Shown here: piece by piece, positions 1-56,932 of the stretch
How the letters are laid out: the number at the start of each line of letters is the position of its first letter
Numbering within the stretch: position 1 is the first letter of the stretch
Origin: Desulfobotulus mexicanus
Lineage (GTDB): Bacteria > Desulfobacterota > Desulfobacteria > Desulfobacterales > ASO4-4
Length of the DNA: 56,932 nucleotides
NCBI RefSeq assembly: GCF_006175995.1
Contig: NZ_VDMB01000021.1
Span: 1-56,932 of the forward strand
Direction of reading: 5' to 3'
Position numbers and translations under genes: made by a program
Notes under the pieces: model-generated
Told to the model about the DNA's origin: nothing
Databases searched by the model: none
The model's input: only the letters and a program-made list of their open reading frames with translations

Positions 1-237
1 TCTCATATCTTCGACGCTTTCACCACCAGCAAGATTCAGCATCATAAGTGAAATAATCACTTCGCTGTCTGTAAAACCCTGCTTTTTATTGGCTCCGATC
101 TTCATATGTTTTTCAATAGAATCCCGCAGACCCATGGCATGTATCAGATCCAGATAAAGCGGAAGACCTCCCAGTGCTGTTAATCCTACGCCTCTTTTTT
201 CTTCTTCGTACTTGAATGGAAGGATGCCTTGTGTCAT
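1..237 (-). CDS. IS1380 family transposase, N-terminal part (continues outside window)
   Basis: The reading frame starts with ATG at 237 and runs leftward off the window, giving 79 residues that begin MTQGILPFKYEEEKRGVG. It continues with a 'TALGGLPLYLDL' segment and 'LMMLNLAGGESVEDMR', which is the typical start of IS1380-family DDE transposases (about 430-500 residues in full). The catalytic DDE residues would lie outside the window, so I cannot tell whether the enzyme is intact. The 5' flank contains the terminal inverted repeat of the element. Family assignment rests on recognising this N-terminal pattern. Confidence 0.7.
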   Translation of the reverse strand, partial: MTQGILPFKYEEEKRGVGLTALGGLPLYLDLIHAMGLRDSIEKHMKIGANKKQGFTDSEVIISLMMLNLAGGESVEDMR

Positions 238-321
238 AATTTTTAAAATCCCCGTTGGTGATAGTTTTTGTTCGCAACAAATACTCTATCATACTGTTTT
301 TACAGTAACAACGGGGATTTT
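1..321 (-). mobile_element. IS1380-type insertion sequence, left part cut by window edge
   Basis: One end of an insertion sequence enters the window. It holds the first 79 codons of a transposase and a 5' flank that ends in a 13-bp inverted repeat (AAAATCCCCGTTG at 245-257 and its complement at 309-321). Between the arms lies a perfect palindrome with TACTGT and ACAGTA arms (292-307). I take position ~321 as the approximate outer end because the strong arm stops there, but I see no second terminal repeat or target duplication in the window, so the boundary is an inference. The element sits just beyond the 3' end of a decayed DUF499 gene. Confidence 0.55.
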
Positions 322-399
322 TATTTTTTTGATGAAAGATCGGGGATCAAAAGCGGTCTTAAATCCTTCATTAAATTCAGCAAGGCCCATGGTCTCCCA

Positions 400-2257
400 T
401 CAGCTCTCATCAAATTCTGCGGCATCAAATTTGAGAACAGAGCAGTTTTCCCGAATGCTGCGCTGTATGCCCTCGTCAAAGCCATCTGTGTTTTTTGCGT
501 GAATTTCAACGGAGATTTCCACATCCACGCCAAGCCTTGCGGTGAACTGCTGTACCACTTCATCCATCAGAACATTGAAATCCATCTTGGCCCGAACGGG
601 GTCAAGGGAGACGGTTCCGAAGAAACTGGTTTTCAGGGAAGCCGGGCCTGGGTCTGATGATCCTGAAGGAGAGGCCGTCCGGCCATCATTTTTAGCTCTG
701 GTTGGGCTGTCTTCACGGAGAGGGGAGGGAGGTTCCCCTGTTTCCCCTTCTGTGGTTTCAGGCTTAAAAGTGCCGGGCTCTGCGCTTTTTCTTTCCTGCT
801 CTCTCATTTCTTCAAGGATTCTGATGGCAGCATCTTTTTGAATGAGAAGGCAGGCATCGTCCAGCATATCCAGAGAAAGGCTTCTGCCGAAACGGAAACC
901 CACATAGCGCTTGTCATCCTTTGCTGCGGCAAAGCCAAAATAATCTTCGCTTTCAAGGCCTTTGGCAATGCAGGATCTCAGAACGCCCTCATTGAGCAGG
1001 CGGGGAAGGTAAAGATAATGGCAGGTGTCCTGAAAGATTTTTTTAGCGCTTACGGCCTCTATATCATCCTTGAAATACCATTTTTCCAGCATGTTTTTCA
1101 GATGAATGGGAGACCATGCGGAAATCAGCCATTCTTCTTCTTTTAGTCTGGATTCAATGGCTTCGGTAAGGGCTTGACCGGAAGATGGCAGGGAGACGGC
1201 TTCCCAGGTAAGGACGGGTTTTCCCTTGATGAAGTCTTCCATGGGGGCCATGAGCCATTTCCAGCATTCCCGGATCATGAGACTGAGGGTTTTATCGGCG
1301 GTGTCCCGGTTCCTTTTTGCCTGATTGAGGTGGGCGATGTCCTGATTCAGGTTGCCCTCTTCAATGTCTTTTACGATGGAATCCCAGGCAAGATAGGTTT
1401 TTCCCTGATCCCTTACCCGAAGCTCGGTATCCGCATCCGGTGCAAGAAAAATCAGACGATTCTGCTTTTGTCTTGGCTGATCTCCCCGTTTGCGAAGGAT
1501 GGTCTCGGCGGCATCACGGGCGGGGCTGTTTGCGCTGCTGCTGTATCCAGCAGAGGTGGGCAGCACCACAAGGCGGGGGCCGTCACCGTAATCATCGGGA
1601 ACATCACCCGATGGTGTGAACACATGGATGCCGGAAAAAAGATGCCTGCGGCCAAAGAGGGAAGACAGCCTTTTTTGCAGAAGGGGGCGCAGGATTTCGT
1701 TTTCTGAAATGCCTTTGATGCGGCTTTCCATTTGCCCGGAGAAGTGCCTTCTGCGTCACTTTCTGCAACCATGGCATAGCCTTCTTTTCCTAAAAGCTGC
1801 CAGGCCAGCTCTCCCCAGAGGGTGGCCACCTTTTGCCCTTTGTAGATACGGGGCTTGCTAGGGGAAAATTTGATGCCGTCGATCACCGCAATTTTAGCAT
1901 TGGGAAGGGTGAGGATTCCCGCCTCATCCAGAATGGGCGGAATCCCTTTGAGCCTGTCTGCGGGTACAAGGCTTTTGGCCAGATGAAACACGGCAATAAG
2001 GGGGTGGGTCTTGCCGCCGCCAAAGGAGGTCTGGAGCTGGATGACAGGATCGCCTCCCATGCCGGAAAGCCGTTTTGCCACGGAAAGAAGGAGAAGCCTC
2101 ATTCCCTCTGTGATGAAGGTTCGGGAGAAAAACTTTTCAGGATTCTGATATTCTTCAGGCGCTTTACCGGAAGCCACCTGGGTTAAGTCTGCGGCAAACT
2201 CAGACTGCTGAAATGTACCTTCCAGCACATCCCTGTGGCGTTGTGCGATAATGGATT
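400..2257 (-). pseudogene. DUF499-domain ATPase remnant (internal deletion plus frameshift)
   Basis: Two overlapping frames carry opposite ends of one gene. The upstream frame (about 2257-1735) reads '[17 protein letters not shown]', then a Walker A loop (GGGKTH) and ends in '[18 protein letters not shown]'. The second frame (1731-400) resumes with the family's C-terminal half, including 'SGDVPDD', '[10 protein letters not shown]' and the closing 'FGTVSLDPVRAKMDFNVLMDEV' region. DUF499 proteins are usually about 1,000-1,100 residues; only about 600 remain. The centre, including the 'IDEW' Walker B region, is missing and the join near 1735 also shifts frame. The first ~10-20 residues are absent, since an in-frame TAA stands just upstream of 2257. 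In other genomes DUF499 proteins accompany DUF1156 methyltransferases in anti-phage loci (family knowledge). None of those partners is present here. Confidence 0.75.
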
Positions 2258-2263
2258 ATTTTT

Positions 2264-2773
2264 TCACTCCAAAGCATCCCAGGGCAGATCTGTTTTCAGG
2301 CGGGCCTGATTTACAATGCGGGGGTGGGGATCTATGGCTTTCAGTTTCTGCTTCATTTTTATCAGCAGATTGGCAGGATCAACGGCCTGGGGGAAAAGCT
2401 TTGACGGATTTTTTGTCTGTTCCAGATGCAGCACGATGCGGAAACGTTTTTTAGCAAGGGCAAGCACGGCAAGCTCTTTTTCATCCCCATCGCTGGCAGT
2501 ATTTTGGGCCACGGTCAGCCCGGCCAGGGTATCCCACACCTTGAAGGCCAGCTCATCCGCAAGATCCAGGGCCTTGGTTCGGGATCTTCCCCGGTAATCC
2601 TTGACCTCCATCAGCCAGGTCTGGCCTTTTTCCATCAGGATAAAATCAAGGGCCTTGTTGCCTCCAAAGGCGGCGTGGAACTGTTTGCGGTAAAAGGTGC
2701 TGTCATCGTATTTAAAAACCCTCATGCCCTCAGGAAAACGGAATGTGAGGCTGCCCTCCTGCCAGTCTGTCAT
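2264..2773 (-). CDS. Putative PD-(D/E)xK nuclease, partner of adjacent ATPase
   Basis: This 169-residue protein has no name I can give it. It carries a compact nuclease-like core: D43 in 'ALDFIL', then 'WLMEVKDY' with E57 and K59, the spacing expected of a PD-(D/E)xK active site. The remainder is alpha/beta with a Lys/Leu-rich C-terminus. ATG at 2773 lies one base after the stop of the upstream ATPase gene, so the pair is almost certainly cotranscribed and translationally coupled. The arrangement resembles two-gene ATPase-effector defence modules such as Septu or split OLD systems, but the nuclease is not HNH or TOPRIM. The defence role is inference from architecture and neighbourhood. Confidence 0.6.
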   Translation of the reverse strand: MTDWQEGSLTFRFPEGMRVFKYDDSTFYRKQFHAAFGGNKALDFILMEKGQTWLMEVKDYRGRSRTKALDLADELAFKVWDTLAGLTVAQNTASDGDEKELAVLALAKKRFRIVLHLEQTKNPSKLFPQAVDPANLLIKMKQKLKAIDPHPRIVNQARLKTDLPWDALE

Positions 2774-2774
2774 G

Positions 2775-3827
2775 CTATGCCTCCGTTTCCATGAAGCGGT
2801 CGGACTGGGCCAGCTCCTCATCCAGCAGCACAAGGGTCTGAAGGGTATCCAGGCTTTCCCCCTGCTCCACGCTCACTTCATTGTCCTTCAGGGAGAGGGC
2901 AAAGTACCTGTGGGGAGGAAAAGACTTATTTTTCTGCCTGCTGAGAACTTCCAGTTCCTTTAAAAGGAAAAGGGAATGGGTGGCCGCAAAAATCTGGATG
3001 CCGTTTTCCGCAAGGCTTATCATCACTTCCGCCACAAGGCGTATCAGTCTGGGGTTGAGGCTGGCTTCGGGTTCGTCCCAGAAAAGACAACCCTTATCCA
3101 GCAGGGTTCCCGTGGCGATGAGGCGGGAGACCATAGCAAGCTTTCGCAGACCTTCGGCCACAAGGCTCATTTCGATGCGGCCCTGGCCTGTGCGCTGAAG
3201 ATAAAAGCGTCCGTTCTGATCCAGCAGCACTTTGCCGTCCATGGCTTTTTCAAGGGGGGCAAGGAGTTCTGCCACCTTTTTTTCCCTTGGCCCTTTTAAG
3301 GCAAGGGCTCCAAGGAGAATGCAGGTATCCCGCCAGCTTTCCTCCAGCTCCAGATAATGGTTCTCATAGACGGAAACAAAATTGGGGTAAAGGGTCATGA
3401 GTTCCCGTGTAGGGAGAAAGACCGGGGCCTTGTCCTGCCAGATTTCAGGAAGCTTTGTAAGCTGTACCTCAGAGCGGCTGGAAGACGAAAAATGAAAGGC
3501 GCAGTCCAGGGTCTTGTCCGCAAAGGAAAAGGAAAGTTCACAACGTTCCTTGCCCTGCTTTCTTCGGGCGATACGGCCAAGGGACTCCGGACGCAGCACA
3601 TGGATGAGTTTATCGGCAAGGATTTTTTGCAGGGTGGTTTTAGAAGGGCTTTCCCCGCCTGGTTTTCTGCCTTCTTCCGCACTGGCCGCCATGACCGCAT
3701 AGGCGGTTTTAAGAAGGTGGGATTTGCCGCAGCCGTTTTCTCCGATAAGGACATTCAGGCCCGGAGAAAAGTGCAGTTTTGCTTCTGAAAAAACACTCAG
3801 ATTTTTAATGGAAAAGGTTCTCAGCAT
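2775..3827 (-). CDS. AAA/ABC-type ATPase of the AAA_21/OLD-like group
   Basis: This 350-residue ATPase has the complete motif set. Walker A GENGCGKS is at residues 29-36, an ABC-signature-like 'EGLRKL' is in the last third, followed by Walker B 'CLFWDEPEASLNP' and a switch histidine in 'FAATHSLFLL'. Such stand-alone SMC-like ATPases sense or process DNA in OLD, PARIS, Septu and retron-associated systems (family knowledge). I chose ATG at 3827 because AAGGAAAAAACAT gives a good ribosome-binding site; the upstream TTG at 3845 has none. The stop is one base from the start of the nuclease-like gene, implying a two-protein complex. All key residues look intact, unlike the neighbouring DUF499 relic. 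Confidence 0.8.
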   Translation of the reverse strand: MLRTFSIKNLSVFSEAKLHFSPGLNVLIGENGCGKSHLLKTAYAVMAASAEEGRKPGGESPSKTTLQKILADKLIHVLRPESLGRIARRKQGKERCELSFSFADKTLDCAFHFSSSSRSEVQLTKLPEIWQDKAPVFLPTRELMTLYPNFVSVYENHYLELEESWRDTCILLGALALKGPREKKVAELLAPLEKAMDGKVLLDQNGRFYLQRTGQGRIEMSLVAEGLRKLAMVSRLIATGTLLDKGCLFWDEPEASLNPRLIRLVAEVMISLAENGIQIFAATHSLFLLKELEVLSRQKNKSFPPHRYFALSLKDNEVSVEQGESLDTLQTLVLLDEELAQSDRFMETEA

Positions 3828-3876
3828 ATGTTTTTTCCTTTGCAAGGGTTTTGCCTTGTTTCGTTACTTTCCGTAT

Positions 3877-3972
3877 TCATAAATCCGCTTGCTTCTGAAC
3901 GGCCTTTACAAATTCACTACCCTTTATGCCACGGATCATGGTGTTGGTTTTGATTTTTTTAAGTTTTAGCAT
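3877..3972 (-). pseudogene. 31-codon ORF with strong RBS, possibly a truncated HicA-like toxin gene
   Basis: ATG at 3972 follows AAAAGGAGTTTCCTATC, a very good ribosome-binding site, but the frame stops after 31 codons. The peptide ends 'GIKGSEFVKAVQKQADL'. The 'KGSEFVK' stretch resembles the first helix of some HicA-type toxins, which would continue for another 50 or more residues. I read this as a gene start whose body was lost, in a region already full of decayed accessory genes. The HicA resemblance is weak and could be chance; a genuine short peptide cannot be excluded. Confidence 0.3.
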
Positions 3973-4312
3973 GATAGGAAACTCCTTTTGTCCCCTGTTG
4001 ATCAGGCCTGCTGCCATGGTGCAGCCCATATATAGTAATGGATGAAGCTCAGGGCTTTTTTTGCAGGAAAACATTTTTTCACCTTATGCACAAGCATGGG
4101 GCGGGGGTCAAGATTCAAGGGGGAATGGATGAGTAATTCCAGTAATTTTAGGTAGGGATGGGGAATTTTTTTTCGATGGTGGGTGGTGTTCTTCTTTTTT
4201 TAGGATACTGGAAATCTGCCTTAGGAGTGCTTTTTAAGAATTGAAGGGATGGTTGTGGTATCTGGGTATTCGTTGTGCCAGATTAAAAATCGGGATAATT
4301 TTAAAACAATAA

Positions 4313-4347
4313 AAAAAGGACCCACAGCATTATGCTGTAAGTCCTTA
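4313..4347 (-). terminator. Rho-independent terminator of the tRNA-Gln gene
   Basis: The arms 4317-4329 and 4333-4345 pair along 13 positions around a 3-base loop. Two positions are mismatches on the + strand but become G-U wobbles in the minus-strand RNA, followed there by a run of seven U. The structure therefore works for minus-strand transcription and closes the tRNA-Gln transcript about 10 bases past its CCA end. Confidence 0.85.
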
Positions 4348-4356
4348 ATTTTTAAG

Positions 4357-4430
4357 TGGCAGAGGAGCAGGGATTCGAACCCCGATAGACGGAGTCAGAG
4401 TCCGTAGTCTTACCATTAGACGACCCCTCT
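4357..4430 (-). tRNA. tRNA-Gln (anticodon CTG)
   Basis: The 74-base gene folds as a full cloverleaf. Acceptor arms AGAGGGG and CTCCTCT pair, the D-arm is followed by a 5-bp anticodon stem (ACGGA/TCCGT) with loop CTCTGAC and anticodon CTG reading CAG (Gln). The T-arm holds GTTCGAAT, and the discriminator G is followed by an encoded CCA. It has its own promoter (-35 at 4467-4472, -10 at 4444-4449) and terminator. It lies next to the glutamyl-tRNA synthetase gene and borders the decayed defence patch, so its 3' end is a natural candidate attachment site. I did not find a duplicated 3' end in the window. Confidence 0.95.
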
Positions 4431-4443
4431 GCAAACGAGAAAT

Positions 4444-4472
4444 AGACTAGAGAAAAAGAGGGCCTGTGTCAA
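4444..4472 (-). promoter_or_regulatory. Sigma-70 promoter of tRNA-Gln
   Basis: On the minus strand a perfect -35 TTGACA (4467-4472) is separated by 17 bases from TAGTCT (4444-4449), placing transcription start within a few bases of the mature tRNA 5' end at 4430. The -35 box lies in the loop of the gltX terminator hairpin and shares one base with its stem. Confidence 0.75.
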
Positions 4473-4490
4473 GAAAAAAATACAGGCCCT
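4451..4490 (-). terminator. Rho-independent terminator of gltX
   Basis: A perfect 9-bp stem (AGGGCCTGT at 4459-4467 with its complement at 4482-4490) is followed on the minus strand by CTTTTTCT. It begins just past the gltX stop codon at 4499. Its loop carries the -35 box for the tRNA-Gln promoter, so termination and downstream initiation share DNA. Confidence 0.85.
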
Positions 4491-4498
4491 TATGTTTT

Positions 4499-5905
4499 TC
4501 AGGTTTTTTCCAGATGGGTGATGGCTGCCCTTATTCTGGGCAGGCTGCGTTCTTTTCCGAGCAGGGCAAGGGTTTCTCCCATGCCGGGGCTTTGTCCTTT
4601 GCCAGTGAGGGCCACCCTGAGGGGGCCGCCGACCTTGCCAAGCTTGAGATCCATTTCTTCGCAGACGCTGTGCAGCAGGGACTCCATGGCTTCCAGAGAG
4701 TCTTCTTCCACTGCCATGAGTTTTTCTTCCACCTTTTTAAGGACATCGACACTGCCGGCTTTAAAATTCTTTTTGGCGGCAACCTCACAATAAGTGGCCG
4801 GGGCCACAAAAAAGCTTTCCGTCTGCTCTGCCATTTCCACAAGGGTCTTGCTTCTGGGCTGCAGCAGGGCAATGATGGCAGGCAGTCTCGGATCTTCCGG
4901 TTCATGGGGGATGCCAAGGGCTGTCATCTGCTCCAGAAGCAGGGGAAGGAGTTCAGCAGGGCTTTTCTTCTGCATGTGCTCTGCATTGAGTGCTGTCAGC
5001 TTGTCCACGTCAAACACTCCGGGAGAGCGGCCTATGGCTTCCAGAGTGAAAAGCTCTTTCATATCTTCTATGGTGAAAAACTCCTGATCCCCATGGGACC
5101 AGCCTAAGCGGACAAGGTAGTTGAGCAGGGCTTCCGGGAGAAAACCCATTTTTTTGTATTCCATGACGCCTAAGGCACCATGGCGCTTGGAAAGCCGGGC
5201 ACGGTCCGGACCCAGTACCATGGGTACATGGCCGAACTTCGGCACGGGGGCATCCAGAGCTTTATAAATGAGAATCTGTTTGGGTGTGTTGCTGACGTGG
5301 TCATCTCCCCGGATGACGTGGCTGATGTCCATGGTGAGGTCATCAATGACCACGGCAAAATTATAGGTGTACACACCGTCGCTGCGGCAGAGAATAAAAT
5401 CATCGATCTCTGTATTGGGTATGGAGATGGGACCTTTGACCACATCATCAATGCGGGTGCTGCCCGTATCCGGAGTGAGAAGGCGGACTACGGCACCGGG
5501 CTGTGGGGGAAGTTTTTTATGGCGGCAGGTGCCGTCATACATGGGGTTGCGGCCCTCAGCTCTGGCTTTTTCCCTCATGGCTTCTACTTCCTCGGCAGAA
5601 CAGGTGCAGCAGTAGGCTTTTTCTTCGGTAAGGAGCTTGTCCAGATACTTTTTATAGATGTCAAAACGTTTTGTCTGGTAGAAGGGACCTTCGTCCCAGT
5701 CTATGCCCAGCCATTCCAGTCCTTCGAAAATAGCCTTGACGGATTCTTCGGTGGAGCGCAGGGTATCCGTATCCTCAATGCGCAGGATGAATTTTCCTCC
5801 GGTTTTCCGGGCATAGAGCCAGTTGAAAAGGGCAGTTCGGGCACCCCCCACATGGAGGTATCCCGTAGGGCTTGGCGGAAAGCGGGTAATAATGGTGTCT
5901 GTCAC
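4499..5905 (-). CDS. gltX: Glutamyl-tRNA synthetase
   Basis: This 468-residue class I synthetase charges tRNA-Glu with glutamate and, in bacteria lacking GlnRS, also mischarges tRNA-Gln for GatCAB amidation. The N-terminus reads 'TRFPPSPTGYLHVGGART', with the HIGH-type signature as GYLHVGG, and the KMSKS-equivalent is 'ARLSKRHG' in the middle. A cysteine pair in 'CCTCSAEE' lies in the acceptor-binding region. The start is GTG at 5905, preceded by GAGG at a good distance; the frame stays open further upstream but without homology. It is followed by a terminator and then tRNA-Gln. Whether this enzyme is discriminating or non-discriminating cannot be settled by eye. Confidence 0.97.
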   Translation of the reverse strand: MTDTIITRFPPSPTGYLHVGGARTALFNWLYARKTGGKFILRIEDTDTLRSTEESVKAIFEGLEWLGIDWDEGPFYQTKRFDIYKKYLDKLLTEEKAYCCTCSAEEVEAMREKARAEGRNPMYDGTCRHKKLPPQPGAVVRLLTPDTGSTRIDDVVKGPISIPNTEIDDFILCRSDGVYTYNFAVVIDDLTMDISHVIRGDDHVSNTPKQILIYKALDAPVPKFGHVPMVLGPDRARLSKRHGALGVMEYKKMGFLPEALLNYLVRLGWSHGDQEFFTIEDMKELFTLEAIGRSPGVFDVDKLTALNAEHMQKKSPAELLPLLLEQMTALGIPHEPEDPRLPAIIALLQPRSKTLVEMAEQTESFFVAPATYCEVAAKKNFKAGSVDVLKKVEEKLMAVEEDSLEAMESLLHSVCEEMDLKLGKVGGPLRVALTGKGQSPGMGETLALLGKERSLPRIRAAITHLEKT

Positions 5906-6127
5906 GATGAACCTCGGTTTTTTGGTTTTGCCTGAAAGGCCCGGAATGCGCCAGAGAGGCGCATGAAAAAAGAGAATTAACACAGGCTGTCCTCTGTGGA
6001 CAAGGGGGGATAGGAAAAAACTTGACAGCATCCGTTGAATTCTCATAGGAAAACAGCTATCATGTCGCGGTTTTGTGGGTGTTGTGGGCTGTTTATTAAA
6101 AAATGTAAATTATTTCAGGAGATTGAT

Positions 6128-6310
6128 ATGGCTGTACCTAAGAGAAAAGTATCCAAGTCAAGAAGAGACAAGGGCCGGACCCATAAAAAAACGGCTGGAG
6201 TCAATGTTTCTGCCTGTCCTGAGTGCGGCGAAGCAAAACAGTCCCATGCTGCCTGCAGAAGCTGCGGTACCTATAAAGGACGCAGTGTTATGGCGGAAAT
6301 GGAGGCCTGA
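6128..6310 (+). CDS. rpmF: 50S ribosomal protein L32
   Basis: The 60-residue protein starts [20 protein letters not shown], the hallmark of bacterial L32, a large-subunit protein. A four-cysteine zinc ribbon follows (CPEC and CRSC), so this is the zinc-binding C+ form. ATG at 6128 follows CAGGAGATTGAT. It is divergent from gltX and stands about 170 bases before acpP; L32 genes commonly head fatty-acid-synthesis operons. The usual plsX and fabH are not between rpmF and acpP here. A TTGACA at 6022-6027 could be its -35 box, but the matching -10 is poor. Confidence 0.95.
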
Positions 6311-6378
6311 TCCGGTTTTTTAAAATCGGAGAAAAGGCAGGGAAAGGAGGGGGTCCGGAGTGTTTTTTCCCGTGTACC

Positions 6379-6406
6379 AAGGGGAATGCTTCACCCCTTT
6401 TCTTTT
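6379..6406 (+). terminator. Weak hairpin with T-rich tail between rpmF and acpP
   Basis: AAGGGG (6379-6384) pairs with CCCCTT (6394-6399), followed by a T-rich stretch. The stem is only 6 bp, so this may be a leaky terminator or attenuator that lowers read-through from rpmF into the acpP operon. Confidence 0.35.
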
Positions 6407-6479
6407 TCCGGAGAGGCTTGTGGGCAGGGACGTTTTTTTTGCAGCTCCCTTTTTGGGTTAAGAGGAAAGGAAAGATATC

Positions 6480-6707
6480 ATGTCCGTTGAGGATAAGGTT
6501 CGTAAGGTTATTGCGGAAAAGCTGGATGTGGATATTGACGAGGTTGTTCCCGAGGCTTCCCTTGTGGAGGACCTGGGGGCTGACTCTCTGGATCTTGTGG
6601 AGCTGATGATGAGCATGGAAGATATCTTTGATGTGGATATTTCCGATGAGCAGGCGGAAAAGCTGCGCAAGGTAAAAGACGTGATAGAATTTCTGGACGC
6701 CCTGTAA
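6480..6707 (+). CDS. acpP: Acyl carrier protein
   Basis: This 75-residue acidic four-helix protein carries growing acyl chains on a phosphopantetheine arm in the cytoplasm. The attachment serine is in 'GADSLDLVEL', the invariant DSL motif, at residue 36. The closing 'VKDVIEFL' helix is typical. The gene follows GAGGAAAGGAAAGATATC, which contains a usable ribosome-binding site. Its TAA overlaps the ATG of fabF by one base, so the carrier and the condensing enzyme that uses it are translationally coupled. Confidence 0.97.
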   Translation: MSVEDKVRKVIAEKLDVDIDEVVPEASLVEDLGADSLDLVELMMSMEDIFDVDISDEQAEKLRKVKDVIEFLDAL

Positions 6708-7987
6708 TGGGAGCCGGAAATATCCGTACCCTGCAGAAGGTTGCGGTAACGGGCATCGGTATGGTTTCTCCCCTTGGGCTTAATCTTTCTGAAAGCTGGG
6801 AGGGCCTTGTGCAGGGTCGTTCCGGTATCGGGCAGATAAGCCGTTTTGACACAAAGGGTCAGAGCGTTACCATAGCAGGAGAGGTGAAGGGTTTTTCCGC
6901 CGCAGATTATCTTGCAAGGAAGGAAGCCAGGCGTACTCCGCTTTTTATGGCCTATGCCCTTGCCGCATCCCGCATGGCCGTTGAGGATGCATCCATGCCG
7001 GAAGGCTGGACCCTTGACGGAAGAACCGGTGTGTATGCTGGTTGTGGTATAGGTGGCCTGGAAGTCATGGAGGAAAATTTCCGTATCCTTGCGGAAAGGG
7101 GGCCGGGGAGGGTCAGTCCCTTTCTGATTCCCCATTTCATAGGCAATATGGCCGGAGGTATGGTGGCCATGCATCTGGGGCTTAAGGGGCCAAATCTTAC
7201 CTATGCCACGGCCTGCGCCGCCGGAGCCCATGCCGTGGGTGAGGCCTTTCGCAGAATCCGGGATGGTTATGCGGATGTGATGCTGGCCGGAGGCAGTGAG
7301 GCGGTTATCAGCCCTGTATGTCTTGCGGGTTTTTCAGCAATGAAGGCCCTTTCCACCCGCAATGATACACCGGAAAGTGCCAGCAGTCCCTTTGACAGGG
7401 ACAGGGATGGTTTTGTGGTGGGAGAAGGTGCCTGTTTTCTTGTGCTGGAGAATCTGGAAAAAGCAGAGGCCCGGGGTGCCCGTATCTATGCCTGTATAGA
7501 GGGTTATGGTGCCGGATGCGATGCCTACCACATTACGGCTCCTGAGCCGGAAGGTCAGGGGATGGCCGCCTGTATGCAGGAAGCCCTGAAGGATGCGGGG
7601 CGTTCTCCGGAAGAGATAGACTGGGTGAATGCCCATGGTACGGGGACTCCCCTGAATGATGTATGTGAAACAAGGGCCATCCGCCATGTTTTCGGGACCC
7701 ATGCGGACAGGCTTGCCATAAGTGCCGTGAAAAGCATGACCGGCCATCTTCTGGGGGCGGCGGGTGCCTTTGCCGCAGGGGTGAGTGCCATGGCACTTTT
7801 CCATGGTGTACTTCCCCCCACAAGGAATCTGAAAAATCCGGATCCCGCATGTGACCTTGACTATATCCCGAACTTGGCCAGAAGACAGGCGGTAAGAGGG
7901 GCGCTGACCAATGCCTTCGGTTTTGGTGGTACCAATGCCTGTCTGTGTATGGTTTCAGGTTCCGGCAGCAAAAGAGGCAATCTATGA
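6707..7987 (+). CDS. fabF: 3-oxoacyl-[acyl-carrier-protein] synthase II
   Basis: This 426-residue thiolase-fold enzyme condenses malonyl-ACP with acyl-ACP in fatty-acid elongation. The catalytic triad is visible: Cys170 in 'YATACAAGAH', His in 'VNAHGTGTPLND' and His in 'SMTGHLLGAAG'. The C-terminus ends with the family's 'NAFGFGGTNA' glycine-rich loop. The start shares a base with the acpP stop (TAATG), and its stop overlaps the rpiB start as ATGA. This places it firmly inside the acpP-fabF-rpiB-glyA operon. Confidence 0.97.
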   Translation: MGAGNIRTLQKVAVTGIGMVSPLGLNLSESWEGLVQGRSGIGQISRFDTKGQSVTIAGEVKGFSAADYLARKEARRTPLFMAYALAASRMAVEDASMPEGWTLDGRTGVYAGCGIGGLEVMEENFRILAERGPGRVSPFLIPHFIGNMAGGMVAMHLGLKGPNLTYATACAAGAHAVGEAFRRIRDGYADVMLAGGSEAVISPVCLAGFSAMKALSTRNDTPESASSPFDRDRDGFVVGEGACFLVLENLEKAEARGARIYACIEGYGAGCDAYHITAPEPEGQGMAACMQEALKDAGRSPEEIDWVNAHGTGTPLNDVCETRAIRHVFGTHADRLAISAVKSMTGHLLGAAGAFAAGVSAMALFHGVLPPTRNLKNPDPACDLDYIPNLARRQAVRGALTNAFGFGGTNACLCMVSGSGSKRGNL

Positions 7988-8445
7988 CAGAGAAAAAAGC
8001 CATTCTGCTGGGCAGCGATCATGCCGCAGTGGATCTTAAGGCCATTGTAATGGCACATCTGAAATCCCGGGGACTGGATACCGAAGACATGGGAACCCAT
8101 GGCAGGGACTCCGTGGATTATACCCATTATGGAATACAGGTGGCCAGGGCTGTTTCCGAAGGTCGTGCCGAGCGGGGGATTCTTCTTTGTGGAAGTGGCC
8201 TTGGCATGAGCATGGTTGCCAACCGTTTTCCCGGTGTAAGGGCGGCCCTTTGTAATGACCTTTTTGCCGCTGGTATGTGCCGTCGTCATAACGATGCCAA
8301 CATCCTTGTTCTTGGCGGGCGGGTACTGGGGGATGTGCTGGCCTGTGCCATTGTGGATGCATGGCTGGATACGCCCTTTGAGGGCGGACGTCATCAGGTG
8401 CGGCTGGATCAATTTAATCAGGGATTCTGTGAACCCTTCAAGTGA
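7984..8445 (+). CDS. rpiB: Ribose-5-phosphate isomerase B
   Basis: The 153-residue protein interconverts ribose 5-phosphate and ribulose 5-phosphate; the latter is also a substrate for RibB in the riboflavin genes downstream. The RpiB/LacAB fold is shown by '[12 protein letters not shown]' near the start, the active-site Cys in '[12 protein letters not shown]', and '[13 protein letters not shown]'. ATG at 7984 overlaps the fabF stop as ATGA. The frame extends upstream to 7945, but those residues lie inside fabF and have no family match. It is coupled to glyA downstream. Confidence 0.95.
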
Positions 8446-9701
8446 TGGAGAAAAAAGTGGATATGGATACCATTCGTGCGGTTGATCCGGAAATTGCCGA
8501 TTCCATGGCAAGGGAGCTTGGGCGTCAGCAGGGCAGTCTGGAGCTGATCGCCTCTGAAAATATTGTAAGTCCCGCGGTTATGGCTGCCCAGGGCAGCATC
8601 ATGACCAACAAGTATGCCGAGGGCTATCCTGCCAAGCGTTATTATGGCGGGTGCGAGTTTGTGGATGAGGCGGAAAACCTTGCCCTTGCAAGGGCAAAGG
8701 AGCTCTTTGGTGCCGTGTATGCCAATGTGCAGCCCCATTCCGGTTCCCAGGCTAACATGGCCTGTTACTTCGGCCTTCTGGAGCCGGGGGATAAAATTCT
8801 CGGCATGGATCTTTCCCACGGCGGCCATCTTACCCACGGGTCTCCTGTAAATTTTTCCGGCAGGTTATACAATTTTAACCATTACGGGGTTGCCAGGGAA
8901 ACGGGGCGCATTGATTATGATGCCCTTCAGAAGCAGGCCGAAGAATTCCGGCCCCGGATGATAGTTGCCGGAGCCAGCGCCTATCCCCGTATTCTGGATT
9001 TTGAGCGTTTTGCCGCCATTGCCGCATCCGTAGATGCCTTTCTGATGGTGGATATGGCCCATATCGCAGGTCTTGTGGCCGCAGGCGTGCATCCTTCTCC
9101 CATTCCCCATGCCACTGTGGTGACCAGTACCACCCATAAAACCCTGAGGGGACCCCGTGGTGGACTGATTCTGGCGGGTGAAGATAAGGCTGCCGTTTTC
9201 AACAAGCAGATTTTCCCCGGCATTCAGGGTGGCCCCCTGATGCATGTCATCGCAGCCAAGGCTGTGGCCTTCAAAGAAGCTTTGTCTGATGATTTTAAAG
9301 CATATCAGATGCGTGTGGTGGAAAATGCTGCTGCCATGGCTGCTTCTTTGATGGATGCGGGTCTTAATCTGGTGTCCGGCGGCACGGATAACCATCTGAT
9401 GCTGGTGGATCTCACCAATATCGGTATTACGGGTAAAGAGGCCGAAGCGGTGCTGGGGCAGGCGGGTATTACTGTTAACAAGAATACCGTACCCTTTGAA
9501 ACCCGCAGTCCCTTTGTTACTTCGGGTATCCGCATTGGTACGGCAGCTCTGGCCACCCGCGGTATGGGTGTTAAAGAAATGCAGACCATTGCTTCCTGGA
9601 TTGCCGATTGCGTGAAAAATCCCTCCGATGAAGCGAAGATAGCTTCCATACGCAGGGAAGTGGCGGCCCTTACGGATGGTTTTCCTCTGTTTAAGTACTG
9701 A
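8445..9701 (+). CDS. glyA: Serine hydroxymethyltransferase
   Basis: This 418-residue PLP enzyme converts serine and tetrahydrofolate to glycine and methylene-THF, feeding purine and thymidylate synthesis. The PLP lysine is in '[13 protein letters not shown]' (about residue 232), and the N-terminal '[13 protein letters not shown]' and '[18 protein letters not shown]' are diagnostic. The rpiB stop TGA shares bases with ATG at 8445 (TGATG); GTG at 8442 is an alternative start one codon earlier. The gene sits beside a dCMP deaminase, linking it to dTMP supply. Confidence 0.97.
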
Positions 9702-9725
9702 TGGTTTAAGATAAAAGGGGGTGTG

Positions 9726-10184
9726 ATGACAGAAGACCGGCCGTCCTGGGATGCGTATTTTATGGATATTGCTACTCTTGTAGCATGTAGATCCACCTGT
9801 CTGCGCAGGGCCGTGGGTGCCATTCTGGTGAAGGATCGGCGGATTTTAACAACTGGTTATAATGGTGCTCCGACAGGGCTTATGCATTGTGGGCAAAAAA
9901 AAGGATGCTTGCGTGAGCAACTGGGGGTGCCTTCCGGGCAGCGGCATGAAATATGTAGAGGTCTGCATGCGGAGCAGAATGCTATTATTCAGGCTGCCCG
10001 GCACGGGGTTTCTATTTTAGGAGCCACCCTCTACTGCACTACTCAACCGTGTTCTATCTGTGCCCGTATGTTTATCAATGCTGGTATTAAGGAAGTATAT
10101 TATAAAGAAGGCTATGCAGATCCCTTGGCTCTTGAAATGCTGGAAGAGGCTGGGATTCCTTGTCAGCAGATAGCTTTAGACTGA
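9726..10184 (+). CDS. dCMP/cytidine deaminase-family protein (deoxycytidylate deaminase)
   Basis: The 152-residue zinc enzyme most likely deaminates dCMP to dUMP, the precursor of dTMP. The zinc site is visible as 'HAEQNAI' and 'PCSICARM'; '[12 protein letters not shown]' is the ComEB/dCMP deaminase substrate loop. ATG at 9726 follows AAAAGGGGGTGTG. The gene lies 24 bases after glyA, consistent with joint supply of methylene-THF and dUMP for thymidylate synthase. Its codon use looks more A+T-rich than the neighbouring genes, a mild hint of separate ancestry. Confidence 0.9.
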
Positions 10185-10339
10185 AATTTCAGGCAGCGGT
10201 TATATTGCTGCTTTGGTTCTTTCTGACATAACAGAGCTGTACTTTTAAGGCGCAGAAGCCTTCTGTAGAAATTTGTTAGAAAAGTATGCATCCGTAATGT
10301 CTGCAGAGCCTGGTTTTAAAGAAGGTAAAAGGAGTCCCG

Positions 10340-10804
10340 ATGAAGTGTCCGTTTTGTGGAGAAGGGGATAACAAGGTCATTGATTCCCGCCTGAGCAAGG
10401 ATAGCACCATGATCCGAAGACGGCGTGAGTGTCTGAGCTGTACCCGTCGCTTCACCACCTATGAGCAGATTGAGGAAATTCCCATGATGATTGTCAAAAA
10501 AGACGGTCGCAGGGAACAGTTCAGCAAGGAAAAGCTGCGCAGTGGCATTCTCAGGGCCTGTGAAAAACGCAATGTGAGCATGCATACCATAGAAGGCTTC
10601 ATTGACGAGCTGGAGAGGGATCTGAGGGAATCCGGAGAAAAGGAAATCTCTTCCAGAATTCTGGGAGAAAGGGTGATGCATAAACTCCATGACCTTGATG
10701 CCATTGCCTATGTGCGCTTTGCTTCCGTTTACCGGGAATTTAAAGATGTGAATGACTTTGTGGAAGAGCTGAAATCCCTTCTCATACGGGAAAAAGAAGC
10801 ATGA
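10340..10804 (+). CDS. nrdR: Transcriptional repressor NrdR
   Basis: This 154-residue regulator senses ATP/dATP and represses ribonucleotide reductase genes. The zinc ribbon has cysteines at 3, 6, 31 and 34 (MKCPFC, LSCTRRF), followed by 'FTTYEQIEEIP' and an ATP-cone domain from about residue 48. ATG at 10340 follows AAGGAGTCCCG. The preceding 155 bases are non-coding with only a weak hairpin (AAGGC/GCCTT near 10248-10263). Its stop overlaps the ribD start as ATGA, an nrdR-rib arrangement common in proteobacteria. Confidence 0.97.
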   Translation: MKCPFCGEGDNKVIDSRLSKDSTMIRRRRECLSCTRRFTTYEQIEEIPMMIVKKDGRREQFSKEKLRSGILRACEKRNVSMHTIEGFIDELERDLRESGEKEISSRILGERVMHKLHDLDAIAYVRFASVYREFKDVNDFVEELKSLLIREKEA

Positions 10805-11898
10805 ATGAAGATGACTTCTTCATGGAAAGGGCCCTTGAGCTGGCCTTGAAGGGCAGTGGCCGAACATCCCCCAACCCGCTGGTGGGTGCTGTTGTGGTCC
10901 GGAACGGTGAGACTGTGGGGGAAGGCTGGCATATGGCCTACGGTGGTCCCCATGCGGAGGTTCATGCCCTGAAAGCCGCCGGAGCTGCGGCTGAGGGAGC
11001 CACCATTTATGTTACCCTGGAGCCTTGTAACCATTTTGGAAAAACTCCGCCCTGTACCCAGGCCATTCTGGATGCAGGGATCAGGCGTGTGGTAATTGCC
11101 ATGGAAGATCCCAATCCCAAAGCAGCAGGGGGTATGGATCGTCTGCGTTCAGCCGGTGTGATTGTGGATACGGGGGTCTGTGAAGGCAAGGCCAGAAAGC
11201 TCAATGCTCCTTTTATTAAAAAGGTGGAAACGGGTCTGCCCTGGGTGGTGCTGAAGTGTGCAATGACCCTTGACGGCCGTGTTGCTACCCGCAGTGGTGA
11301 TTCAAAGTGGGTGACGGGTCCGGAGGCCAGGCAGTGGTGCCACAGGCATCTGCGGCAGCGGCTGGATGCCATTCTGGTGGGCAGTGCCACGGTGCGGGCG
11401 GATGACCCCAGTCTCACCTGCAGACTGCCCGAGGGTGGCGGCAGGGACCCTTTACGCATTGTGCTGGCATCCAGCCTGGATCTTTCCCCCGAGGCCAGAG
11501 TGTTGCGCCAGAAAAGTGATTCTGCTACCTTGCTTGTCTGTGCTCAAGGAGTTGCAGAATCCCGGAAGCAGCCTTTTTATGATCTGGGTGTCCGGATTCT
11601 TGAGGCTCCTTCAGGCAGTGATGGCAGGCTGGATTTTAAGGCTCTGATGCCCCTTCTGGCGGAACAGGGGATTCAGAGTCTTCTTATTGAGGGAGGGGGG
11701 CGAGTGGCTGCATCGGCCCTTAAAAGTGGTGTTGTGGATCAGGTGGTGTTTTTTTATGCTCCAAAAATCCTTGGCGGGGATGGTATTCCTGTGCTGGATG
11801 GTCCCGGTCCTGAGCGTATGGCCCAGTGTATGACCCTTTCGGGTATGGAGGTTTTTTCCTGTGGAGAAGATATCCGTGTGGAAGGGTATCCCGAATAA
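10801..11898 (+). CDS. ribD: Bifunctional diaminohydroxyphosphoribosylaminopyrimidine deaminase / aminouracil reductase
   Basis: The 365-residue protein performs the second and third steps of riboflavin synthesis. The N-terminal deaminase has its zinc site in 'GGPHAEVHAL' and 'LEPCNHFGKTPPC'. The C-terminal reductase starts around residue 150 ('LPWVVLKCAMTLDGRVAT') and contains 'LLIEGGGRVA'. It overlaps nrdR by four bases (ATGA). Its last codons and stop run into copy A of a dispersed repeat (see 11888-11980), so the very end of the protein may have been reshaped by that element. Confidence 0.97.
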   Translation: MNEDDFFMERALELALKGSGRTSPNPLVGAVVVRNGETVGEGWHMAYGGPHAEVHALKAAGAAAEGATIYVTLEPCNHFGKTPPCTQAILDAGIRRVVIAMEDPNPKAAGGMDRLRSAGVIVDTGVCEGKARKLNAPFIKKVETGLPWVVLKCAMTLDGRVATRSGDSKWVTGPEARQWCHRHLRQRLDAILVGSATVRADDPSLTCRLPEGGGRDPLRIVLASSLDLSPEARVLRQKSDSATLLVCAQGVAESRKQPFYDLGVRILEAPSGSDGRLDFKALMPLLAEQGIQSLLIEGGGRVAASALKSGVVDQVVFFYAPKILGGDGIPVLDGPGPERMAQCMTLSGMEVFSCGEDIRVEGYPE

Positions 11899-11980
11899 GA
11901 TTGCGTCACGGGCAAATAGCCTGGGGCCTGTGCATCTGTCTTGCAGGTATGGACTTGGAAAACTGTGCTGAACAGTTACG
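11888..11980 (-). repeat. Dispersed repeat, copy A (inside the riboflavin operon)
   Basis: Read on the minus strand, the copy starts near GTAACTGTTCAGCACA (11965-11980), passes through CACAGGCCCC and ends in CGTGACGCAATCTTATTCGG (11891-11910). The last 20 bases match copy C at 51317-51336 exactly, and the first 16 match copy B at 48577-48592 exactly. It fills almost the whole ribD-ribE gap and overlaps the ribD stop codon. Confidence 0.65.
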
Positions 11981-11999
11981 TTTTCTTTAAGGAGCATAA

Positions 12000-12662
12000 A
12001 TGTTTACGGGAATTATTGAAGGAATGGGCACTATCCGGGAGCTTACTGCGGCCGGAGAGGGTCGGCGGATGAGCGTGGAGGCGGATTTTGACCTTACCGG
12101 TACCCGCATCGGAGACAGTATTGCCGTAAACGGTGCCTGCCTGACAGCCGTGCATCTGGCTGGCAGGCGTTTTGTTGTGGATGTGGCTCCCGAGACCGTC
12201 ATGCGATCCCGTTTTAAAATTGCAAGAGTTGGTGAGCGGGTGAATCTGGAAAGGGCTCTGACCCTTTCATCCCGTCTGGACGGGCATATTGTAACGGGCC
12301 ATGTGGATGGTGAAGGCAGGATTCTTCACAGGGAGAGCCGGAGCAATGCCATTATTATCACCATAGGTGTTGAGGCTTCCCTTGCACGCTACCTGATTCC
12401 CAAGGGATCTGTGGCTGTGGATGGTACCAGCCTGACGGTGAATACCTGTGATAAAGATCGTTTTTCTGTTTCCATTATCCCCCATACCGCAGGGCTTTCC
12501 ACTGTGGCTGTCAGGGAAGTGGGAGAAAGCGTGAATATAGAAACGGATATTGTGGGAAAATATATAGAGCGTTTCATCACAATGCCCGGTGGTGCAGGGG
12601 AGAAAAAGCCGGCATCTTCCGGTATTGATCTTTCTTTTCTGGCAAAAAACGGGTTTCTGTAG
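12000..12662 (+). CDS. ribE: Riboflavin synthase, alpha subunit
   Basis: The 220-residue enzyme dismutates two 6,7-dimethyl-8-ribityllumazine molecules to riboflavin. It shows the duplicated lumazine-binding fold: the first repeat starts [10 protein letters not shown] with 'VNGACLTAV', and the second begins 'GHVDGEG' near residue 100 with 'VDGTSLTVN'. ATG at 12000 follows TTTAAGGAGCATAA, a strong ribosome-binding site. A repeat copy separates it from ribD, and no FMN riboswitch is visible in that gap. The symbol ribC is used in some species. Confidence 0.96.
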
Positions 12663-12722
12663 AAAATTACCCGGATTCTTACAAGGGCTTTAAGCAAGCA
12701 CCAAGAGGGAGGCAAAGGTTTT

Positions 12723-13940
12723 ATGCCGAAAATATCGATAGAAGAGGCCATTGAGGATATCAGGGCCGGGAAAATGGTTATTCTGGCCGATGATGAAGAC
12801 AGGGAAAACGAGGGTGATCTGACCATTGCCGCAGAAAAGGTTACTCCTGAAGTTATTAATTTTATGGCAAAATATGGGCGTGGCCTGATCTGCCTTTCCC
12901 TGACAGCGGAAAAATGTGATGCCCTGGATCTGCCCATGATGGTGGGTAACAATACTTCTCCCTTTGGCACGGGTTTCACGGTTTCCATTGAAGCCAGGGA
13001 AGGGGTCACCACAGGTATTTCCGCAGCAGACAGGGCTACCACCATTCTGGCGGCGGTAAAAAAAGAAGCCAAACCCAGGGATCTTGTGCGTCCGGGGCAT
13101 ATATTCCCCCTTCGGGCCAAAGATGGTGGTGTGATTGTCCGTTCCGGCCAGACTGAGGGTTCCATGGACCTTGCCCGTCTTGCTGGTCTGGAGCCTGCCG
13201 GTGTGATCTGCGAGATAATGGATGATGACGGAACCATGGCCCGTATGCCTTCTCTGGAGAGGTTCAGTGAAGAGCACGGCATAGGTATCTGTACCGTTGC
13301 GGATCTTATTGCCTACAGGCTGCGTACGGAAACCTTTGTTAAACGTCAGGTGGAGGCCAGGGTTCCCACTGCCTTTGCAGGTGAGTTCCGTACCGTTGTT
13401 TATGAAAATGCCATTGATGATTTTCAGCATATAGCCTTTATCAAAGGTGAGATAGATCCGGCAAAGCCGGTTCTTGTGCGGGTGCACTCCGAATGCCTCA
13501 CCGGAGATATTTTTGGTTCCCTGCGCTGTGACTGCGGAGATCAATTGCGCAAAGCCATGGTAATGATGGAAGATGATGGCTGTGGTGTTCTTCTCTATAT
13601 CCGTCAGGAGGGCCGGGGTATAGGTCTTGTGAATAAACTCAAGGCCTATAATCTGCAGGATGAGGGTATGGATACGGTGGATGCCAATGTGAAGCTGGGC
13701 TTTAAGCCGGATATGCGTGATTACGGTATTGGAGCACAGATTCTTGTGGATCTGGGTATCCGGGAAATGCGGCTTATTACCAATAATCCCAAAAAAATGG
13801 TGGGCCTTGAAGGTTATGGTCTGCGTATTGTGGAGCAGGTTCCCATAGAAATTGAGTCCAATGATGTGAACCGCTGCTACCTTGAGTGTAAAAAGTTGAA
13901 AATGGGCCACCTGCTTACCCTGATGGATAAGAATGCCTGA
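12723..13940 (+). CDS. ribBA: Bifunctional 3,4-dihydroxy-2-butanone-4-phosphate synthase / GTP cyclohydrolase II
   Basis: This 405-residue fusion makes both starting blocks of riboflavin. The RibB half (about 1-200) has the acidic metal-binding loop '[11 protein letters not shown]' and uses ribulose 5-phosphate. The RibA half has the zinc cysteines in '[21 protein letters not shown]' (residues about 258-278) and '[11 protein letters not shown]'. Both sites look intact, so it is probably active in both steps. ATG at 12723 follows GAGGGAGGCAAAGGTTTT. It lies between ribE and ribH, completing the pathway within one operon. Confidence 0.96.
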
Positions 13941-13968
13941 GGTCCTCTGGACATATAAGGAGAAAAAA

Positions 13969-14442
13969 ATGCCAAGAATTCTGGAGGCCCATCTGAGGGC
14001 CGATGGCAAGCGTTTTGCCATTATCAGTACCCGGTTTAATGATTTTATCACAGAACGCCTTGTAGGTGGTGCCGTGGATGCTCTGGTACGGCACGGGGCA
14101 TCGGAGGATTCCATTGATATTGTAAAAACCCCTGGTGCCTATGAAGTTCCCCTGGTTGCAAAAAAGCTTGTTGCCAAGGGCTGCTATGATGCGGTGATAT
14201 GTCTGGGAGCTGTTATCCGTGGTGCTACCCCCCACTTTGATTATGTGGCGGGAGAGGCGGCCAAGGGTATTGCCCAGGTGATGCTGGAAGCGGGTGTTCC
14301 TGTGATTTTCGGCATCCTTACAACGGATACCATTGAGCAGGCCATAGAGCGGGCCGGAACCAAAGCTGGTAATAAAGGCTTTGATGCTGCTGTGGCTGCC
14401 CTTGAGATGGCAAACCTTATGGATGTGGTGGATAAAGCCTGA
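13969..14442 (+). CDS. ribH: 6,7-dimethyl-8-ribityllumazine synthase
   Basis: This 157-residue enzyme condenses the RibB and RibA/RibD products into lumazine and usually forms hollow capsids. '[22 protein letters not shown]' is the family signature, with the catalytic His in 'TPHFDY'. ATG at 13969 follows ATAAGGAGAAAAAA; the open frame begins earlier (13933), but that part overlaps ribBA and lacks homology. Its TGA overlaps the nusB ATG (TGATG). Confidence 0.97.
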
Positions 14443-14876
14443 TGGGATACCGGCGTAGGGCGAGGGAGCAGGCCTTGCAGTTGCTGTTCTCAATGGATCT
14501 TCGGGGAGATTATTCAGGGCATATGAAAAATCTCTTCTGTCATTCATTTATCCCTGAAGATACTACCATTAACCTGTTTGAGACTCTGGTGCAGGGAATT
14601 CTGGATCACAGGGAAGTGCTGGATCGTACCATAGAACAGTTTTCCAGTAACTGGCGTATTCCCCGCATGGGCAGGGTGGACCGGAATGTGCTGCGTATGG
14701 CTGTTTTTGAAATGCTCTATCTGCCAGAGATACCGGATAAGGTATCCATCAATGAGGCCATTGACCTTGCCAAAAAATTCGGTACAAGGGATTCCGGTGG
14801 CTTTGTCAATGGTATTCTGGACAGTATCCGCAAGCACAGAGAAAGCGGCATTGAAGGGACGCAGGAAAACCCGTAG
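14442..14876 (+). CDS. nusB: Transcription antitermination factor NusB
   Basis: The 144-residue all-helical protein binds boxA RNA together with NusE/S10 and promotes rRNA antitermination. It begins 'GYRRRAREQALQLLFSMD', the usual Arg-rich first helix, and carries 'DRNVLRMAVFEML' and 'SINEAIDLAKKFG', both diagnostic. It overlaps ribH by one base. The ribH-nusB linkage is widely conserved in bacteria. Confidence 0.96.
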   Translation: MGYRRRAREQALQLLFSMDLRGDYSGHMKNLFCHSFIPEDTTINLFETLVQGILDHREVLDRTIEQFSSNWRIPRMGRVDRNVLRMAVFEMLYLPEIPDKVSINEAIDLAKKFGTRDSGGFVNGILDSIRKHRESGIEGTQENP

Positions 14877-14933
14877 AAAGTCTGCTTGTCAGGCTGAATA
14901 ACGGAAAACTGAAAAAGGAAGGGGAGGCAAGTT

Positions 14934-15560
14934 ATGATGATCAAATCCCTGGCTGTAGGTCCCATTATGGCCAATTGTTTTATTGCTGCCTGTGAGAAGA
15001 CACGGGAAGCAGTGGTCATAGATCCGGGTGATGAGGGTGATCGCATCCTTATGGCCCTTGCCAATGAAAAGCTTACGGTAAAATATATTCTTAACACCCA
15101 TGGCCACTTTGACCATGTGGCTGCCAACCGCAGGCTGAAAGAGGTGACAGGGGCTGAAATCTGCATCCATCCTGAGGATGCTCCCATGCTGGGACAGCTT
15201 TCCACCATGGCCATGTCCTTTGGGCTTCGGGCGGAAAATTCCCCGCCCTGTGACCTGCCCCTTAAAGGTGGTGAGGAAATTCGTTTCGGTGAAGAGGTTC
15301 TGAAGGTGATTCATACACCGGGCCATTCAAGGGGCGGACTGTCCTTTGCAGGAAAAGACGTGGTTTTTGTGGGGGACACCCTTTTTGCAGGGTCCATAGG
15401 TCGGACGGATCTGCCCGGGGGAGACTATAACACCTTAATTTCCAGCATAAGGGAGCGTCTTTTTCCTTTGGGCGACAAAATGCGGGTATGCTGCGGGCAT
15501 GGACCGGATACCTCCATTGCCAGTGAAAAGCGTTTTAATCCCTTTGTGGGTGGTGTCTGA
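14934..15560 (+). CDS. Metallo-beta-lactamase-fold hydrolase (YcbL/glyoxalase II-like)
   Basis: This 208-residue protein has the dinuclear-metal motif 'NTHGHFDHVAANR' (HxHxDH), a downstream His in 'HTPGHSRGGL', the bridging Asp in 'FVGDTLFAGSIGRTD' and a final His in 'CGHGPDT'. It matches the short glyoxalase-II-like or YcbL group, which acts on thioesters such as S-lactoylglutathione analogues; the true substrate is unknown. ATG at 14934 follows GGGGAGGCAAGTT. It is the last gene of the long acpP-to-nusB run and is closed by a strong terminator. Confidence 0.9.
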   Translation: MMIKSLAVGPIMANCFIAACEKTREAVVIDPGDEGDRILMALANEKLTVKYILNTHGHFDHVAANRRLKEVTGAEICIHPEDAPMLGQLSTMAMSFGLRAENSPPCDLPLKGGEEIRFGEEVLKVIHTPGHSRGGLSFAGKDVVFVGDTLFAGSIGRTDLPGGDYNTLISSIRERLFPLGDKMRVCCGHGPDTSIASEKRFNPFVGGV

Positions 15561-15609
15561 TTTTTTTGTAGGGCCATGTAGCTGTGGTGAGAGAGCAGGG
15601 AGTTTACGG

Positions 15610-15640
15610 GCAGGGGAGATAGTTTTCCCCTGCTTTTTTT
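15610..15640 (+). terminator. Rho-independent terminator closing the fab-rib-nusB run
   Basis: GCAGGGGA (15610-15617) pairs perfectly with TCCCCTGC (15626-15633), followed by seven T. It overlaps the stop codon of the convergent mltF gene by two bases. Confidence 0.9.
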
Positions 15641-17072
15641 ATTCCGGAGGCAGTTTGCGGGATTCCAGCAGGCTTTTGTGGCGGATAATATCGTAATAAA
15701 GCATGATTTTTTTAAGGTAAATAACAGGTTCCGATCCCCTGCAGTATCCGTAGGTAGCATCTTTATAGTATTCTTTTTTCTCCAGCAGGGGCAGCATTTT
15801 TTCCATGTTGTACCAGCGGTTGGGGTCCAGCCCGAAGCGTCGGGCCAGGGCTCGGGCATCGTACATGTGGCCCTGACCCACATTGTAGGACCCCAGGGCC
15901 TTGTAGGTGCGGTGGGGTTCTTCTGCGAGGTAAAAAATATTGTGGAGATTTTTAAGGTAGCGGACACCGGCCTCTATGCTCTGCTCAGGGTCATGGACAT
16001 TGGTGACTCCAAGACTGCGGGCCGTCCTTGGCATCAGTTGCATCAGTCCTCTGGCATTGGCATGGCTGCGGGCCCATGGGTTGAAATGGGATTCCTGATA
16101 GGACTGGGCTGCAATGAGTCGCCAGTCAAAGCCATGCAGCTCAGAATATTTTTCAAAAAGATGCTGGTATCTGGGAAGCCTTGTTTTTAGTCTGTTATGG
16201 AAGCGCATGAGATCCACGTAGTCAAAGAGATCCAGATTTCTGTAGTGGTGGTTGTAAAGGGTCTCAAAGATCCCGTCTTTCAGAATGTTGTCAAAAAAGC
16301 GGTTGATGGTGTAATGGAGTCTGTGGGCTTCGGGATGTATCATCCAGACAAAGGGCGCAGGTCTGCCCAGGGTAAAGGCAGGGAGGGCCTGGGGGTAGTA
16401 GCGCTGGTAGCGGCGGGCCATATGGCCGGGGATGACCGTTCCTTCAATCTCCCGGGCAGCAACCTTTGCAAAGAGTTCTTCTGCTAAGAGATTTTCTTCC
16501 ACAAGCTCAATATCCAGACCATCATCCTGCAGATGCCGGAGCAGTATATAGCTGTCGGAGCCTGTGGGAACATGGATGCGCATTCCCTCTATATCTTCCT
16601 TTGATTGAACCTGGATGTTGCTGCGGTGAACGACGAGTTCCAGCTCCATATGCATATAGGGCTGGGTGGTCCGGAAAAGGCTTTGTTCCTGAACAGGTAC
16701 ACCGGGTATGGCAATGGCTGCCCTGCCTTGAGACAGAGCCTCTTCCATCTCCTCCATGCTGTCTGCCACTTCGATATCAAGTTTTAATTCCAGCTGGTCT
16801 GCCAGGGTTTTTACCAGCTCATATTCAAATCCCATTTCGTTTCCATTATAGATATAATAGGAGTGCAGTGAGTTCCGTGTAACCACGGGCAGGATGCCGG
16901 TTTCCAGTATCCGTGCAAGGCTCAGCTCCGGCTCCTGTGGCAGATTCTGAAGATGGTATACAAAGCGCAGGCAGAAGCACAGGCTGAAAAGAATCAGAAG
17001 TTCCAGAATGCAGCGGAGGGTAAATAGAAAAAAATTCACTTGTTTCCTCTCCAGAGGGTCATCCGTACGCAA
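15639..17072 (-). CDS. mltF: Membrane-bound lytic murein transglycosylase F
   Basis: This 477-residue protein cleaves peptidoglycan glycan strands. It begins with an N-terminal membrane segment ('FFLFTLRCILELLILFSLCF', about 14-35). A periplasmic substrate-binding-like domain (about 50-290) and a C-terminal lysozyme-like SLT domain (about 310-460) follow. The catalytic Glu is in 'AAQSYQESHFNP', and 'ARGLMQLMPRTA' and 'GSYNVGQGH' are SLT motifs. Domain order matches MltF, whose binding domain senses muropeptides. It is convergent with the metallo-hydrolase gene and its stop lies in the terminator. No lipobox is evident. Confidence 0.92.
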   Translation of the reverse strand: MRTDDPLERKQVNFFLFTLRCILELLILFSLCFCLRFVYHLQNLPQEPELSLARILETGILPVVTRNSLHSYYIYNGNEMGFEYELVKTLADQLELKLDIEVADSMEEMEEALSQGRAAIAIPGVPVQEQSLFRTTQPYMHMELELVVHRSNIQVQSKEDIEGMRIHVPTGSDSYILLRHLQDDGLDIELVEENLLAEELFAKVAAREIEGTVIPGHMARRYQRYYPQALPAFTLGRPAPFVWMIHPEAHRLHYTINRFFDNILKDGIFETLYNHHYRNLDLFDYVDLMRFHNRLKTRLPRYQHLFEKYSELHGFDWRLIAAQSYQESHFNPWARSHANARGLMQLMPRTARSLGVTNVHDPEQSIEAGVRYLKNLHNIFYLAEEPHRTYKALGSYNVGQGHMYDARALARRFGLDPNRWYNMEKMLPLLEKKEYYKDATYGYCRGSEPVIYLKKIMLYYDIIRHKSLLESRKLPPE

Positions 17073-17246
17073 GGGATGGATGACGTTTTATTGCAAGGTG
17101 ATGGGATATGACCACTGTGGCTTCTTGCACTTCACCGATGCCTCTGTTATTACCAGAAATTACTGTGATGCAGAAAAAGTTTTTTTAGCATCCTGCCTTT
17201 AAATATAGAAAAACGGCATTGCCGCAGGGAGTTTTTTTTGGAAAAC

Positions 17247-18359
17247 ATGGAATCTTCCACTGCTGTGACCATTCCGATGCAGCGCAGGCTGACCAGGAAA
17301 CTGCAACTTGGATCTGTGGAACTGGGGGGAGACGCTCCCATCAGCGTGCAGTCCATGACCAATACCCTCACAGAAGATGTGGCTTCCACCGTCGCTCAGA
17401 TCCAGAAGCTTGGCGAAGCCGGTTGTGAGATTGTCCGTGTGGCTGTTCCCCACATGGAGAGCGCCAGAGCTATTTCGGAAATCAGAAAACAGACGGATCT
17501 TCCCCTGGTGGCGGATATTCACTTTGACCATCGGCTTGCTCTGGCTGCTGCGGATGCTGGATGTGATGGCCTGCGCATTAATCCCGGTAATATAGGATCA
17601 GAAATCCATGTACGGGAAGTGGTGGCAGCGGCAAAGGACAAAGGACTTCCCATCCGTATCGGTGTGAATGGCGGTTCCCTTGAGAAGGATCTGATGGCCC
17701 GCTATGGGGGGGCTACTCCTCATGCCATGGTGGAAAGTGCCCTGGGGCATGTGGCCATCCTCGAGAAACAGGGCTTCGGGGACATAAAAATTTCCCTGAA
17801 GGCTTCGGATGTACCGAGAACCGTGGCTGCTTACCGGCTTTTGTCAAAACGCTGTGACTATCCGCTGCATGTGGGGGTGACAGAAGCTGGGGGGCTTTTT
17901 CCGGGAGTGGTGAAAAGTGCCCTGGGTATAGGTATGCTCCTGTCCGAGGGTATAGGAGATACCCTGCGGGTTTCTCTGACCCGTGATCCTGTGGAAGAGG
18001 TGCGTGTGGGCTTTGAGATTCTTAAAAGTCTGGGCTTGCGGCAGCGGGGGCCGGATATCATTTCCTGTCCCACCTGTGGCCGCACCCGCATTGATCTTTT
18101 TTCCATTCTGGATGCCGTGGAAAAGCGGCTGATGGGAGTTATGGCACCGATAAAGGTGGCCATCATGGGTTGTGTGGTCAATGGGCCGGGAGAAGCCCGT
18201 GAAGCGGATGTGGGCATTGCCGGGGGTATGGGTAAGGGTATACTTTTCAGAAAAGGTGAAGTCGTCCGCAAGTGCCGTGAGGATGAGCTGGTGGATGTGC
18301 TGATGGCGGAAGTGGCAGTTTTGGAAGAAGAATGGCGTAAAACCGTAAAAACAGGATGA
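17247..18359 (+). CDS. ispG: 4-hydroxy-3-methylbut-2-en-1-yl diphosphate synthase
   Basis: The 370-residue iron-sulfur enzyme carries out the penultimate step of the MEP isoprenoid pathway. The TIM-barrel part has 'SVQSMTNTLTEDV' and 'ADIHFDHRLAL'; the C-terminal [4Fe-4S] ligands are in 'SCPTCGRTRIDL' and 'IMGCVVNGPGEA'. I give ATG at 17247, but TTG at 17238 has a better-spaced AGGGAG and may be the true start. It heads an operon with proS (3 bases downstream) and rel. Confidence 0.96.
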   Translation: MESSTAVTIPMQRRLTRKLQLGSVELGGDAPISVQSMTNTLTEDVASTVAQIQKLGEAGCEIVRVAVPHMESARAISEIRKQTDLPLVADIHFDHRLALAAADAGCDGLRINPGNIGSEIHVREVVAAAKDKGLPIRIGVNGGSLEKDLMARYGGATPHAMVESALGHVAILEKQGFGDIKISLKASDVPRTVAAYRLLSKRCDYPLHVGVTEAGGLFPGVVKSALGIGMLLSEGIGDTLRVSLTRDPVEEVRVGFEILKSLGLRQRGPDIISCPTCGRTRIDLFSILDAVEKRLMGVMAPIKVAIMGCVVNGPGEAREADVGIAGGMGKGILFRKGEVVRKCREDELVDVLMAEVAVLEEEWRKTVKTG

Positions 18360-18362
18360 AAT

Positions 18363-19874
18363 ATGGGCCAGAATAAAAAAACGGCGATCACGCCGACACG
18401 TATGGAAGATTATCCGGAATGGTATCAGCAGGTGGTGAAAGCCTCGGACATGGCAGAGAATTCACCGGTGCGGGGCTGTATGGTGATCAAGCCCTGGGGT
18501 TATGCTCTCTGGGAACGGATGGTGGCGGTCCTTGATGGTATGTTCAAGAAAACCGGGGTGAAAAATGCCTATTTTCCCCTGTTTATTCCTTTAAGTTTTT
18601 TGGAAAAGGAAGCAGAGCATGTGGAGGGTTTTGCCAAGGAATGTGCCGTGGTGACCCATCATCGCCTTGAAGCCGGACCCAATGGCGGCCTTGTTCCGGC
18701 GGGCCCCCTTGCGGAACCCCTGATCGTGCGCCCCACATCGGAAACCATCATCGGTGACTCCTTTTCCCGCTGGGTGACAAGTTACAGGGATCTGCCTTTG
18801 CTGATCAATCAGTGGGCCAATGTGGTGCGTTGGGAAATGCGGACCCGCACCTTTTTGCGTACCAGTGAATTCCTCTGGCAGGAAGGCCATACGGCCCATG
18901 CAACAGCCGAAGAAGCCGTGGAGCGCACGCGGACCATGCTGGATATTTATGCGGATTTTGTGGAAAACTGGCTGGCGGTTCCGGTAATCCGGGGTGTAAA
19001 GACAGCTTCCGAGCGCTTCCCCGGTGCCGTAGAGACTTTTTGCATTGAAGCCATGATGCAGGACAGAAAGGCCCTTCAGGCCGGTACATCCCATTTTCTG
19101 GGCCAGAATTTTGCAAAGGCTTCGGATATCCGCTTTCAGGGTTCAGACGGTGTGGAATCCTTTGCATGGACCACTTCCTGGGGTGCATCCACCCGTATGA
19201 TAGGTGGTCTCATCATGACCCATGGTGATGATGACGGAGTGATCATGCCGCCTAAGGTGGCGCCTGCCCATGTGGTGCTTCTGCCCGTTTTCCCCAAAAA
19301 TGCAGATCCCGAAGCCATTCTTGCCTATACACGGGAGACGGCGGATCTTCTTCGCCTTGAAAACTATGGAGGCAGATCCCTTGAGGTGGAGATTGACAGC
19401 CGGGATATGCCGGGTCGAAACTGGGACTGGATCAAAAAAGGTGTTCCCCTGCGTCTTGAGATGGGTCCGAGGGATATGGCCGAAGATGCGGTGTTCATGT
19501 TCCGCAGGGATACGGGCGAGCGCTGTGCCGTTAAAAGGGTTGATCTTGCAAGGGTTGTGGCAGAAACACTGGATGCCATTCAGAAGAATTTGTATGACAG
19601 GGCACTGGCCTTTCAGAAGACCCACACCTGTAATATGGATGATAAAGCAGTTTTTTACGATTTCTTTACGGCAAAAAACCCGGAAAAACCGGAAATTCAC
19701 GGGGGCTTTGCCATGGCCCACTGGTGCGGGGATGCGGCCTGCGAAGAAGCCATAAAAAAGGATCTTGCCGTTACCATACGCTGCATTCCCCTGGATGCTC
19801 CTGAAGAGGAGGGAAGCTGTATTTTCTGTGGGGAAAAAAGTATGGGGCGGGTGGTTTTTTCCAAATCCTACTGA
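18363..19874 (+). CDS. proS: Prolyl-tRNA synthetase (short, archaeal/eukaryal type)
   Basis: This 503-residue class II synthetase charges tRNA-Pro. Motif 2 is in 'WEMRTRTFLRTSEFLWQEGHTAH' and motif 3 is in 'TSWGASTRMIGGLIMTHGDD'. It lacks the ~180-residue editing insert of the E. coli form and ends in a tyrosine after a cysteine-containing 'CIFCGEKS' segment, matching the ProS3/archaeal type found in many Desulfobacterota and clostridia. ATG at 18363 is directly after ispG, and the gene precedes rel. Confidence 0.95.
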   Translation: MGQNKKTAITPTRMEDYPEWYQQVVKASDMAENSPVRGCMVIKPWGYALWERMVAVLDGMFKKTGVKNAYFPLFIPLSFLEKEAEHVEGFAKECAVVTHHRLEAGPNGGLVPAGPLAEPLIVRPTSETIIGDSFSRWVTSYRDLPLLINQWANVVRWEMRTRTFLRTSEFLWQEGHTAHATAEEAVERTRTMLDIYADFVENWLAVPVIRGVKTASERFPGAVETFCIEAMMQDRKALQAGTSHFLGQNFAKASDIRFQGSDGVESFAWTTSWGASTRMIGGLIMTHGDDDGVIMPPKVAPAHVVLLPVFPKNADPEAILAYTRETADLLRLENYGGRSLEVEIDSRDMPGRNWDWIKKGVPLRLEMGPRDMAEDAVFMFRRDTGERCAVKRVDLARVVAETLDAIQKNLYDRALAFQKTHTCNMDDKAVFYDFFTAKNPEKPEIHGGFAMAHWCGDAACEEAIKKDLAVTIRCIPLDAPEEEGSCIFCGEKSMGRVVFSKSY

Positions 19875-19937
19875 TGCTGAATAGCTGCTAAAAAGGGTTG
19901 CCTGAACGGAACGGGGGATAGAAAGAGACGGAAGGCC

Positions 19938-22088
19938 ATGATTCGTATTAACGATATCATTGACAGTATTCTCGATTATGATCCGGATGCAGACATTGAT
20001 CTGGTGGAAAGGGCCTATATTTATTCAGCCCGGGTCCATGATGGCCAGGTCAGGCTTTCCGGTGAGCCATATCTGACACATCCCCTTGAGGTTGCTGGCA
20101 TTCTGGCGGATCTCCGGTTGGATGTGATCAGCGTGGCTGCGGGTCTTCTCCATGATGTGGTGGAGGACACCCATGCCACGGAAGAGGAAATCCGGCAGAT
20201 GTTCGGTGCGGAAGTGGGGCATATTGTGGCGGGAGTCACAAAAATCAGTAAGCTTCCCTTCCAGACTTCCGAGCACAGACAGGCGGAAAGTATCCGCAAG
20301 ATGATTCTGGCCATGGCCGATGATATCCGTGTGATTCTGATTAAGCTCACGGACCGCCTGCATAATATGCGAACCCTGCATTTTCATAAGAAGAAAGACA
20401 AGGCCATGAAGATATCCCAGGAAACCTGGGACATCTATTCCCCCATAGCCGCCCGGCTGGGGATGTACCAGCTGAAAAATGAGCTGGACGATCTGGCTTT
20501 CCGCTACCTGAAGCCCGAGGCCTATGCCGAGATTGAGGCGGGCATTGCCAAAGACAGGGAAGAGCGTGCAAATTATGTCGATGAGGTGCAGGAGATTATC
20601 CGTAAGCGCATGGACGAAGTTGGTCTCCCTGCGGATGTGACGGGGAGGTATAAGCAGATTCCCAGCATCTATCAGAAGATGGTGCAGCAGAAGCTTAGCC
20701 TTGATGAGGTTTATGATCTTACGGCATTCAGAATTATCCTGAACACTGTGCCCCAGTGTTACGAAGCTCTGGGGGTGATCCATTCCCTCTGGCGGCCTCT
20801 GCCCAAGAAGTTCAAAGATTACATAGGTATGCCCAAACCCAATATGTACCAGAGTCTGCATACCACTGTCATTGGTCCCTATGGGGAGCGTATAGAAGTG
20901 CAGATACGGACCTGGGATATGGATCGGGTGGCCAAAAGCGGTATTGCTGCCCACTGGAGTTACAAGGAAGGAAAGAGTGCGGATCCCAATATTGCCCGGG
21001 CCTTTGCATGGATACAGAATCTTGTGGAAAATCAGGAAGAATACCGGGATCCTGATGAGTTTATGGAGAATGTGCGCATTGATCTTTTTCCGGACGAGGT
21101 CTATGTGTTCACTCCCCGGGGAGAAGTGAAGAATCTTCCCAAAGGGGCCACGCCCGTGGATTTTGCCTATATGATCCATACTGAGGTGGGTGAACAGTGC
21201 GCCGGGTCAAAGATCAATGGTCGCATGGTGCCCCTCAGTTATGAAATGCGTAATGGTGATATTGTTGAGATTATTACGGCCAAAGGACACACGCCCAGCA
21301 AGGACTGGCTGAACTTTGTTAAAACCGTACGGGCGAAGAACCGTATCCGCCAGTGGGTGAAAAACCAGGAAAAGGAGCGTTCCCTTTCCCTGGGCCGGGA
21401 GCTTTGTGAAAAAGCTTTCCGGAAGCAGAAGCTGAATTTCAACTCTCTGGTTAATACTGATACCATGCTGGAGGTGGCGCAGTTTTTTAATTTTAAAACG
21501 GTTGAGGATCTTATAGCCAATGTTGGCTACGGGAAAATCACCCCGTTGCAGGTCTTGCGCAGGTATGCGCCTTCGGAAGAACCGGAGAAAAAGACATCTT
21601 CTTTTATTCAGAAATTAATTCCGGGCCGTAATCGACGCAAACCCAAGGGAGAAGGGGTAGTGGTCAAGGGGCTGGATGATATCCTTGTACGTTTCGGCAA
21701 GTGCTGTCAGCCCGTTCCCGGAGATCCTGTCATGGGTTATATTACCCAGGGACAGGGAGTCAGTGTGCATCATAAAAACTGTCCCAGCATAAAAACCCTG
21801 AATCCGGATCGTTATGTGGATGTGGACTGGGCCGGAGAGCGTGCTGAATATTATCCTGTCCGTATACAGGTTCTTTCCAATGACAGGATGGGCCTGCTGG
21901 CGGATCTGGCAACGGCTGTCACTAAAACAGGAGCCAATATTCTTTCTGCCCATACGGAAACCGGTGAAAGTATGGATGTGACGACTTTCTTTACTGTAGG
22001 TGTAACGGGAAGGGAGCTGCTGGAGAAGGTGATGGGTGCCCTTTTGCGTATCCGTGAAGTGACCGATGTGCGGCGTATGGATCTGTAG
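19938..22088 (+). CDS. rel: Bifunctional (p)ppGpp synthetase/hydrolase Rel/SpoT
   Basis: This 716-residue long RSH protein makes and degrades the alarmone (p)ppGpp. The domains in order are: hydrolase HD (about 25-170, 'GLLHDVVEDTHAT' intact), synthetase (about 220-350, 'YQSLHTTVIGPYGERIEVQIRT'), TGS (about 375-440, 'VYVFTPRGEV'), a zinc-finger/helical part ('FGKCCQPVPGD') and a C-terminal ACT domain (about 640-716). The intact HD signature indicates hydrolase activity, so it is the single bifunctional type. ATG at 19938 follows GACGGAAGGCC. A bidirectional-looking terminator follows its stop. Confidence 0.96.
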   Translation: MIRINDIIDSILDYDPDADIDLVERAYIYSARVHDGQVRLSGEPYLTHPLEVAGILADLRLDVISVAAGLLHDVVEDTHATEEEIRQMFGAEVGHIVAGVTKISKLPFQTSEHRQAESIRKMILAMADDIRVILIKLTDRLHNMRTLHFHKKKDKAMKISQETWDIYSPIAARLGMYQLKNELDDLAFRYLKPEAYAEIEAGIAKDREERANYVDEVQEIIRKRMDEVGLPADVTGRYKQIPSIYQKMVQQKLSLDEVYDLTAFRIILNTVPQCYEALGVIHSLWRPLPKKFKDYIGMPKPNMYQSLHTTVIGPYGERIEVQIRTWDMDRVAKSGIAAHWSYKEGKSADPNIARAFAWIQNLVENQEEYRDPDEFMENVRIDLFPDEVYVFTPRGEVKNLPKGATPVDFAYMIHTEVGEQCAGSKINGRMVPLSYEMRNGDIVEIITAKGHTPSKDWLNFVKTVRAKNRIRQWVKNQEKERSLSLGRELCEKAFRKQKLNFNSLVNTDTMLEVAQFFNFKTVEDLIANVGYGKITPLQVLRRYAPSEEPEKKTSSFIQKLIPGRNRRKPKGEGVVVKGLDDILVRFGKCCQPVPGDPVMGYITQGQGVSVHHKNCPSIKTLNPDRYVDVDWAGERAEYYPVRIQVLSNDRMGLLADLATAVTKTGANILSAHTETGESMDVTTFFTVGVTGRELLEKVMGALLRIREVTDVRRMDL

Positions 22089-22116
22089 CAGTTTTTTTTA
22101 AGGCAGATGATTATGT

Positions 22117-22157
22117 AAAAAAGGGTCTCTGGAAGTTATTTCCAAGGACCCTTTTTT
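22117..22157. terminator. Terminator between rel and rpmB (probably works both ways)
   Basis: A stem of GGGTC and TGGAA elements pairs with its complement across 22123-22152. It is flanked by six A on the left and six T on the right, so it can terminate rel on the + strand and rpmB on the - strand. Confidence 0.85.
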
Positions 22158-22199
22158 GATTGTTCACAGGTATGGCAATCAGCCTGTCAGCCCCTAAGA

Positions 22200-22391
22200 T
22201 CAACCTTTTTTGGTGACCCGGCCTGATTTGATGCACTGGGTGCAGACCTTCATACGCTTGAGGCCACCATTATGAACGGCACGCACGCTCTGAAGATTGG
22301 GGTTGAAACGACGCTTGTTCACGTTGTGGGCATGGCTGATGTTGTTGCCGACCATGGGTTTTTTTCCACAGATATCACATTCTTTGGACAT
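22200..22391 (-). CDS. rpmB: 50S ribosomal protein L28
   Basis: The 63-residue protein starts [20 protein letters not shown] and includes '[13 protein letters not shown]', the L28 signature. Two CxxC pairs (CDIC, CTQC) make it the zinc-binding form. ATG at 22391 is preceded by CAGGGAGAATTC. The longer open frame upstream has no homology. It stands alone, convergent with rel, and shares the terminator between them. Confidence 0.95.
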
Positions 22392-22585
22392 GATGAATTC
22401 TCCCTGCTGATAGAAAATACGGATAAGAATGCATGGAATCATGCAGGCATATATCCGCTTTAGATTTTAATTTTCCCGGATTCCGGTCCTTAAAGCGGAG
22501 GAGAGGCCGGATAAGATACCAAAACCATAACCCAATACACCAAGGCGGGATGGAAGTAAAGGGCTGTGTGGTATTTAAAGTTAAG

Positions 22586-23251
22586 TTACTCTTTTTCAGC
22601 TTTTTCCAGAACCTGGCTGATTTTCTTCAGAAGAAGTCTGCCCTCTTCGGCCTGGGGTGTTTCAGGATAGGCGTTTATCAGGGTTTTTAGCCTGGCTTTT
22701 GCCGCAGTAAAGGCTTTGGTTCTGAAATAATAGCTTGCAACAGAGAGTTCTGCACCGGCAAGGCTTTCACGGCAGTGCTGGATTTTTTCTCCCGCCTTTG
22801 CCGCATAGGGAGAATTTGCATAGTCTTCCTGCAGTCTCAGGAATATATAAAGGGCATTTCTGGCGGCTGTCTGGTCTCTGTCAATGCTGTCCATGCGTTC
22901 AAAATGGCACATGGCCAGCTGGAAAACCGCCCTGGGCGTTTCTTCATTGTTTGGATGCAGGCGTTCAAATTCTGCGTAAACAACGGCTGCTTCTGCATAT
23001 TCCTTAAGTGCATAATGGGAGTCTGCAATGCGGATGGTGGCTTCTGTGGCGTGCTGGCTGAAGGGATACCAGTCCCGCAGGCGCTGGAAGCTTTCCAGGG
23101 CACGGCGGTATTTTTCATTTTCAAAGGCATCCCTGCCTTCAAAGAGAAGTTCCGGAGCTGTTTTTTCCGGTTTTTTACCGAAAAGACCACATCCTCCAAT
23201 CAGGGTGCATAGAAAAATAACTAAAAGGATGGAAAAAAAATTTGATTTCAT
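22586..23251 (-). CDS. bamD: Outer membrane protein assembly factor BamD (lipoprotein)
   Basis: This 221-residue lipoprotein belongs to the BAM complex that inserts beta-barrel proteins in the outer membrane. A signal peptide ends in the lipobox 'LIGGC' (about residue 20), followed by TPR-like repeats ('FENEKYRRALESFQRLRDWYP', 'YAEAAVVYAEFERLHP') typical of BamD/ComL. I chose ATG at 23251 because it places the signal peptide at the N-terminus; the frame stays open to 23362 without homology. It is the last gene after trxA-trxB on the minus strand. Confidence 0.9.
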   Translation of the reverse strand: MKSNFFSILLVIFLCTLIGGCGLFGKKPEKTAPELLFEGRDAFENEKYRRALESFQRLRDWYPFSQHATEATIRIADSHYALKEYAEAAVVYAEFERLHPNNEETPRAVFQLAMCHFERMDSIDRDQTAARNALYIFLRLQEDYANSPYAAKAGEKIQHCRESLAGAELSVASYYFRTKAFTAAKARLKTLINAYPETPQAEEGRLLLKKISQVLEKAEKE

Positions 23252-23367
23252 GATTCCCTGAAAAAACATTTGGGGTGCCCGGCAGGGTGGCCTGCGGTTT
23301 TTCAACCTGCCCGTTAGGCCGCCCTGGAAATCCATGGCGGCGGAAATCTGCCTTTCAGCCATTTTTT

Positions 23368-24291
23368 TCAGGCTGTGATGTAGTGCTCTGCTGCTACAGC
23401 GGCTATGGCGGCGTCGCCTATGGCGGTTGCCACCTGTCTCAGGGGCGTGTTGCGCACGTCTCCACAGGCAAAGACCCCCGGTACCGAGGTTTCCATTCGT
23501 TCATTGACAATAATAAAGCCGTATTCGTCTGTGGCCAGGGTGTTTTTGATAAATGAGGTATGGGGCGTGATGCCTATCCAGATAAAGCACCCATCCGCAG
23601 GCAGCCTGCTGACTTCTCCGGTTTTGACATTGCGTATGCTTACTGCTTCCAGCCCCCGGTCTCCCCCGAGTATGGCTTCCGGAACAGAATCCCAGACCAT
23701 GGTGATTTTCGGGTTGGAAAGGACCCTTTCCTGAAGAATACGTGTAGCCCTTAGCTGATCCCTTCGGTGGACAAGGAAGACTCTGTCCACAAAGCGGGTC
23801 AGGTAAATGGATTCTTGGACTGCGGTATCTCCACCGCCAATGGCCACAACGGTTTTTTCCTTGAAAAAGGGTGCATCACAGGTGGCGCAGAAGGAAACAC
23901 CCCTGCCGTAATACTCATCTTCTCCGGGTATGCCCAGTTTTTTTGCAAAGGCTCCTGTGGCAATTATCAGGGTTTTTGCATAAAGGCTTTTGTCCGTCAG
24001 CACCACTTCCTTGACATCCCCTTCCGGGCGGATGGCTACAACTTCCTCATATGCCGTTTCAAGGCCAAAGGTGTTGGCCTGGGCGGTGATACGTTCGGCC
24101 AGCTCAGCTCCGGCAATGCCTTCGGGAAAACCGGGGTAGTTTTCCACCCAGTCCGTGATCATGATCTGCCCGCCGGGAATCATCTTTTCTATGAGCAGGG
24201 TTTTCATGCGGGCCCTGCAGGCATAGATTCCGGCTGTAAGACCCGCAGGTCCCCCTCCGATGATGATAAGGTCGTATGTGTTTGCATCCAT
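23368..24291 (-). CDS. trxB: Thioredoxin-disulfide reductase
   Basis: This 307-residue flavoprotein reduces thioredoxin with NADPH. It has the FAD-binding 'IIGGGPAGLTAGIYACRA' at the N-terminus, the redox pair in 'CATCDAPFF' (CxxC, about residue 135), an NAD(P)-binding 'AIGGGDTAVQE' and a C-terminal FAD motif 'GVFACGDVRN'. It lies 7 bases after trxA, forming a compact thioredoxin system operon under the promoter at 24707-24735. Confidence 0.97.
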   Translation of the reverse strand: MDANTYDLIIIGGGPAGLTAGIYACRARMKTLLIEKMIPGGQIMITDWVENYPGFPEGIAGAELAERITAQANTFGLETAYEEVVAIRPEGDVKEVVLTDKSLYAKTLIIATGAFAKKLGIPGEDEYYGRGVSFCATCDAPFFKEKTVVAIGGGDTAVQESIYLTRFVDRVFLVHRRDQLRATRILQERVLSNPKITMVWDSVPEAILGGDRGLEAVSIRNVKTGEVSRLPADGCFIWIGITPHTSFIKNTLATDEYGFIIVNERMETSVPGVFACGDVRNTPLRQVATAIGDAAIAAVAAEHYITA

Positions 24292-24298
24292 GGATGTT

Positions 24299-24628
24299 TT
24301 ATCCGATCATCTGGTTCAGAAGCTCTTCAATTTTGGGTTTGGCCATCATGCCTGTGACCTGTTCCACCATTTTACCGTCTTTAAAGAAAATCAGGGTAGG
24401 AATGGCTTTGACATCAAATTTTCCGGGAGTAATGGGGTTGTCATCCACATTACACTTGGCAATTTTTGCCTTGCCTTCAAATTTTTTTGCCATTTCCTCG
24501 ATAATAGGTGTCATGGCTCTGCATGGACCGCACCAGGGAGCCCAGAAGTCAATGAGGACCGGCTTGTCTGACTGAAGAACCTCTTTTTCAAAATCCGCAT
24601 CGCCAATTTCAAGAACACCTTCTGCCAT
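24299..24628 (-). CDS. trxA: Thioredoxin
   Basis: The 109-residue redox protein has the classic active site WCGPC in 'DFWAPWCGPCRAM' (about residues 31-35) and the cis-proline loop 'KAIPTLIFF'. ATG at 24628 follows AAAGGAGAAACTCC. A near-consensus promoter lies about 80 bases upstream. The trxA-trxB pair likely supplies reducing power for ribonucleotide reductase and oxidative-stress repair. Confidence 0.97.
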   Translation of the reverse strand: MAEGVLEIGDADFEKEVLQSDKPVLIDFWAPWCGPCRAMTPIIEEMAKKFEGKAKIAKCNVDDNPITPGKFDVKAIPTLIFFKDGKMVEQVTGMMAKPKIEELLNQMIG

Positions 24629-24706
24629 GGAGTTTCTCCTTTACTGATATCTTTTTTGTAGGAAGAAACGGACTGAAAAACAGCCCGTTTATTTTAATTA
24701 CAGGCT

Positions 24707-24735
24707 ACTATAGGGGCCGGTTGGCACCTTGTCAA
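24707..24735 (-). promoter_or_regulatory. Sigma-70 promoter of trxA-trxB
   Basis: On the minus strand a perfect TTGACA (24730-24735) is followed after 17 bases by TATAGT (24707-24712). It is positioned about 80 bases before the trxA start codon and is one of the best promoter matches in the window. Confidence 0.75.
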
Positions 24736-24850
24736 TGAAGCCCGCCAGGGTTGCATGGTGGCGCTGCCTGTTTCCTTAACAGAGCATATATTTTCCGGAA
24801 TGTTACATACCTTATTCAAAAATTCAGAGCCTGACCTTCTCTTCAGTTTT

Positions 24851-26062
24851 TTAAGTTGCAGTCAGATTTCTGCTCCACTCACAGGCTTCCAGATAAAGTC
24901 CCGGAACAAGGGTTTCCGAAAGATTGATGGCGGCAAGGGCTTTGGGTACCTGATCCCACGAGCCCTTTTCATAGGCCTCGGCCAGATTGAGGAAGGGATA
25001 AAGGGGACCGGTTTTTTCCAAAAGGGCTCTTTCAATATCCTTGGAAAGGGACAACTGGCCAAGAATTTTATCCATGGGTTCATCAAGGATGGCATCGAGA
25101 AGGGAAAACATACCTAAGGTAAAAAGCTGGCTGGAGAGTCCGGGTTTTTCCGTTGCCACTCCCAGACGCTCACAGAACCTTGCCCTGATGCAGGAGGCCT
25201 TCATCAGGGCCTCGGGCTTGTTGCCGCATAATTTTGTCAGGGTAATGATGGCTATGAAACGACGGATTTCATCGGTTCCCAGTAGCACAAGGGCCTGCCT
25301 GATGGATGTGATTTCCCGTATCCTTTTGAAAAAGGCGGAATTGATGTAGCGTAAAAGGGTGTAGGCAATGCCCACGTCCCTATGGATCAGGGCCTCAATG
25401 CGGTCAAAATCCATATCCGGTATAGCGCTTTCTGCGGTTATCTGAAGTAGGTTGAGGTATTGCCCCTGAATCTGGCGGCCCCTGAGAATTTCCGGTTTGC
25501 AGAAAAAATATCCCTGAAAAAGAGAAAAACCCATGGAGACTGCCATGGCAAACTGCTCATAGGTTTCCACCTTTTCCGCCAGAAAAATGGGTTTTCTCTT
25601 TGTTTCCAATATCATGAAGTCTTTGATTTCTTCCGGAGATGTATTCATAAAATCTATTTTTATAATATGGGCGATTTCAACCAGTTCTTTCCATTCAGGA
25701 GTATAGATGAAATCATCCAGAGCCAGCACATAGCCCTTGTCCGCCATTTCCCTGCATGCCTGAATGATTTCCACCGTAGGGTGCACGGTTTCAAGGATTT
25801 CCACCACCGTATTCTTTGAGGGCAGCATCAGGGGGATTTTTTGTAGCAGAAGGTTTTCCGTAAAATTGATAAAGGCTTTTTTACCTTCCGTAAGGGTTTG
25901 CATGCCTATATCCATGAAGCTGTTGGCAATTAGCTGGTAGGATGCCAGATCTCCGTCCATTTCAGGCATGGCATTGTTCATACCGTTGCGGAAAAGCAGT
26001 TCAAAGGCAACTATCTGTTTTTTATGATTGAAGATGGGTTGTCTTGCAACAAAGGTTTCCAT
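24851..26062 (-). CDS. EAL-HDOD signalling protein (degenerate EAL, YuxH-like)
   Basis: This 403-residue protein pairs an N-terminal EAL-like domain (about 1-200) with a C-terminal HDOD domain (about 200-400). It starts 'METFVARQPIFNHKKQIVAFELLFRNG', where the EAL motif has become ELL, and the catalytic acidic residues are largely missing. It therefore probably does not degrade c-di-GMP and acts as a binding or scaffold protein. The HDOD part shows 'SAFFKRIREITSIRQALVLLG'. ATG at 26062 is the family start; the frame is open to 26167. It is divergent from purN. Homologues act in motility and surface behaviour, but the role here is unknown. Confidence 0.88.
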   Translation of the reverse strand: METFVARQPIFNHKKQIVAFELLFRNGMNNAMPEMDGDLASYQLIANSFMDIGMQTLTEGKKAFINFTENLLLQKIPLMLPSKNTVVEILETVHPTVEIIQACREMADKGYVLALDDFIYTPEWKELVEIAHIIKIDFMNTSPEEIKDFMILETKRKPIFLAEKVETYEQFAMAVSMGFSLFQGYFFCKPEILRGRQIQGQYLNLLQITAESAIPDMDFDRIEALIHRDVGIAYTLLRYINSAFFKRIREITSIRQALVLLGTDEIRRFIAIITLTKLCGNKPEALMKASCIRARFCERLGVATEKPGLSSQLFTLGMFSLLDAILDEPMDKILGQLSLSKDIERALLEKTGPLYPFLNLAEAYEKGSWDQVPKALAAINLSETLVPGLYLEACEWSRNLTAT

Positions 26063-26234
26063 GGCGGCCTCATTTGAAGATAAGGTGCGTTTTTTCGTAT
26101 GTCTGGAAAAAAATATGATAATCGGATATGGATTCCGCCATGAACCGTAAGCGGATAAATCATGCATGATAGAAAGATATAGCAGTGTGGATTCTTTTTG
26201 TCATCTGCTTCTTGGGATCGCTTGTGAAAGGTTA

Positions 26235-27011
26235 ATGATGAAAAAAAAACTGGGGCTTGCCATTCTATTGTCCGGAGGCGGCAGTAACGCCCAGGCCATC
26301 ATGGATGCATGCAGAAGCGGTGTCCTTAATGCCGAGGTCCGTATTGTGGGGGCAGACCGGCTGAGTGCAGGGGGGCTGGACCGGGCTGCTGATATGGGTG
26401 TGGATCATTTTGTAGTTGATTATAAAAGCATACTTCAGGATAAAGGAGAAGCTTTCGCCTGTCCTTCGGATCTGGATCTTGGGGATATTTTGAAAAAACA
26501 GAATCTTTTTCCCTCAGATAGTGAGCCTGAAAAGGTAAGGCATTTTTTTATGCGCAGGGCTGCTGCGGAAAGGATGCTGCTGGATGCTCTTCTGCCTTTT
26601 GAGCCGGATCTCATTGTTCTGGCAGGTTTCATGCGTACCCTTTCCCCTTATTTCATAGACAGGGTTCAGAAGCCCGGGGAGCTGCCTAAGATCATGAATA
26701 TCCATCCTGCCCTGCTGCCTGCCTTTCCCGGTACGGACGGATATGGAGATACCTTCAGGCATGGATGCAGGGTGGGGGGCTGTACGGTGCATTTTGTGGA
26801 TTACGGCGAAGATTCCGGACCCATAGTGGGGCAGGCTGCCTTTCCCATTATGCCCGGAGACAGTCTCGAGGATGTGAAGCGCAGAGGCCTTGGGGAAGAA
26901 TGGAAGCTGTATCCTGAATGTATAAGCCTGTACGCCGAAGGCCGTTTGGCTTTGGAAAACCGGCCCCAGCGCAGTGGGGCCGTCCGCAGGGTGGTGCGGG
27001 TGCTTTCCTAG
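26235..27011 (+). CDS. purN: Phosphoribosylglycinamide formyltransferase (enlarged form)
   Basis: The protein transfers formyl from 10-formyl-THF to GAR in purine synthesis. The motifs are 'ILLSGGGSNAQAI' at the N-terminus, the catalytic Asn-His in 'NIHPALLPAFPG', and the Asp in 'VDYGEDSGPIV'. At 258 residues it is longer than E. coli PurN (212). The extra part lies roughly at residues 65-105 and includes 'FACPSDLDLGDILKK', which is not typical. ATG at 26235 follows AAAGGTTA. Its stop overlaps the stop of the convergent TraB gene by four bases. Confidence 0.88.
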   Translation: MMKKKLGLAILLSGGGSNAQAIMDACRSGVLNAEVRIVGADRLSAGGLDRAADMGVDHFVVDYKSILQDKGEAFACPSDLDLGDILKKQNLFPSDSEPEKVRHFFMRRAAAERMLLDALLPFEPDLIVLAGFMRTLSPYFIDRVQKPGELPKIMNIHPALLPAFPGTDGYGDTFRHGCRVGGCTVHFVDYGEDSGPIVGQAAFPIMPGDSLEDVKRRGLGEEWKLYPECISLYAEGRLALENRPQRSGAVRRVVRVLS

Positions 27012-28198
27012 CCCAGAAGCCGGAGCATAAGGGGCAGGGCCACAAAGGTGCCCACAGAACTGCCAAGGTTGGTGAAGACCACCACCAGAAGAATCCTTGT
27101 GGCTTTATTTTTCCAGAAGCCCTTAAGGCTTGTGATGTCCTGATTTAAGTTCTGGAGGTCTGCCACACAGGGTTTTCTGAGAAAGACTTCCGTGAGTCCG
27201 GCCACCCATCCCGCAGCCACCATGGGGTTGAGGGAGGTGAGGGGGGCTGCAACAACCGCTGTGAGTATGGTGAGGGGGTGTGCCATGGAGGCTGCAGCAC
27301 CGATACCGGCAAAGATACCGTTGGCAATTACCCAGAAGGCAATCATTTCAATGCCCGTATCCTTTCCCCCGAAAAAAAAACCTGCGGCAAAGATCAGAAG
27401 AATGATAGCAGGAAGCAGCCATTTGAGGATCTTTCCGGTTTTCCCCGGCGGAGGCGTGGTTTCCAGGGGAGCTGTGTCTATGGTTTTTTCCCAGTAATTG
27501 ACAATGCCAGGAACATGCCCGGCACCTACCACGGCTACAATGTTTTTACCCGGAGCCGTCCGTATTTTTTCCGCAAGATACTGATCCCTCTCATCAATCA
27601 ACACCTTCTGAAGAACAGGGTGGGCACCGGCCATTTCTTCCATGAGGGAAGCCATGGCATCTTTGTTTTTCAGGCGTTCAATTTCTTCTTCTTTAATGGT
27701 ATCCGCCTCAAAGCCGGAGCCCAAGAGCTGAAAAATCAGTTTGCTTTTGGCAAAAAAGCCCATTTCCCCCCAGATCCGGGCCAGGGTTATGCGTACTTCC
27801 CGGTCTGCCAGATGAATGGCGGCCCCGGTTTTTTCAGCCCCCTCAATGGCCCGGAGCATTTCTTCTCCGGGGCGTATATCCATGCGGTCGGCTATGCGTT
27901 TTTGAAAAGCTGCAAGCATGAGGTTGGATAGCAGCAGAAAGGCCTTTTTTTCCCGGATGACCTGAAGGATATCCATGTTCTGCCAGCGGTCCGGAGACCG
28001 GATGGATTCATATCTGGATGCGCAGAGTTCCACGGCCACGGTGTCCGGTTGGTATGCCCGTATGGCTTCTTCAACTTCGTCGGCGCTCTGCCTTGAAACG
28101 TGGGCAGTGCCTATGAGGTAGATGGTTTTTTCTCCGTGATGGAGAAGGGTGAGATTTTCGCTTTCGTATGTATCCTGTGCAGGTTCAGCAGCGCTCAT
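27008..28198 (-). CDS. TraB/PrgY family membrane protein
   Basis: This 396-residue protein has an N-terminal TraB/TIKI-like domain (about 15-240) with the conserved 'YLIGTAHVSRQSADEV' and 'VAVVGAGHVPGI' histidine motifs and an 'ELCASRYE' acidic segment. Four hydrophobic segments follow in the C-terminal third ('WLLPAIILLIFAAGFFFGG', 'GIFAGIGAAASMAHPLTIL' and so on). Relatives such as PrgY inhibit a peptide pheromone and TIKI is a metalloprotease; the bacterial function is mostly unknown. The motif histidines and glutamate are intact, consistent with a membrane metallohydrolase. It is convergent with purN. Confidence 0.88.
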   Translation of the reverse strand: MSAAEPAQDTYESENLTLLHHGEKTIYLIGTAHVSRQSADEVEEAIRAYQPDTVAVELCASRYESIRSPDRWQNMDILQVIREKKAFLLLSNLMLAAFQKRIADRMDIRPGEEMLRAIEGAEKTGAAIHLADREVRITLARIWGEMGFFAKSKLIFQLLGSGFEADTIKEEEIERLKNKDAMASLMEEMAGAHPVLQKVLIDERDQYLAEKIRTAPGKNIVAVVGAGHVPGIVNYWEKTIDTAPLETTPPPGKTGKILKWLLPAIILLIFAAGFFFGGKDTGIEMIAFWVIANGIFAGIGAAASMAHPLTILTAVVAAPLTSLNPMVAAGWVAGLTEVFLRKPCVADLQNLNQDITSLKGFWKNKATRILLVVVFTNLGSSVGTFVALPLMLRLLG

Positions 28199-28239
28199 GT
28201 TTTTTCCAATACTTAAAAAAAGTTCAAGGGTTGGGGAAT

Positions 28240-29154
28240 TCAGTCACAGGGACCAGCAATGGCTCTGCCGGCCAGCCATGTTTTGATGAAGTGCAGGGAG
28301 AGGCTTGTGTCTGCACCGCTTTTTTCTGAAAGCTCCATAAAAAAAGCTTCATGTTCTGCCACTTCATGGGCCGCTCCGGTCAGTGCCCATATTTCCATGG
28401 CCCTGCGGGCGGCATCATAGGCTTTAAAGTCATTTCCAAGCAGGGATTCACAGCGGGCAAGGGCCATGAGGTCCGATGCCGTGGCTCCGAAGCGTCCTGC
28501 TGCTTTGTCCAGAGCAAGGGCCTTTGTAAAGGCTTCTCTGGCTTCCTCAGCCCGGTTCTGTTCAAGGATGATCTTTCCAAGAGTGAAATATAACCCTGCT
28601 TTTTCATCGGGGCCTGCCCCATGAAGTGCAGTTTTGAGCAGCTCTTCAGCCTTTTTCTGCCGGGTGGAAAGATCCAGAAGCCTTGCTTCCGGTCTTTTGA
28701 ATACAGGAAAAGCCTCCCTGTCTGCAATCTTTTCCATTAAGTATGCTGCTTTATCGGGTTGGTCCATATCAAGAAGCAGGGAAATCCGGTTGGCAGAACT
28801 TAACATTTCAAGGTCCGTTTCACCAAGGAGGGCTGCACGCTGTCCGGCTTCTTCATAGCAGGCAAGGGCATCCTCATACTGATGGCGCATGCGGAAGGCA
28901 TTACCCAGGTTGTTTAAGGCAAGGGCTGTGCCATAGCTGTTGTCTGCGGCGGTGTATCCCTCCAGTGCCGCCTGATAATGCCGGGATGCCAGCAGGTAGC
29001 AGCCTTTATGATAGGCGGCATTACCCTGACGCACGGAGCGGTGGGCCTGCTGTTCCCATTCCGGTATTTTCGGCATTTCTTTTTTACCGCCGCAGGCTGG
29101 CAGAAGAATAAAAAAAACAAGGATGGCTAAGGCTGGCAGATTGTATTTTTTCAT
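28240..29154 (-). CDS. TPR-repeat lipoprotein
   Basis: The 304-residue protein begins with a signal peptide and lipobox 'LLPAC' (Cys about residue 21), followed by tandem TPR units from about residue 40 to 240. Examples are 'YGTALALNNLGNAFRMRHQYEDALACYEEAG' and 'AGLYFTLGKIILEQNRAEEAREAFTKALAL'. It is probably anchored to a membrane facing the periplasm and acts as a protein-interaction scaffold. It is 41 bases upstream of the TraB gene on the same strand and may be cotranscribed. I do not recognise a named family. Confidence 0.85.
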   Translation of the reverse strand: MKKYNLPALAILVFFILLPACGGKKEMPKIPEWEQQAHRSVRQGNAAYHKGCYLLASRHYQAALEGYTAADNSYGTALALNNLGNAFRMRHQYEDALACYEEAGQRAALLGETDLEMLSSANRISLLLDMDQPDKAAYLMEKIADREAFPVFKRPEARLLDLSTRQKKAEELLKTALHGAGPDEKAGLYFTLGKIILEQNRAEEAREAFTKALALDKAAGRFGATASDLMALARCESLLGNDFKAYDAARRAMEIWALTGAAHEVAEHEAFFMELSEKSGADTSLSLHFIKTWLAGRAIAGPCD

Positions 29155-29329
29155 TTTACTTCCTTTACTGTCATGGTGGCGGAAGAAAGCCTAAGCTGGT
29201 ATTTTAAAATTCTGTTTGTCTGAGGTTTATTTCAGAATTTTTTATCTTGTATCAAAGGGTGGTCTTTGACAAAAGAATTTTTCTCTTGATTTGATATCAT
29301 TATAAAGATGGCATGGAGGGGAGATGAAC

Positions 29330-29932
29330 ATGAAAGAGCTGGATTGCAGGGGGCAGGCATGTCCCCAGCCAGTACTGATTACCCGGAGTTTTCTTGTGGA
29401 TCATAAAGATGCGGAGGATTTTCGAATCCTTGTTGATAATCGGGCCGCAGCGGAAAATGTGAAACGGTTTCTGGAAAATGCCGGTTTCGGCTGTGTGCTG
29501 GAGGAAGCTGGAACAGATTTTTTAATTGTTTCCCGGAGCGGGTTGCCGGAGGCTGTACCGGAAATCAGGGAATCCGAAAAACAGGAGGGAGGGAAAAGAA
29601 GAATCCTTGTGTTGCTGACCGCAGACCGCATCGGTGATGGGGATGTGGTACTGGGAGCCGCACTGATGAAAAATTTCATCCTTACCCTGAAGGAGCTTGG
29701 GGATGATCTCTGGCGGATTGTCTGTCTCAACGGTGGGGTAAGGCTGGCCGTTAAGGAATCTCCTGTGCTCACTGCCCTTAAGGAGCTGGAAGAAGAGGGC
29801 GTTGATGTTCTTGTCTGCGGCACCTGTCTGGAACATTATGGCCTTACGGAAGAAAAGGCCGTTGGCAGCACAACCAACATGCTGGATATTGTGACGGGTT
29901 GTGGGGTTGCAGACAAGGTGATTTCCTTTTGA
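29330..29932 (+). CDS. yedF: YedF-type sulfurtransferase-like selenium metabolism protein (TusA + DsrE)
   Basis: This 200-residue fusion has a TusA/SirA domain at the N-terminus ('LDCRGQACPQPVL', with the CPxP cysteine at about residue 11) and a DsrE-like domain from about residue 85 ('LVLLTADRIGDGDVVLGAALMKNF', 'VLVCGTCLEHYG'). The architecture is that of YedF proteins, which co-occur with selenium-utilising genomes. I prefer ATG at 29330, with GGAGGGGAG seven bases away, over ATG at 29324, which sits on the ribosome-binding site. It is a single-gene unit followed by repeat-like hairpins. Confidence 0.88.
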   Translation: MKELDCRGQACPQPVLITRSFLVDHKDAEDFRILVDNRAAAENVKRFLENAGFGCVLEEAGTDFLIVSRSGLPEAVPEIRESEKQEGGKRRILVLLTADRIGDGDVVLGAALMKNFILTLKELGDDLWRIVCLNGGVRLAVKESPVLTALKELEEEGVDVLVCGTCLEHYGLTEEKAVGSTTNMLDIVTGCGVADKVISF

Positions 29933-29939
29933 GGCTTGC

Positions 29940-30083
29940 ATACTTTGGCTCATCGCTTCGACAAGCTCTGGCTTCGAGAGCCTCAGCCAGAGCCGGTTGG
30001 AGAGAAGAAGAAGGTACCTTCTCTGCCCATACATCCATTCCAAGACTCCGGTTCGTAGGGGCACCCCTTACGGGTGCCCGCAG
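29940..30083. repeat. Cluster of REP-like hairpins between convergent genes
   Basis: The 178-base gap between yedF and the CheY-like gene holds three compact inverted structures. The first is a GCTTCGACAAGCTCTGGC-type element with CTCTGGC pairing to GCCAGAG (about 29965-29997). The second is a 14-bp palindrome AGAAGGTACCTTCT (near 30007-30020). The third is GGGCACCC/GGGTGCCC around a 5-base loop (30059-30079). The first and third look like widely scattered intergenic repeat types in bacteria. Any terminator role for the two convergent genes is inference; no T-run follows. Confidence 0.5.
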
Positions 30084-30110
30084 GAAAGGCATGCTCCTTC
30101 ACAGAAGGTT

Positions 30111-30521
30111 TTACGCCTGATCCTGTTCACCCGAAAGTCCCAGTTCATCCATGAGCTGGAAGAGTTTCTGTCTCTGTATGGGCTTGGTGAGATATCCCTC
30201 GCACTGGGATTTAAAGGCCCGCATGATGTTATCCTTATCATCCAGTGCCGTGGTCATGATGACCTTGACACCGGAAAGACCATAAATTCCTTCTTCATCT
30301 TCCATTTTCCGGATTTCCTGTAAGGCCGTCTGCCCGTCCATTTCCGGCATCATGATATCCAGGGTGATGAGATCATAGGGTTTGTTTTCCAGAAGAGCCT
30401 TTTCAAAGGCCTCCAGTGCTTCCCTGCCATTTTCCACCAGATCACAAATGCCAAGGGATTTCAGGTTTTTTTCCATAACCATCCGGCTGATGGGGTCGTC
30501 TTCAACAATAAGAATGCGCAT
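30111..30521 (-). CDS. CheY-like response regulator (single receiver domain)
   Basis: This 136-residue protein is a lone receiver. The acidic pocket is 'VEDDP', the phospho-acceptor Asp is in 'LITLDIMMPEMDG' (about residue 57), and the conserved Lys is in 'GYLTKPIQRQK' with 'MTTALDD' for the switch Thr. There is no output domain, so it probably passes phosphate or binds a partner. ATG at 30521 follows AAGGAGCTTTTT. It is the last gene of a six-gene signalling operon. Confidence 0.92.
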   Translation of the reverse strand: MRILIVEDDPISRMVMEKNLKSLGICDLVENGREALEAFEKALLENKPYDLITLDIMMPEMDGQTALQEIRKMEDEEGIYGLSGVKVIMTTALDDKDNIMRAFKSQCEGYLTKPIQRQKLFQLMDELGLSGEQDQA

Positions 30522-30531
30522 AAAAAGCTCC

Positions 30532-31350
30532 TTATTCCCCTGAGGCCGGAGGGCTGAAGACCAGCACGGCACCGGCGCCCTGAAAGCGGCCTGTCAGGGG
30601 GGTGATGGTGAGGGATATCTGCTCCGGCAGGACTTGAAGTCTTAGGGTTTCATTTTTTTCCATTACCAGATGAATGGCTTTAAGAACTTCCTCTTCAAAA
30701 AAGTCCGAGGCTTCCGCACCGGGACCGAAGCCGGATTTCTTACTGAAAACATCCATGGCGCTCTGGTTTGCTACGGCCACTAGGCCTTCACTGCTGACAC
30801 CCAGTACGGGAAAGGGCAGGGTTTCCAGTACGGCCCGGGACAGTTCCAGGGCATGATTTTGCATTTTAAGTTCACGGGTGCGTTCTTTGACAGCTTTTTC
30901 AAGACTTTCATTGCTGTTTTTTAAGGCTTCGTTCTGCTCAAGAATGGTATGCTGCAGCCTGCGGTTGGTTTCGGCCAGGGCATACTGATCCAGAGCCTGA
31001 CGGATTTCAAGCCGCAGATTCTGATCATTCCATGGCTTGAGAATAAATTTGTAGATGTGCCCTCTGTTGATGGCTTCGGTGATGCTGTCGATGTCCGTGT
31101 ATCCGGAAAGAATGATGCGGATGATGTTCGGCCATTTTTTCCGGACCCTTGAAAAAAGATCTGTACCGTCCATACCGGGCATGCGTTGATCGCTGATCAT
31201 GACATGGACTTTTTCCCTTTGCAGGATTTCCAGGGCTTCTTCTGCGCTGGCAGCGGTGAGGATCTGGTATGCTTCCCGGCGCAGCAGACGTTTGAGGGCC
31301 TGAAGAATACCGGTTTCATCATCTACGCAGAGAATGCATGCATCATCCAT
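30532..31350 (-). CDS. Response regulator with receiver, coiled coil and PAS-like domain
   Basis: The 272-residue protein has an N-terminal receiver (about 3-118; 'CVDDETGILQALKRLLRREAY', phospho-Asp in 'VMISDQRMPGMDG', 'KFILKPWNDQNL') of the RpfG-like type. A long coiled coil follows (about 120-165, 'NEALKNSNESLEKAVKERTREL'), then a PAS-like module ('LETLPFPVLGVSSEGLVAVANQSA'). There is no HD-GYP, kinase or DNA-binding output. It starts within the last codons of the upstream HDOD gene (8-base overlap), implying coupling. Confidence 0.85.
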   Translation of the reverse strand: MDDACILCVDDETGILQALKRLLRREAYQILTAASAEEALEILQREKVHVMISDQRMPGMDGTDLFSRVRKKWPNIIRIILSGYTDIDSITEAINRGHIYKFILKPWNDQNLRLEIRQALDQYALAETNRRLQHTILEQNEALKNSNESLEKAVKERTRELKMQNHALELSRAVLETLPFPVLGVSSEGLVAVANQSAMDVFSKKSGFGPGAEASDFFEEEVLKAIHLVMEKNETLRLQVLPEQISLTITPLTGRFQGAGAVLVFSPPASGE

Positions 31351-32206
31351 GGGAGCCTCCCAGGAAAAGATGGCAGGCTTCCATACCCTTTTCATGCAGG
31401 GGGGGAAACCAGATATGCGGATTTTTTAAAATACTCTTCATTTTCTTAATGGCCAGAGGATGCAGCATGCCGGCTGGTATTTCGTTGCGAACCAGATCTC
31501 TCTGATTTTCCAGCATGTTTGCCGTGTGCACCAGCAGCGAAAGGGGAGGAATATTGTTTTCTGGCAGTCGGTGGTGCTGGGCAATGGCCTGTTTCAGGGC
31601 AGGTGGAAGCTGCCACTTCAATGCCATGGCTGCTCCCATGTCTGCATGGGAAAAATCTGAAATGACCGATGCTTCCATGAGAAAAAAAGGTTTTCCGGTT
31701 TCTTTGCTTTTTTCTTCAAGACTTATAAAAACCTCCGGCATGCAGCGGGCCAGCACAATCAGGCCTATGTCGTGGAGAAGTCCCGCTACGAAGGCATCAT
31801 CGGGCCTGCATAGTTTTGTTTTCATTGCCAGATATTCACAGAAAACCGCCGTGCGGATGGAATGGGGCCAGAGCCAGTCGCCTGGCATTTTTTTTGATGG
31901 TCCCAGAATATCCAGTATGGAAAGGGAAAGGGTAAGGCGGTGCAGGGTATCAAAACCCAAAAGGGAAACGGCATCCGGAATATTCCCTACGGTGGAGCGT
32001 AGCCCGAAAAATGCTGAATTGACAAGTTTTAAAATACGTGTGACCAGCGAGATGTCCTTTTCAATGATCCGGCTGAGATCCTGGGTACGGGTATCAGGAT
32101 TCTGAAGCATGGCATTGACGGTGAGGATGACTCTGGGCAGGGACGGCAGTTTTTCTGCTGCACTCAGAATTTCTTTCAAGGGTGACTCTGGGGCTTTATT
32201 GCACAT
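31343..32206 (-). CDS. HDOD-domain signalling protein
   Basis: This 287-residue protein is almost entirely an HDOD domain: 'AAEKLPSLPRVILTVNAMLQNPDT' and 'LVTRILKLVNSAFFG' open it, and 'FVAGLLHDIGLIVLARCMPE' and 'HADMGAAMALKWQLP' follow. HDOD proteins are HD-like but usually non-catalytic, and work as adaptors in signalling. ATG at 32206 is used; the frame stays open upstream to 32254, inside the HD-GYP gene. It lies 7 bases after that gene. Confidence 0.88.
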   Translation of the reverse strand: MCNKAPESPLKEILSAAEKLPSLPRVILTVNAMLQNPDTRTQDLSRIIEKDISLVTRILKLVNSAFFGLRSTVGNIPDAVSLLGFDTLHRLTLSLSILDILGPSKKMPGDWLWPHSIRTAVFCEYLAMKTKLCRPDDAFVAGLLHDIGLIVLARCMPEVFISLEEKSKETGKPFFLMEASVISDFSHADMGAAMALKWQLPPALKQAIAQHHRLPENNIPPLSLLVHTANMLENQRDLVRNEIPAGMLHPLAIKKMKSILKNPHIWFPPLHEKGMEACHLFLGGSHG

Positions 32207-32213
32207 GATGACC

Positions 32214-33566
32214 TCAGGCTGGCAGAATCTGTATGGGTTCCTGTATGGCTTCATTTGTGTGTACCTGATTCAGGCGTTGAAGAATCTCTTTTGTTATAAC
32301 AGTATTGTATGGCAGAAGAAAGCGTCCCTGAACCGTGTACAGGGGGCGGGCCAGCTTCATGCCGGGCTCCATCTGTTCCAGTATCAGGCTTTTTTCCCGC
32401 TTTACACCGAGGCCCTGACTTTTGAGAAGATCCAGTAAGGCCTTCACCACATCGGGGTCATGGCGGGAAAAGGCATCCTGTTTGATTTTGGCTGCCGCAG
32501 CCTGACGTTTTAGGGTCTGACTCTTGATGTGATCCATGGTGCTGTCTTCCTGGCGGGAGAGCTGGCGGACCGCTTCTGTGGATAATTCAGGAATATGAAT
32601 ATATCTGTCATAGGCGTCCGCCACGGAAAGGATGCGGGCACCCATGGGAATTTCCTGCTCGGAAAGGCCGTTGGGAAAACCCTGGCCGTCGTAGTGTTCA
32701 TGGTGGCAGCGAATCAGAATACCCACATGGTCGAGACGGGGGATGAGCTGAAGCAGGCTTTGGCCTTCTGCCGGGTGTTTTCTGTAACGTTGAAACTCTT
32801 CCTTGCTCATCTGCTGGGGGTTACCCTTGATAATTCCCGGTGTACCACCCACCTTGCCGATATCATGCAGGAGTCCCGCCACTTCTATGTGCAGTATTTC
32901 TTCGGCATCCAGTTCCATATGCCGGGCAAGGGTTGCTGCCATTTCACTGACCCTGCGGCCATGGCCTGCAAGCTCAGGAGCACTCATGTCCACAAGTGAG
33001 GCCAGCAGCCGGACCGTGCTGTAGAAACTGTCTTCCAGCATCTGATTGACGCGGGAAAGGCTTTCGTTCTGTTTCTGGATGTCTGCGGTTCTCTGCTGAA
33101 TTTTTGCTTCCAGCTCCTGATTCTGGCGGGAGAGCATGACCTGAAGTCTTTTATTTTCCAGAATCAGCTCATATTGCTGCAGGGTTTCCGTGACGGCCTG
33201 AATCAGGGTTTCGTCTTCCCAGGGTTTGGAAAAAAAACGGTGAATCCCTCCCATATTGATGGCCCGGGCAAGGGCTTCCAGATCCGAGTATCCTGTTAGC
33301 AGAATGCGGGAGGCGTAGGGATATATTTTACGGCTTTTTTCCAGAAAGGTGGCCCCGTCCATTTCTGGCATGCGCTGATCCGAAAGGATAAGGGAAAAGG
33401 CGTGTTTGCTTTCCCCTAGAAGACGAAGGGCTTCCGGGCCTCCGGATGCCGTGTGCAGGGTGCAGGGCAGCCTGCGGAGGGTTCGGGTAAGGGCTTTCAG
33501 TATGGAAGGTTCGTCGTCCACAAGAAGAACATGGTGGGTGTATTTTAAAACGTTTTCTGTGCTCAT
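32214..33566 (-). CDS. Response regulator with HD-GYP-type output
   Basis: The 450-residue protein has a receiver (about 12-130; 'VLLVDDEPSILKAL', phospho-Asp in 'LILSDQRMPEMDG', 'FFSKPWEDETL') and a coiled-coil linker (about 135-175). An HD-GYP-like phosphodiesterase domain follows (about 185-330): 'AGLLHDIGKVGG' keeps the HD pair, and 'HHEHYDGQGFPNG' has GFP in place of GYP. The metal ligands appear present, so c-di-GMP hydrolysis is plausible though altered. The C-terminal ~100 residues are unassigned. It overlaps the hybrid kinase gene as ATGA. Confidence 0.9.
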   Translation of the reverse strand: MSTENVLKYTHHVLLVDDEPSILKALTRTLRRLPCTLHTASGGPEALRLLGESKHAFSLILSDQRMPEMDGATFLEKSRKIYPYASRILLTGYSDLEALARAINMGGIHRFFSKPWEDETLIQAVTETLQQYELILENKRLQVMLSRQNQELEAKIQQRTADIQKQNESLSRVNQMLEDSFYSTVRLLASLVDMSAPELAGHGRRVSEMAATLARHMELDAEEILHIEVAGLLHDIGKVGGTPGIIKGNPQQMSKEEFQRYRKHPAEGQSLLQLIPRLDHVGILIRCHHEHYDGQGFPNGLSEQEIPMGARILSVADAYDRYIHIPELSTEAVRQLSRQEDSTMDHIKSQTLKRQAAAAKIKQDAFSRHDPDVVKALLDLLKSQGLGVKREKSLILEQMEPGMKLARPLYTVQGRFLLPYNTVITKEILQRLNQVHTNEAIQEPIQILPA

Positions 33567-34813
33567 GGTCCATCCTGTGATTTCTGAGGGCTGCTCTGAC
33601 TGTTTTTCTGTATTTTTACGCCGTCTGCAGGCAGATGAATACGGAAGGTGCTGCCTTTATTCGGCTCACTGTTAACTTCGATATGCCCGCCATGCTGCTG
33701 GATCAGGGTATAGGCCACATGCAGACCCAGTCCTGTTCCTTTGCCCGCCGGCTTTGTGGTGAAAAAGGGGTCGAATATTTTTGGCAGGATTTCAGGTGCA
33801 ATACCGTGTCCTGTATCCCGTATCTGGATTACAATATGATGGTCATCGCTTCTGAAGCTCTGGATATGAAGCTCTCCTTTTTCGTCCAGGGCCTGCATGC
33901 CATTGATGCAGATGTTGAAAAGTGCCTGCGTGAGCTGGCCGGGATAACAGGAAAGCAGAGGCAGCTCTGCCAGATCTTTTTTTACGGGCAGGGGTTTTCC
34001 GAATTTTTTTTCAGCAAGGGCAAGGCTTTCGCTGAGGCACTGGCGGACGTCCGTAAGCTGGGGTGTCTGGCTGCCCGGATGGGTGAAGATGCGCATGTCT
34101 TCCACAATTTTTTTAATGCGTTCTATTCCTTCTCCGGATTCACCCACAAGGGCTGTGAGATCTTCAAGGATATAGGCAATCTCTGCGCTGGCTTCAAGGG
34201 CGTGCATTCTCTGAAGAATATGTTCTGTTTTTGTGTCTTTGACTTCAATCTCCTTTGCGAGGCCCTGATATTCTGTAAAAAAGGTCTGCACTTCTTTTGT
34301 GTATTTTCCGAGGGTCCGGATGTTGCTGGCAAGAAAACTTAAGGGGTTGTTGATTTCGTGGGCCATACCCGCAGCCAGATGCCCAAGGGATGCCATTTTT
34401 TCCGTGTTCATGAGCTGGCGCAGGGTTTTTTCATGGCGGTCTTCCATGGACAGATGCCGAAGGCCCACCCGGATACGGGCCATGAGCTCGTCGGGATTTA
34501 CTGGTTTGGCAATATAGTCATCGGCTCCGGCTTCAAAGCCGGAAAGAAGATCCTCTGTGGCATCCCTTGCCGTGAGAAGAATGATATATACATAGGATGT
34601 GGAAGGGGTTTCACGTACCCTGCGGCAGAGCCTGAGACCATCGAGGCGGGGCATCATCCAGTCTGTCAGAAGAATACGGGCTTCCTTTTTTTGGAGAATA
34701 TCCCAGGCTTCTTCACCGTCTGCTGCCAGATGGACCCTGTGTCCGGCCCTTATCAGGATTTTTTCAAGAAGTTTTGCGGAAACAGGATGATCTTCGGCAA
34801 CAATGATATCCAT
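33563..34813 (-). CDS. Hybrid protein: N-terminal receiver plus histidine kinase
   Basis: This 416-residue protein begins with a receiver ('[18 protein letters not shown]', phospho-Asp in '[12 protein letters not shown]', '[12 protein letters not shown]'). A coiled coil, the HisKA phospho-acceptor in '[20 protein letters not shown]' and a HATPase domain ('[20 protein letters not shown]', '[18 protein letters not shown]') follow. There is no membrane segment, so it is cytoplasmic. ATG at 34813 follows AAAGAGGATTTCTCC. The receiver-first order suggests it is itself controlled by an upstream kinase, probably the one 34 bases before it. Confidence 0.92.
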
Positions 34814-34847
34814 GGAGAAATCCTCTTTGTTATTAAGGATGGTTCGT

Positions 34848-36167
34848 TCATGGTTCTCTTAAGGGAATACGTATGCTGAAGGTGCTGCCTTTGCCCGGTG
34901 TGCTGCGGACGTTAATGTCGCCGCCGAGCTGATGCATGATATTGTATGAGATGTTGAGGCCAAGACCTGTTCCCTTTCCCACGGGTTTGGTGGTGAAAAA
35001 GGGGTCGAAAATTTTAGGGAGAATGTCTTCGGGAATGCCTTCTCCGGAATCTGTTATATCCACAACAATGAAGGAATTATCAATGAATGTAGCCAGGGTT
35101 ATGGTTCCCTGTTTTTCAATGGCCTGGGCCGCATTGATTAAAATATTCATGAAAACCTGACTGAGTTTCTGCGGAACCGAAAGAATCTGGGGGATGGGCT
35201 GAAATTCTCTGATAATTTCTGCTTTATATTTAACCTCGTTTCGTACAATATTCAGTGTGGACTCCAGGCATTGGTGGATGTCCGTTAATTCTGTATCTAT
35301 TTTCCCTGTGTGGGAAAAATCCTTTAAGTCAGACACAATGCGGGCTACCCGTTCTATGCCTTCTAAAGATTCAGTAATGACGGCCTGATGGTCTTCACGG
35401 ATAAAATCCAGATCAATCCGGGCACGGATTTTTTTTATTTTTTCTCTGGTTGCAGTAGAGTCTTTTTTATTCTCAATATCTTTTTCCAGCCTGTCAAAGG
35501 CATCAAAAAGTTCAAAAATATCTTCAAAATAATCGCGTACGGTGCCAAGGTTGCTTTTGACAAAACCGACGGGATTGTTGATTTCATGGGCAACGCCTGC
35601 GGCCAGTTGTCCCAGCGAAGCCATTTTCTCCGACTGTATGAGCTGGGACTGGGTTTGCCTTAAATTTTTCAGGGTGTTCTGCAGATCCATGGTATTTTTT
35701 TCAACCATACGCTCAAGGTTGTGGCTGTACTCTATGAGCTGTTTTTCCTTTTGGATCTGGTCACTGATATCCCTAATATAATAAATATCAACGGGGGTAT
35801 TTTCAAGGGGACGTATGCAGTGTGCCACCTCCACGGGAGTACCGTATTCGGACTCCGGGAGAAGCAGCAGCCCCCGGCCTTCATTGCCCATGAGCAGAAT
35901 TTCTTTTATGGTCTGGCTCTGATTGCCAACTTTTGCATCATGCTGGCAGAGTGTTTTCATATGACTGTTCATGTAAAGAATTTCCCCGGTTATTTCGGGG
36001 CTGTCCTGCACAAGAACAATGCCTATGGCAGCTCTGGCAGCCGTTTCTGCTAAAATACGGGCGGTTTCTGAGTGAAAAAAATGAGGGGAATTCATAATGT
36101 CCCGGAGATTTTGTTTGATAAAAACACTGTTTTTTATACCATAGCGAAGCTGAGGGCCTTTGTCCAT
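34848..36167 (-). CDS. Cytoplasmic histidine kinase with PAS-like sensor
   Basis: The 439-residue kinase has a PAS-like N-terminal region (about 30-145), a coiled coil, the HisKA box 'QLAAGVAHEINNPVGFVKSN' and a HATPase domain with 'FMNILINAAQAI', '[20 protein letters not shown]' and 'GGDINVRSTPGKGSTFSI'. No transmembrane stretch is visible. The start is uncertain: ATG at 36167 has only a weak AAGG, and ATG at 36095 ('MNSPHFFHSETARI') is possible. It leads the six-gene minus-strand operon and is the likely input to the hybrid kinase and receivers downstream. Confidence 0.9.
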   Translation of the reverse strand: MDKGPQLRYGIKNSVFIKQNLRDIMNSPHFFHSETARILAETAARAAIGIVLVQDSPEITGEILYMNSHMKTLCQHDAKVGNQSQTIKEILLMGNEGRGLLLLPESEYGTPVEVAHCIRPLENTPVDIYYIRDISDQIQKEKQLIEYSHNLERMVEKNTMDLQNTLKNLRQTQSQLIQSEKMASLGQLAAGVAHEINNPVGFVKSNLGTVRDYFEDIFELFDAFDRLEKDIENKKDSTATREKIKKIRARIDLDFIREDHQAVITESLEGIERVARIVSDLKDFSHTGKIDTELTDIHQCLESTLNIVRNEVKYKAEIIREFQPIPQILSVPQKLSQVFMNILINAAQAIEKQGTITLATFIDNSFIVVDITDSGEGIPEDILPKIFDPFFTTKPVGKGTGLGLNISYNIMHQLGGDINVRSTPGKGSTFSIRIPLREP

Positions 36168-36234
36168 TGCCTTGTTTTACAGGCGGCCTTTTTCAGGAAA
36201 AAATAACAGCCTCTTTTGTCTGAAAGGAGTTTTT

Positions 36235-36408
36235 ATGGGGTCCATGGATGAGCAGATACTGCGTACCACCAAGGAAATGGTGGTAAAATTCATAGAGGTG
36301 GGCCGGGTTTCGCCCACCACCTTTGAGGATATTTTTAAAAATGTGTACAGGACCGTGTGTGAGGCTGTGGAGGAAAATTCCCTGCCAAAGGAAAAGAAGG
36401 AAGGTTAG
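36235..36408 (+). CDS. Conserved small protein of 57 residues
   Basis: This short acidic/basic helical protein begins 'MGSMDEQILRTTKEMVVKFIEVG' and is preceded by GAAAGGAGTTTTT, an excellent ribosome-binding site at 36235. I recall similar ~60-residue proteins being common in Desulfobacterota, but they have no established function. The pattern of its first helices is vaguely like the N-terminal part of MucR regulators, without the zinc finger. It is divergent from the histidine kinase, and the following Rpn-type frame overlaps its 3' end. Confidence 0.7.
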   Translation: MGSMDEQILRTTKEMVVKFIEVGRVSPTTFEDIFKNVYRTVCEAVEENSLPKEKKEG

Positions 36409-37384
36409 TTCAGGGGAGGCCTTCCTCTTCCATGTTTTTTTCAAGAAGATTTTAGATGTAGAGGGCCATGCAGAGGAACTGGTACGCTCATCCCTGCCAC
36501 CTGCCATACTTGAGGGACTAGATCTGAGTACCCTGAAGGAGGAAAAGGGTTCCTTTTTGGGTGAGGAATTATCAGAGTATTTTTCTGATCTCCTTTACAC
36601 CTGCCAGTTTAAAGGTGCGCTGATCCGTATCGCCCTTTTGTTTGAGCATAAAAGCTATGTGGATCATGATCTTCCTTTTCAGATTCATTTATACACGGGT
36701 GGTTTCTGGGAACGCTGCCGTAAGCAGAAGATAGAACGAACCCCCATAATTCCCATAGTGATTTATCATGGAGAAAGAAAATGGCAGCCCGGTCTTCTCA
36801 GTGACTGCTTTAAAGAGCTGCCCTCTATGATAAAGCCCTTCATTCCGGATTCAGAGTACATTTTTGTGGATCTTTCAAACTGGTCAGATGAAGAGATCAA
36901 TAATAAGCTCTTTGCCATGGTTTCCATGAAGTTCTGTATGCTCATTTTAAAGAACATTTTTGATCCTGATAAGCTGAAAGACAATATAAAGGAATATTTT
37001 GAGCTGGCATCTTCATTATTTGAAGATGAAGAAGGTCTGAAGATAATCAAAAATGCCATCGAGTACATTTTTAAAGCCACAGATCTTCAGCCTGAATATG
37101 TGGCTGAGACCATAGGTACTGTAAGCCTGAAAGGAAAGGAGCTTGCCATGACTACAGCGGAAAGATTGATGAATGAGGGCCGTAATCAAGGCGAAGAAAT
37201 TGGTGTGCTTAAGGGCATGTACAACGAGAAGTATCAGACCATCATGGAGCTTCGGGATTTCAAAATGAAGCCCGAGGAGATAGCCAAGATTACAAGGCTT
37301 ACCCCCGAAAAAGTTAAGGAAGTCCTTGCTGCCGGTGACAAGGGTCTGGATCTGCTCATAGGCAATAATGCCACCAAGCATTAG
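36323..37384 (+). CDS. Rpn-type PD-(D/E)xK nuclease/putative transposase, start codon uncertain
   Basis: The protein matches the Rpn/YhgA family of recombination-promoting nucleases. Family-like sequence begins at about 36430 ('HVFFKKILDVEGHAEELV', 'SLPPAILEGLDLSTL'), followed by the active-site stretch 'SDLLYTCQFKG...ALLFEHKSY', with Asp, then Glu and Lys as EHK. The C-terminus has an Arg/Glu-rich linker and an HTH-like tail 'MKPEEIAKITRLTPEKVKEV'. No ATG, GTG or TTG lies just before the family part. The only in-frame start, 36323, is inside the upstream 57-codon gene in another frame and would add about 36 alien residues. The native N-terminus may therefore be lost. Confidence 0.65.
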   Translation: MRIFLKMCTGPCVRLWRKIPCQRKRRKVSSGEAFLFHVFFKKILDVEGHAEELVRSSLPPAILEGLDLSTLKEEKGSFLGEELSEYFSDLLYTCQFKGALIRIALLFEHKSYVDHDLPFQIHLYTGGFWERCRKQKIERTPIIPIVIYHGERKWQPGLLSDCFKELPSMIKPFIPDSEYIFVDLSNWSDEEINNKLFAMVSMKFCMLILKNIFDPDKLKDNIKEYFELASSLFEDEEGLKIIKNAIEYIFKATDLQPEYVAETIGTVSLKGKELAMTTAERLMNEGRNQGEEIGVLKGMYNEKYQTIMELRDFKMKPEEIAKITRLTPEKVKEVLAAGDKGLDLLIGNNATKH

Positions 37385-37608
37385 TCCTTGTTGTGCACCT
37401 GAAGGCTCTCCATCTTCTCTGCTGTGGTTGCTGTACTGGCAGCCATGGCAGGGGGTAGGGGGGTATTGTTCTTTGCCCTGCTCTGTTCAAGTTCTTTGGT
37501 TTCAGCCCTCCTGTTGCAGTCCTTCAGATTCATCCTTCAGTTCAAGCTCTACGGATTCACGCTATACTGTCCCATATTTTTCCCTGTTATGTCCCTTGAT
37601 ATATTCTT

Positions 37609-40296
37609 TCAGTGGGCCTCGGACCAGTTGTTTCCAAAGGCAAGGTTGACAAGGAGAGGCACCTTGAGGGCAGCCACATTTTCCATGATCTGCCTGACCA
37701 TTCCTGCGGTTTTTTCCTTTTCCTCTTCCGGCACTTCAAAAACCAGTTCGTCATGTACGGTCAGCAGCATCTGGGTCTGCATGGAGTTTTCCTTTAAAGC
37801 CGCATCCATCTGAATCATGGCCATTTTGATGAGATCTGCGGCAGAACCCTGTATGGGTGTATTCACGGCAATTCGTTCGGCCATCTGCCTCAGGTTGTGG
37901 TTGGGGCTGTTTATGTCGGGCAGGGGGCGGATACGGCCAAAAAGGGTGGTGGTGAAGCCCTTTTCCCTGGCTTCTTCCACGGTTTTTTCCATAAAGGCCT
38001 TTACGCCAGCATAGCGTGCGAAATAGTGGGTGATATAGGTTTTGGCCATTTTCTGGCTTATGCCCAGTTCTCCTGCCAGCTTGTAAGGGCCCATGCCATA
38101 CATAATGCCGAAGTTGATGGTTTTTGCCTGACGCCGTAGTTCTTCTGTCATGAATTCCGGGAAAACCTGAAAAATCTCCGCAGCGGTTCTTGTGTGAATG
38201 TCTTCGTTTTCTTTAAAGGATTCCATGAGAATCCTGTCTTCGGAATAATGGGCCAGAAGGCGCAGCTCAATCTGCGAATAATCCGCAGCCATCATGCTCC
38301 ATCCTTCATGGGGGATGAAAACCTTACGGATTTCCCGGCCTTCCTCCGTGCGGATTGGAATGTTCTGCAGATTGGGGTTGGAGCTTGAAAGACGGCCCGT
38401 GGCAGTTACTCCCTGATTGAAGCTGGTATGGATTCTGCCGCTTGCAGGGTGTGCCAGTTCCTGCAGGGCATCGGCATAGGTGTTTTTAAGCTTGGTAAGG
38501 GTTCTGTGCCGCAGCACCTTTGCCGGAAGGGGATGTTTGTCCGCAAGGCTTTCCAGCACGGAAACATCCGTGGAATAGCCCGTCTTCTTTTTGGTCTTTT
38601 TCTGTACGGGCAGCCCTAGAACCTCAAAGAGAATATGGCCCATCTGCTGGGGAGAATTGATATTGAACTCCGAGCCTGCCAGTTCATGGATTTCTACGGT
38701 GATGGAAGAAAGCTCCTTTTCCATGGATGCCGAAAGGTTGCGGAGCTTTTCCCGGTCAACGGCAATGCCCCTTTCTTCCATGCGCATGAGAACCGGAACA
38801 AGGGGCATTTCAAGGGTTTCAAATAGGGTTGTGAGCTTTTTTTCTTCCAGCTCAGGTTGAAGTTTTTTCCAGAGGGCAAGGGTGATATCCGCATCCTCAC
38901 AGGCATAGGGCAGGGCTTTTTCCAAGGATGCATGTTCAAAACCCATCCCTTTTTTAGGCACCACATCTTTATATTGAATGGTTCTGTGGCCCAGCATGTC
39001 CATGGCCAGTGCATCCAGACTGTGGCTGCTGCGGGTGGGATCAATGAGATAGCTTGTAATGAGGGTGTCTTTTAAGGGGCCTTCAAGGCTGATTCCCTGA
39101 CGGGAGAGCACTGTCCAGTCGTATTTGAGATTCTGGGCAACTTTGATGATATCCGGATCAGAAAAAAGGCCTTCAAGTTCTTCTCTGATCTCTTTAAGGG
39201 AAAGCTGGGCAGGGAAGTCTTCACCCAGATGCCCCAGTGGAATATAAACCCCCTGATCCTCTTTCCAGCTGAAAGAGATACCCACAAGACCTGCGGACAG
39301 GGCATCAAGACCTGTTGTTTCCGTATCAAAGGCCATGATGCCTGCTTTTTTTATGGCTTCTGCGGCAATTTTTAAATCTTTTATGCTGAAGATGGCCTGA
39401 TAATCCTTCACGACTTCTGATTTTTCCGGGGCAGTGCTGCCTTCTGCGCTAAAGCTTTCCTGAAGCTGACGGAAATCAAGCTCCCGGAAAAGGGATACCA
39501 GTAAGGCATTGTCGCTATCTTTTTTTCGCCACTCTTCGGGTTTGAATTCTATGGGCGCATGGCAGTCTATGGCCGCCAGCTTCCGGCTTAAAAAGGCCTT
39601 TTCCCTGTTGTTTGCGAGGTTTTCCACCACCTTTTTTTTGCCCATTAAAGGAAGGGCCTCATAGATTTTTTCAAGGCTTCCGTATTCTTTTATCAGGGCT
39701 GTGGCGGTTTTGGGTCCGATGCCGGGTACACCGGGAATATTGTCGGAGCTGTCTCCGGTCAGGGCCATCATATCCACGATTCCCCTTGCATCAAAACCGA
39801 ATTTTTCCTTTAAAAGCGCCACATCGCTCCAGACATCCTTCATGGGGTCAAAGATTCTCGTGTTTTCATCCACAAGCTGCAGAAAATCCTTGTCCCCTGT
39901 CACCAGCACCACATGGAATCCTGCATTTTTTGCCTGTAGTGCAAGCGTGCCCGCAAGGTCATCGGCTTCCCATCCTTCCATGCGGAGAATGGGAAGGCCA
40001 AGGGCTTTGGTGATGGTATGGATGCGGTCAATCTGGCATACAAGGTCTTCCGGCATGGGGGGTCGGTTGGCCTTGTATTCCGGGTATATTTCATGGCGGA
40101 AGGTGGGGCCTTTGGCATCAAAGAGCACGCCGGCATATTCGGGGCTATAGCTTTCCATGAGTTTTATGATGGTTCGGGTGAAACCGAAGGTGGCATTGGT
40201 GGGTTCACCTTTAGAGCTGGAAAGGTTGCGTATGGCGTGATAGCTTCGGTAAATATAGGCGGAACCGTCTATGAGATAAAGGGTGGGTGCTGTCAT
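37609..40296 (-). CDS. polA: DNA polymerase I
   Basis: This 895-residue polymerase acts in repair and Okazaki fragment maturation. The 5'-3' exonuclease domain is at about 1-290 ('LYLIDGSAYIYRSYHAIRNL', 'GDSSDNIPGVPGIGPKTA'). The proofreading 3'-5' exonuclease is at about 310-490 with 'MAFDTETTGLDAL' intact. The polymerase domain is at about 520-895 ('MMAADYSQIELRLLAHYS', 'RRQAKTINFGIMYGMG', 'LLTVHDELVFEVP'). All catalytic motifs are present. ATG at 40296 follows AAGGAAGCAGGGCC; the longer open frame upstream lacks homology. The 224 bases beyond its stop hold only a possible ORF relic. Confidence 0.97.
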   Translation of the reverse strand: MTAPTLYLIDGSAYIYRSYHAIRNLSSSKGEPTNATFGFTRTIIKLMESYSPEYAGVLFDAKGPTFRHEIYPEYKANRPPMPEDLVCQIDRIHTITKALGLPILRMEGWEADDLAGTLALQAKNAGFHVVLVTGDKDFLQLVDENTRIFDPMKDVWSDVALLKEKFGFDARGIVDMMALTGDSSDNIPGVPGIGPKTATALIKEYGSLEKIYEALPLMGKKKVVENLANNREKAFLSRKLAAIDCHAPIEFKPEEWRKKDSDNALLVSLFRELDFRQLQESFSAEGSTAPEKSEVVKDYQAIFSIKDLKIAAEAIKKAGIMAFDTETTGLDALSAGLVGISFSWKEDQGVYIPLGHLGEDFPAQLSLKEIREELEGLFSDPDIIKVAQNLKYDWTVLSRQGISLEGPLKDTLITSYLIDPTRSSHSLDALAMDMLGHRTIQYKDVVPKKGMGFEHASLEKALPYACEDADITLALWKKLQPELEEKKLTTLFETLEMPLVPVLMRMEERGIAVDREKLRNLSASMEKELSSITVEIHELAGSEFNINSPQQMGHILFEVLGLPVQKKTKKKTGYSTDVSVLESLADKHPLPAKVLRHRTLTKLKNTYADALQELAHPASGRIHTSFNQGVTATGRLSSSNPNLQNIPIRTEEGREIRKVFIPHEGWSMMAADYSQIELRLLAHYSEDRILMESFKENEDIHTRTAAEIFQVFPEFMTEELRRQAKTINFGIMYGMGPYKLAGELGISQKMAKTYITHYFARYAGVKAFMEKTVEEAREKGFTTTLFGRIRPLPDINSPNHNLRQMAERIAVNTPIQGSAADLIKMAMIQMDAALKENSMQTQMLLTVHDELVFEVPEEEKEKTAGMVRQIMENVAALKVPLLVNLAFGNNWSEAH

Positions 40297-40404
40297 GGCC
40301 CTGCTTCCTTGGAATAAGTTGGTGTTTACCCGTAAAGGGGAATACACAATAAAATAAAGATCTGTACCATGGGCTTTTTTAAAGGACAAGAAAAGGAGAG
40401 AACC

Positions 40405-40830
40405 ATGAGTAAAGGACGCATACTGAAAGAGGATGTGGATATTCAATCGGCTCTTAAGGATGCAAAGATCATTGCTGTTTTAGGTATGAGCCCTAAGCCT
40501 GAGCGGGATTCCAACAAGGTGGGCCGCTATATGATGGCTGCCGGTTATGATCTGATTCCCGTGAATCCGGCAAAGGGAGAAATCCTTGGTCTGGTTGTGC
40601 AGGAAAAGATAGAAGATCTGGCACCGGGTTCCGTGGATATTCTGGATGTGTTCAGGAAGTCAGAGGATGTGGCAGGCCATGTGGATGCGGCCATATCCTT
40701 AAAGCCAAAGCTTGTCTGGATGCAGCTGGGTGTGGAGAACATGGAGGCTGCGGAAAGGCTTATGGCGGCTGGCATTGACGTGATTATGGATAAATGCATC
40801 AAGGTGGAACATGCAAGACTTGTTGTCTGA
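40405..40830 (+). CDS. CoA-binding protein (YccU-like)
   Basis: The 141-residue protein has a Rossmann-type CoA-binding domain: 'IIAVLGMSPKPERDSNKVGRYM', 'YDLIPVNPAKGEILG', 'VDILDVFRKSEDV' and the closing 'DVIMDKCIKVEHARL'. The same domain occurs in succinyl-CoA and ADP-forming acyl-CoA synthetases, but the stand-alone form has no settled role. ATG at 40405 follows AAAGGAGAGAACC. It is divergent from polA and overlaps the small zinc-ribbon gene downstream by 20 bases if that gene starts at 40811. Confidence 0.9.
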   Translation: MSKGRILKEDVDIQSALKDAKIIAVLGMSPKPERDSNKVGRYMMAAGYDLIPVNPAKGEILGLVVQEKIEDLAPGSVDILDVFRKSEDVAGHVDAAISLKPKLVWMQLGVENMEAAERLMAAGIDVIMDKCIKVEHARLVV

Positions 40831-41053
40831 GAATAAAAGGGCAGGGGGAACGGGATACAGGGAGCGGCGGAAAAAATCCCGTATGGAGCCATGCCACTGG
40901 TGCCGTAATACGGCTCCCTTTGTCTGGCAGTGCCGCTGCGGTCTGAGGATATGTCAGACCTGTATGGATGAGAATTTCTGGGGGCTGTCCTGCAACGGTA
41001 TTACCTGGGTCTGTCCGGATTGCGGAGAGCAGAACGGCTTTGGGAATCACTGA
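40811..41053 (+). CDS. Small cysteine-rich zinc-ribbon protein
   Basis: The C-terminal 56 residues are dense in metal-ligand pairs: 'CHWC', 'CRCG', 'CQTC', a lone Cys in 'LSCNG' and 'CPDCG'. The pattern suggests two zinc-ribbon or treble-clef knuckles. I do not recognise a named family. The start is uncertain: ATG at 40811 overlaps the CoA-binding gene and has no clear ribosome-binding site, while ATG at 40883 ('MEPCHWC') starts right at the zinc part. The IS200/IS605 element begins only a few bases after its TGA. Confidence 0.65.
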   Translation: MQDLLSENKRAGGTGYRERRKKSRMEPCHWCRNTAPFVWQCRCGLRICQTCMDENFWGLSCNGITWVCPDCGEQNGFGNH

Positions 41054-41054
41054 A

Positions 41055-41250
41055 CCTCCCCATGGCTAAAGCCAGGGGGTTCTGACAGCAAGGGCTGCAT
41101 CTCTTCGTGGCTCTCGCCTTACGGCTACAGCATCCACGACCTCGATACATTCCGATCTGTCTTTGACGGACGAACAGCTCTGTCTCCGGATACCGAAGCT
41201 CGAAGGCACAGACCTCCGACTTGCTGTTTCTGTTACCCTTGACATCGCCC
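41055..41250 (-). ncRNA. Predicted omega/reRNA scaffold overlapping the tnpB 3' end
   Basis: In IS605 elements the guide RNA is transcribed from the 3' end of tnpB through the right end, with its guide lying just outside the element. By position, the scaffold here should cover roughly 41055-41250 on the minus strand. The guide would read into the last bases of the zinc-ribbon gene (below 41055). No fold was computed; this is inference from family behaviour plus the non-domain-like tnpB C-terminus. Confidence 0.45.
41058..41078. repeat. IS605 right-end hairpin
   Basis: CCCC-A-TGGCT-AA-AGCCA-GGGG folds into an imperfect hairpin, identical to the left-end copy at 43027. It overlaps the tnpB stop codon at 41066. 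In this family TnpA recognises such subterminal hairpins. Confidence 0.85.
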
Positions 41251-42571
41251 GTCGCAGCAGCGGTTCCGCAGCCGACCAGTCTTTATTCGCCTGATGGATG
41301 CCAAGGGTGTTGTTGCTACAATGTTTTGCCAGAAAAGCCGAAAATAGATCCCTTTGAGCCGTTACACCACAACTGCAAATATGATGACGCTGGCTGAGGG
41401 ATTTTTTCTTGATAGTGCCGCAGATACAGGTTTGGGAAAGGCGGGTTGTCCGGGTATTTATCAGCTCAACACCACCGCCAGCATTTGCAGCTTTGCGGGT
41501 TATTTCAGTGATAAACATTCCTGGGCCACGCACTGAAACACTGCGCCCATAGTTTTTCTGGAAGGATTTATAGGATAATTGTTCCGTCTTTACATTTTTG
41601 CCAAGGCTTAGAATTTTGTTGCAAAGCTCTCCATGCTGTTTTTTTCTGGTTGCAGCAAGTTTTCTTTGACATTCAGCAATCTGTTTTTGGCGTTTTTTGT
41701 ATCGGTTTGAGCGGTGCCATTTCCGTGATCCTTTTTTTATCGTACCATCCTCATTGTAGTTATCGGGATTGCTTGCCCTGCGGCTTCTGTCCTGGGCTCG
41801 CTGTTTGCGTCTGATTTCTTTCCATGGCTGGACGACTTCATCACAAAATTGAGTGAGAACGGCATTTTTTGTGCCGACAATGGCAATGGTTGAAGGGCCA
41901 ATATCCAGACCGCATATATCCTCTGAAAGCTCATTTTTTCTCTTTTGATGGGGTTTTCCCTCAAGGACAAGCTGAACAAACCAGCAGATTTTACCTTTGA
42001 TGGTCCGTTTTATAAGACGCAGATATTTAACCCGGCATGAAAGGGCATGAGCCTCGACACCATGTTTATCCTTCAGATCAAACCTTGAAGCTATATCAAG
42101 ACCGTTCCAGAGAACACGCCCCTTCCTCCATCGAATACCCGAAGCATTGCTTTTGCCTTCAATGGAGGTGAACCAACCGTATCTTTTGAAACGGGGTCTT
42201 CCCCGTCCACCAAAGGCATATTCTTTTACGGCATTAAACGCTCTTGAGGCTGTCTTCTGGATTGTGAATGCATCAAGGTGATCCCCAAGCCAGCAGGCTT
42301 TACAGGTTTTTGCTGCAAAGGCATGAATGCTGTATTCTTTAAAATCAAACCTGTTATTGCACTCATTGAATAGGGCAGTTCTTTCTTTACTTTTGGGAGT
42401 TTTGCGTGCAGCTCGAAACATCTTTGATTCACGCATGAGATCCAGCCTGCGCAAAGACTCACGCAAGCAGGCGTTGTACAGGTTCCTTCCCGCATCCAGA
42501 CGCACATCAAGCACTGCCTCGTCATGGGGTGTTGTTATCAGCGGTATCTCATGTATGAAGGTTTCAGTCAT
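41066..42571 (-). CDS. tnpB: TnpB, RNA-guided endonuclease of IS200/IS605
   Basis: This 501-residue TnpB is the ancestor-type relative of Cas12. The RuvC residues are present: Asp223 in 'CGLDIGPSTIAIVG', Glu330 in 'KTEQLSYKSFQ' and Asp408 in 'GVTAQRDLFSAFL'. The zinc-finger cysteines are at 382/384 and 399/401. The ~90 residues after the zinc finger are not domain-like; they read through the region that normally encodes the guide RNA scaffold and end inside the right-end hairpin. It starts 4 bases inside tnpA. The nuclease looks catalytically intact; family knowledge says it cuts DNA next to a TAM, guided by RNA from the right end. Confidence 0.93.
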   Translation of the reverse strand: MTETFIHEIPLITTPHDEAVLDVRLDAGRNLYNACLRESLRRLDLMRESKMFRAARKTPKSKERTALFNECNNRFDFKEYSIHAFAAKTCKACWLGDHLDAFTIQKTASRAFNAVKEYAFGGRGRPRFKRYGWFTSIEGKSNASGIRWRKGRVLWNGLDIASRFDLKDKHGVEAHALSCRVKYLRLIKRTIKGKICWFVQLVLEGKPHQKRKNELSEDICGLDIGPSTIAIVGTKNAVLTQFCDEVVQPWKEIRRKQRAQDRSRRASNPDNYNEDGTIKKGSRKWHRSNRYKKRQKQIAECQRKLAATRKKQHGELCNKILSLGKNVKTEQLSYKSFQKNYGRSVSVRGPGMFITEITRKAANAGGGVELINTRTTRLSQTCICGTIKKKSLSQRHHICSCGVTAQRDLFSAFLAKHCSNNTLGIHQANKDWSAAEPLLRRAMSRVTETASRRSVPSSFGIRRQSCSSVKDRSECIEVVDAVAVRREPRRDAALAVRTPWL

Positions 42572-42960
42572 CGGTTCTTCTGTTCCTCGATGTACTGTTT
42601 TATTATGGAAAGAGGCGCACCTCCTACCGTTGCCACAAAATAACTGTTTGTCCAGAGAGTTGGCAGGCGTGACTTTATAGTTGAAAATTCCTTGCGTAGT
42701 ATCCTTGATGAATAGCCTTTAAGCTGCTTTACCAACCTGTGAATGCCATATTGGGGATCAACTTCTATCAGCAGATGCACATGATCCGGCATAATTTTCA
42801 GTTCAATGACCTCAGATTGACGCTCAGAAGCAACTTGATTTATAAGATCTTTGAGCCGTTCAGCAACGGCTCCTGTCAATACTTGTCTTCTATATTTTGA
42901 ACACCATATTACATGGTATTTACAGGAGTATACGACATTGTTATTGTTTTTATATTTCAT
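42568..42960 (-). CDS. tnpA: TnpA, Y1 HUH transposase of IS200/IS605
   Basis: The 130-residue single-strand transposase has the HUH motif 'MPDHVHLLIEV' and the nucleophilic Tyr in 'LWTNSYFVATVGG', plus the N-terminal 'KYHVIWCSKYRRQVL' strand. Length and all catalytic residues are as expected, so it is probably active. I use ATG at 42960 ('MKYKNNNN'), the usual family start; the frame is open to 43005. It is followed with a 4-base overlap by tnpB. Confidence 0.93.
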   Translation of the reverse strand: MKYKNNNNVVYSCKYHVIWCSKYRRQVLTGAVAERLKDLINQVASERQSEVIELKIMPDHVHLLIEVDPQYGIHRLVKQLKGYSSRILRKEFSTIKSRLPTLWTNSYFVATVGGAPLSIIKQYIEEQKNR

Positions 42961-43014
42961 ACCTGATTTATATATCAAGAAGCTGTATATTTCAATACAA
43001 ATCAATTCAAAACC

Positions 43015-43059
43015 GTCGCCTTATATCCCCATGGCTAAAGCCAGGGGCTTTACGGCGAC
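43015..43059. repeat. IS605 left-end hairpin with outer GTCGCC arms
   Basis: The inner hairpin 43027-43047 is identical to the right-end one. Outer arms GTCGCC (43015-43020) and GGCGAC (43054-43059) lengthen the structure. It lies 5' of tnpA as expected for the element's left end. Confidence 0.8.
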
Positions 43060-43423
43060 TTTCGGTAAAGAACTGCTTGTCATGGAAGAAGGGCTGGTTT
43101 AAAAAAATGAATGATTTCTGGTTGCCGTGGGTGTGAGTATTCTTTTTGAAAGAACTCAGGCGGGGGCTGAAAAATCGAAGACATGAGGCTTTTTGCTTAT
43201 CATGATAAATTGCGGATTATGTTGTTAACCGTGAAAAAATTGAAATCGATCAAAGCGAAAAGCAGTTGCCTTATCTCCTTGACGATACAACATATTAATC
43301 ATTGGAATAATTTAAAAAATACAGCTAACAAAACGGATGGGCAGCAAAATTGTGATTGAAAAAGGCCAGGTCGTGAAGCTCGTCAAAGACAAGAAAAGCA
43401 TCATCCAGCGAGAAAGAATCTGT
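43060..43423. other. A+T-rich gap between IS605 and glnE
   Basis: This 364-base stretch has no convincing gene. It contains a perfect 12-base palindrome TTATCATGATAA (43197-43208) and a short frame reading 'ADYVVNREKIEIDQSEKQL' up to a stop near 43295, which may be the tail of a lost gene. A clear glnE promoter is not visible. Confidence 0.4.
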
Positions 43424-46318
43424 ATGACAGAAGAAATGAAAACCCCAGTTCCTCTGGTATCCGAGGAGCTTCTGGACCTTCTGGCACAACGCCATCCGGA
43501 CACCCTTGCCCTGCTTGATGCAGCTTCCGGCTCCCTTCCCGATGGGCTTGGGGATGACCTGCGCCGGGTGGCAGCCATGAGTGATTTTTTTGCAAGGGGC
43601 CTGCTCCGGGATGCGGATACCCTTGCAGAACTCATGGACAGCAACCTGACTGCGCCCCCGGCTCCGGCCAGAGAGAGAATCTCTGCAGCACTCCGGACCG
43701 TGGATTCGGAAAGCCTTCTGTCCTTAAGTTTAAGAAAAATCCGCCACCTTTCCATGATGGGCATCTGCTTCAGGGATCTATCCGGCAGGGCTTCCTTAGC
43801 AGAAACCATGGCATCCCTTTCCGAACTGGCTGAAGCCGTGGTGGACGAAGCCGCGAACTATCTCCATACAAAAATGGCCGCCATCCATGGGGAACCCCTG
43901 GGAGAGGATTCCGGCAAAACCCAGCGTCTTGTGGTGCTGGCCATGGGCAAGCTTGGGGCCGGTGAGCTTAATTTTTCTTCCGACATCGATCTGATCTATG
44001 CCTACCCTCAACCGGGAGAAACCAGTGGCCCTGAGATCATAACCAATGAAACCTTTTTTATCCGTCTTGCCCGTAAGCTGACGGCGGTTTTCAGCGGCAA
44101 CACCGGAGGTCCCCTTTTCCGGGTTGACTTAAGGCTGAGACCCTTTGGCGAAAACGGTCCCATGGTCATGCATTTTGATGCCATGGAATTTTACTACCAG
44201 ACCCAGGGCCGGGAATGGGAACGCTATGCCCTTATCAAATGCCGCCCCATCTCCGGCAATAAGGATGACGGAAGAGAACTTCTGGAAAGCCTGAAGCCCT
44301 TTGTCTTCCGCAGATATCTGGATTTCGGCGTATTTGACAGCCTGAGGGAAATGAAGCAGTCCATCATGCTTGAAATCCGCAGAAAAGGGATGGAAAGCAA
44401 CATCAAAACCGGCTCCGGTGGTATCCGGGAGGTGGAATTCTTCGGTCAGGCCTTTCAGCTGCTCAGGGGTGGGGTGGTGCCGGGTCTTCAGCAAAGGGGA
44501 ATTCTGAAAATCCTGAAAACCCTTGTACGCTTCCGCTTCATTCCTCAGGAAACAAGGGATAATCTTACGGAAGCCTATGTCTTTCTGCGCCATACGGAGC
44601 ACCGCATTCAGGCCTGGGAAGACCGGCAGACCCATCAGCTGCCCAAGGAAGACGTGGCCCGAAAAGCACTGGCTGCAGCCATGGGCTTTGAAAACTGGAA
44701 CAGCTTTATGGCCGATCTGGATGAGCAGCGCCAGCGGGTACATGACCACTTCCGGAAACTCCTTACCGTTGAGGACGAAGGTAAAGAATCCGTACGACCC
44801 ATGGTGGCCCTGTGGACCCAGCGTCATATGGAGCCGGACAGGGCAGAAGGCCTTCTTGCCCAGGCCGGTTACAGGGACCCGTCCGCCGCCTTCCGCATGC
44901 TGGGGTATTTCCGTGACAGCCTTCCGGCTCAGGCCATGAGCAGTCAGGGCAAACGGCGGCTGGACACCCTTATGCCCCTTCTGCTGGAATCCTGTGGCAG
45001 GGGTGAAAATCCGGCACAATCCCTTGGCCGCATTCTTGATCTGCTGAGGGCCATTCAGCGACGCAGCACCTATTTCGCCCTTTTTCTGGAATATCCTTCC
45101 GCTCTGGATCATCTGGTACGCCTTGCCAATGCCAGCCCGTGGATCATGGATTTTCTTTCTCAGCACCCGGTGCTGCTGGATGAACTTCTGGACCCCCGAA
45201 CCCTTTACCGTCCACCGGAGCGCGGGGAGATGGAGGAAGATCTCCGTCGTCGGCTGGAAGAGCTGGACCCGGAAGATCTTGAAATCCGACTGGAAAACCT
45301 CTGCGTGTTCAAACAGTCCGGACTTCTGCGGGTGGCTGCTGCGGACGTTACGGGGGAATTTCCCCTGATGAAGGTCAGCGACCGCCTTACGGAAATTGCC
45401 GAGTGCGTGGTGAACGAGATTGTGAATTTTTCCCACAGGGATCTGGTCCGACGCCATGGCAGGCCGCTGGACAGTCAGGAAAAACCCATGGAAGGCTGGG
45501 GTTTTGCCGTCATTGCCTATGGCAAGCTCGGCGGGCTTGAGCTTGGCTATGGTTCGGATCTGGATCTGGTTTTTCTCCATGATGATACGGAAGGCATGAC
45601 CGAAGGCGGAGAAAAGCCCCTGCTTTCATCCCAGTTTTTCACCCGCCTCGGCCAGAGGGTTATCCATTGTCTCAAGGCCCACACCCGTGCAGGAACCCTG
45701 TACGAAACCGACCTGCGCCTGAGGCCCGACGGCAATACCGGGATTCTTGTGGTGCCCGTTGCCGCCTTTGCAGATTATCAGCGTCGTCAGGCCTGGACCT
45801 GGGAGCATCAGGCCCTTGTCCGTGCCCGGCCTGTCTGCGGCAATCACCGTATGGCAGAACGATTTGAAGCCACCCGCCGTGAAGTGCTCTGCCTGAAAAG
45901 GGAGAGTGGGCCCCTTCGGACAGAAATTGTGAATATGCGGGAAAAACTGCGCAGCGCCCATGCCAGACCGGAGCCGGGTATTTTTGATCTCAAGCAGGAC
46001 CCCGGCGGTATCATGGACATCGAGTTTCTGGTTCAGTATATGGTTCTGGCCCATGCCCACGATACTCCGGCCATCACACGCTGGACGGACAACATCCGCA
46101 TTCTGGAAACCCTTTCGGAAACCGGGGTCATGCGGCAGGAAGAGGCCACCTTTCTACGCAGCGCCTATCTGCTTTTCCGGGTGGCCGTGCACCGGAAAAA
46201 TCTTCAGAATCAGCCTTCCCGTGTACCGGAATTCCGGTTTGAAAAACTCAGGGAAGGGGTTCGACATATCTGGCAGCGCTACATGGGAACAGATCATTCT
46301 GCTCCGGGAAAAAATTGA
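43424..46318 (+). CDS. glnE: Bifunctional glutamine synthetase adenylyltransferase/deadenylase
   Basis: This 964-residue enzyme adds or removes AMP on glutamine synthetase in response to nitrogen status. Two nucleotidyltransferase domains are visible: 'MGKLGAGELNFSSDIDLIYAY' (about residue 185) and 'YGKLGGLELGYGSDLDLVFLHD' (about residue 695), each followed by its helical partner with 'IKTGSGGIREVEFF' and 'LKQDPGGIMDIEFL'. Both GSxxDxD centres are intact, so both directions should work. The start is uncertain: ATG at 43424 matches family length, while the frame is open to 43337. It is followed immediately by the toxin-antitoxin promoter, whose -35 overlaps its stop codon. Confidence 0.95.
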   Translation: MTEEMKTPVPLVSEELLDLLAQRHPDTLALLDAASGSLPDGLGDDLRRVAAMSDFFARGLLRDADTLAELMDSNLTAPPAPARERISAALRTVDSESLLSLSLRKIRHLSMMGICFRDLSGRASLAETMASLSELAEAVVDEAANYLHTKMAAIHGEPLGEDSGKTQRLVVLAMGKLGAGELNFSSDIDLIYAYPQPGETSGPEIITNETFFIRLARKLTAVFSGNTGGPLFRVDLRLRPFGENGPMVMHFDAMEFYYQTQGREWERYALIKCRPISGNKDDGRELLESLKPFVFRRYLDFGVFDSLREMKQSIMLEIRRKGMESNIKTGSGGIREVEFFGQAFQLLRGGVVPGLQQRGILKILKTLVRFRFIPQETRDNLTEAYVFLRHTEHRIQAWEDRQTHQLPKEDVARKALAAAMGFENWNSFMADLDEQRQRVHDHFRKLLTVEDEGKESVRPMVALWTQRHMEPDRAEGLLAQAGYRDPSAAFRMLGYFRDSLPAQAMSSQGKRRLDTLMPLLLESCGRGENPAQSLGRILDLLRAIQRRSTYFALFLEYPSALDHLVRLANASPWIMDFLSQHPVLLDELLDPRTLYRPPERGEMEEDLRRRLEELDPEDLEIRLENLCVFKQSGLLRVAAADVTGEFPLMKVSDRLTEIAECVVNEIVNFSHRDLVRRHGRPLDSQEKPMEGWGFAVIAYGKLGGLELGYGSDLDLVFLHDDTEGMTEGGEKPLLSSQFFTRLGQRVIHCLKAHTRAGTLYETDLRLRPDGNTGILVVPVAAFADYQRRQAWTWEHQALVRARPVCGNHRMAERFEATRREVLCLKRESGPLRTEIVNMREKLRSAHARPEPGIFDLKQDPGGIMDIEFLVQYMVLAHAHDTPAITRWTDNIRILETLSETGVMRQEEATFLRSAYLLFRVAVHRKNLQNQPSRVPEFRFEKLREGVRHIWQRYMGTDHSAPGKN

Positions 46319-46343
46319 CACAGCCTGTCCAGCAGTTTATATT
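46315..46343 (+). promoter_or_regulatory. Sigma-70 promoter of the Phd-VapC operon
   Basis: TTGACA (46315-46320), a 17-base spacer and TATATT (46338-46343) match the consensus in 11 of 12 positions. The -35 box overlaps the glnE stop codon. The -10 box lies inside the inverted repeat at 46334-46357. Confidence 0.8.
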
Positions 46344-46357
46344 TCAAGATATAAACT
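46334..46357. promoter_or_regulatory. Operator-like inverted repeat over the -10 box
   Basis: AGTTTATAT (46334-46342) and ATATAAACT (46349-46357) form a perfect 9-base inverted repeat around the 6-base spacer TTCAAG. It covers the -10 box of the toxin-antitoxin promoter, so binding by the antitoxin or antitoxin-toxin complex would block transcription. This is the standard autoregulation of Phd/YefM-type antitoxins (family knowledge). Confidence 0.75.
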
Positions 46358-46378
46358 TCAAGCAATGGAGGACAGACC

Positions 46379-46612
46379 ATGAAAGCAACGGCAAAAGAGC
46401 TTCGGTTTAACTCAAAAAGGCTTTTGGATACAATAAGCAGGGGTGAGGAAGTGATCATAACCTATCGCAGCAAACCCTGCGCAAAGCTAATACCCTACAG
46501 TGAAAAAAAAGAAGATCCTGCTGAAAACGAACTGTTTGGAATCTGGAAAGATAAGGATACAATTCAGGATGTGGCTGCCTATGTCCGTAGATTAAGAAAA
46601 GGAAGATTCTGA
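46379..46612 (+). CDS. Phd/YefM family antitoxin
   Basis: The 77-residue protein has the Phd-type DNA-binding N-terminus: 'MKATAKELRFNSKRLLDTISRGEEVIITYRSKPCAKLIPY'. Its C-terminal half, which should wrap the toxin, includes 'ELFGIWKDKDTIQDVAAYVRRLRKGRF'. GGAGG at 46367-46371 gives a strong ribosome-binding site before ATG at 46379. Its TGA is directly followed by the toxin ATG with no gap, so antitoxin is made first and the toxin is coupled to it. Promoter and operator are visible upstream. Confidence 0.9.
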   Translation: MKATAKELRFNSKRLLDTISRGEEVIITYRSKPCAKLIPYSEKKEDPAENELFGIWKDKDTIQDVAAYVRRLRKGRF

Positions 46613-46990
46613 ATGCTTGTCGATACCGATGTCCTGATCTGGTACATGAAGGGAAATGAAAAGGCATACCGCATCATTGAGGAGGCCGGGGTTTTTTTCG
46701 TTTCCGTTGTTACATATATGGAGCTGGTTCAGGGTATGAGAAATAAAGGCGAACTCAATGCCCTTCGTAAGGCTCTCCACAACTGGAAGTCAAAAATCAT
46801 TTATATTTCAGAAGAAATATCCATTCAGGCAATGTTTTTTGTAGAGCAGCATTATCTCAGCCATTCCATACAGCTGGCAGATGCCCTGATAGGAGCCACT
46901 GCAATTTCACAGGGCCTGCCCGTTCTTACCGCCAATGATAGACACTATAAAATACTTAAAAATCTTGAAGTCATAAAATTCCGGCCTTAA
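46613..46990 (+). CDS. PIN-domain toxin (VapC-like ribonuclease)
   Basis: This 125-residue PIN protein keeps the acidic active site: Asp4 and Asp6 in 'MLVDTDVLIWYMKG', a Glu in 'VVTYMELVQGM' (about residue 38), and Asp residues in 'LADALIGATA' and 'LTANDRHY'. VapC toxins cleave tRNA or rRNA and stop translation until neutralised (family knowledge). The start codon abuts the antitoxin stop. It is followed 39 bases later by the FAD-dehydrogenase gene, which may receive read-through, since no terminator lies between. Confidence 0.92.
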   Translation: MLVDTDVLIWYMKGNEKAYRIIEEAGVFFVSVVTYMELVQGMRNKGELNALRKALHNWKSKIIYISEEISIQAMFFVEQHYLSHSIQLADALIGATAISQGLPVLTANDRHYKILKNLEVIKFRP

Positions 46991-47029
46991 CCGGTGCAAT
47001 AATATTTACCCTCCAATAAAGAAGCAACC

Positions 47030-48577
47030 ATGCAACGTTTTGACATACGGGTTTCTCCGGAAGAGATGGAAGACAAGGAAAAGCTCCACCACATGATCCT
47101 TGCCAGGGCAGGCTCCGGAGATCCAAAGCGTTTTGACTGGCGCATCCGTAAACAGTCTTTAGATGCCAGGGGCAGAAAGCCCCTTTTTGTTCTTCTGATT
47201 GAATGCTGGGAGGGTGAAGCTCCACCTTTGGAAAAGATCCGGGGCTTTGAACCAGAAGCCCTTTCCGGCAAAAGGGTTGTGATTACTGGTGCCGGACCTG
47301 CGGGGTATTTTGCGGCCTTAAGTCTTCTGGAAAGGGGCATCAAGCCCCTTGTGCTGGAACGGGGAAAGGATGTGCGTTCCCGTCGTTTTGACATCAAGAC
47401 CCTGTACAAAGGAGAGGTGCATCCCCACTCCAACTATTGTTTTGGCGAAGGAGGGGCTGGCACCTATTCCGACGGCAAGCTCTATACCCGTGCCACAAAA
47501 AGGGGAGATATCCGAAGGGTACTGGATCTCTTCTGCTCCTTTGGTGCCAGTGAGGCCATCCGTACTGAAGCCCATCCCCACATCGGCTCCAACCGCCTTC
47601 CGGCCATTGTAAAATCCATGCGGGAAGCCATTATAGCGGCTGGTGGAGAGGTTCACTTCAACGCCTTTGTGAAGGATTTCCTCTTTGAAGACGGACGTTT
47701 TAAGGCTGCTGTTCTGGAAGACGGGGAAAGGGTGGAGGGTGATGCCCTGATCCTTGCCACGGGTCATTCGGCCCGGGATATCTATGCCCTTCTCCATGAA
47801 AAGGGCATCCTTGTGGAGGCCAAGCCCTTTGCCATGGGAGTGCGCATTGAGCATCCCCAGGAAAGCATTGACCGGATTTTCTATGGCACATCGCCCCGTC
47901 ACCCTGCCCTGCCGCCCGCTTCCTACAGGATCAGCTGTCAGGCTTCGGGCAGGGGAGTTTTTTCCTTTTGCATGTGTCCGGGAGGCTCTGTGGTTCCCGC
48001 ATCCACAGCACCGGGGGAGCTGGTTTTAAATGGCATGAGCTTTGCCGAGCGCAGCGGCCCCTTTGCCAATGCAGGTCTTGTAACGGAAATACGGCTTAGG
48101 GATCTTGAAGATCCGGAGAACAATCCCTTTGCAGGGCTTCATTTTCAGCAGGCGCTGGAACAGTCCCTTTTCAGCAAAGGAGATGGCAGCCAGAAAGCCC
48201 CTGCCCAACGGGCTTCTGACTTTGTGGCTGCGCGGCTGTCTGCGGATCTTCCAAAGACATCCTATATTCCCGGCATATACAGTGCCCCCCTGCATCAGTG
48301 GCTGCCGGACGTGGTGGCAAAGGGACTTTCCGAGGGTCTTCGCCTTCTGGACCGCCGCCACCGGGGATATCTGAGTGAAGAAGCTACCTTACTTGCGGTG
48401 GAATCCCGCACCAGCTCACCCCTCCGTATTCCAAGGGATTCACGAACCCGTATGCATCCGGAGGTGTCCGGACTTTTCCCCTGCGGAGAAGGGGCAGGCT
48501 ATGCAGGTGGGATCGCATCTGCAGCCATGGACGGCATGGCCAGTGCCGAAGCCGTGGAAAGGTATCTTGCCATTTAG
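47030..48577 (+). CDS. Uncharacterised FAD-dependent dehydrogenase (COG2509 type)
   Basis: The 515-residue flavoprotein has a short N-terminal domain (about 1-80, 'DWRIRKQSLDARGRKPLF'). A dinucleotide-binding 'VVITGAGPAGYFAALSLLERG' follows at about residue 84, then 'NYCFGEGGAGTYSDGKLYTR', 'ILATGHSARDIYALL' and the C-terminal FAD loop 'LFPCGEGAGYAGGIASAAMDG'. These motifs define a widespread family of unknown substrate. ATG at 47030 lacks a strong Shine-Dalgarno. The stop codon lies at the edge of repeat copy B. The gene is convergent with the GNAT gene. Confidence 0.9.
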   Translation: MQRFDIRVSPEEMEDKEKLHHMILARAGSGDPKRFDWRIRKQSLDARGRKPLFVLLIECWEGEAPPLEKIRGFEPEALSGKRVVITGAGPAGYFAALSLLERGIKPLVLERGKDVRSRRFDIKTLYKGEVHPHSNYCFGEGGAGTYSDGKLYTRATKRGDIRRVLDLFCSFGASEAIRTEAHPHIGSNRLPAIVKSMREAIIAAGGEVHFNAFVKDFLFEDGRFKAAVLEDGERVEGDALILATGHSARDIYALLHEKGILVEAKPFAMGVRIEHPQESIDRIFYGTSPRHPALPPASYRISCQASGRGVFSFCMCPGGSVVPASTAPGELVLNGMSFAERSGPFANAGLVTEIRLRDLEDPENNPFAGLHFQQALEQSLFSKGDGSQKAPAQRASDFVAARLSADLPKTSYIPGIYSAPLHQWLPDVVAKGLSEGLRLLDRRHRGYLSEEATLLAVESRTSSPLRIPRDSRTRMHPEVSGLFPCGEGAGYAGGIASAAMDGMASAEAVERYLAI

Positions 48578-48724
48578 TAACTGTTCAGCACACTTTTTCT
48601 TCGGTAAATCGAATGCCTTTAATCAGGTGCATGGACAACCGAACCATTTGTTCATGACGCAATTTTTCAGGATAAAAGATGCTGAATCATTACGCCCGAT
48701 AATGCAAAACCTGTCAGGCAGGTC
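48575..48724 (+). repeat. Dispersed repeat, copy B
   Basis: The element starts GTAACTGTTCAGCACA right at the stop of the FAD-dehydrogenase gene, passes through TTTGTTCATGACGCAATTTT (48647-48666) and continues 'GCTGAATC ... CAAAACCTGTCAGGCAGG' to overlap the stop codon of the GNAT gene (48714). It thus fills the gap between two convergent genes. The shared blocks with copies A and C are in the same order. Confidence 0.6.
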
Positions 48725-49229
48725 TGCAGTCACCCAGAGCAAGGTCACAATAGGTGTAGGTCTCACCCGTATCATACCAGTTGTCAAAGCTTGCCAGCTC
48801 CTGCCCTCCCAGGGCTTTAAAATTTTTCAGGGACCCGTTACACCTGAAATGTCCGCCAACCCTATTAAATCCGGCCTTTTCAGCGGCATCCACAAAGGCT
48901 TTAAGAAGCTGCCTGCCAAAGCCCTTATGCTGGAATTCAGGCAGGGTAACTATATTGCTGAGATAGATGAGGTTAACTCTCTTCTCTCCATACACCTCAT
49001 GGAGCTTCAGATCCGTGAACACATCTCCAAGGGGCTGAAATCCAAGCGCATTGCCCAGATATCGGTCCTGAAAAAAAGCCACCAGCCCCATGCCTCCGGT
49101 ACTTTCCAGTGTTCCAAGACAGCTTTCCGAAGATTCCCTTATGTTTTCAGGAAAAATTTCTTCGGAAGCCAGAATGTCCTTTTCAAACATATGAAAATTA
49201 TCCGCTGTGAGGATAGTGAAATCAAGCAT
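48714..49229 (-). CDS. GNAT-family N-acetyltransferase
   Basis: The 171-residue protein has the acetyl-CoA-binding motif A 'LPEFQHKGFGRQLLKAFVDAA' (residues about 98-118), preceded by a beta strand 'VNLIYLSNIVT'. The substrate is unknown. ATG at 49229 overlaps the end of the upstream SET-domain gene by 8 bases, so the two proteins are translationally coupled and may act on the same target. Its C-terminal codons lie in repeat copy B, so the exact end may be derived from the repeat. Confidence 0.88.
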   Translation of the reverse strand: MLDFTILTADNFHMFEKDILASEEIFPENIRESSESCLGTLESTGGMGLVAFFQDRYLGNALGFQPLGDVFTDLKLHEVYGEKRVNLIYLSNIVTLPEFQHKGFGRQLLKAFVDAAEKAGFNRVGGHFRCNGSLKNFKALGGQELASFDNWYDTGETYTYCDLALGDCRPA

Positions 49230-49830
49230 GGCAGCAGGCATTTTCACCGGCAAAATAGCAACAGCGGATGGAGTCTGCACTCCGCTCCCCCTTTGCAATG
49301 GCAAGGGCGATATCATGGTTCTCCTTTGAAATCAGACCTGAAAGGGGTTGAGCCACCCTGTTAAAAAAAGTAAAGGCTTCCGCCAGCCGGGTATCCCAGA
49401 TTTCTGCAAAACGAAGTATATCATCGGGCAGGACACGACTGCGCTGACACCCTTCTTCCGGAAGACAGTCAAAGGGTTCAATAATATTAAAAAATCCGTA
49501 ATCATTGGTAATCTGCTGCCCCACTTCAATATCCTGTACGGCCAGTTCAAAGCCATAGGGTGTGAGAATGCAGGTGGGCGAAAAGCTGTGGTTGACATAG
49601 CGGGTATTGTCCCAGCAGAAAATCCACCGGCCACAGCGATCCCGGAAGCAGTAGGTTTCCAGTATTTCCTGATAAACGGGCTCAAGGCTGCGGACTTCCG
49701 CTTCCGTAAAAACCCTGTCAAAGCGGTCCTGTACCCAGACAACTGTGCCTTTGGGAATGGGCCGGGTGGCAAAAACGCCTCTGCCAATTTCTTCACTGAT
49801 AAAACGCACTTCCGTATGGGGGTGCAGCAT
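49222..49830 (-). CDS. SET-domain protein (putative protein-lysine methyltransferase)
   Basis: This 202-residue protein has a SET fold: 'GRGVFATRPIPKGTVVWVQDR' at the N-terminus, the AdoMet/knot motif 'RYVNHSFSPTCIL' (NHS, about residue 80) and the catalytic 'GQQITNDYGFFN' (DYG, about residue 110). A Cys-rich 'CRDRCG'-like area sits before the knot and 'CCYFAGENACC' closes the protein. Bacterial SET proteins are uncommon outside a few lineages; targets are unknown. It is coupled to the GNAT gene downstream. A CTD zinc site is possible. Confidence 0.88.
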   Translation of the reverse strand: MLHPHTEVRFISEEIGRGVFATRPIPKGTVVWVQDRFDRVFTEAEVRSLEPVYQEILETYCFRDRCGRWIFCWDNTRYVNHSFSPTCILTPYGFELAVQDIEVGQQITNDYGFFNIIEPFDCLPEEGCQRSRVLPDDILRFAEIWDTRLAEAFTFFNRVAQPLSGLISKENHDIALAIAKGERSADSIRCCYFAGENACCHA

Positions 49831-50160
49831 GGACAGGTGTTTCCTTCATGGAGGTTCAGGGGAGAGGGATGGTCTGGACAAAAGGGAATTTCGTCTCAGA
49901 ATCAGGACCATCTGAATTTTCTTTACAGAGAGACGGAAACCAAGTCAAGAAACAAAAAGAAATTCCATTCAAAACGAGTTTTTACAATGCCTTATTCTTC
50001 AACCCGCTTTTGTCATGGACATATGCTGATTATCCAGCAACACTTACGAAAATTCATACTTGGGAAAATGACGGTTTACGGCTATAAAGTATTAATGGCG
50101 GAAAGAACCATGAAGATCCGGCCCTGTTTTCAAAAACACTTTTTTCATAAGGAAGATCCC
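49831..50160. other. Non-coding gap between SET gene and tautomerase gene
   Basis: The stretch is A+T-rich compared with its neighbours. It is open in one frame but that translation has no domain character. It holds a likely promoter for the rightward genes (50060-50088). No repeat or RNA structure stands out. Confidence 0.4.
50060..50088 (+). promoter_or_regulatory. Possible sigma-70 promoter of the tautomerase-thioesterase pair
   Basis: TTGGGA (50060-50065), a 17-base spacer and TATAAA (50083-50088) lie about 70 bases before the tautomerase start. The -35 box matches in 4 of 6 positions and the -10 in 5 of 6. Confidence 0.45.
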
Positions 50161-50340
50161 ATGCCCATCATCACCATTGCCCTGAAAGAAGGCCGCAGCC
50201 AGGAACAGAAAAAAAAGGTTGCCGAAGAAATAACCCGTATTGTTGCTGAAAACATGGAAGTTGATCCTTCCAAAATCTGGATACGTTTTGATGACTTTTC
50301 ACCCGCTGATTTTGCCACTGGCGGTAAAATGCATGGATGA
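50161..50340 (+). CDS. 4-oxalocrotonate tautomerase-like protein
   Basis: The 59-residue protein starts MPIITIALKEGRSQEQKKKV; removal of Met would expose the catalytic Pro1 typical of the tautomerase superfamily. A basic residue in the helix and 'VDPSKIWIRFDD' match the 4-OT group, which forms hexamers. The substrate is unknown and there is no catabolic operon around it. ATG at 50161 follows AAGGAAGATCCC. The longer open frame upstream is ignored because Pro1 defines the start. Confidence 0.88.
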   Translation: MPIITIALKEGRSQEQKKKVAEEITRIVAENMEVDPSKIWIRFDDFSPADFATGGKMHG

Positions 50341-50407
50341 TGTCTGTCTTTCTATCTGACAGCACCGGGAGACACAGCTGTGTCTTCCACTTTTTTTCCC
50401 GGGAAAA

Positions 50408-51169
50408 ATGATGAAAACAGAACATGACACTGCCGTATTCACCCAGACAGGAAGGGTTCCCTATTCCCATGTGGGGATGGACGGATACTTAAAACCCGTA
50501 GCCGTACTGAATCTCTGTCAGGACATTGCCAGCCGCCATGCCTTTGCTATGGGCGTTTCGGCCCTGCATCTGGCACCCCAGGACAAAATATGGGTGGTGA
50601 ACAGATATCACTTTGATTTTTATCGATTCCCGGCCTGGGATGAGGTCTTTACCCTGAGGTCCTGGCGGGCACCCCTTCGCAGGCTCTATGAGATCAGGCG
50701 CTTTGAATTGTTTGATGAAAAGGACCAGATTCTCATGGGAAGCACCTGTGCCTGGGTGCTGGTGGATAAAAATACGGGGAAGCCTGTACGACTGTCCAGG
50801 GCCATGCCTCCAGAGCTGTGCGAAAATGACGGCAGCATTCCCTTTGATATGGAAGAAATCCCCCTGCCTCCGGATACGGCCCGGACCATGGATTTTCAAG
50901 TACTTCAGGAAGATATGGATTACAACCGCCACGCCAACAATGCAGCCTACCTCAAGTGGGCGCTGGAAGCCCTTTCGCCATCGGAGCTTTTTCCCTGCCG
51001 CATCAGAAAGCTTGATATCCGATACCACCATGATATCGGCCCTCCCCGCAGCGTCAGGGTACACACAACAAGGGAAGATACAGAAAATGGGCTGCGCTGT
51101 GTGCAGGCCATCCGTGCGGCGGATACGGGGGAGCTGCTGACGGGTATCCGGATGGATCTCAGCCTTTAA
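50408..51169 (+). CDS. Acyl-ACP thioesterase
   Basis: This 253-residue enzyme releases fatty acids from acyl-ACP and has two hotdog halves. The catalytic stretch is in 'QEDMDYNRHANNAAYLKW' in the second half (D-x-N-x-H pattern), and 'YSHVGMDGYLKPVAVLNLCQD' with 'RYHFDFYRFPAWDE' marks the first. It matches the FatA-like family found in anaerobic bacteria. ATG at 50408 or 50411 is the start. It follows the tautomerase gene by 67 bases and is closed by a region containing repeats. Confidence 0.9.
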   Translation: MMKTEHDTAVFTQTGRVPYSHVGMDGYLKPVAVLNLCQDIASRHAFAMGVSALHLAPQDKIWVVNRYHFDFYRFPAWDEVFTLRSWRAPLRRLYEIRRFELFDEKDQILMGSTCAWVLVDKNTGKPVRLSRAMPPELCENDGSIPFDMEEIPLPPDTARTMDFQVLQEDMDYNRHANNAAYLKWALEALSPSELFPCRIRKLDIRYHHDIGPPRSVRVHTTREDTENGLRCVQAIRAADTGELLTGIRMDLSL

Positions 51170-51210
51170 CGGCAGGCCATTCTGTTTATTGCTGCGGAAG
51201 AATTTCAGAT

Positions 51211-51250
51211 AAAAAACTCCGGACCCTTTCCTTAAAAAAGGTGTCCGGAG
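51211..51250 (-). terminator. Terminator hairpin downstream of the 2,4-dienoyl-CoA reductase-like gene
   Basis: CTCCGGAC (51217-51224) pairs perfectly with GTCCGGAG (51243-51250), and on the minus strand the stem is followed by six T. It lies 340 bases past the stop of the minus-strand gene and just beyond the thioesterase stop on the other strand, where the T-run is missing. Confidence 0.7.
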
Positions 51251-51269
51251 CATTTATGGCGGGAGATTA

Positions 51270-51385
51270 AAACCTGTTCAGACTCAGTTGATATGAGGCA
51301 TACAGGCCCTTTGTTCGTGACGCAATCTTATTCGGGAGCTTCTTGTCCTGTGCTGAATCGCCAAAACTTGTCGGCACAGGCAGCT
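51270..51385 (+). repeat. Dispersed repeat, copy C
   Basis: The copy begins with CCTGTTCAG, passes ACAGGCCCTTTGTTCGTGAC and CGCAATCTTATTCGGGA (51310-51337) and continues with 'GTGCTGAATCGCCAAAACTTG' to GGCAGC at 51384. Twenty bases (51317-51336) are identical to copy A on the opposite strand. It is the left arm of a long inverted repeat with 51419-51524. Confidence 0.65.
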
Positions 51386-51418
51386 TAAGCTTTTGTTTTA
51401 CCATAGCAACTTTAGTAC

Positions 51419-51524
51419 GCTGCCTTTTGTGCCGACTTCAGACAGTTGGCGATTCTTTACGCACAGGCCTTCAAAGCTCTGATCCGAAACGATTGCAATG
51501 TCACTCACAAAAGGCCTGTACACC
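51419..51524 (-). repeat. Dispersed repeat, degenerate inverted copy D
   Basis: Read on the minus strand it repeats the block order of copy C: TGTACAGGCC, 'TTTTGTGAGTGAC', 'GCAATCGTTTCGG', GAATCGCCAA, GTCGGCACA and GGCAGC. GAATCGCCAA (51355-51364 versus 51446-51455) and GTCGGCACA (51370-51378 versus 51428-51436) are perfect inverted matches. With copy C it can form a hairpin of about 220 bases with a loop at 51385-51418. Confidence 0.6.
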
Positions 51525-51593
51525 TTCTCAAAACGCTCGTTTCTCCTGAGAAGTCAGGGCTACAGAAGCAATTAAGCATAAAAAACAAAGATT

Positions 51594-53615
51594 TTACACA
51601 GCCCTTCCAGCAGCATAACCCTGATGCACGGCGTCAAAGGCAAGGCCAATTTTTGCCGCATCACCGATTACCTGACAGGAAATGCCAAGGCCTTCCACGG
51701 TTTCCTTCAGTGCGGAAACGGGCTTTGAGCCTGCCGCCAATACCACGGAGTCCGCAGGAATCAGCTCAATACCCTCGCTGCCTTCCACCTTCACACCGTC
51801 TTTTGTGATTTCAAGGGCTTTTGTGGTCACGTCAGTGCGAATACCAATACGCTTCATCTCCTGCATCATGGTCCAGCGGGTGGATTTGCCGATATCTTTG
51901 CCCACAGACTGGGTCATTTCGATGAGGGTCACGTTCTTGGTGCCCTTTGTGGCCAGCTCGTAGAGTTTATCCACGTCATCGGCCCTGTTCACAAAGAGAA
52001 ACTTCAGCTCTTCTCCGGAAAGGGTACCCTTTTCCCCAAGGAAGATGGACGTTTCCACCCCCACGGCACCCCCGCCGATGACCACCACGTTTTTACCCGT
52101 ATGGGCCCGGTCTTCCAGCACATCCCAGGCCTGAGCCACATGGGGAAGATCTGCACCGGGAATGGGCGGAGAGATGGGTTCCGCACCGGTGGCAAGGATC
52201 ACGGCATCGGGCTTTTCTTTTTCCAGCAGGGCCTTATCCACTGTGGTTTTAAGCATAACCCGGATATTGTTCACCTGTACCTGGGTGGCAAGATCCTTTG
52301 CAAGCTCTGCAAATTCTTCACGCCCCGGAGGTGCGGCTGCCAGATAAAGCTGACCTCCCAGTCGGCTGGAAGCCTCAAAAAGGGTAACGTCATGGCCCTT
52401 TTCCCTGGCTGACAGAGCAGCACTCATGCCAGCAGCACCACCGCCGATGACAAAGACCTTTTTAGCCTTATCTGTCTGAACCGCAGCCATTTTAAATTCA
52501 TAGCCAGCTCTCGGGTTACAGAGACATTCCACATGCTTGAATTTAAAGAGATTGTCAAAGCATCCCTGGGCGCAGGCAATGCAGTGAATGACCTCATTTT
52601 CCCGGCCTTCTTCCGCTTTTTTGGGCAGGAAGGCATCAGCAATGAGGCTGCGGCCCATGGCCACCATGTCGCACATGTCATCGGCAATAAGCCTGCGGGC
52701 GTCTTTGGGGTCGTTGATACGGTGGCTGGCAATGACAGGGATGGAAACCACTTCCTTAATGCCCCTTGCCAGATAGGCATACACGCCTCTGGGAACGCTG
52801 GTGACAATCTGGGGAATGCGGGCCTCGTGCCACCCCACATTGATGCATACCGCATCCACAAGGCCGGAATCGGAAAGTTTTCTTGCATATTCCCGCAGCT
52901 CCACCCGGCCCATGCCTTCGGGCATGAGGTCGTTACCGTTCATGCGGACCACAACGGGATAATCTGACCCTACGGTTTTTCTGATGGCTGAGAAAATTTC
53001 CATGGCAAAACGGCAGCGGTTTTCAAAGGGACCACCGTATTCGTCTTCCCGTTTATTGGTCAAAGGAGAAAGGAATTCGCTGATTAGATAGCCCGTGCCG
53101 CTCAGGATTTCCACGCCGTCAAAACCGGCAGCCTTCACACGGCCTGCGGCAGCAGCAAAATCCGCGACAGTCTGATCAATGTCTTCCTTTGTCATTTCCC
53201 TTGGAACTTCACGGGTGAGATTGGAAGCAATGGCAGACGGTGCAACGGGCTGTTTACCATTGAGCAGCATGGAATGGTTGTAACGGCCTGCATGGTTGAG
53301 CTGAACCAGAGCACGACAATCATGCTGTTTTATGGCATCGGCCATTTTTTTAAGGCCGGGAATGTGGGCATCCTCGTGGGCACCGATGTGGGTGACGTTG
53401 GCGGAAAGTTCATTAACGGAAGCGTAACCCACGCAGATGGCACCGGCACCACCTCTGGCCCTTTCCTCATAAAAGGCCGTAACCTGATCGGATACTTCAT
53501 AATTTTCACACATACCAAGGTGCATGGCAGGCATATAAATACGGTTTTTTACCGTCATGCTGCCGATCTGGATGGGCTGGAACAGGGGATCGATTCCCCG
53601 AATCTGGGTGGTCAT
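51594..53615 (-). CDS. 2,4-dienoyl-CoA reductase-like / NADH:flavin oxidoreductase
   Basis: This 673-residue enzyme has the FadH/enoate-reductase layout. An N-terminal old-yellow-enzyme TIM barrel (about 1-350, 'HAGRYNHSMLLNGKQPVAPS', 'GFDGVEILSGTGYLISEFLSP') is followed by a 4Fe-4S cluster site 'CIACAQGCFDNLF' with a further Cys in 'HVECLCNPRAG'. FAD- and NAD-binding domains follow ('VFVIGGGAAGMSAALSAREKG', 'VVVIGGGAVGVETSIFL'). It probably reduces an enoyl-type substrate. ATG at 53615 follows AAAGGAGGCAGT; a promoter lies about 165 bases upstream. Confidence 0.92.
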   Translation of the reverse strand: MTTQIRGIDPLFQPIQIGSMTVKNRIYMPAMHLGMCENYEVSDQVTAFYEERARGGAGAICVGYASVNELSANVTHIGAHEDAHIPGLKKMADAIKQHDCRALVQLNHAGRYNHSMLLNGKQPVAPSAIASNLTREVPREMTKEDIDQTVADFAAAAGRVKAAGFDGVEILSGTGYLISEFLSPLTNKREDEYGGPFENRCRFAMEIFSAIRKTVGSDYPVVVRMNGNDLMPEGMGRVELREYARKLSDSGLVDAVCINVGWHEARIPQIVTSVPRGVYAYLARGIKEVVSIPVIASHRINDPKDARRLIADDMCDMVAMGRSLIADAFLPKKAEEGRENEVIHCIACAQGCFDNLFKFKHVECLCNPRAGYEFKMAAVQTDKAKKVFVIGGGAAGMSAALSAREKGHDVTLFEASSRLGGQLYLAAAPPGREEFAELAKDLATQVQVNNIRVMLKTTVDKALLEKEKPDAVILATGAEPISPPIPGADLPHVAQAWDVLEDRAHTGKNVVVIGGGAVGVETSIFLGEKGTLSGEELKFLFVNRADDVDKLYELATKGTKNVTLIEMTQSVGKDIGKSTRWTMMQEMKRIGIRTDVTTKALEITKDGVKVEGSEGIELIPADSVVLAAGSKPVSALKETVEGLGISCQVIGDAAKIGLAFDAVHQGYAAGRAV

Positions 53616-53779
53616 ACTGCCTCCTTTAATCTGGTTGCATACGAACATTTTTTATATTTTTATGTTTTTGAAAAGAGCCTGCAAATAAAAGATTTTTATA
53701 TCCAATCAGCCATAAGGCCCCATGAATAATAACTTGTGTACTAACTAAATCCTATTTTAGAATCTTCGTCAAGTTTTTA

Positions 53780-53808
53780 CTTATAAAAAAAGTGTAAATT
53801 CCCGTCAA
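53780..53808 (-). promoter_or_regulatory. Possible sigma-70 promoter of the reductase gene
   Basis: On the minus strand TTGACG (53803-53808), a 17-base spacer and TATAAG (53780-53785) lie about 165 bases before the start codon at 53615, implying a long leader. The rest of the 53616-53957 gap is A+T-rich and holds nothing else I can identify. Confidence 0.5.
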
Positions 53809-53957
53809 ATTTACGATTGCTAACAGCCATCTCTGCCAGACAGCGGCAAAGGAACCCAGCCTGTTTACCTGCGACGCAGTCCGGCACTCAAACTAAAAAA
53901 CAGGCCCTTTAGGGGAGCAAAAATGCCTAAGGATCCTGAACGCCGGATTCGGGAGCT

Positions 53958-55274
53958 TTATGGCATGGGAAGCACCAGAAAGTACATTTCCCCTGCATGC
54001 TGCAGATGGCCTGCGGCAATTTCAGCGTACCTGTCATTACCAAAGAAAATATCTGCCCTGCCACTGCCCCGTATGGCCCCTCCCGTATCCTGAGCTGCCA
54101 TGAACCGGGAAAAGGGCTGCCAGTTTGCAATGCTGCCATCGGCATAGATGACGGGCTTTTCTGCTTCTACGAAAACCGGAGCGCCATCTGGAAAAATTCT
54201 TCGGTCCACAGCCACAGACCGCCCCGGCGTCAGGGGGAAGCCCAGAGCACCAATGGGCCCGTCCGGAACCGTGTGGAAAAATACATAGGAGGGATTATAG
54301 CTTAAAATTTCCCTCTGCTCTTCGGGATTTTCCATAAGATACTGCCGTATCCGCTGCATGGACATTTCTTCTCTTGGAACTTTGCCCGTACGGATAAGGT
54401 GGGTGCCAACGGAGCGGTAGGCCCTGCCATTCTGCCCCCTGTAATGCACACGGATAAAACCACCCTCCTCCAGATACACAATGCCCGATCCCTGTACCTG
54501 AAGGAAAAATTTGTCTATGGGGCAGGAAAGATAGGCAACCACAGGGGCTTTTCCATTCAGAGCTCCTTTGTAGACAATGGCATCCCTGTCCGGATAGGGT
54601 TCAAAGGTACTTCCAGTCCACCGGCCCCGGATGCGCTTGCCCTGATATTCCTGACCAAAGGGGGAAAGATCCACCTCAACAAGATCTTCGGGCATGCCAT
54701 GCAAAGGAACATTGAACCCTTCCCTTTGGGAAAGGCTGCCCTTCAAAAGGGGTTCATAATACCCCGTAAAAAGAACTTTTCCTTCGGGCCTTGAATCACT
54801 CCCCGGAGGAGGCGTACCTGCGGCCCGGTACACAAGAAATTTCTCCCTTATGGCCCGGTTAAGGGTTTCTCGGTCAGGACGGGTGTGGACAAGGGCCATG
54901 AGTTCACGGGTTGTTGCTATCATGTGACTGGCCGGATACACATCCTCACCAAAACGAACAGGCCTGTCCGGGGAAATCCTCCTGTAGAATTCAAGACTTT
55001 TATAGAGGACTGCCAGCATGCCCTCATACTGAAGATCATCACTGAAAACCGGGTAGGCTTCCGGACTGAGCCGGATCAGGGGACGATGAGTTTCCGGCTG
55101 TGCGGCTTCCGGGTCCGGCAGGGGTGGTCTTTTGCCCGAGCATGCGCTTAAGGCAAGAATCAAAATCAGAAAAAAAACAAATGACAATCCGGAATGCAGC
55201 ACCTCCCTTTTTTCTTTAATGGAAAGGTTTGATCTGCGGGCATCTCTGTCTGCTGGAAAAAAAGGGGTATTCAT
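53958..55274 (-). CDS. mltA: Membrane-bound lytic murein transglycosylase A
   Basis: The 438-residue lipoprotein cleaves peptidoglycan to 1,6-anhydro ends. The signal peptide ends in lipobox 'LSAC' (about residue 43, after 'LSFVFFLILILA'). The MltA barrel is at about 170-350 ('LFTGYYEPLLKGSL', 'FFLQVQGSGIVYLEEGG', 'VHYRGQNGRAYRSVG'), followed by the 3D domain with 'DTGGAIRGSGRADIFFG', which holds the catalytic Asp residues. I use ATG at 55274 (AGGAGTAAAGCAGCG upstream), as the 71 residues before it are not family-like. Confidence 0.93.
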   Translation of the reverse strand: MNTPFFPADRDARRSNLSIKEKREVLHSGLSFVFFLILILALSACSGKRPPLPDPEAAQPETHRPLIRLSPEAYPVFSDDLQYEGMLAVLYKSLEFYRRISPDRPVRFGEDVYPASHMIATTRELMALVHTRPDRETLNRAIREKFLVYRAAGTPPPGSDSRPEGKVLFTGYYEPLLKGSLSQREGFNVPLHGMPEDLVEVDLSPFGQEYQGKRIRGRWTGSTFEPYPDRDAIVYKGALNGKAPVVAYLSCPIDKFFLQVQGSGIVYLEEGGFIRVHYRGQNGRAYRSVGTHLIRTGKVPREEMSMQRIRQYLMENPEEQREILSYNPSYVFFHTVPDGPIGALGFPLTPGRSVAVDRRIFPDGAPVFVEAEKPVIYADGSIANWQPFSRFMAAQDTGGAIRGSGRADIFFGNDRYAEIAAGHLQHAGEMYFLVLPMP

Positions 55275-55561
55275 CGCTGCTTTACTCCTGATGGATGATA
55301 TAAAAAAATCTTCTGCATACTCTTCTCTGATACTCCTTCCCACATTAGAATTCCTGACTATTTTCTGAAGATCTTTATCTATAAATTCAAGATCTTGACT
55401 CCAGCCTACCTCGTCGTGAATGTGGGGAGGGGGAGAACAAAAGAGCCAAAGACTCTTAAAACACCTCTCTACGACCTCTTGCAACAAGCCGTCTAATCAT
55501 TTTAAACCTTATCTGTTTTTGCCATTCATGCTTATATCAAAATATCCTGAAACTGCATAAT
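55275..55561. other. Upstream region of mltA with an unexplained open frame
   Basis: The mltA frame stays open upstream to 55487 on the minus strand and reads 'PHIHDEVGWSQDLEFIDKDL' and 'GRSIREEYAEDFF'. The translation looks protein-like but I recognise no family; it may be a gene relic fused in frame or chance. No clear promoter is visible. Confidence 0.3.
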
Positions 55562-55630
55562 CTGAAAGGGGGAAATTGATCGTTTGGAGGCTTTGGTGAC
55601 TGTGGGAAGTTCTTTTGTTTTTGTGGATTT

Positions 55631-56005
55631 TTGTTGTTTCTGATCCAGGCTGAGTTTAACAGTGTACAGGAGACTATTGCTGACCTTTCCCTGATAAGTT
55701 TTGAGCTGGTAAAGGATTGTCACTGGGGGGATCTGGACATGACTCTGCACATCTATGGAGCCGGAGGCCCTGAGACAGAATACCCGGTGTATGAAGCCAG
55801 AATAGATACGGAGTTTTTCTGGCAGAAGGGAGCTTTGGCAGAGTTGTCAGCTGTAAGAAGCTGGTTTCATTATTCTCCTGTAGTCTTGTCGAAGAGATTT
55901 GCAGACGCAATATCCCGGTAGTCTGCAACAGGGGAGACAGTACGGAGACTTACATTGATCTGGAAAATCTCGGAGAAGGGGTACTGCTGCCTATGCTTCG
56001 GTAAG
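55631..56005 (+). pseudogene. Decayed ORF of unknown family (frameshift near 55888)
   Basis: The first frame reads 'HWGDLDMTLHIYGAGGPETEYPVYEARID' and 'AELSAVRSWFHYSPVVL' up to a stop at 55921. A second frame takes over at about 55888 with 'LVEEICRRNIPVVCNRGDSTETYIDLENLGEG' and ends at 56005. Both halves look like real protein, so one gene was broken by a small indel. I do not recognise the family. A strong terminator lies 75 bases past the end in the same direction. Confidence 0.45.
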
Positions 56006-56077
56006 AGGCAGGATGGCAAAGACTTTTACCGAAGCCTGTAGGCAAGGCAGGTTTTTGTAAGAACAAGGCAATATCTG

Positions 56078-56116
56078 AAGACAGCCTCTTTTACAGGGGC
56101 TGTCTTAGTCTTTTTT
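56078..56116 (+). terminator. Rho-independent terminator
   Basis: AAGACAGCC (56078-56086) and GGCTGTCTT (56098-56106) form a perfect 9-bp stem, followed by AGTC and six T. It lies downstream of the decayed + strand ORF. The remaining gap to 56264 holds nothing recognisable. Confidence 0.85.
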
Positions 56117-56264
56117 CAATCTCTGCTTTCCTCTTTTCTTTTTTGCAAGAGTCACACTCTCTCACACCGAAGCCACAAAATAACCCTCAAAGCCTTCACC
56201 GGATGTAAGACACACTCTGGGCTGTCTCTGGCTGCATGTAGTTAAAAAAGCAAAGCAAGAAGGC

Positions 56265-56932
56265 TTAATGCCTGGTAGCATCATCTTCCATAAGCAGATC
56301 CAGACCCTTGTCACCTGCGGCAATAACAGCTCTTACCTTTTCAGGGGTGAGACTCGTAATGTCTGCTATCTCTTCTGGCTGCATCCTGTACTTCTGTAAA
56401 CGCATGATAGTCTGGAACTTCTCTCTGGTCTCACCCTTCTCCAACCCCTCATTCAAACCCTCGTTTCTGGCAAGAAACAAAGCAGATTCATGATCCCGCT
56501 TCCATCTGATGTGGGAATTATAAGCTTCACGCATATGTTCGTCCTGAGTAAAACTCATGTACTTTTCTCTGGCGTTGGCTATCTGAGGATTGTTCTTCAA
56601 GATGTTTTCCATAATACCATCCTCCTTGTTCAGGCCTTCATTTTTGAGATAATAAAGCCAGTTGTCCAGACTCTTATCCAGATTGTAATCAGTAATCTTG
56701 GGAAGTTCAAGGAAATGCAGGGCAAGGTGATCCGTCAGGAGCAGTTCCGGCGTATCCTTTTCTCTAAGCATGAAGCAAAGGTGGTATCGATCCACATTCT
56801 TAAACATCTTAAAATCAAGGATATTGATGCAGACCACAGGACGCAGGGTAGAATAATTATCCCCTGTAACCAGCTGATCTCCGTAGAGGTCAGTCCAGTA
56901 ATACAAAGCCCGTTCCCCGAAAAAGCCCTTAT
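56265..56932 (-). CDS. PDDEXK_2-type Rpn/transposase-like protein, 3' part (cut by window end)
   Basis: The frame is open to the window edge, so the N-terminus with the nuclease residues is outside. The visible 222 residues include 'FFGERALYYWTDLYGDQL', 'LRPVVCINILDF' and 'LHFLELPKI', the middle of PDDEXK_2-family proteins. The C-terminal linker is Glu/Gly-rich ('RNEGLNEGLEKGETREK'), and the end 'MQPEEIADITSLTPEKVRAV...AAGDKGLDLL' matches the tail of the Rpn-type gene at 37200-37384. Members are linked to DNA mobility and recombination (family knowledge); the role here is unknown. Confidence 0.8.
   Translation of the reverse strand, partial: KGFFGERALYYWTDLYGDQLVTGDNYSTLRPVVCINILDFKMFKNVDRYHLCFMLREKDTPELLLTDHLALHFLELPKITDYNLDKSLDNWLYYLKNEGLNKEDGIMENILKNNPQIANAREKYMSFTQDEHMREAYNSHIRWKRDHESALFLARNEGLNEGLEKGETREKFQTIMRLQKYRMQPEEIADITSLTPEKVRAVIAAGDKGLDLLMEDDATRH

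Follow-up and report, generated by a model that had tools for sequence, protein, structure and literature searches.

A hairpin of Desulfobotulus mexicanus as a probable worn copy of a gene-less MITE family with IS66-type ends, with an interior that appears to have flipped in place

The REP/BIME sequences and the Correia elements are dispersed palindromic intergenic repeats, as are the elements considered here, and in plastid genomes small hairpin-associated inversions leave the stretch between two inverted repeats in either orientation among relatives. MITEAba12, as reported in PMC6382973, measures 111-114 bp, has a 9-bp target-site duplication (TSD) and folds at about -24 to -27 kcal/mol. For ISDge4, an IS66 element of the ISBst12 group, the account in PMC12898284 gives the ends GTAACTGCTCAGCA / GTGACTACTCAGCA and an 8-bp repeat, and two Paracoccus IS66 elements with 8-bp repeats are presented in PMC3281130. 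In the open-access literature, judged from titles and the beginnings of abstracts, no description was recognised as the family analysed below.

The locus under study lies in the window (the whole stretch of 56,932 nucleotides that was analysed), in which an imperfect inverted repeat of about 220 bases, built from two copies of a dispersed element, had been predicted. The inverted repeat was present at the expected place, and both perfect arms (GAATCGCCAA at 51355 with TTGGCGATTC at 51446, and GTCGGCACA at 51370 with TGTGCCGAC at 51428) were exact inverted matches around a loop of exactly 34 bases. At least six blocks in mirror order had been announced; besides the two perfect arms seven more were found, namely CCTGTGC 51347 / GCACAGG 51461, GGCAGC 51379 / GCTGCC 51419, GAGCTT 51336 / AAGCTC 51474, TTCGG 51331 / CCGAA 51484, GCAATC 51322 / GATTGC 51491, GTGAC 51317 / GTCAC 51500 and TACAGGCC 51301 / GGCCTGTA 51513. 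By arm pairing, the left arm occupied 51296-51384 and the right arm 51419-51524, with the central 34-base interval between GGCAGC and GCTGCC at 51385-51418 (all on the + strand). The arm-to-arm alignment contained 74 identities, 8 mismatches and 43 gap positions, and an ungapped repeat finder applied to 50800-52000 listed zero inverted repeats, since small insertions distinguish the two arms.

When 51280-51540 was folded as RNA, the energy obtained was -107 kcal/mol (z -9.64), and 0 of 200 shuffles (mean -65.6, sd 4.3 kcal/mol) reached the native fold. The extent of about 220 bases was too narrow, because the folded hairpin, the core of what is read here as a degenerate MITE copy, paired from 51281 to 51538 (outermost pair, no strand assigned). 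Within it, family matches delimited a shared core at 51307-51511 (+ strand) of a rarer variant, type C, with GAATCGCC / GGCGATTC arms, both of which differ from those of the common type. The identity of this core, among the matches listed, was 82-89% in the genome of the window (G000) and 83-93% in a second genome (G001), and among the longer matches listed in a third genome (G002) it was 77-90%. The stretch at 51270-51292 (+ strand), which contains CTGTTCAG and agrees in 9 of 16 letters by eye, may be a remnant of the left terminal inverted repeat (TIR). No target duplication, suggested for about 51297 and 51524, was found for the window copy, whose outer ends are decayed. The window copy is placed in the family by core homology only, because its own TIRs and TSD are gone. 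The hairpin is flanked by a convergent gene pair, an acyl-ACP thioesterase and an oxidoreductase.

Intact members of the family run from GTAAYTRTTCAGCACA to its complement, with TIRs at both ends. Allowing at most one mismatch, the terminal repeat occurred 136 times in G000, 317 times in G001 and 20 times in G002, and the reversed-pattern control gave 0 occurrences. The fetched loci yielded 187 unique elements of 60-600 bp bounded by TIRs (122 from G001, 53 from G000 and 12 from G002); their length was mostly about 347 bp, with 112 of them between 340 and 359 bp. The flanking duplications that the original prediction had proposed to look for were present across the family, since the 8-bp flanks were identical in 77 of the 187 elements (0.27 expected) and matched at 7 of 8 positions in a further 43 (1.42 expected). 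No peak was seen in these elements at any other duplication length, and the target duplications were A+T-rich. In the type A consensus no open frame exceeded 112 codons, and a coding origin of the frame of that length was rejected, as it had no Pfam match.

In loci of at least 5,500 bases, no TIR-bounded member lay within a called ORF. With a simple ORF caller, the neighbours of 120 members were tandem in 73 cases, convergent in 24 and divergent in 23, against 390, 132 and 127, respectively, for all 649 neighbouring ORF pairs. A terminator role was considered and rejected, with one terminator-like site against 0.5 expected and convergent neighbours not in excess.

Furthermore, at 10 distinct sites a TIR-bounded member stood opposite an orthologous place that is empty. 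The 11 comparisons available there showed an overlap of 8 in nine cases and of 9 and 7 in one case each, which confirmed insertion; four further empty rows have approximate borders only, and two repeat elements already counted. Three of the empty sites are in the window (no strand assigned): 9698-9705, where the G001 ortholog is a 347-bp member flanked on either side by CTGATGTT; 19886-19893, where it is a 183-bp member; and 22117-22123 (overlap 7), where it is a 236-bp member. At L118 4300-4643, L040 and L274 6628-6635, one and the same 8-bp target has the element in one orientation in G001 and in the other in G002, and is vacant in G000. Being short and gene-less, with TIRs, 8-bp duplications and empty orthologous sites, the dispersed element is a MITE of a new family, in a class where gene-less MITEs with IS-like ends are already known. 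Of the readings offered in the original prediction, that of a non-autonomous transposon thus holds for the family, with its many dispersed copies.

Other remains of the family were located in the window. An internally deleted copy of 117 bp at 48577-48693 (+ strand) has terminal repeats with 0 and 3 mismatches, and its flanking 8 bp match at 5 of 8 positions by eye; its first base is the last stop-codon base of ORF 47030-48577, a FAD-dependent protein by Pfam. A one-ended fragment with a perfect terminal repeat at 11889-11979 (- strand) lies about 20 bases ahead of ORF 12000-12662. A degenerate fragment at 53826-53950 (+ strand) carries an alternative inner hairpin of the CCGGCACTCAA type.

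The window hairpin had at least 41 matches in G000 (40 of 134 first-look candidates scored), at least 40 in G001 (40 of 264 scored) and at least 29 in G002, some of them short pieces (40 of 41 scored), and none in the 55 genomes of other genera of the same order. An exact-pattern search of the species collection returned 102 stretches, every one from Desulfobotulus alkaliphilus ASO4-4, and the three carrier genomes appear to belong to a single genus, Desulfobotulus. Phage and plasmid records contained no match to the window hairpin, and viral contigs no family match in an exact-pattern search. The copies, with their TSDs, were spread over many contigs, unlike integron attC sites, which form arrays beside an integrase.

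The ends of the family and its 8-bp duplication fit insertion sequences of the IS66/ISBst12 type, and on this likeness a transposase of the IS66 type was probably what once mobilised the family. Ends of this kind are carried by some IS66 transposons from other genera of the order. One of them, L236, is 1718 bp long, with ends GTAACCATTCAGCGAAATTTT / GTAACTATTCAGCAAA, identical 8-bp flanks GGATTTTT and a protein assigned to IS66 by NCBIfam. L254 has ends similar to those of the family and flanks that do not match, and L238 and L253 show likeness at a single end. GTAA and 8 bp alone are unspecific, because other IS66 elements of the same order (L226-L230, L240 and L245) carry other GTAA ends. 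An IS66 element of D. alkaliphilus (L244:212-2117) has perfect ends GTAACTTCTCAATAAGTGTAGG, partly like those of the family, and unmatched 8-bp flanks.

An autonomous parent with the family's ends was not found in the three draft genomes. There was no PF03050 transposase gene in G000 or G002, and the single one of G001 (533 aa) has ends GTAACTTCTCAATAAG, unlike those of the family. A 63-residue relic of an ISBst12-like IS66 transposase (L295, G000:C2:120749-120919) shows 46-49% identity over about 60 residues, and the 3.2 kb fetched around it contained no convincing terminal repeat. The interior of the family had nothing in common with the fetched IS66 loci. We infer an IS66-type parent from the likeness of the ends. 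Two candidates were rejected as autonomous elements: L147, which runs across a long host-like ORF, and L199, in which an IS630-family insertion sequence (L199:407-1444) is nested in a G000 family member. A long TIR-bounded candidate, L146 2438-4886, has flanks matching at 7 of 8 positions.

The type A consensus (96 copies, 347 bp) folded nearly end to end, with 126 pairs and -153.8 kcal/mol, and the individual type A copies had a mean of -146 kcal/mol (range -165 to -84). The outer arms are common to the members and the inner hairpins can vary between them. One of the inner hairpins has CCGGCACTCAAG-type ends and was also found inserted in L003; a short hairpin whose ends resemble CCGGCACTCAAG / CTTGAGTGCCGG, seen inside family members at 53826-53950 of the window and in L003, L054 and L057, is possibly a separate MITE. 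In the subtype fold test, performed on 5 type C and 59 type AB cores after excluding the 14 of 78 that fitted neither, the within-type folds reached -80.4 (C) and -86.7 (AB), and the cross-type chimeras were weaker (-74.0 and -69.5).

The orientation of the element was compared, by hand tally, at 25 occupied orthologous places where both elements had at least 230 bp: 14 had the same orientation, 9 were inverted and 2 were unclear. The window copy is among the inverted ones. Its G002 ortholog, L002, has flanks collinear over 2.9 kb, and its hairpin aligns, at 90%, in the reverse orientation only; the bases to the left of the hairpin, including CTGTTCAGACTC, are collinear and the interior is flipped, which puts the left breakpoint somewhere from about 51293 to 51315. 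L002 was the top match of the window hairpin besides itself in the 58 genomes searched. In the pair L220/L003, which has intact ends, about 33 and 37 outer bases, including a TTAG end, are in place and the interior is reversed. This combination of collinear outer sequence and flipped interior in both pairs points to inversion in place, so that some copies, that of the window included, appear to have been flipped over where they stood. Inversion in place is further favoured by the inverted pair L263/L290, each the top match of the other in the whole-element comparison, with a tie in one direction. For most of the remaining inverted pairs, separate insertion events are possible. Misassembly is a lesser worry at the window copy, in which exact matches between the arms extend for about 10 bases, although each of the three assemblies is a draft.

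Two of the readings offered in the original prediction compete with a mobile element for the hairpin itself. Two copies of a shorter element inserted head to head would correspond to the arms as they had been named there, copies C and D; these are instead the two arms of one element, as intact TIR-bounded members hold both arms between one pair of ends and within one 8-bp duplication, and this already refuted arrangement is given next to no weight. A structured RNA, for instance a regulatory or processed hairpin RNA selected and spread in many copies, would agree with the very stable fold of the window hairpin and with the core subtypes AB and C, which change in both arms together. The covariation check also gave it something: the 96 type A copies had 24 two-sided pairs against 17.2 in shuffled alignments (2 of 300 reached this value) and 60 two-sided cells against 31.6 (0 of 300), with a divergence of 0.052 at paired and 0.091 at unpaired positions. 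Nevertheless, this modest type A excess is not read as RNA selection, because the copies are closely related and such a shuffle test is thereby inflated, and the 10 type B copies had no excess (2 two-sided pairs against 4.0 shuffled). The arm changes were at the level of subtypes only, and the mixed-subtype alignment gave a consensus of only -24 kcal/mol and no usable structure. At gathering scores Rfam matched nothing at the hairpin and only a tRNA elsewhere in the window, the gene context was unbiased, and insertion with TSDs accounts for the spread. A structured RNA is considered improbable, and the MITE reading is preferred.

As for the inverted orientations, each of them might have arisen by a separate insertion at a favoured site, without any flip in place. 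The A+T-rich target duplications agree with this, and independent insertion is likely for some pairs, because L082/L183 joins different subtypes and the L118/L040 site is empty in the third genome, G000. Moreover, in the whole-element comparison 8 of the 9 inverted pairs were not mutual best matches and only L263/L290 ranked 1 in both directions (one tied); with padded borders, the window pair ranked 2/12 and 39/46, and L220/L003, where L003 has a nested insertion, 73/112 and 42/46. Several of the 14 agreeing pairs were also not rank 1. Against independent insertion throughout stand the collinear outer ends of L220/L003, TTAG end included, around a flipped interior, and the finding that L002 is at the orthologous place of the window copy and has the sole type C core of the 8 near-full ones obtained from G002; insertion as the sole cause is therefore considered unlikely. 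An orientation switch that regulates the neighbours, flipped either by arm recombination or by a dedicated recombinase, would be compatible with 9 of 25 orthologous occupied places being inverted and with breakpoints internal to the element in both the L220/L003 pair and the pair formed by the window copy and L002. However, the gene context of the elements is that of all neighbouring ORF pairs, and 51150-51650 has no sigma-70-like site, which makes such a switch improbable.

The best explanation, to which we assign a probability of about 88%, is that the window hairpin represents a decayed copy of a gene-less hairpin MITE with IS66-type ends, mobilised in trans and with its interior flipped. 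An IS66-type transposase, suggested by the likeness of the ends, would have recognised the GTAAYTRTTCAGCACA ends in trans, and the element would have been inserted at A+T-rich intergenic sites, generating the 8-bp duplication. Of this, the ends, the duplicated 8 bp and the empty sites are observed. As inverted repeats of each other, the arms may then recombine or allow template switching, and so flip the interior in place. At the window locus the flip, visible as a difference in sequence, seems to have followed the split from G002. The dispersed repeat of the window is in this way accounted for, a family with IS66-type ends and an unusually long hairpin joins the MITEs of bacteria, and the three related genomes, in which places of one element are empty, occupied in the same orientation or inverted, allow the insertion of long hairpins and their inversion in place to be told apart and dated. 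A broader proposal, put forward tentatively and at somewhat less than even odds, is that the full-length hairpin MITEs of the genus repeatedly invert in place via their imperfect arms, within the divergence of congeneric species, and swap matched inner hairpin modules whole. If so, tens to more than 100 intergenic sites per genome could take either orientation.

Compared with the known systems, the inversions resemble those of plastid hairpins, with the difference that they concern a dispersed bacterial mobile element. REPs are far shorter than this family, and Correia elements duplicate TA, whereas the TSD here is 8 bp. The IS66 elements of the ISBst12 type, ISDge4 as described in PMC12898284 and L236, share with the family the GTAACTGCTCAGCA-kind ends and the 8-bp duplication; the family differs in having no transposase gene and an interior that is not common to them. 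MITECca01 (IS982 type, PMC9769881) and MITEAba12 (ISAba12 type, PMC6382973) are, in the accounts cited, also short, gene-less and present in many copies with IS-like ends, but they belong to other IS families and have a resident parent, which was not found for the family described here. Compared with MITEAba12, this family is mostly about 347 bp long and its type A copies average -146 kcal/mol.
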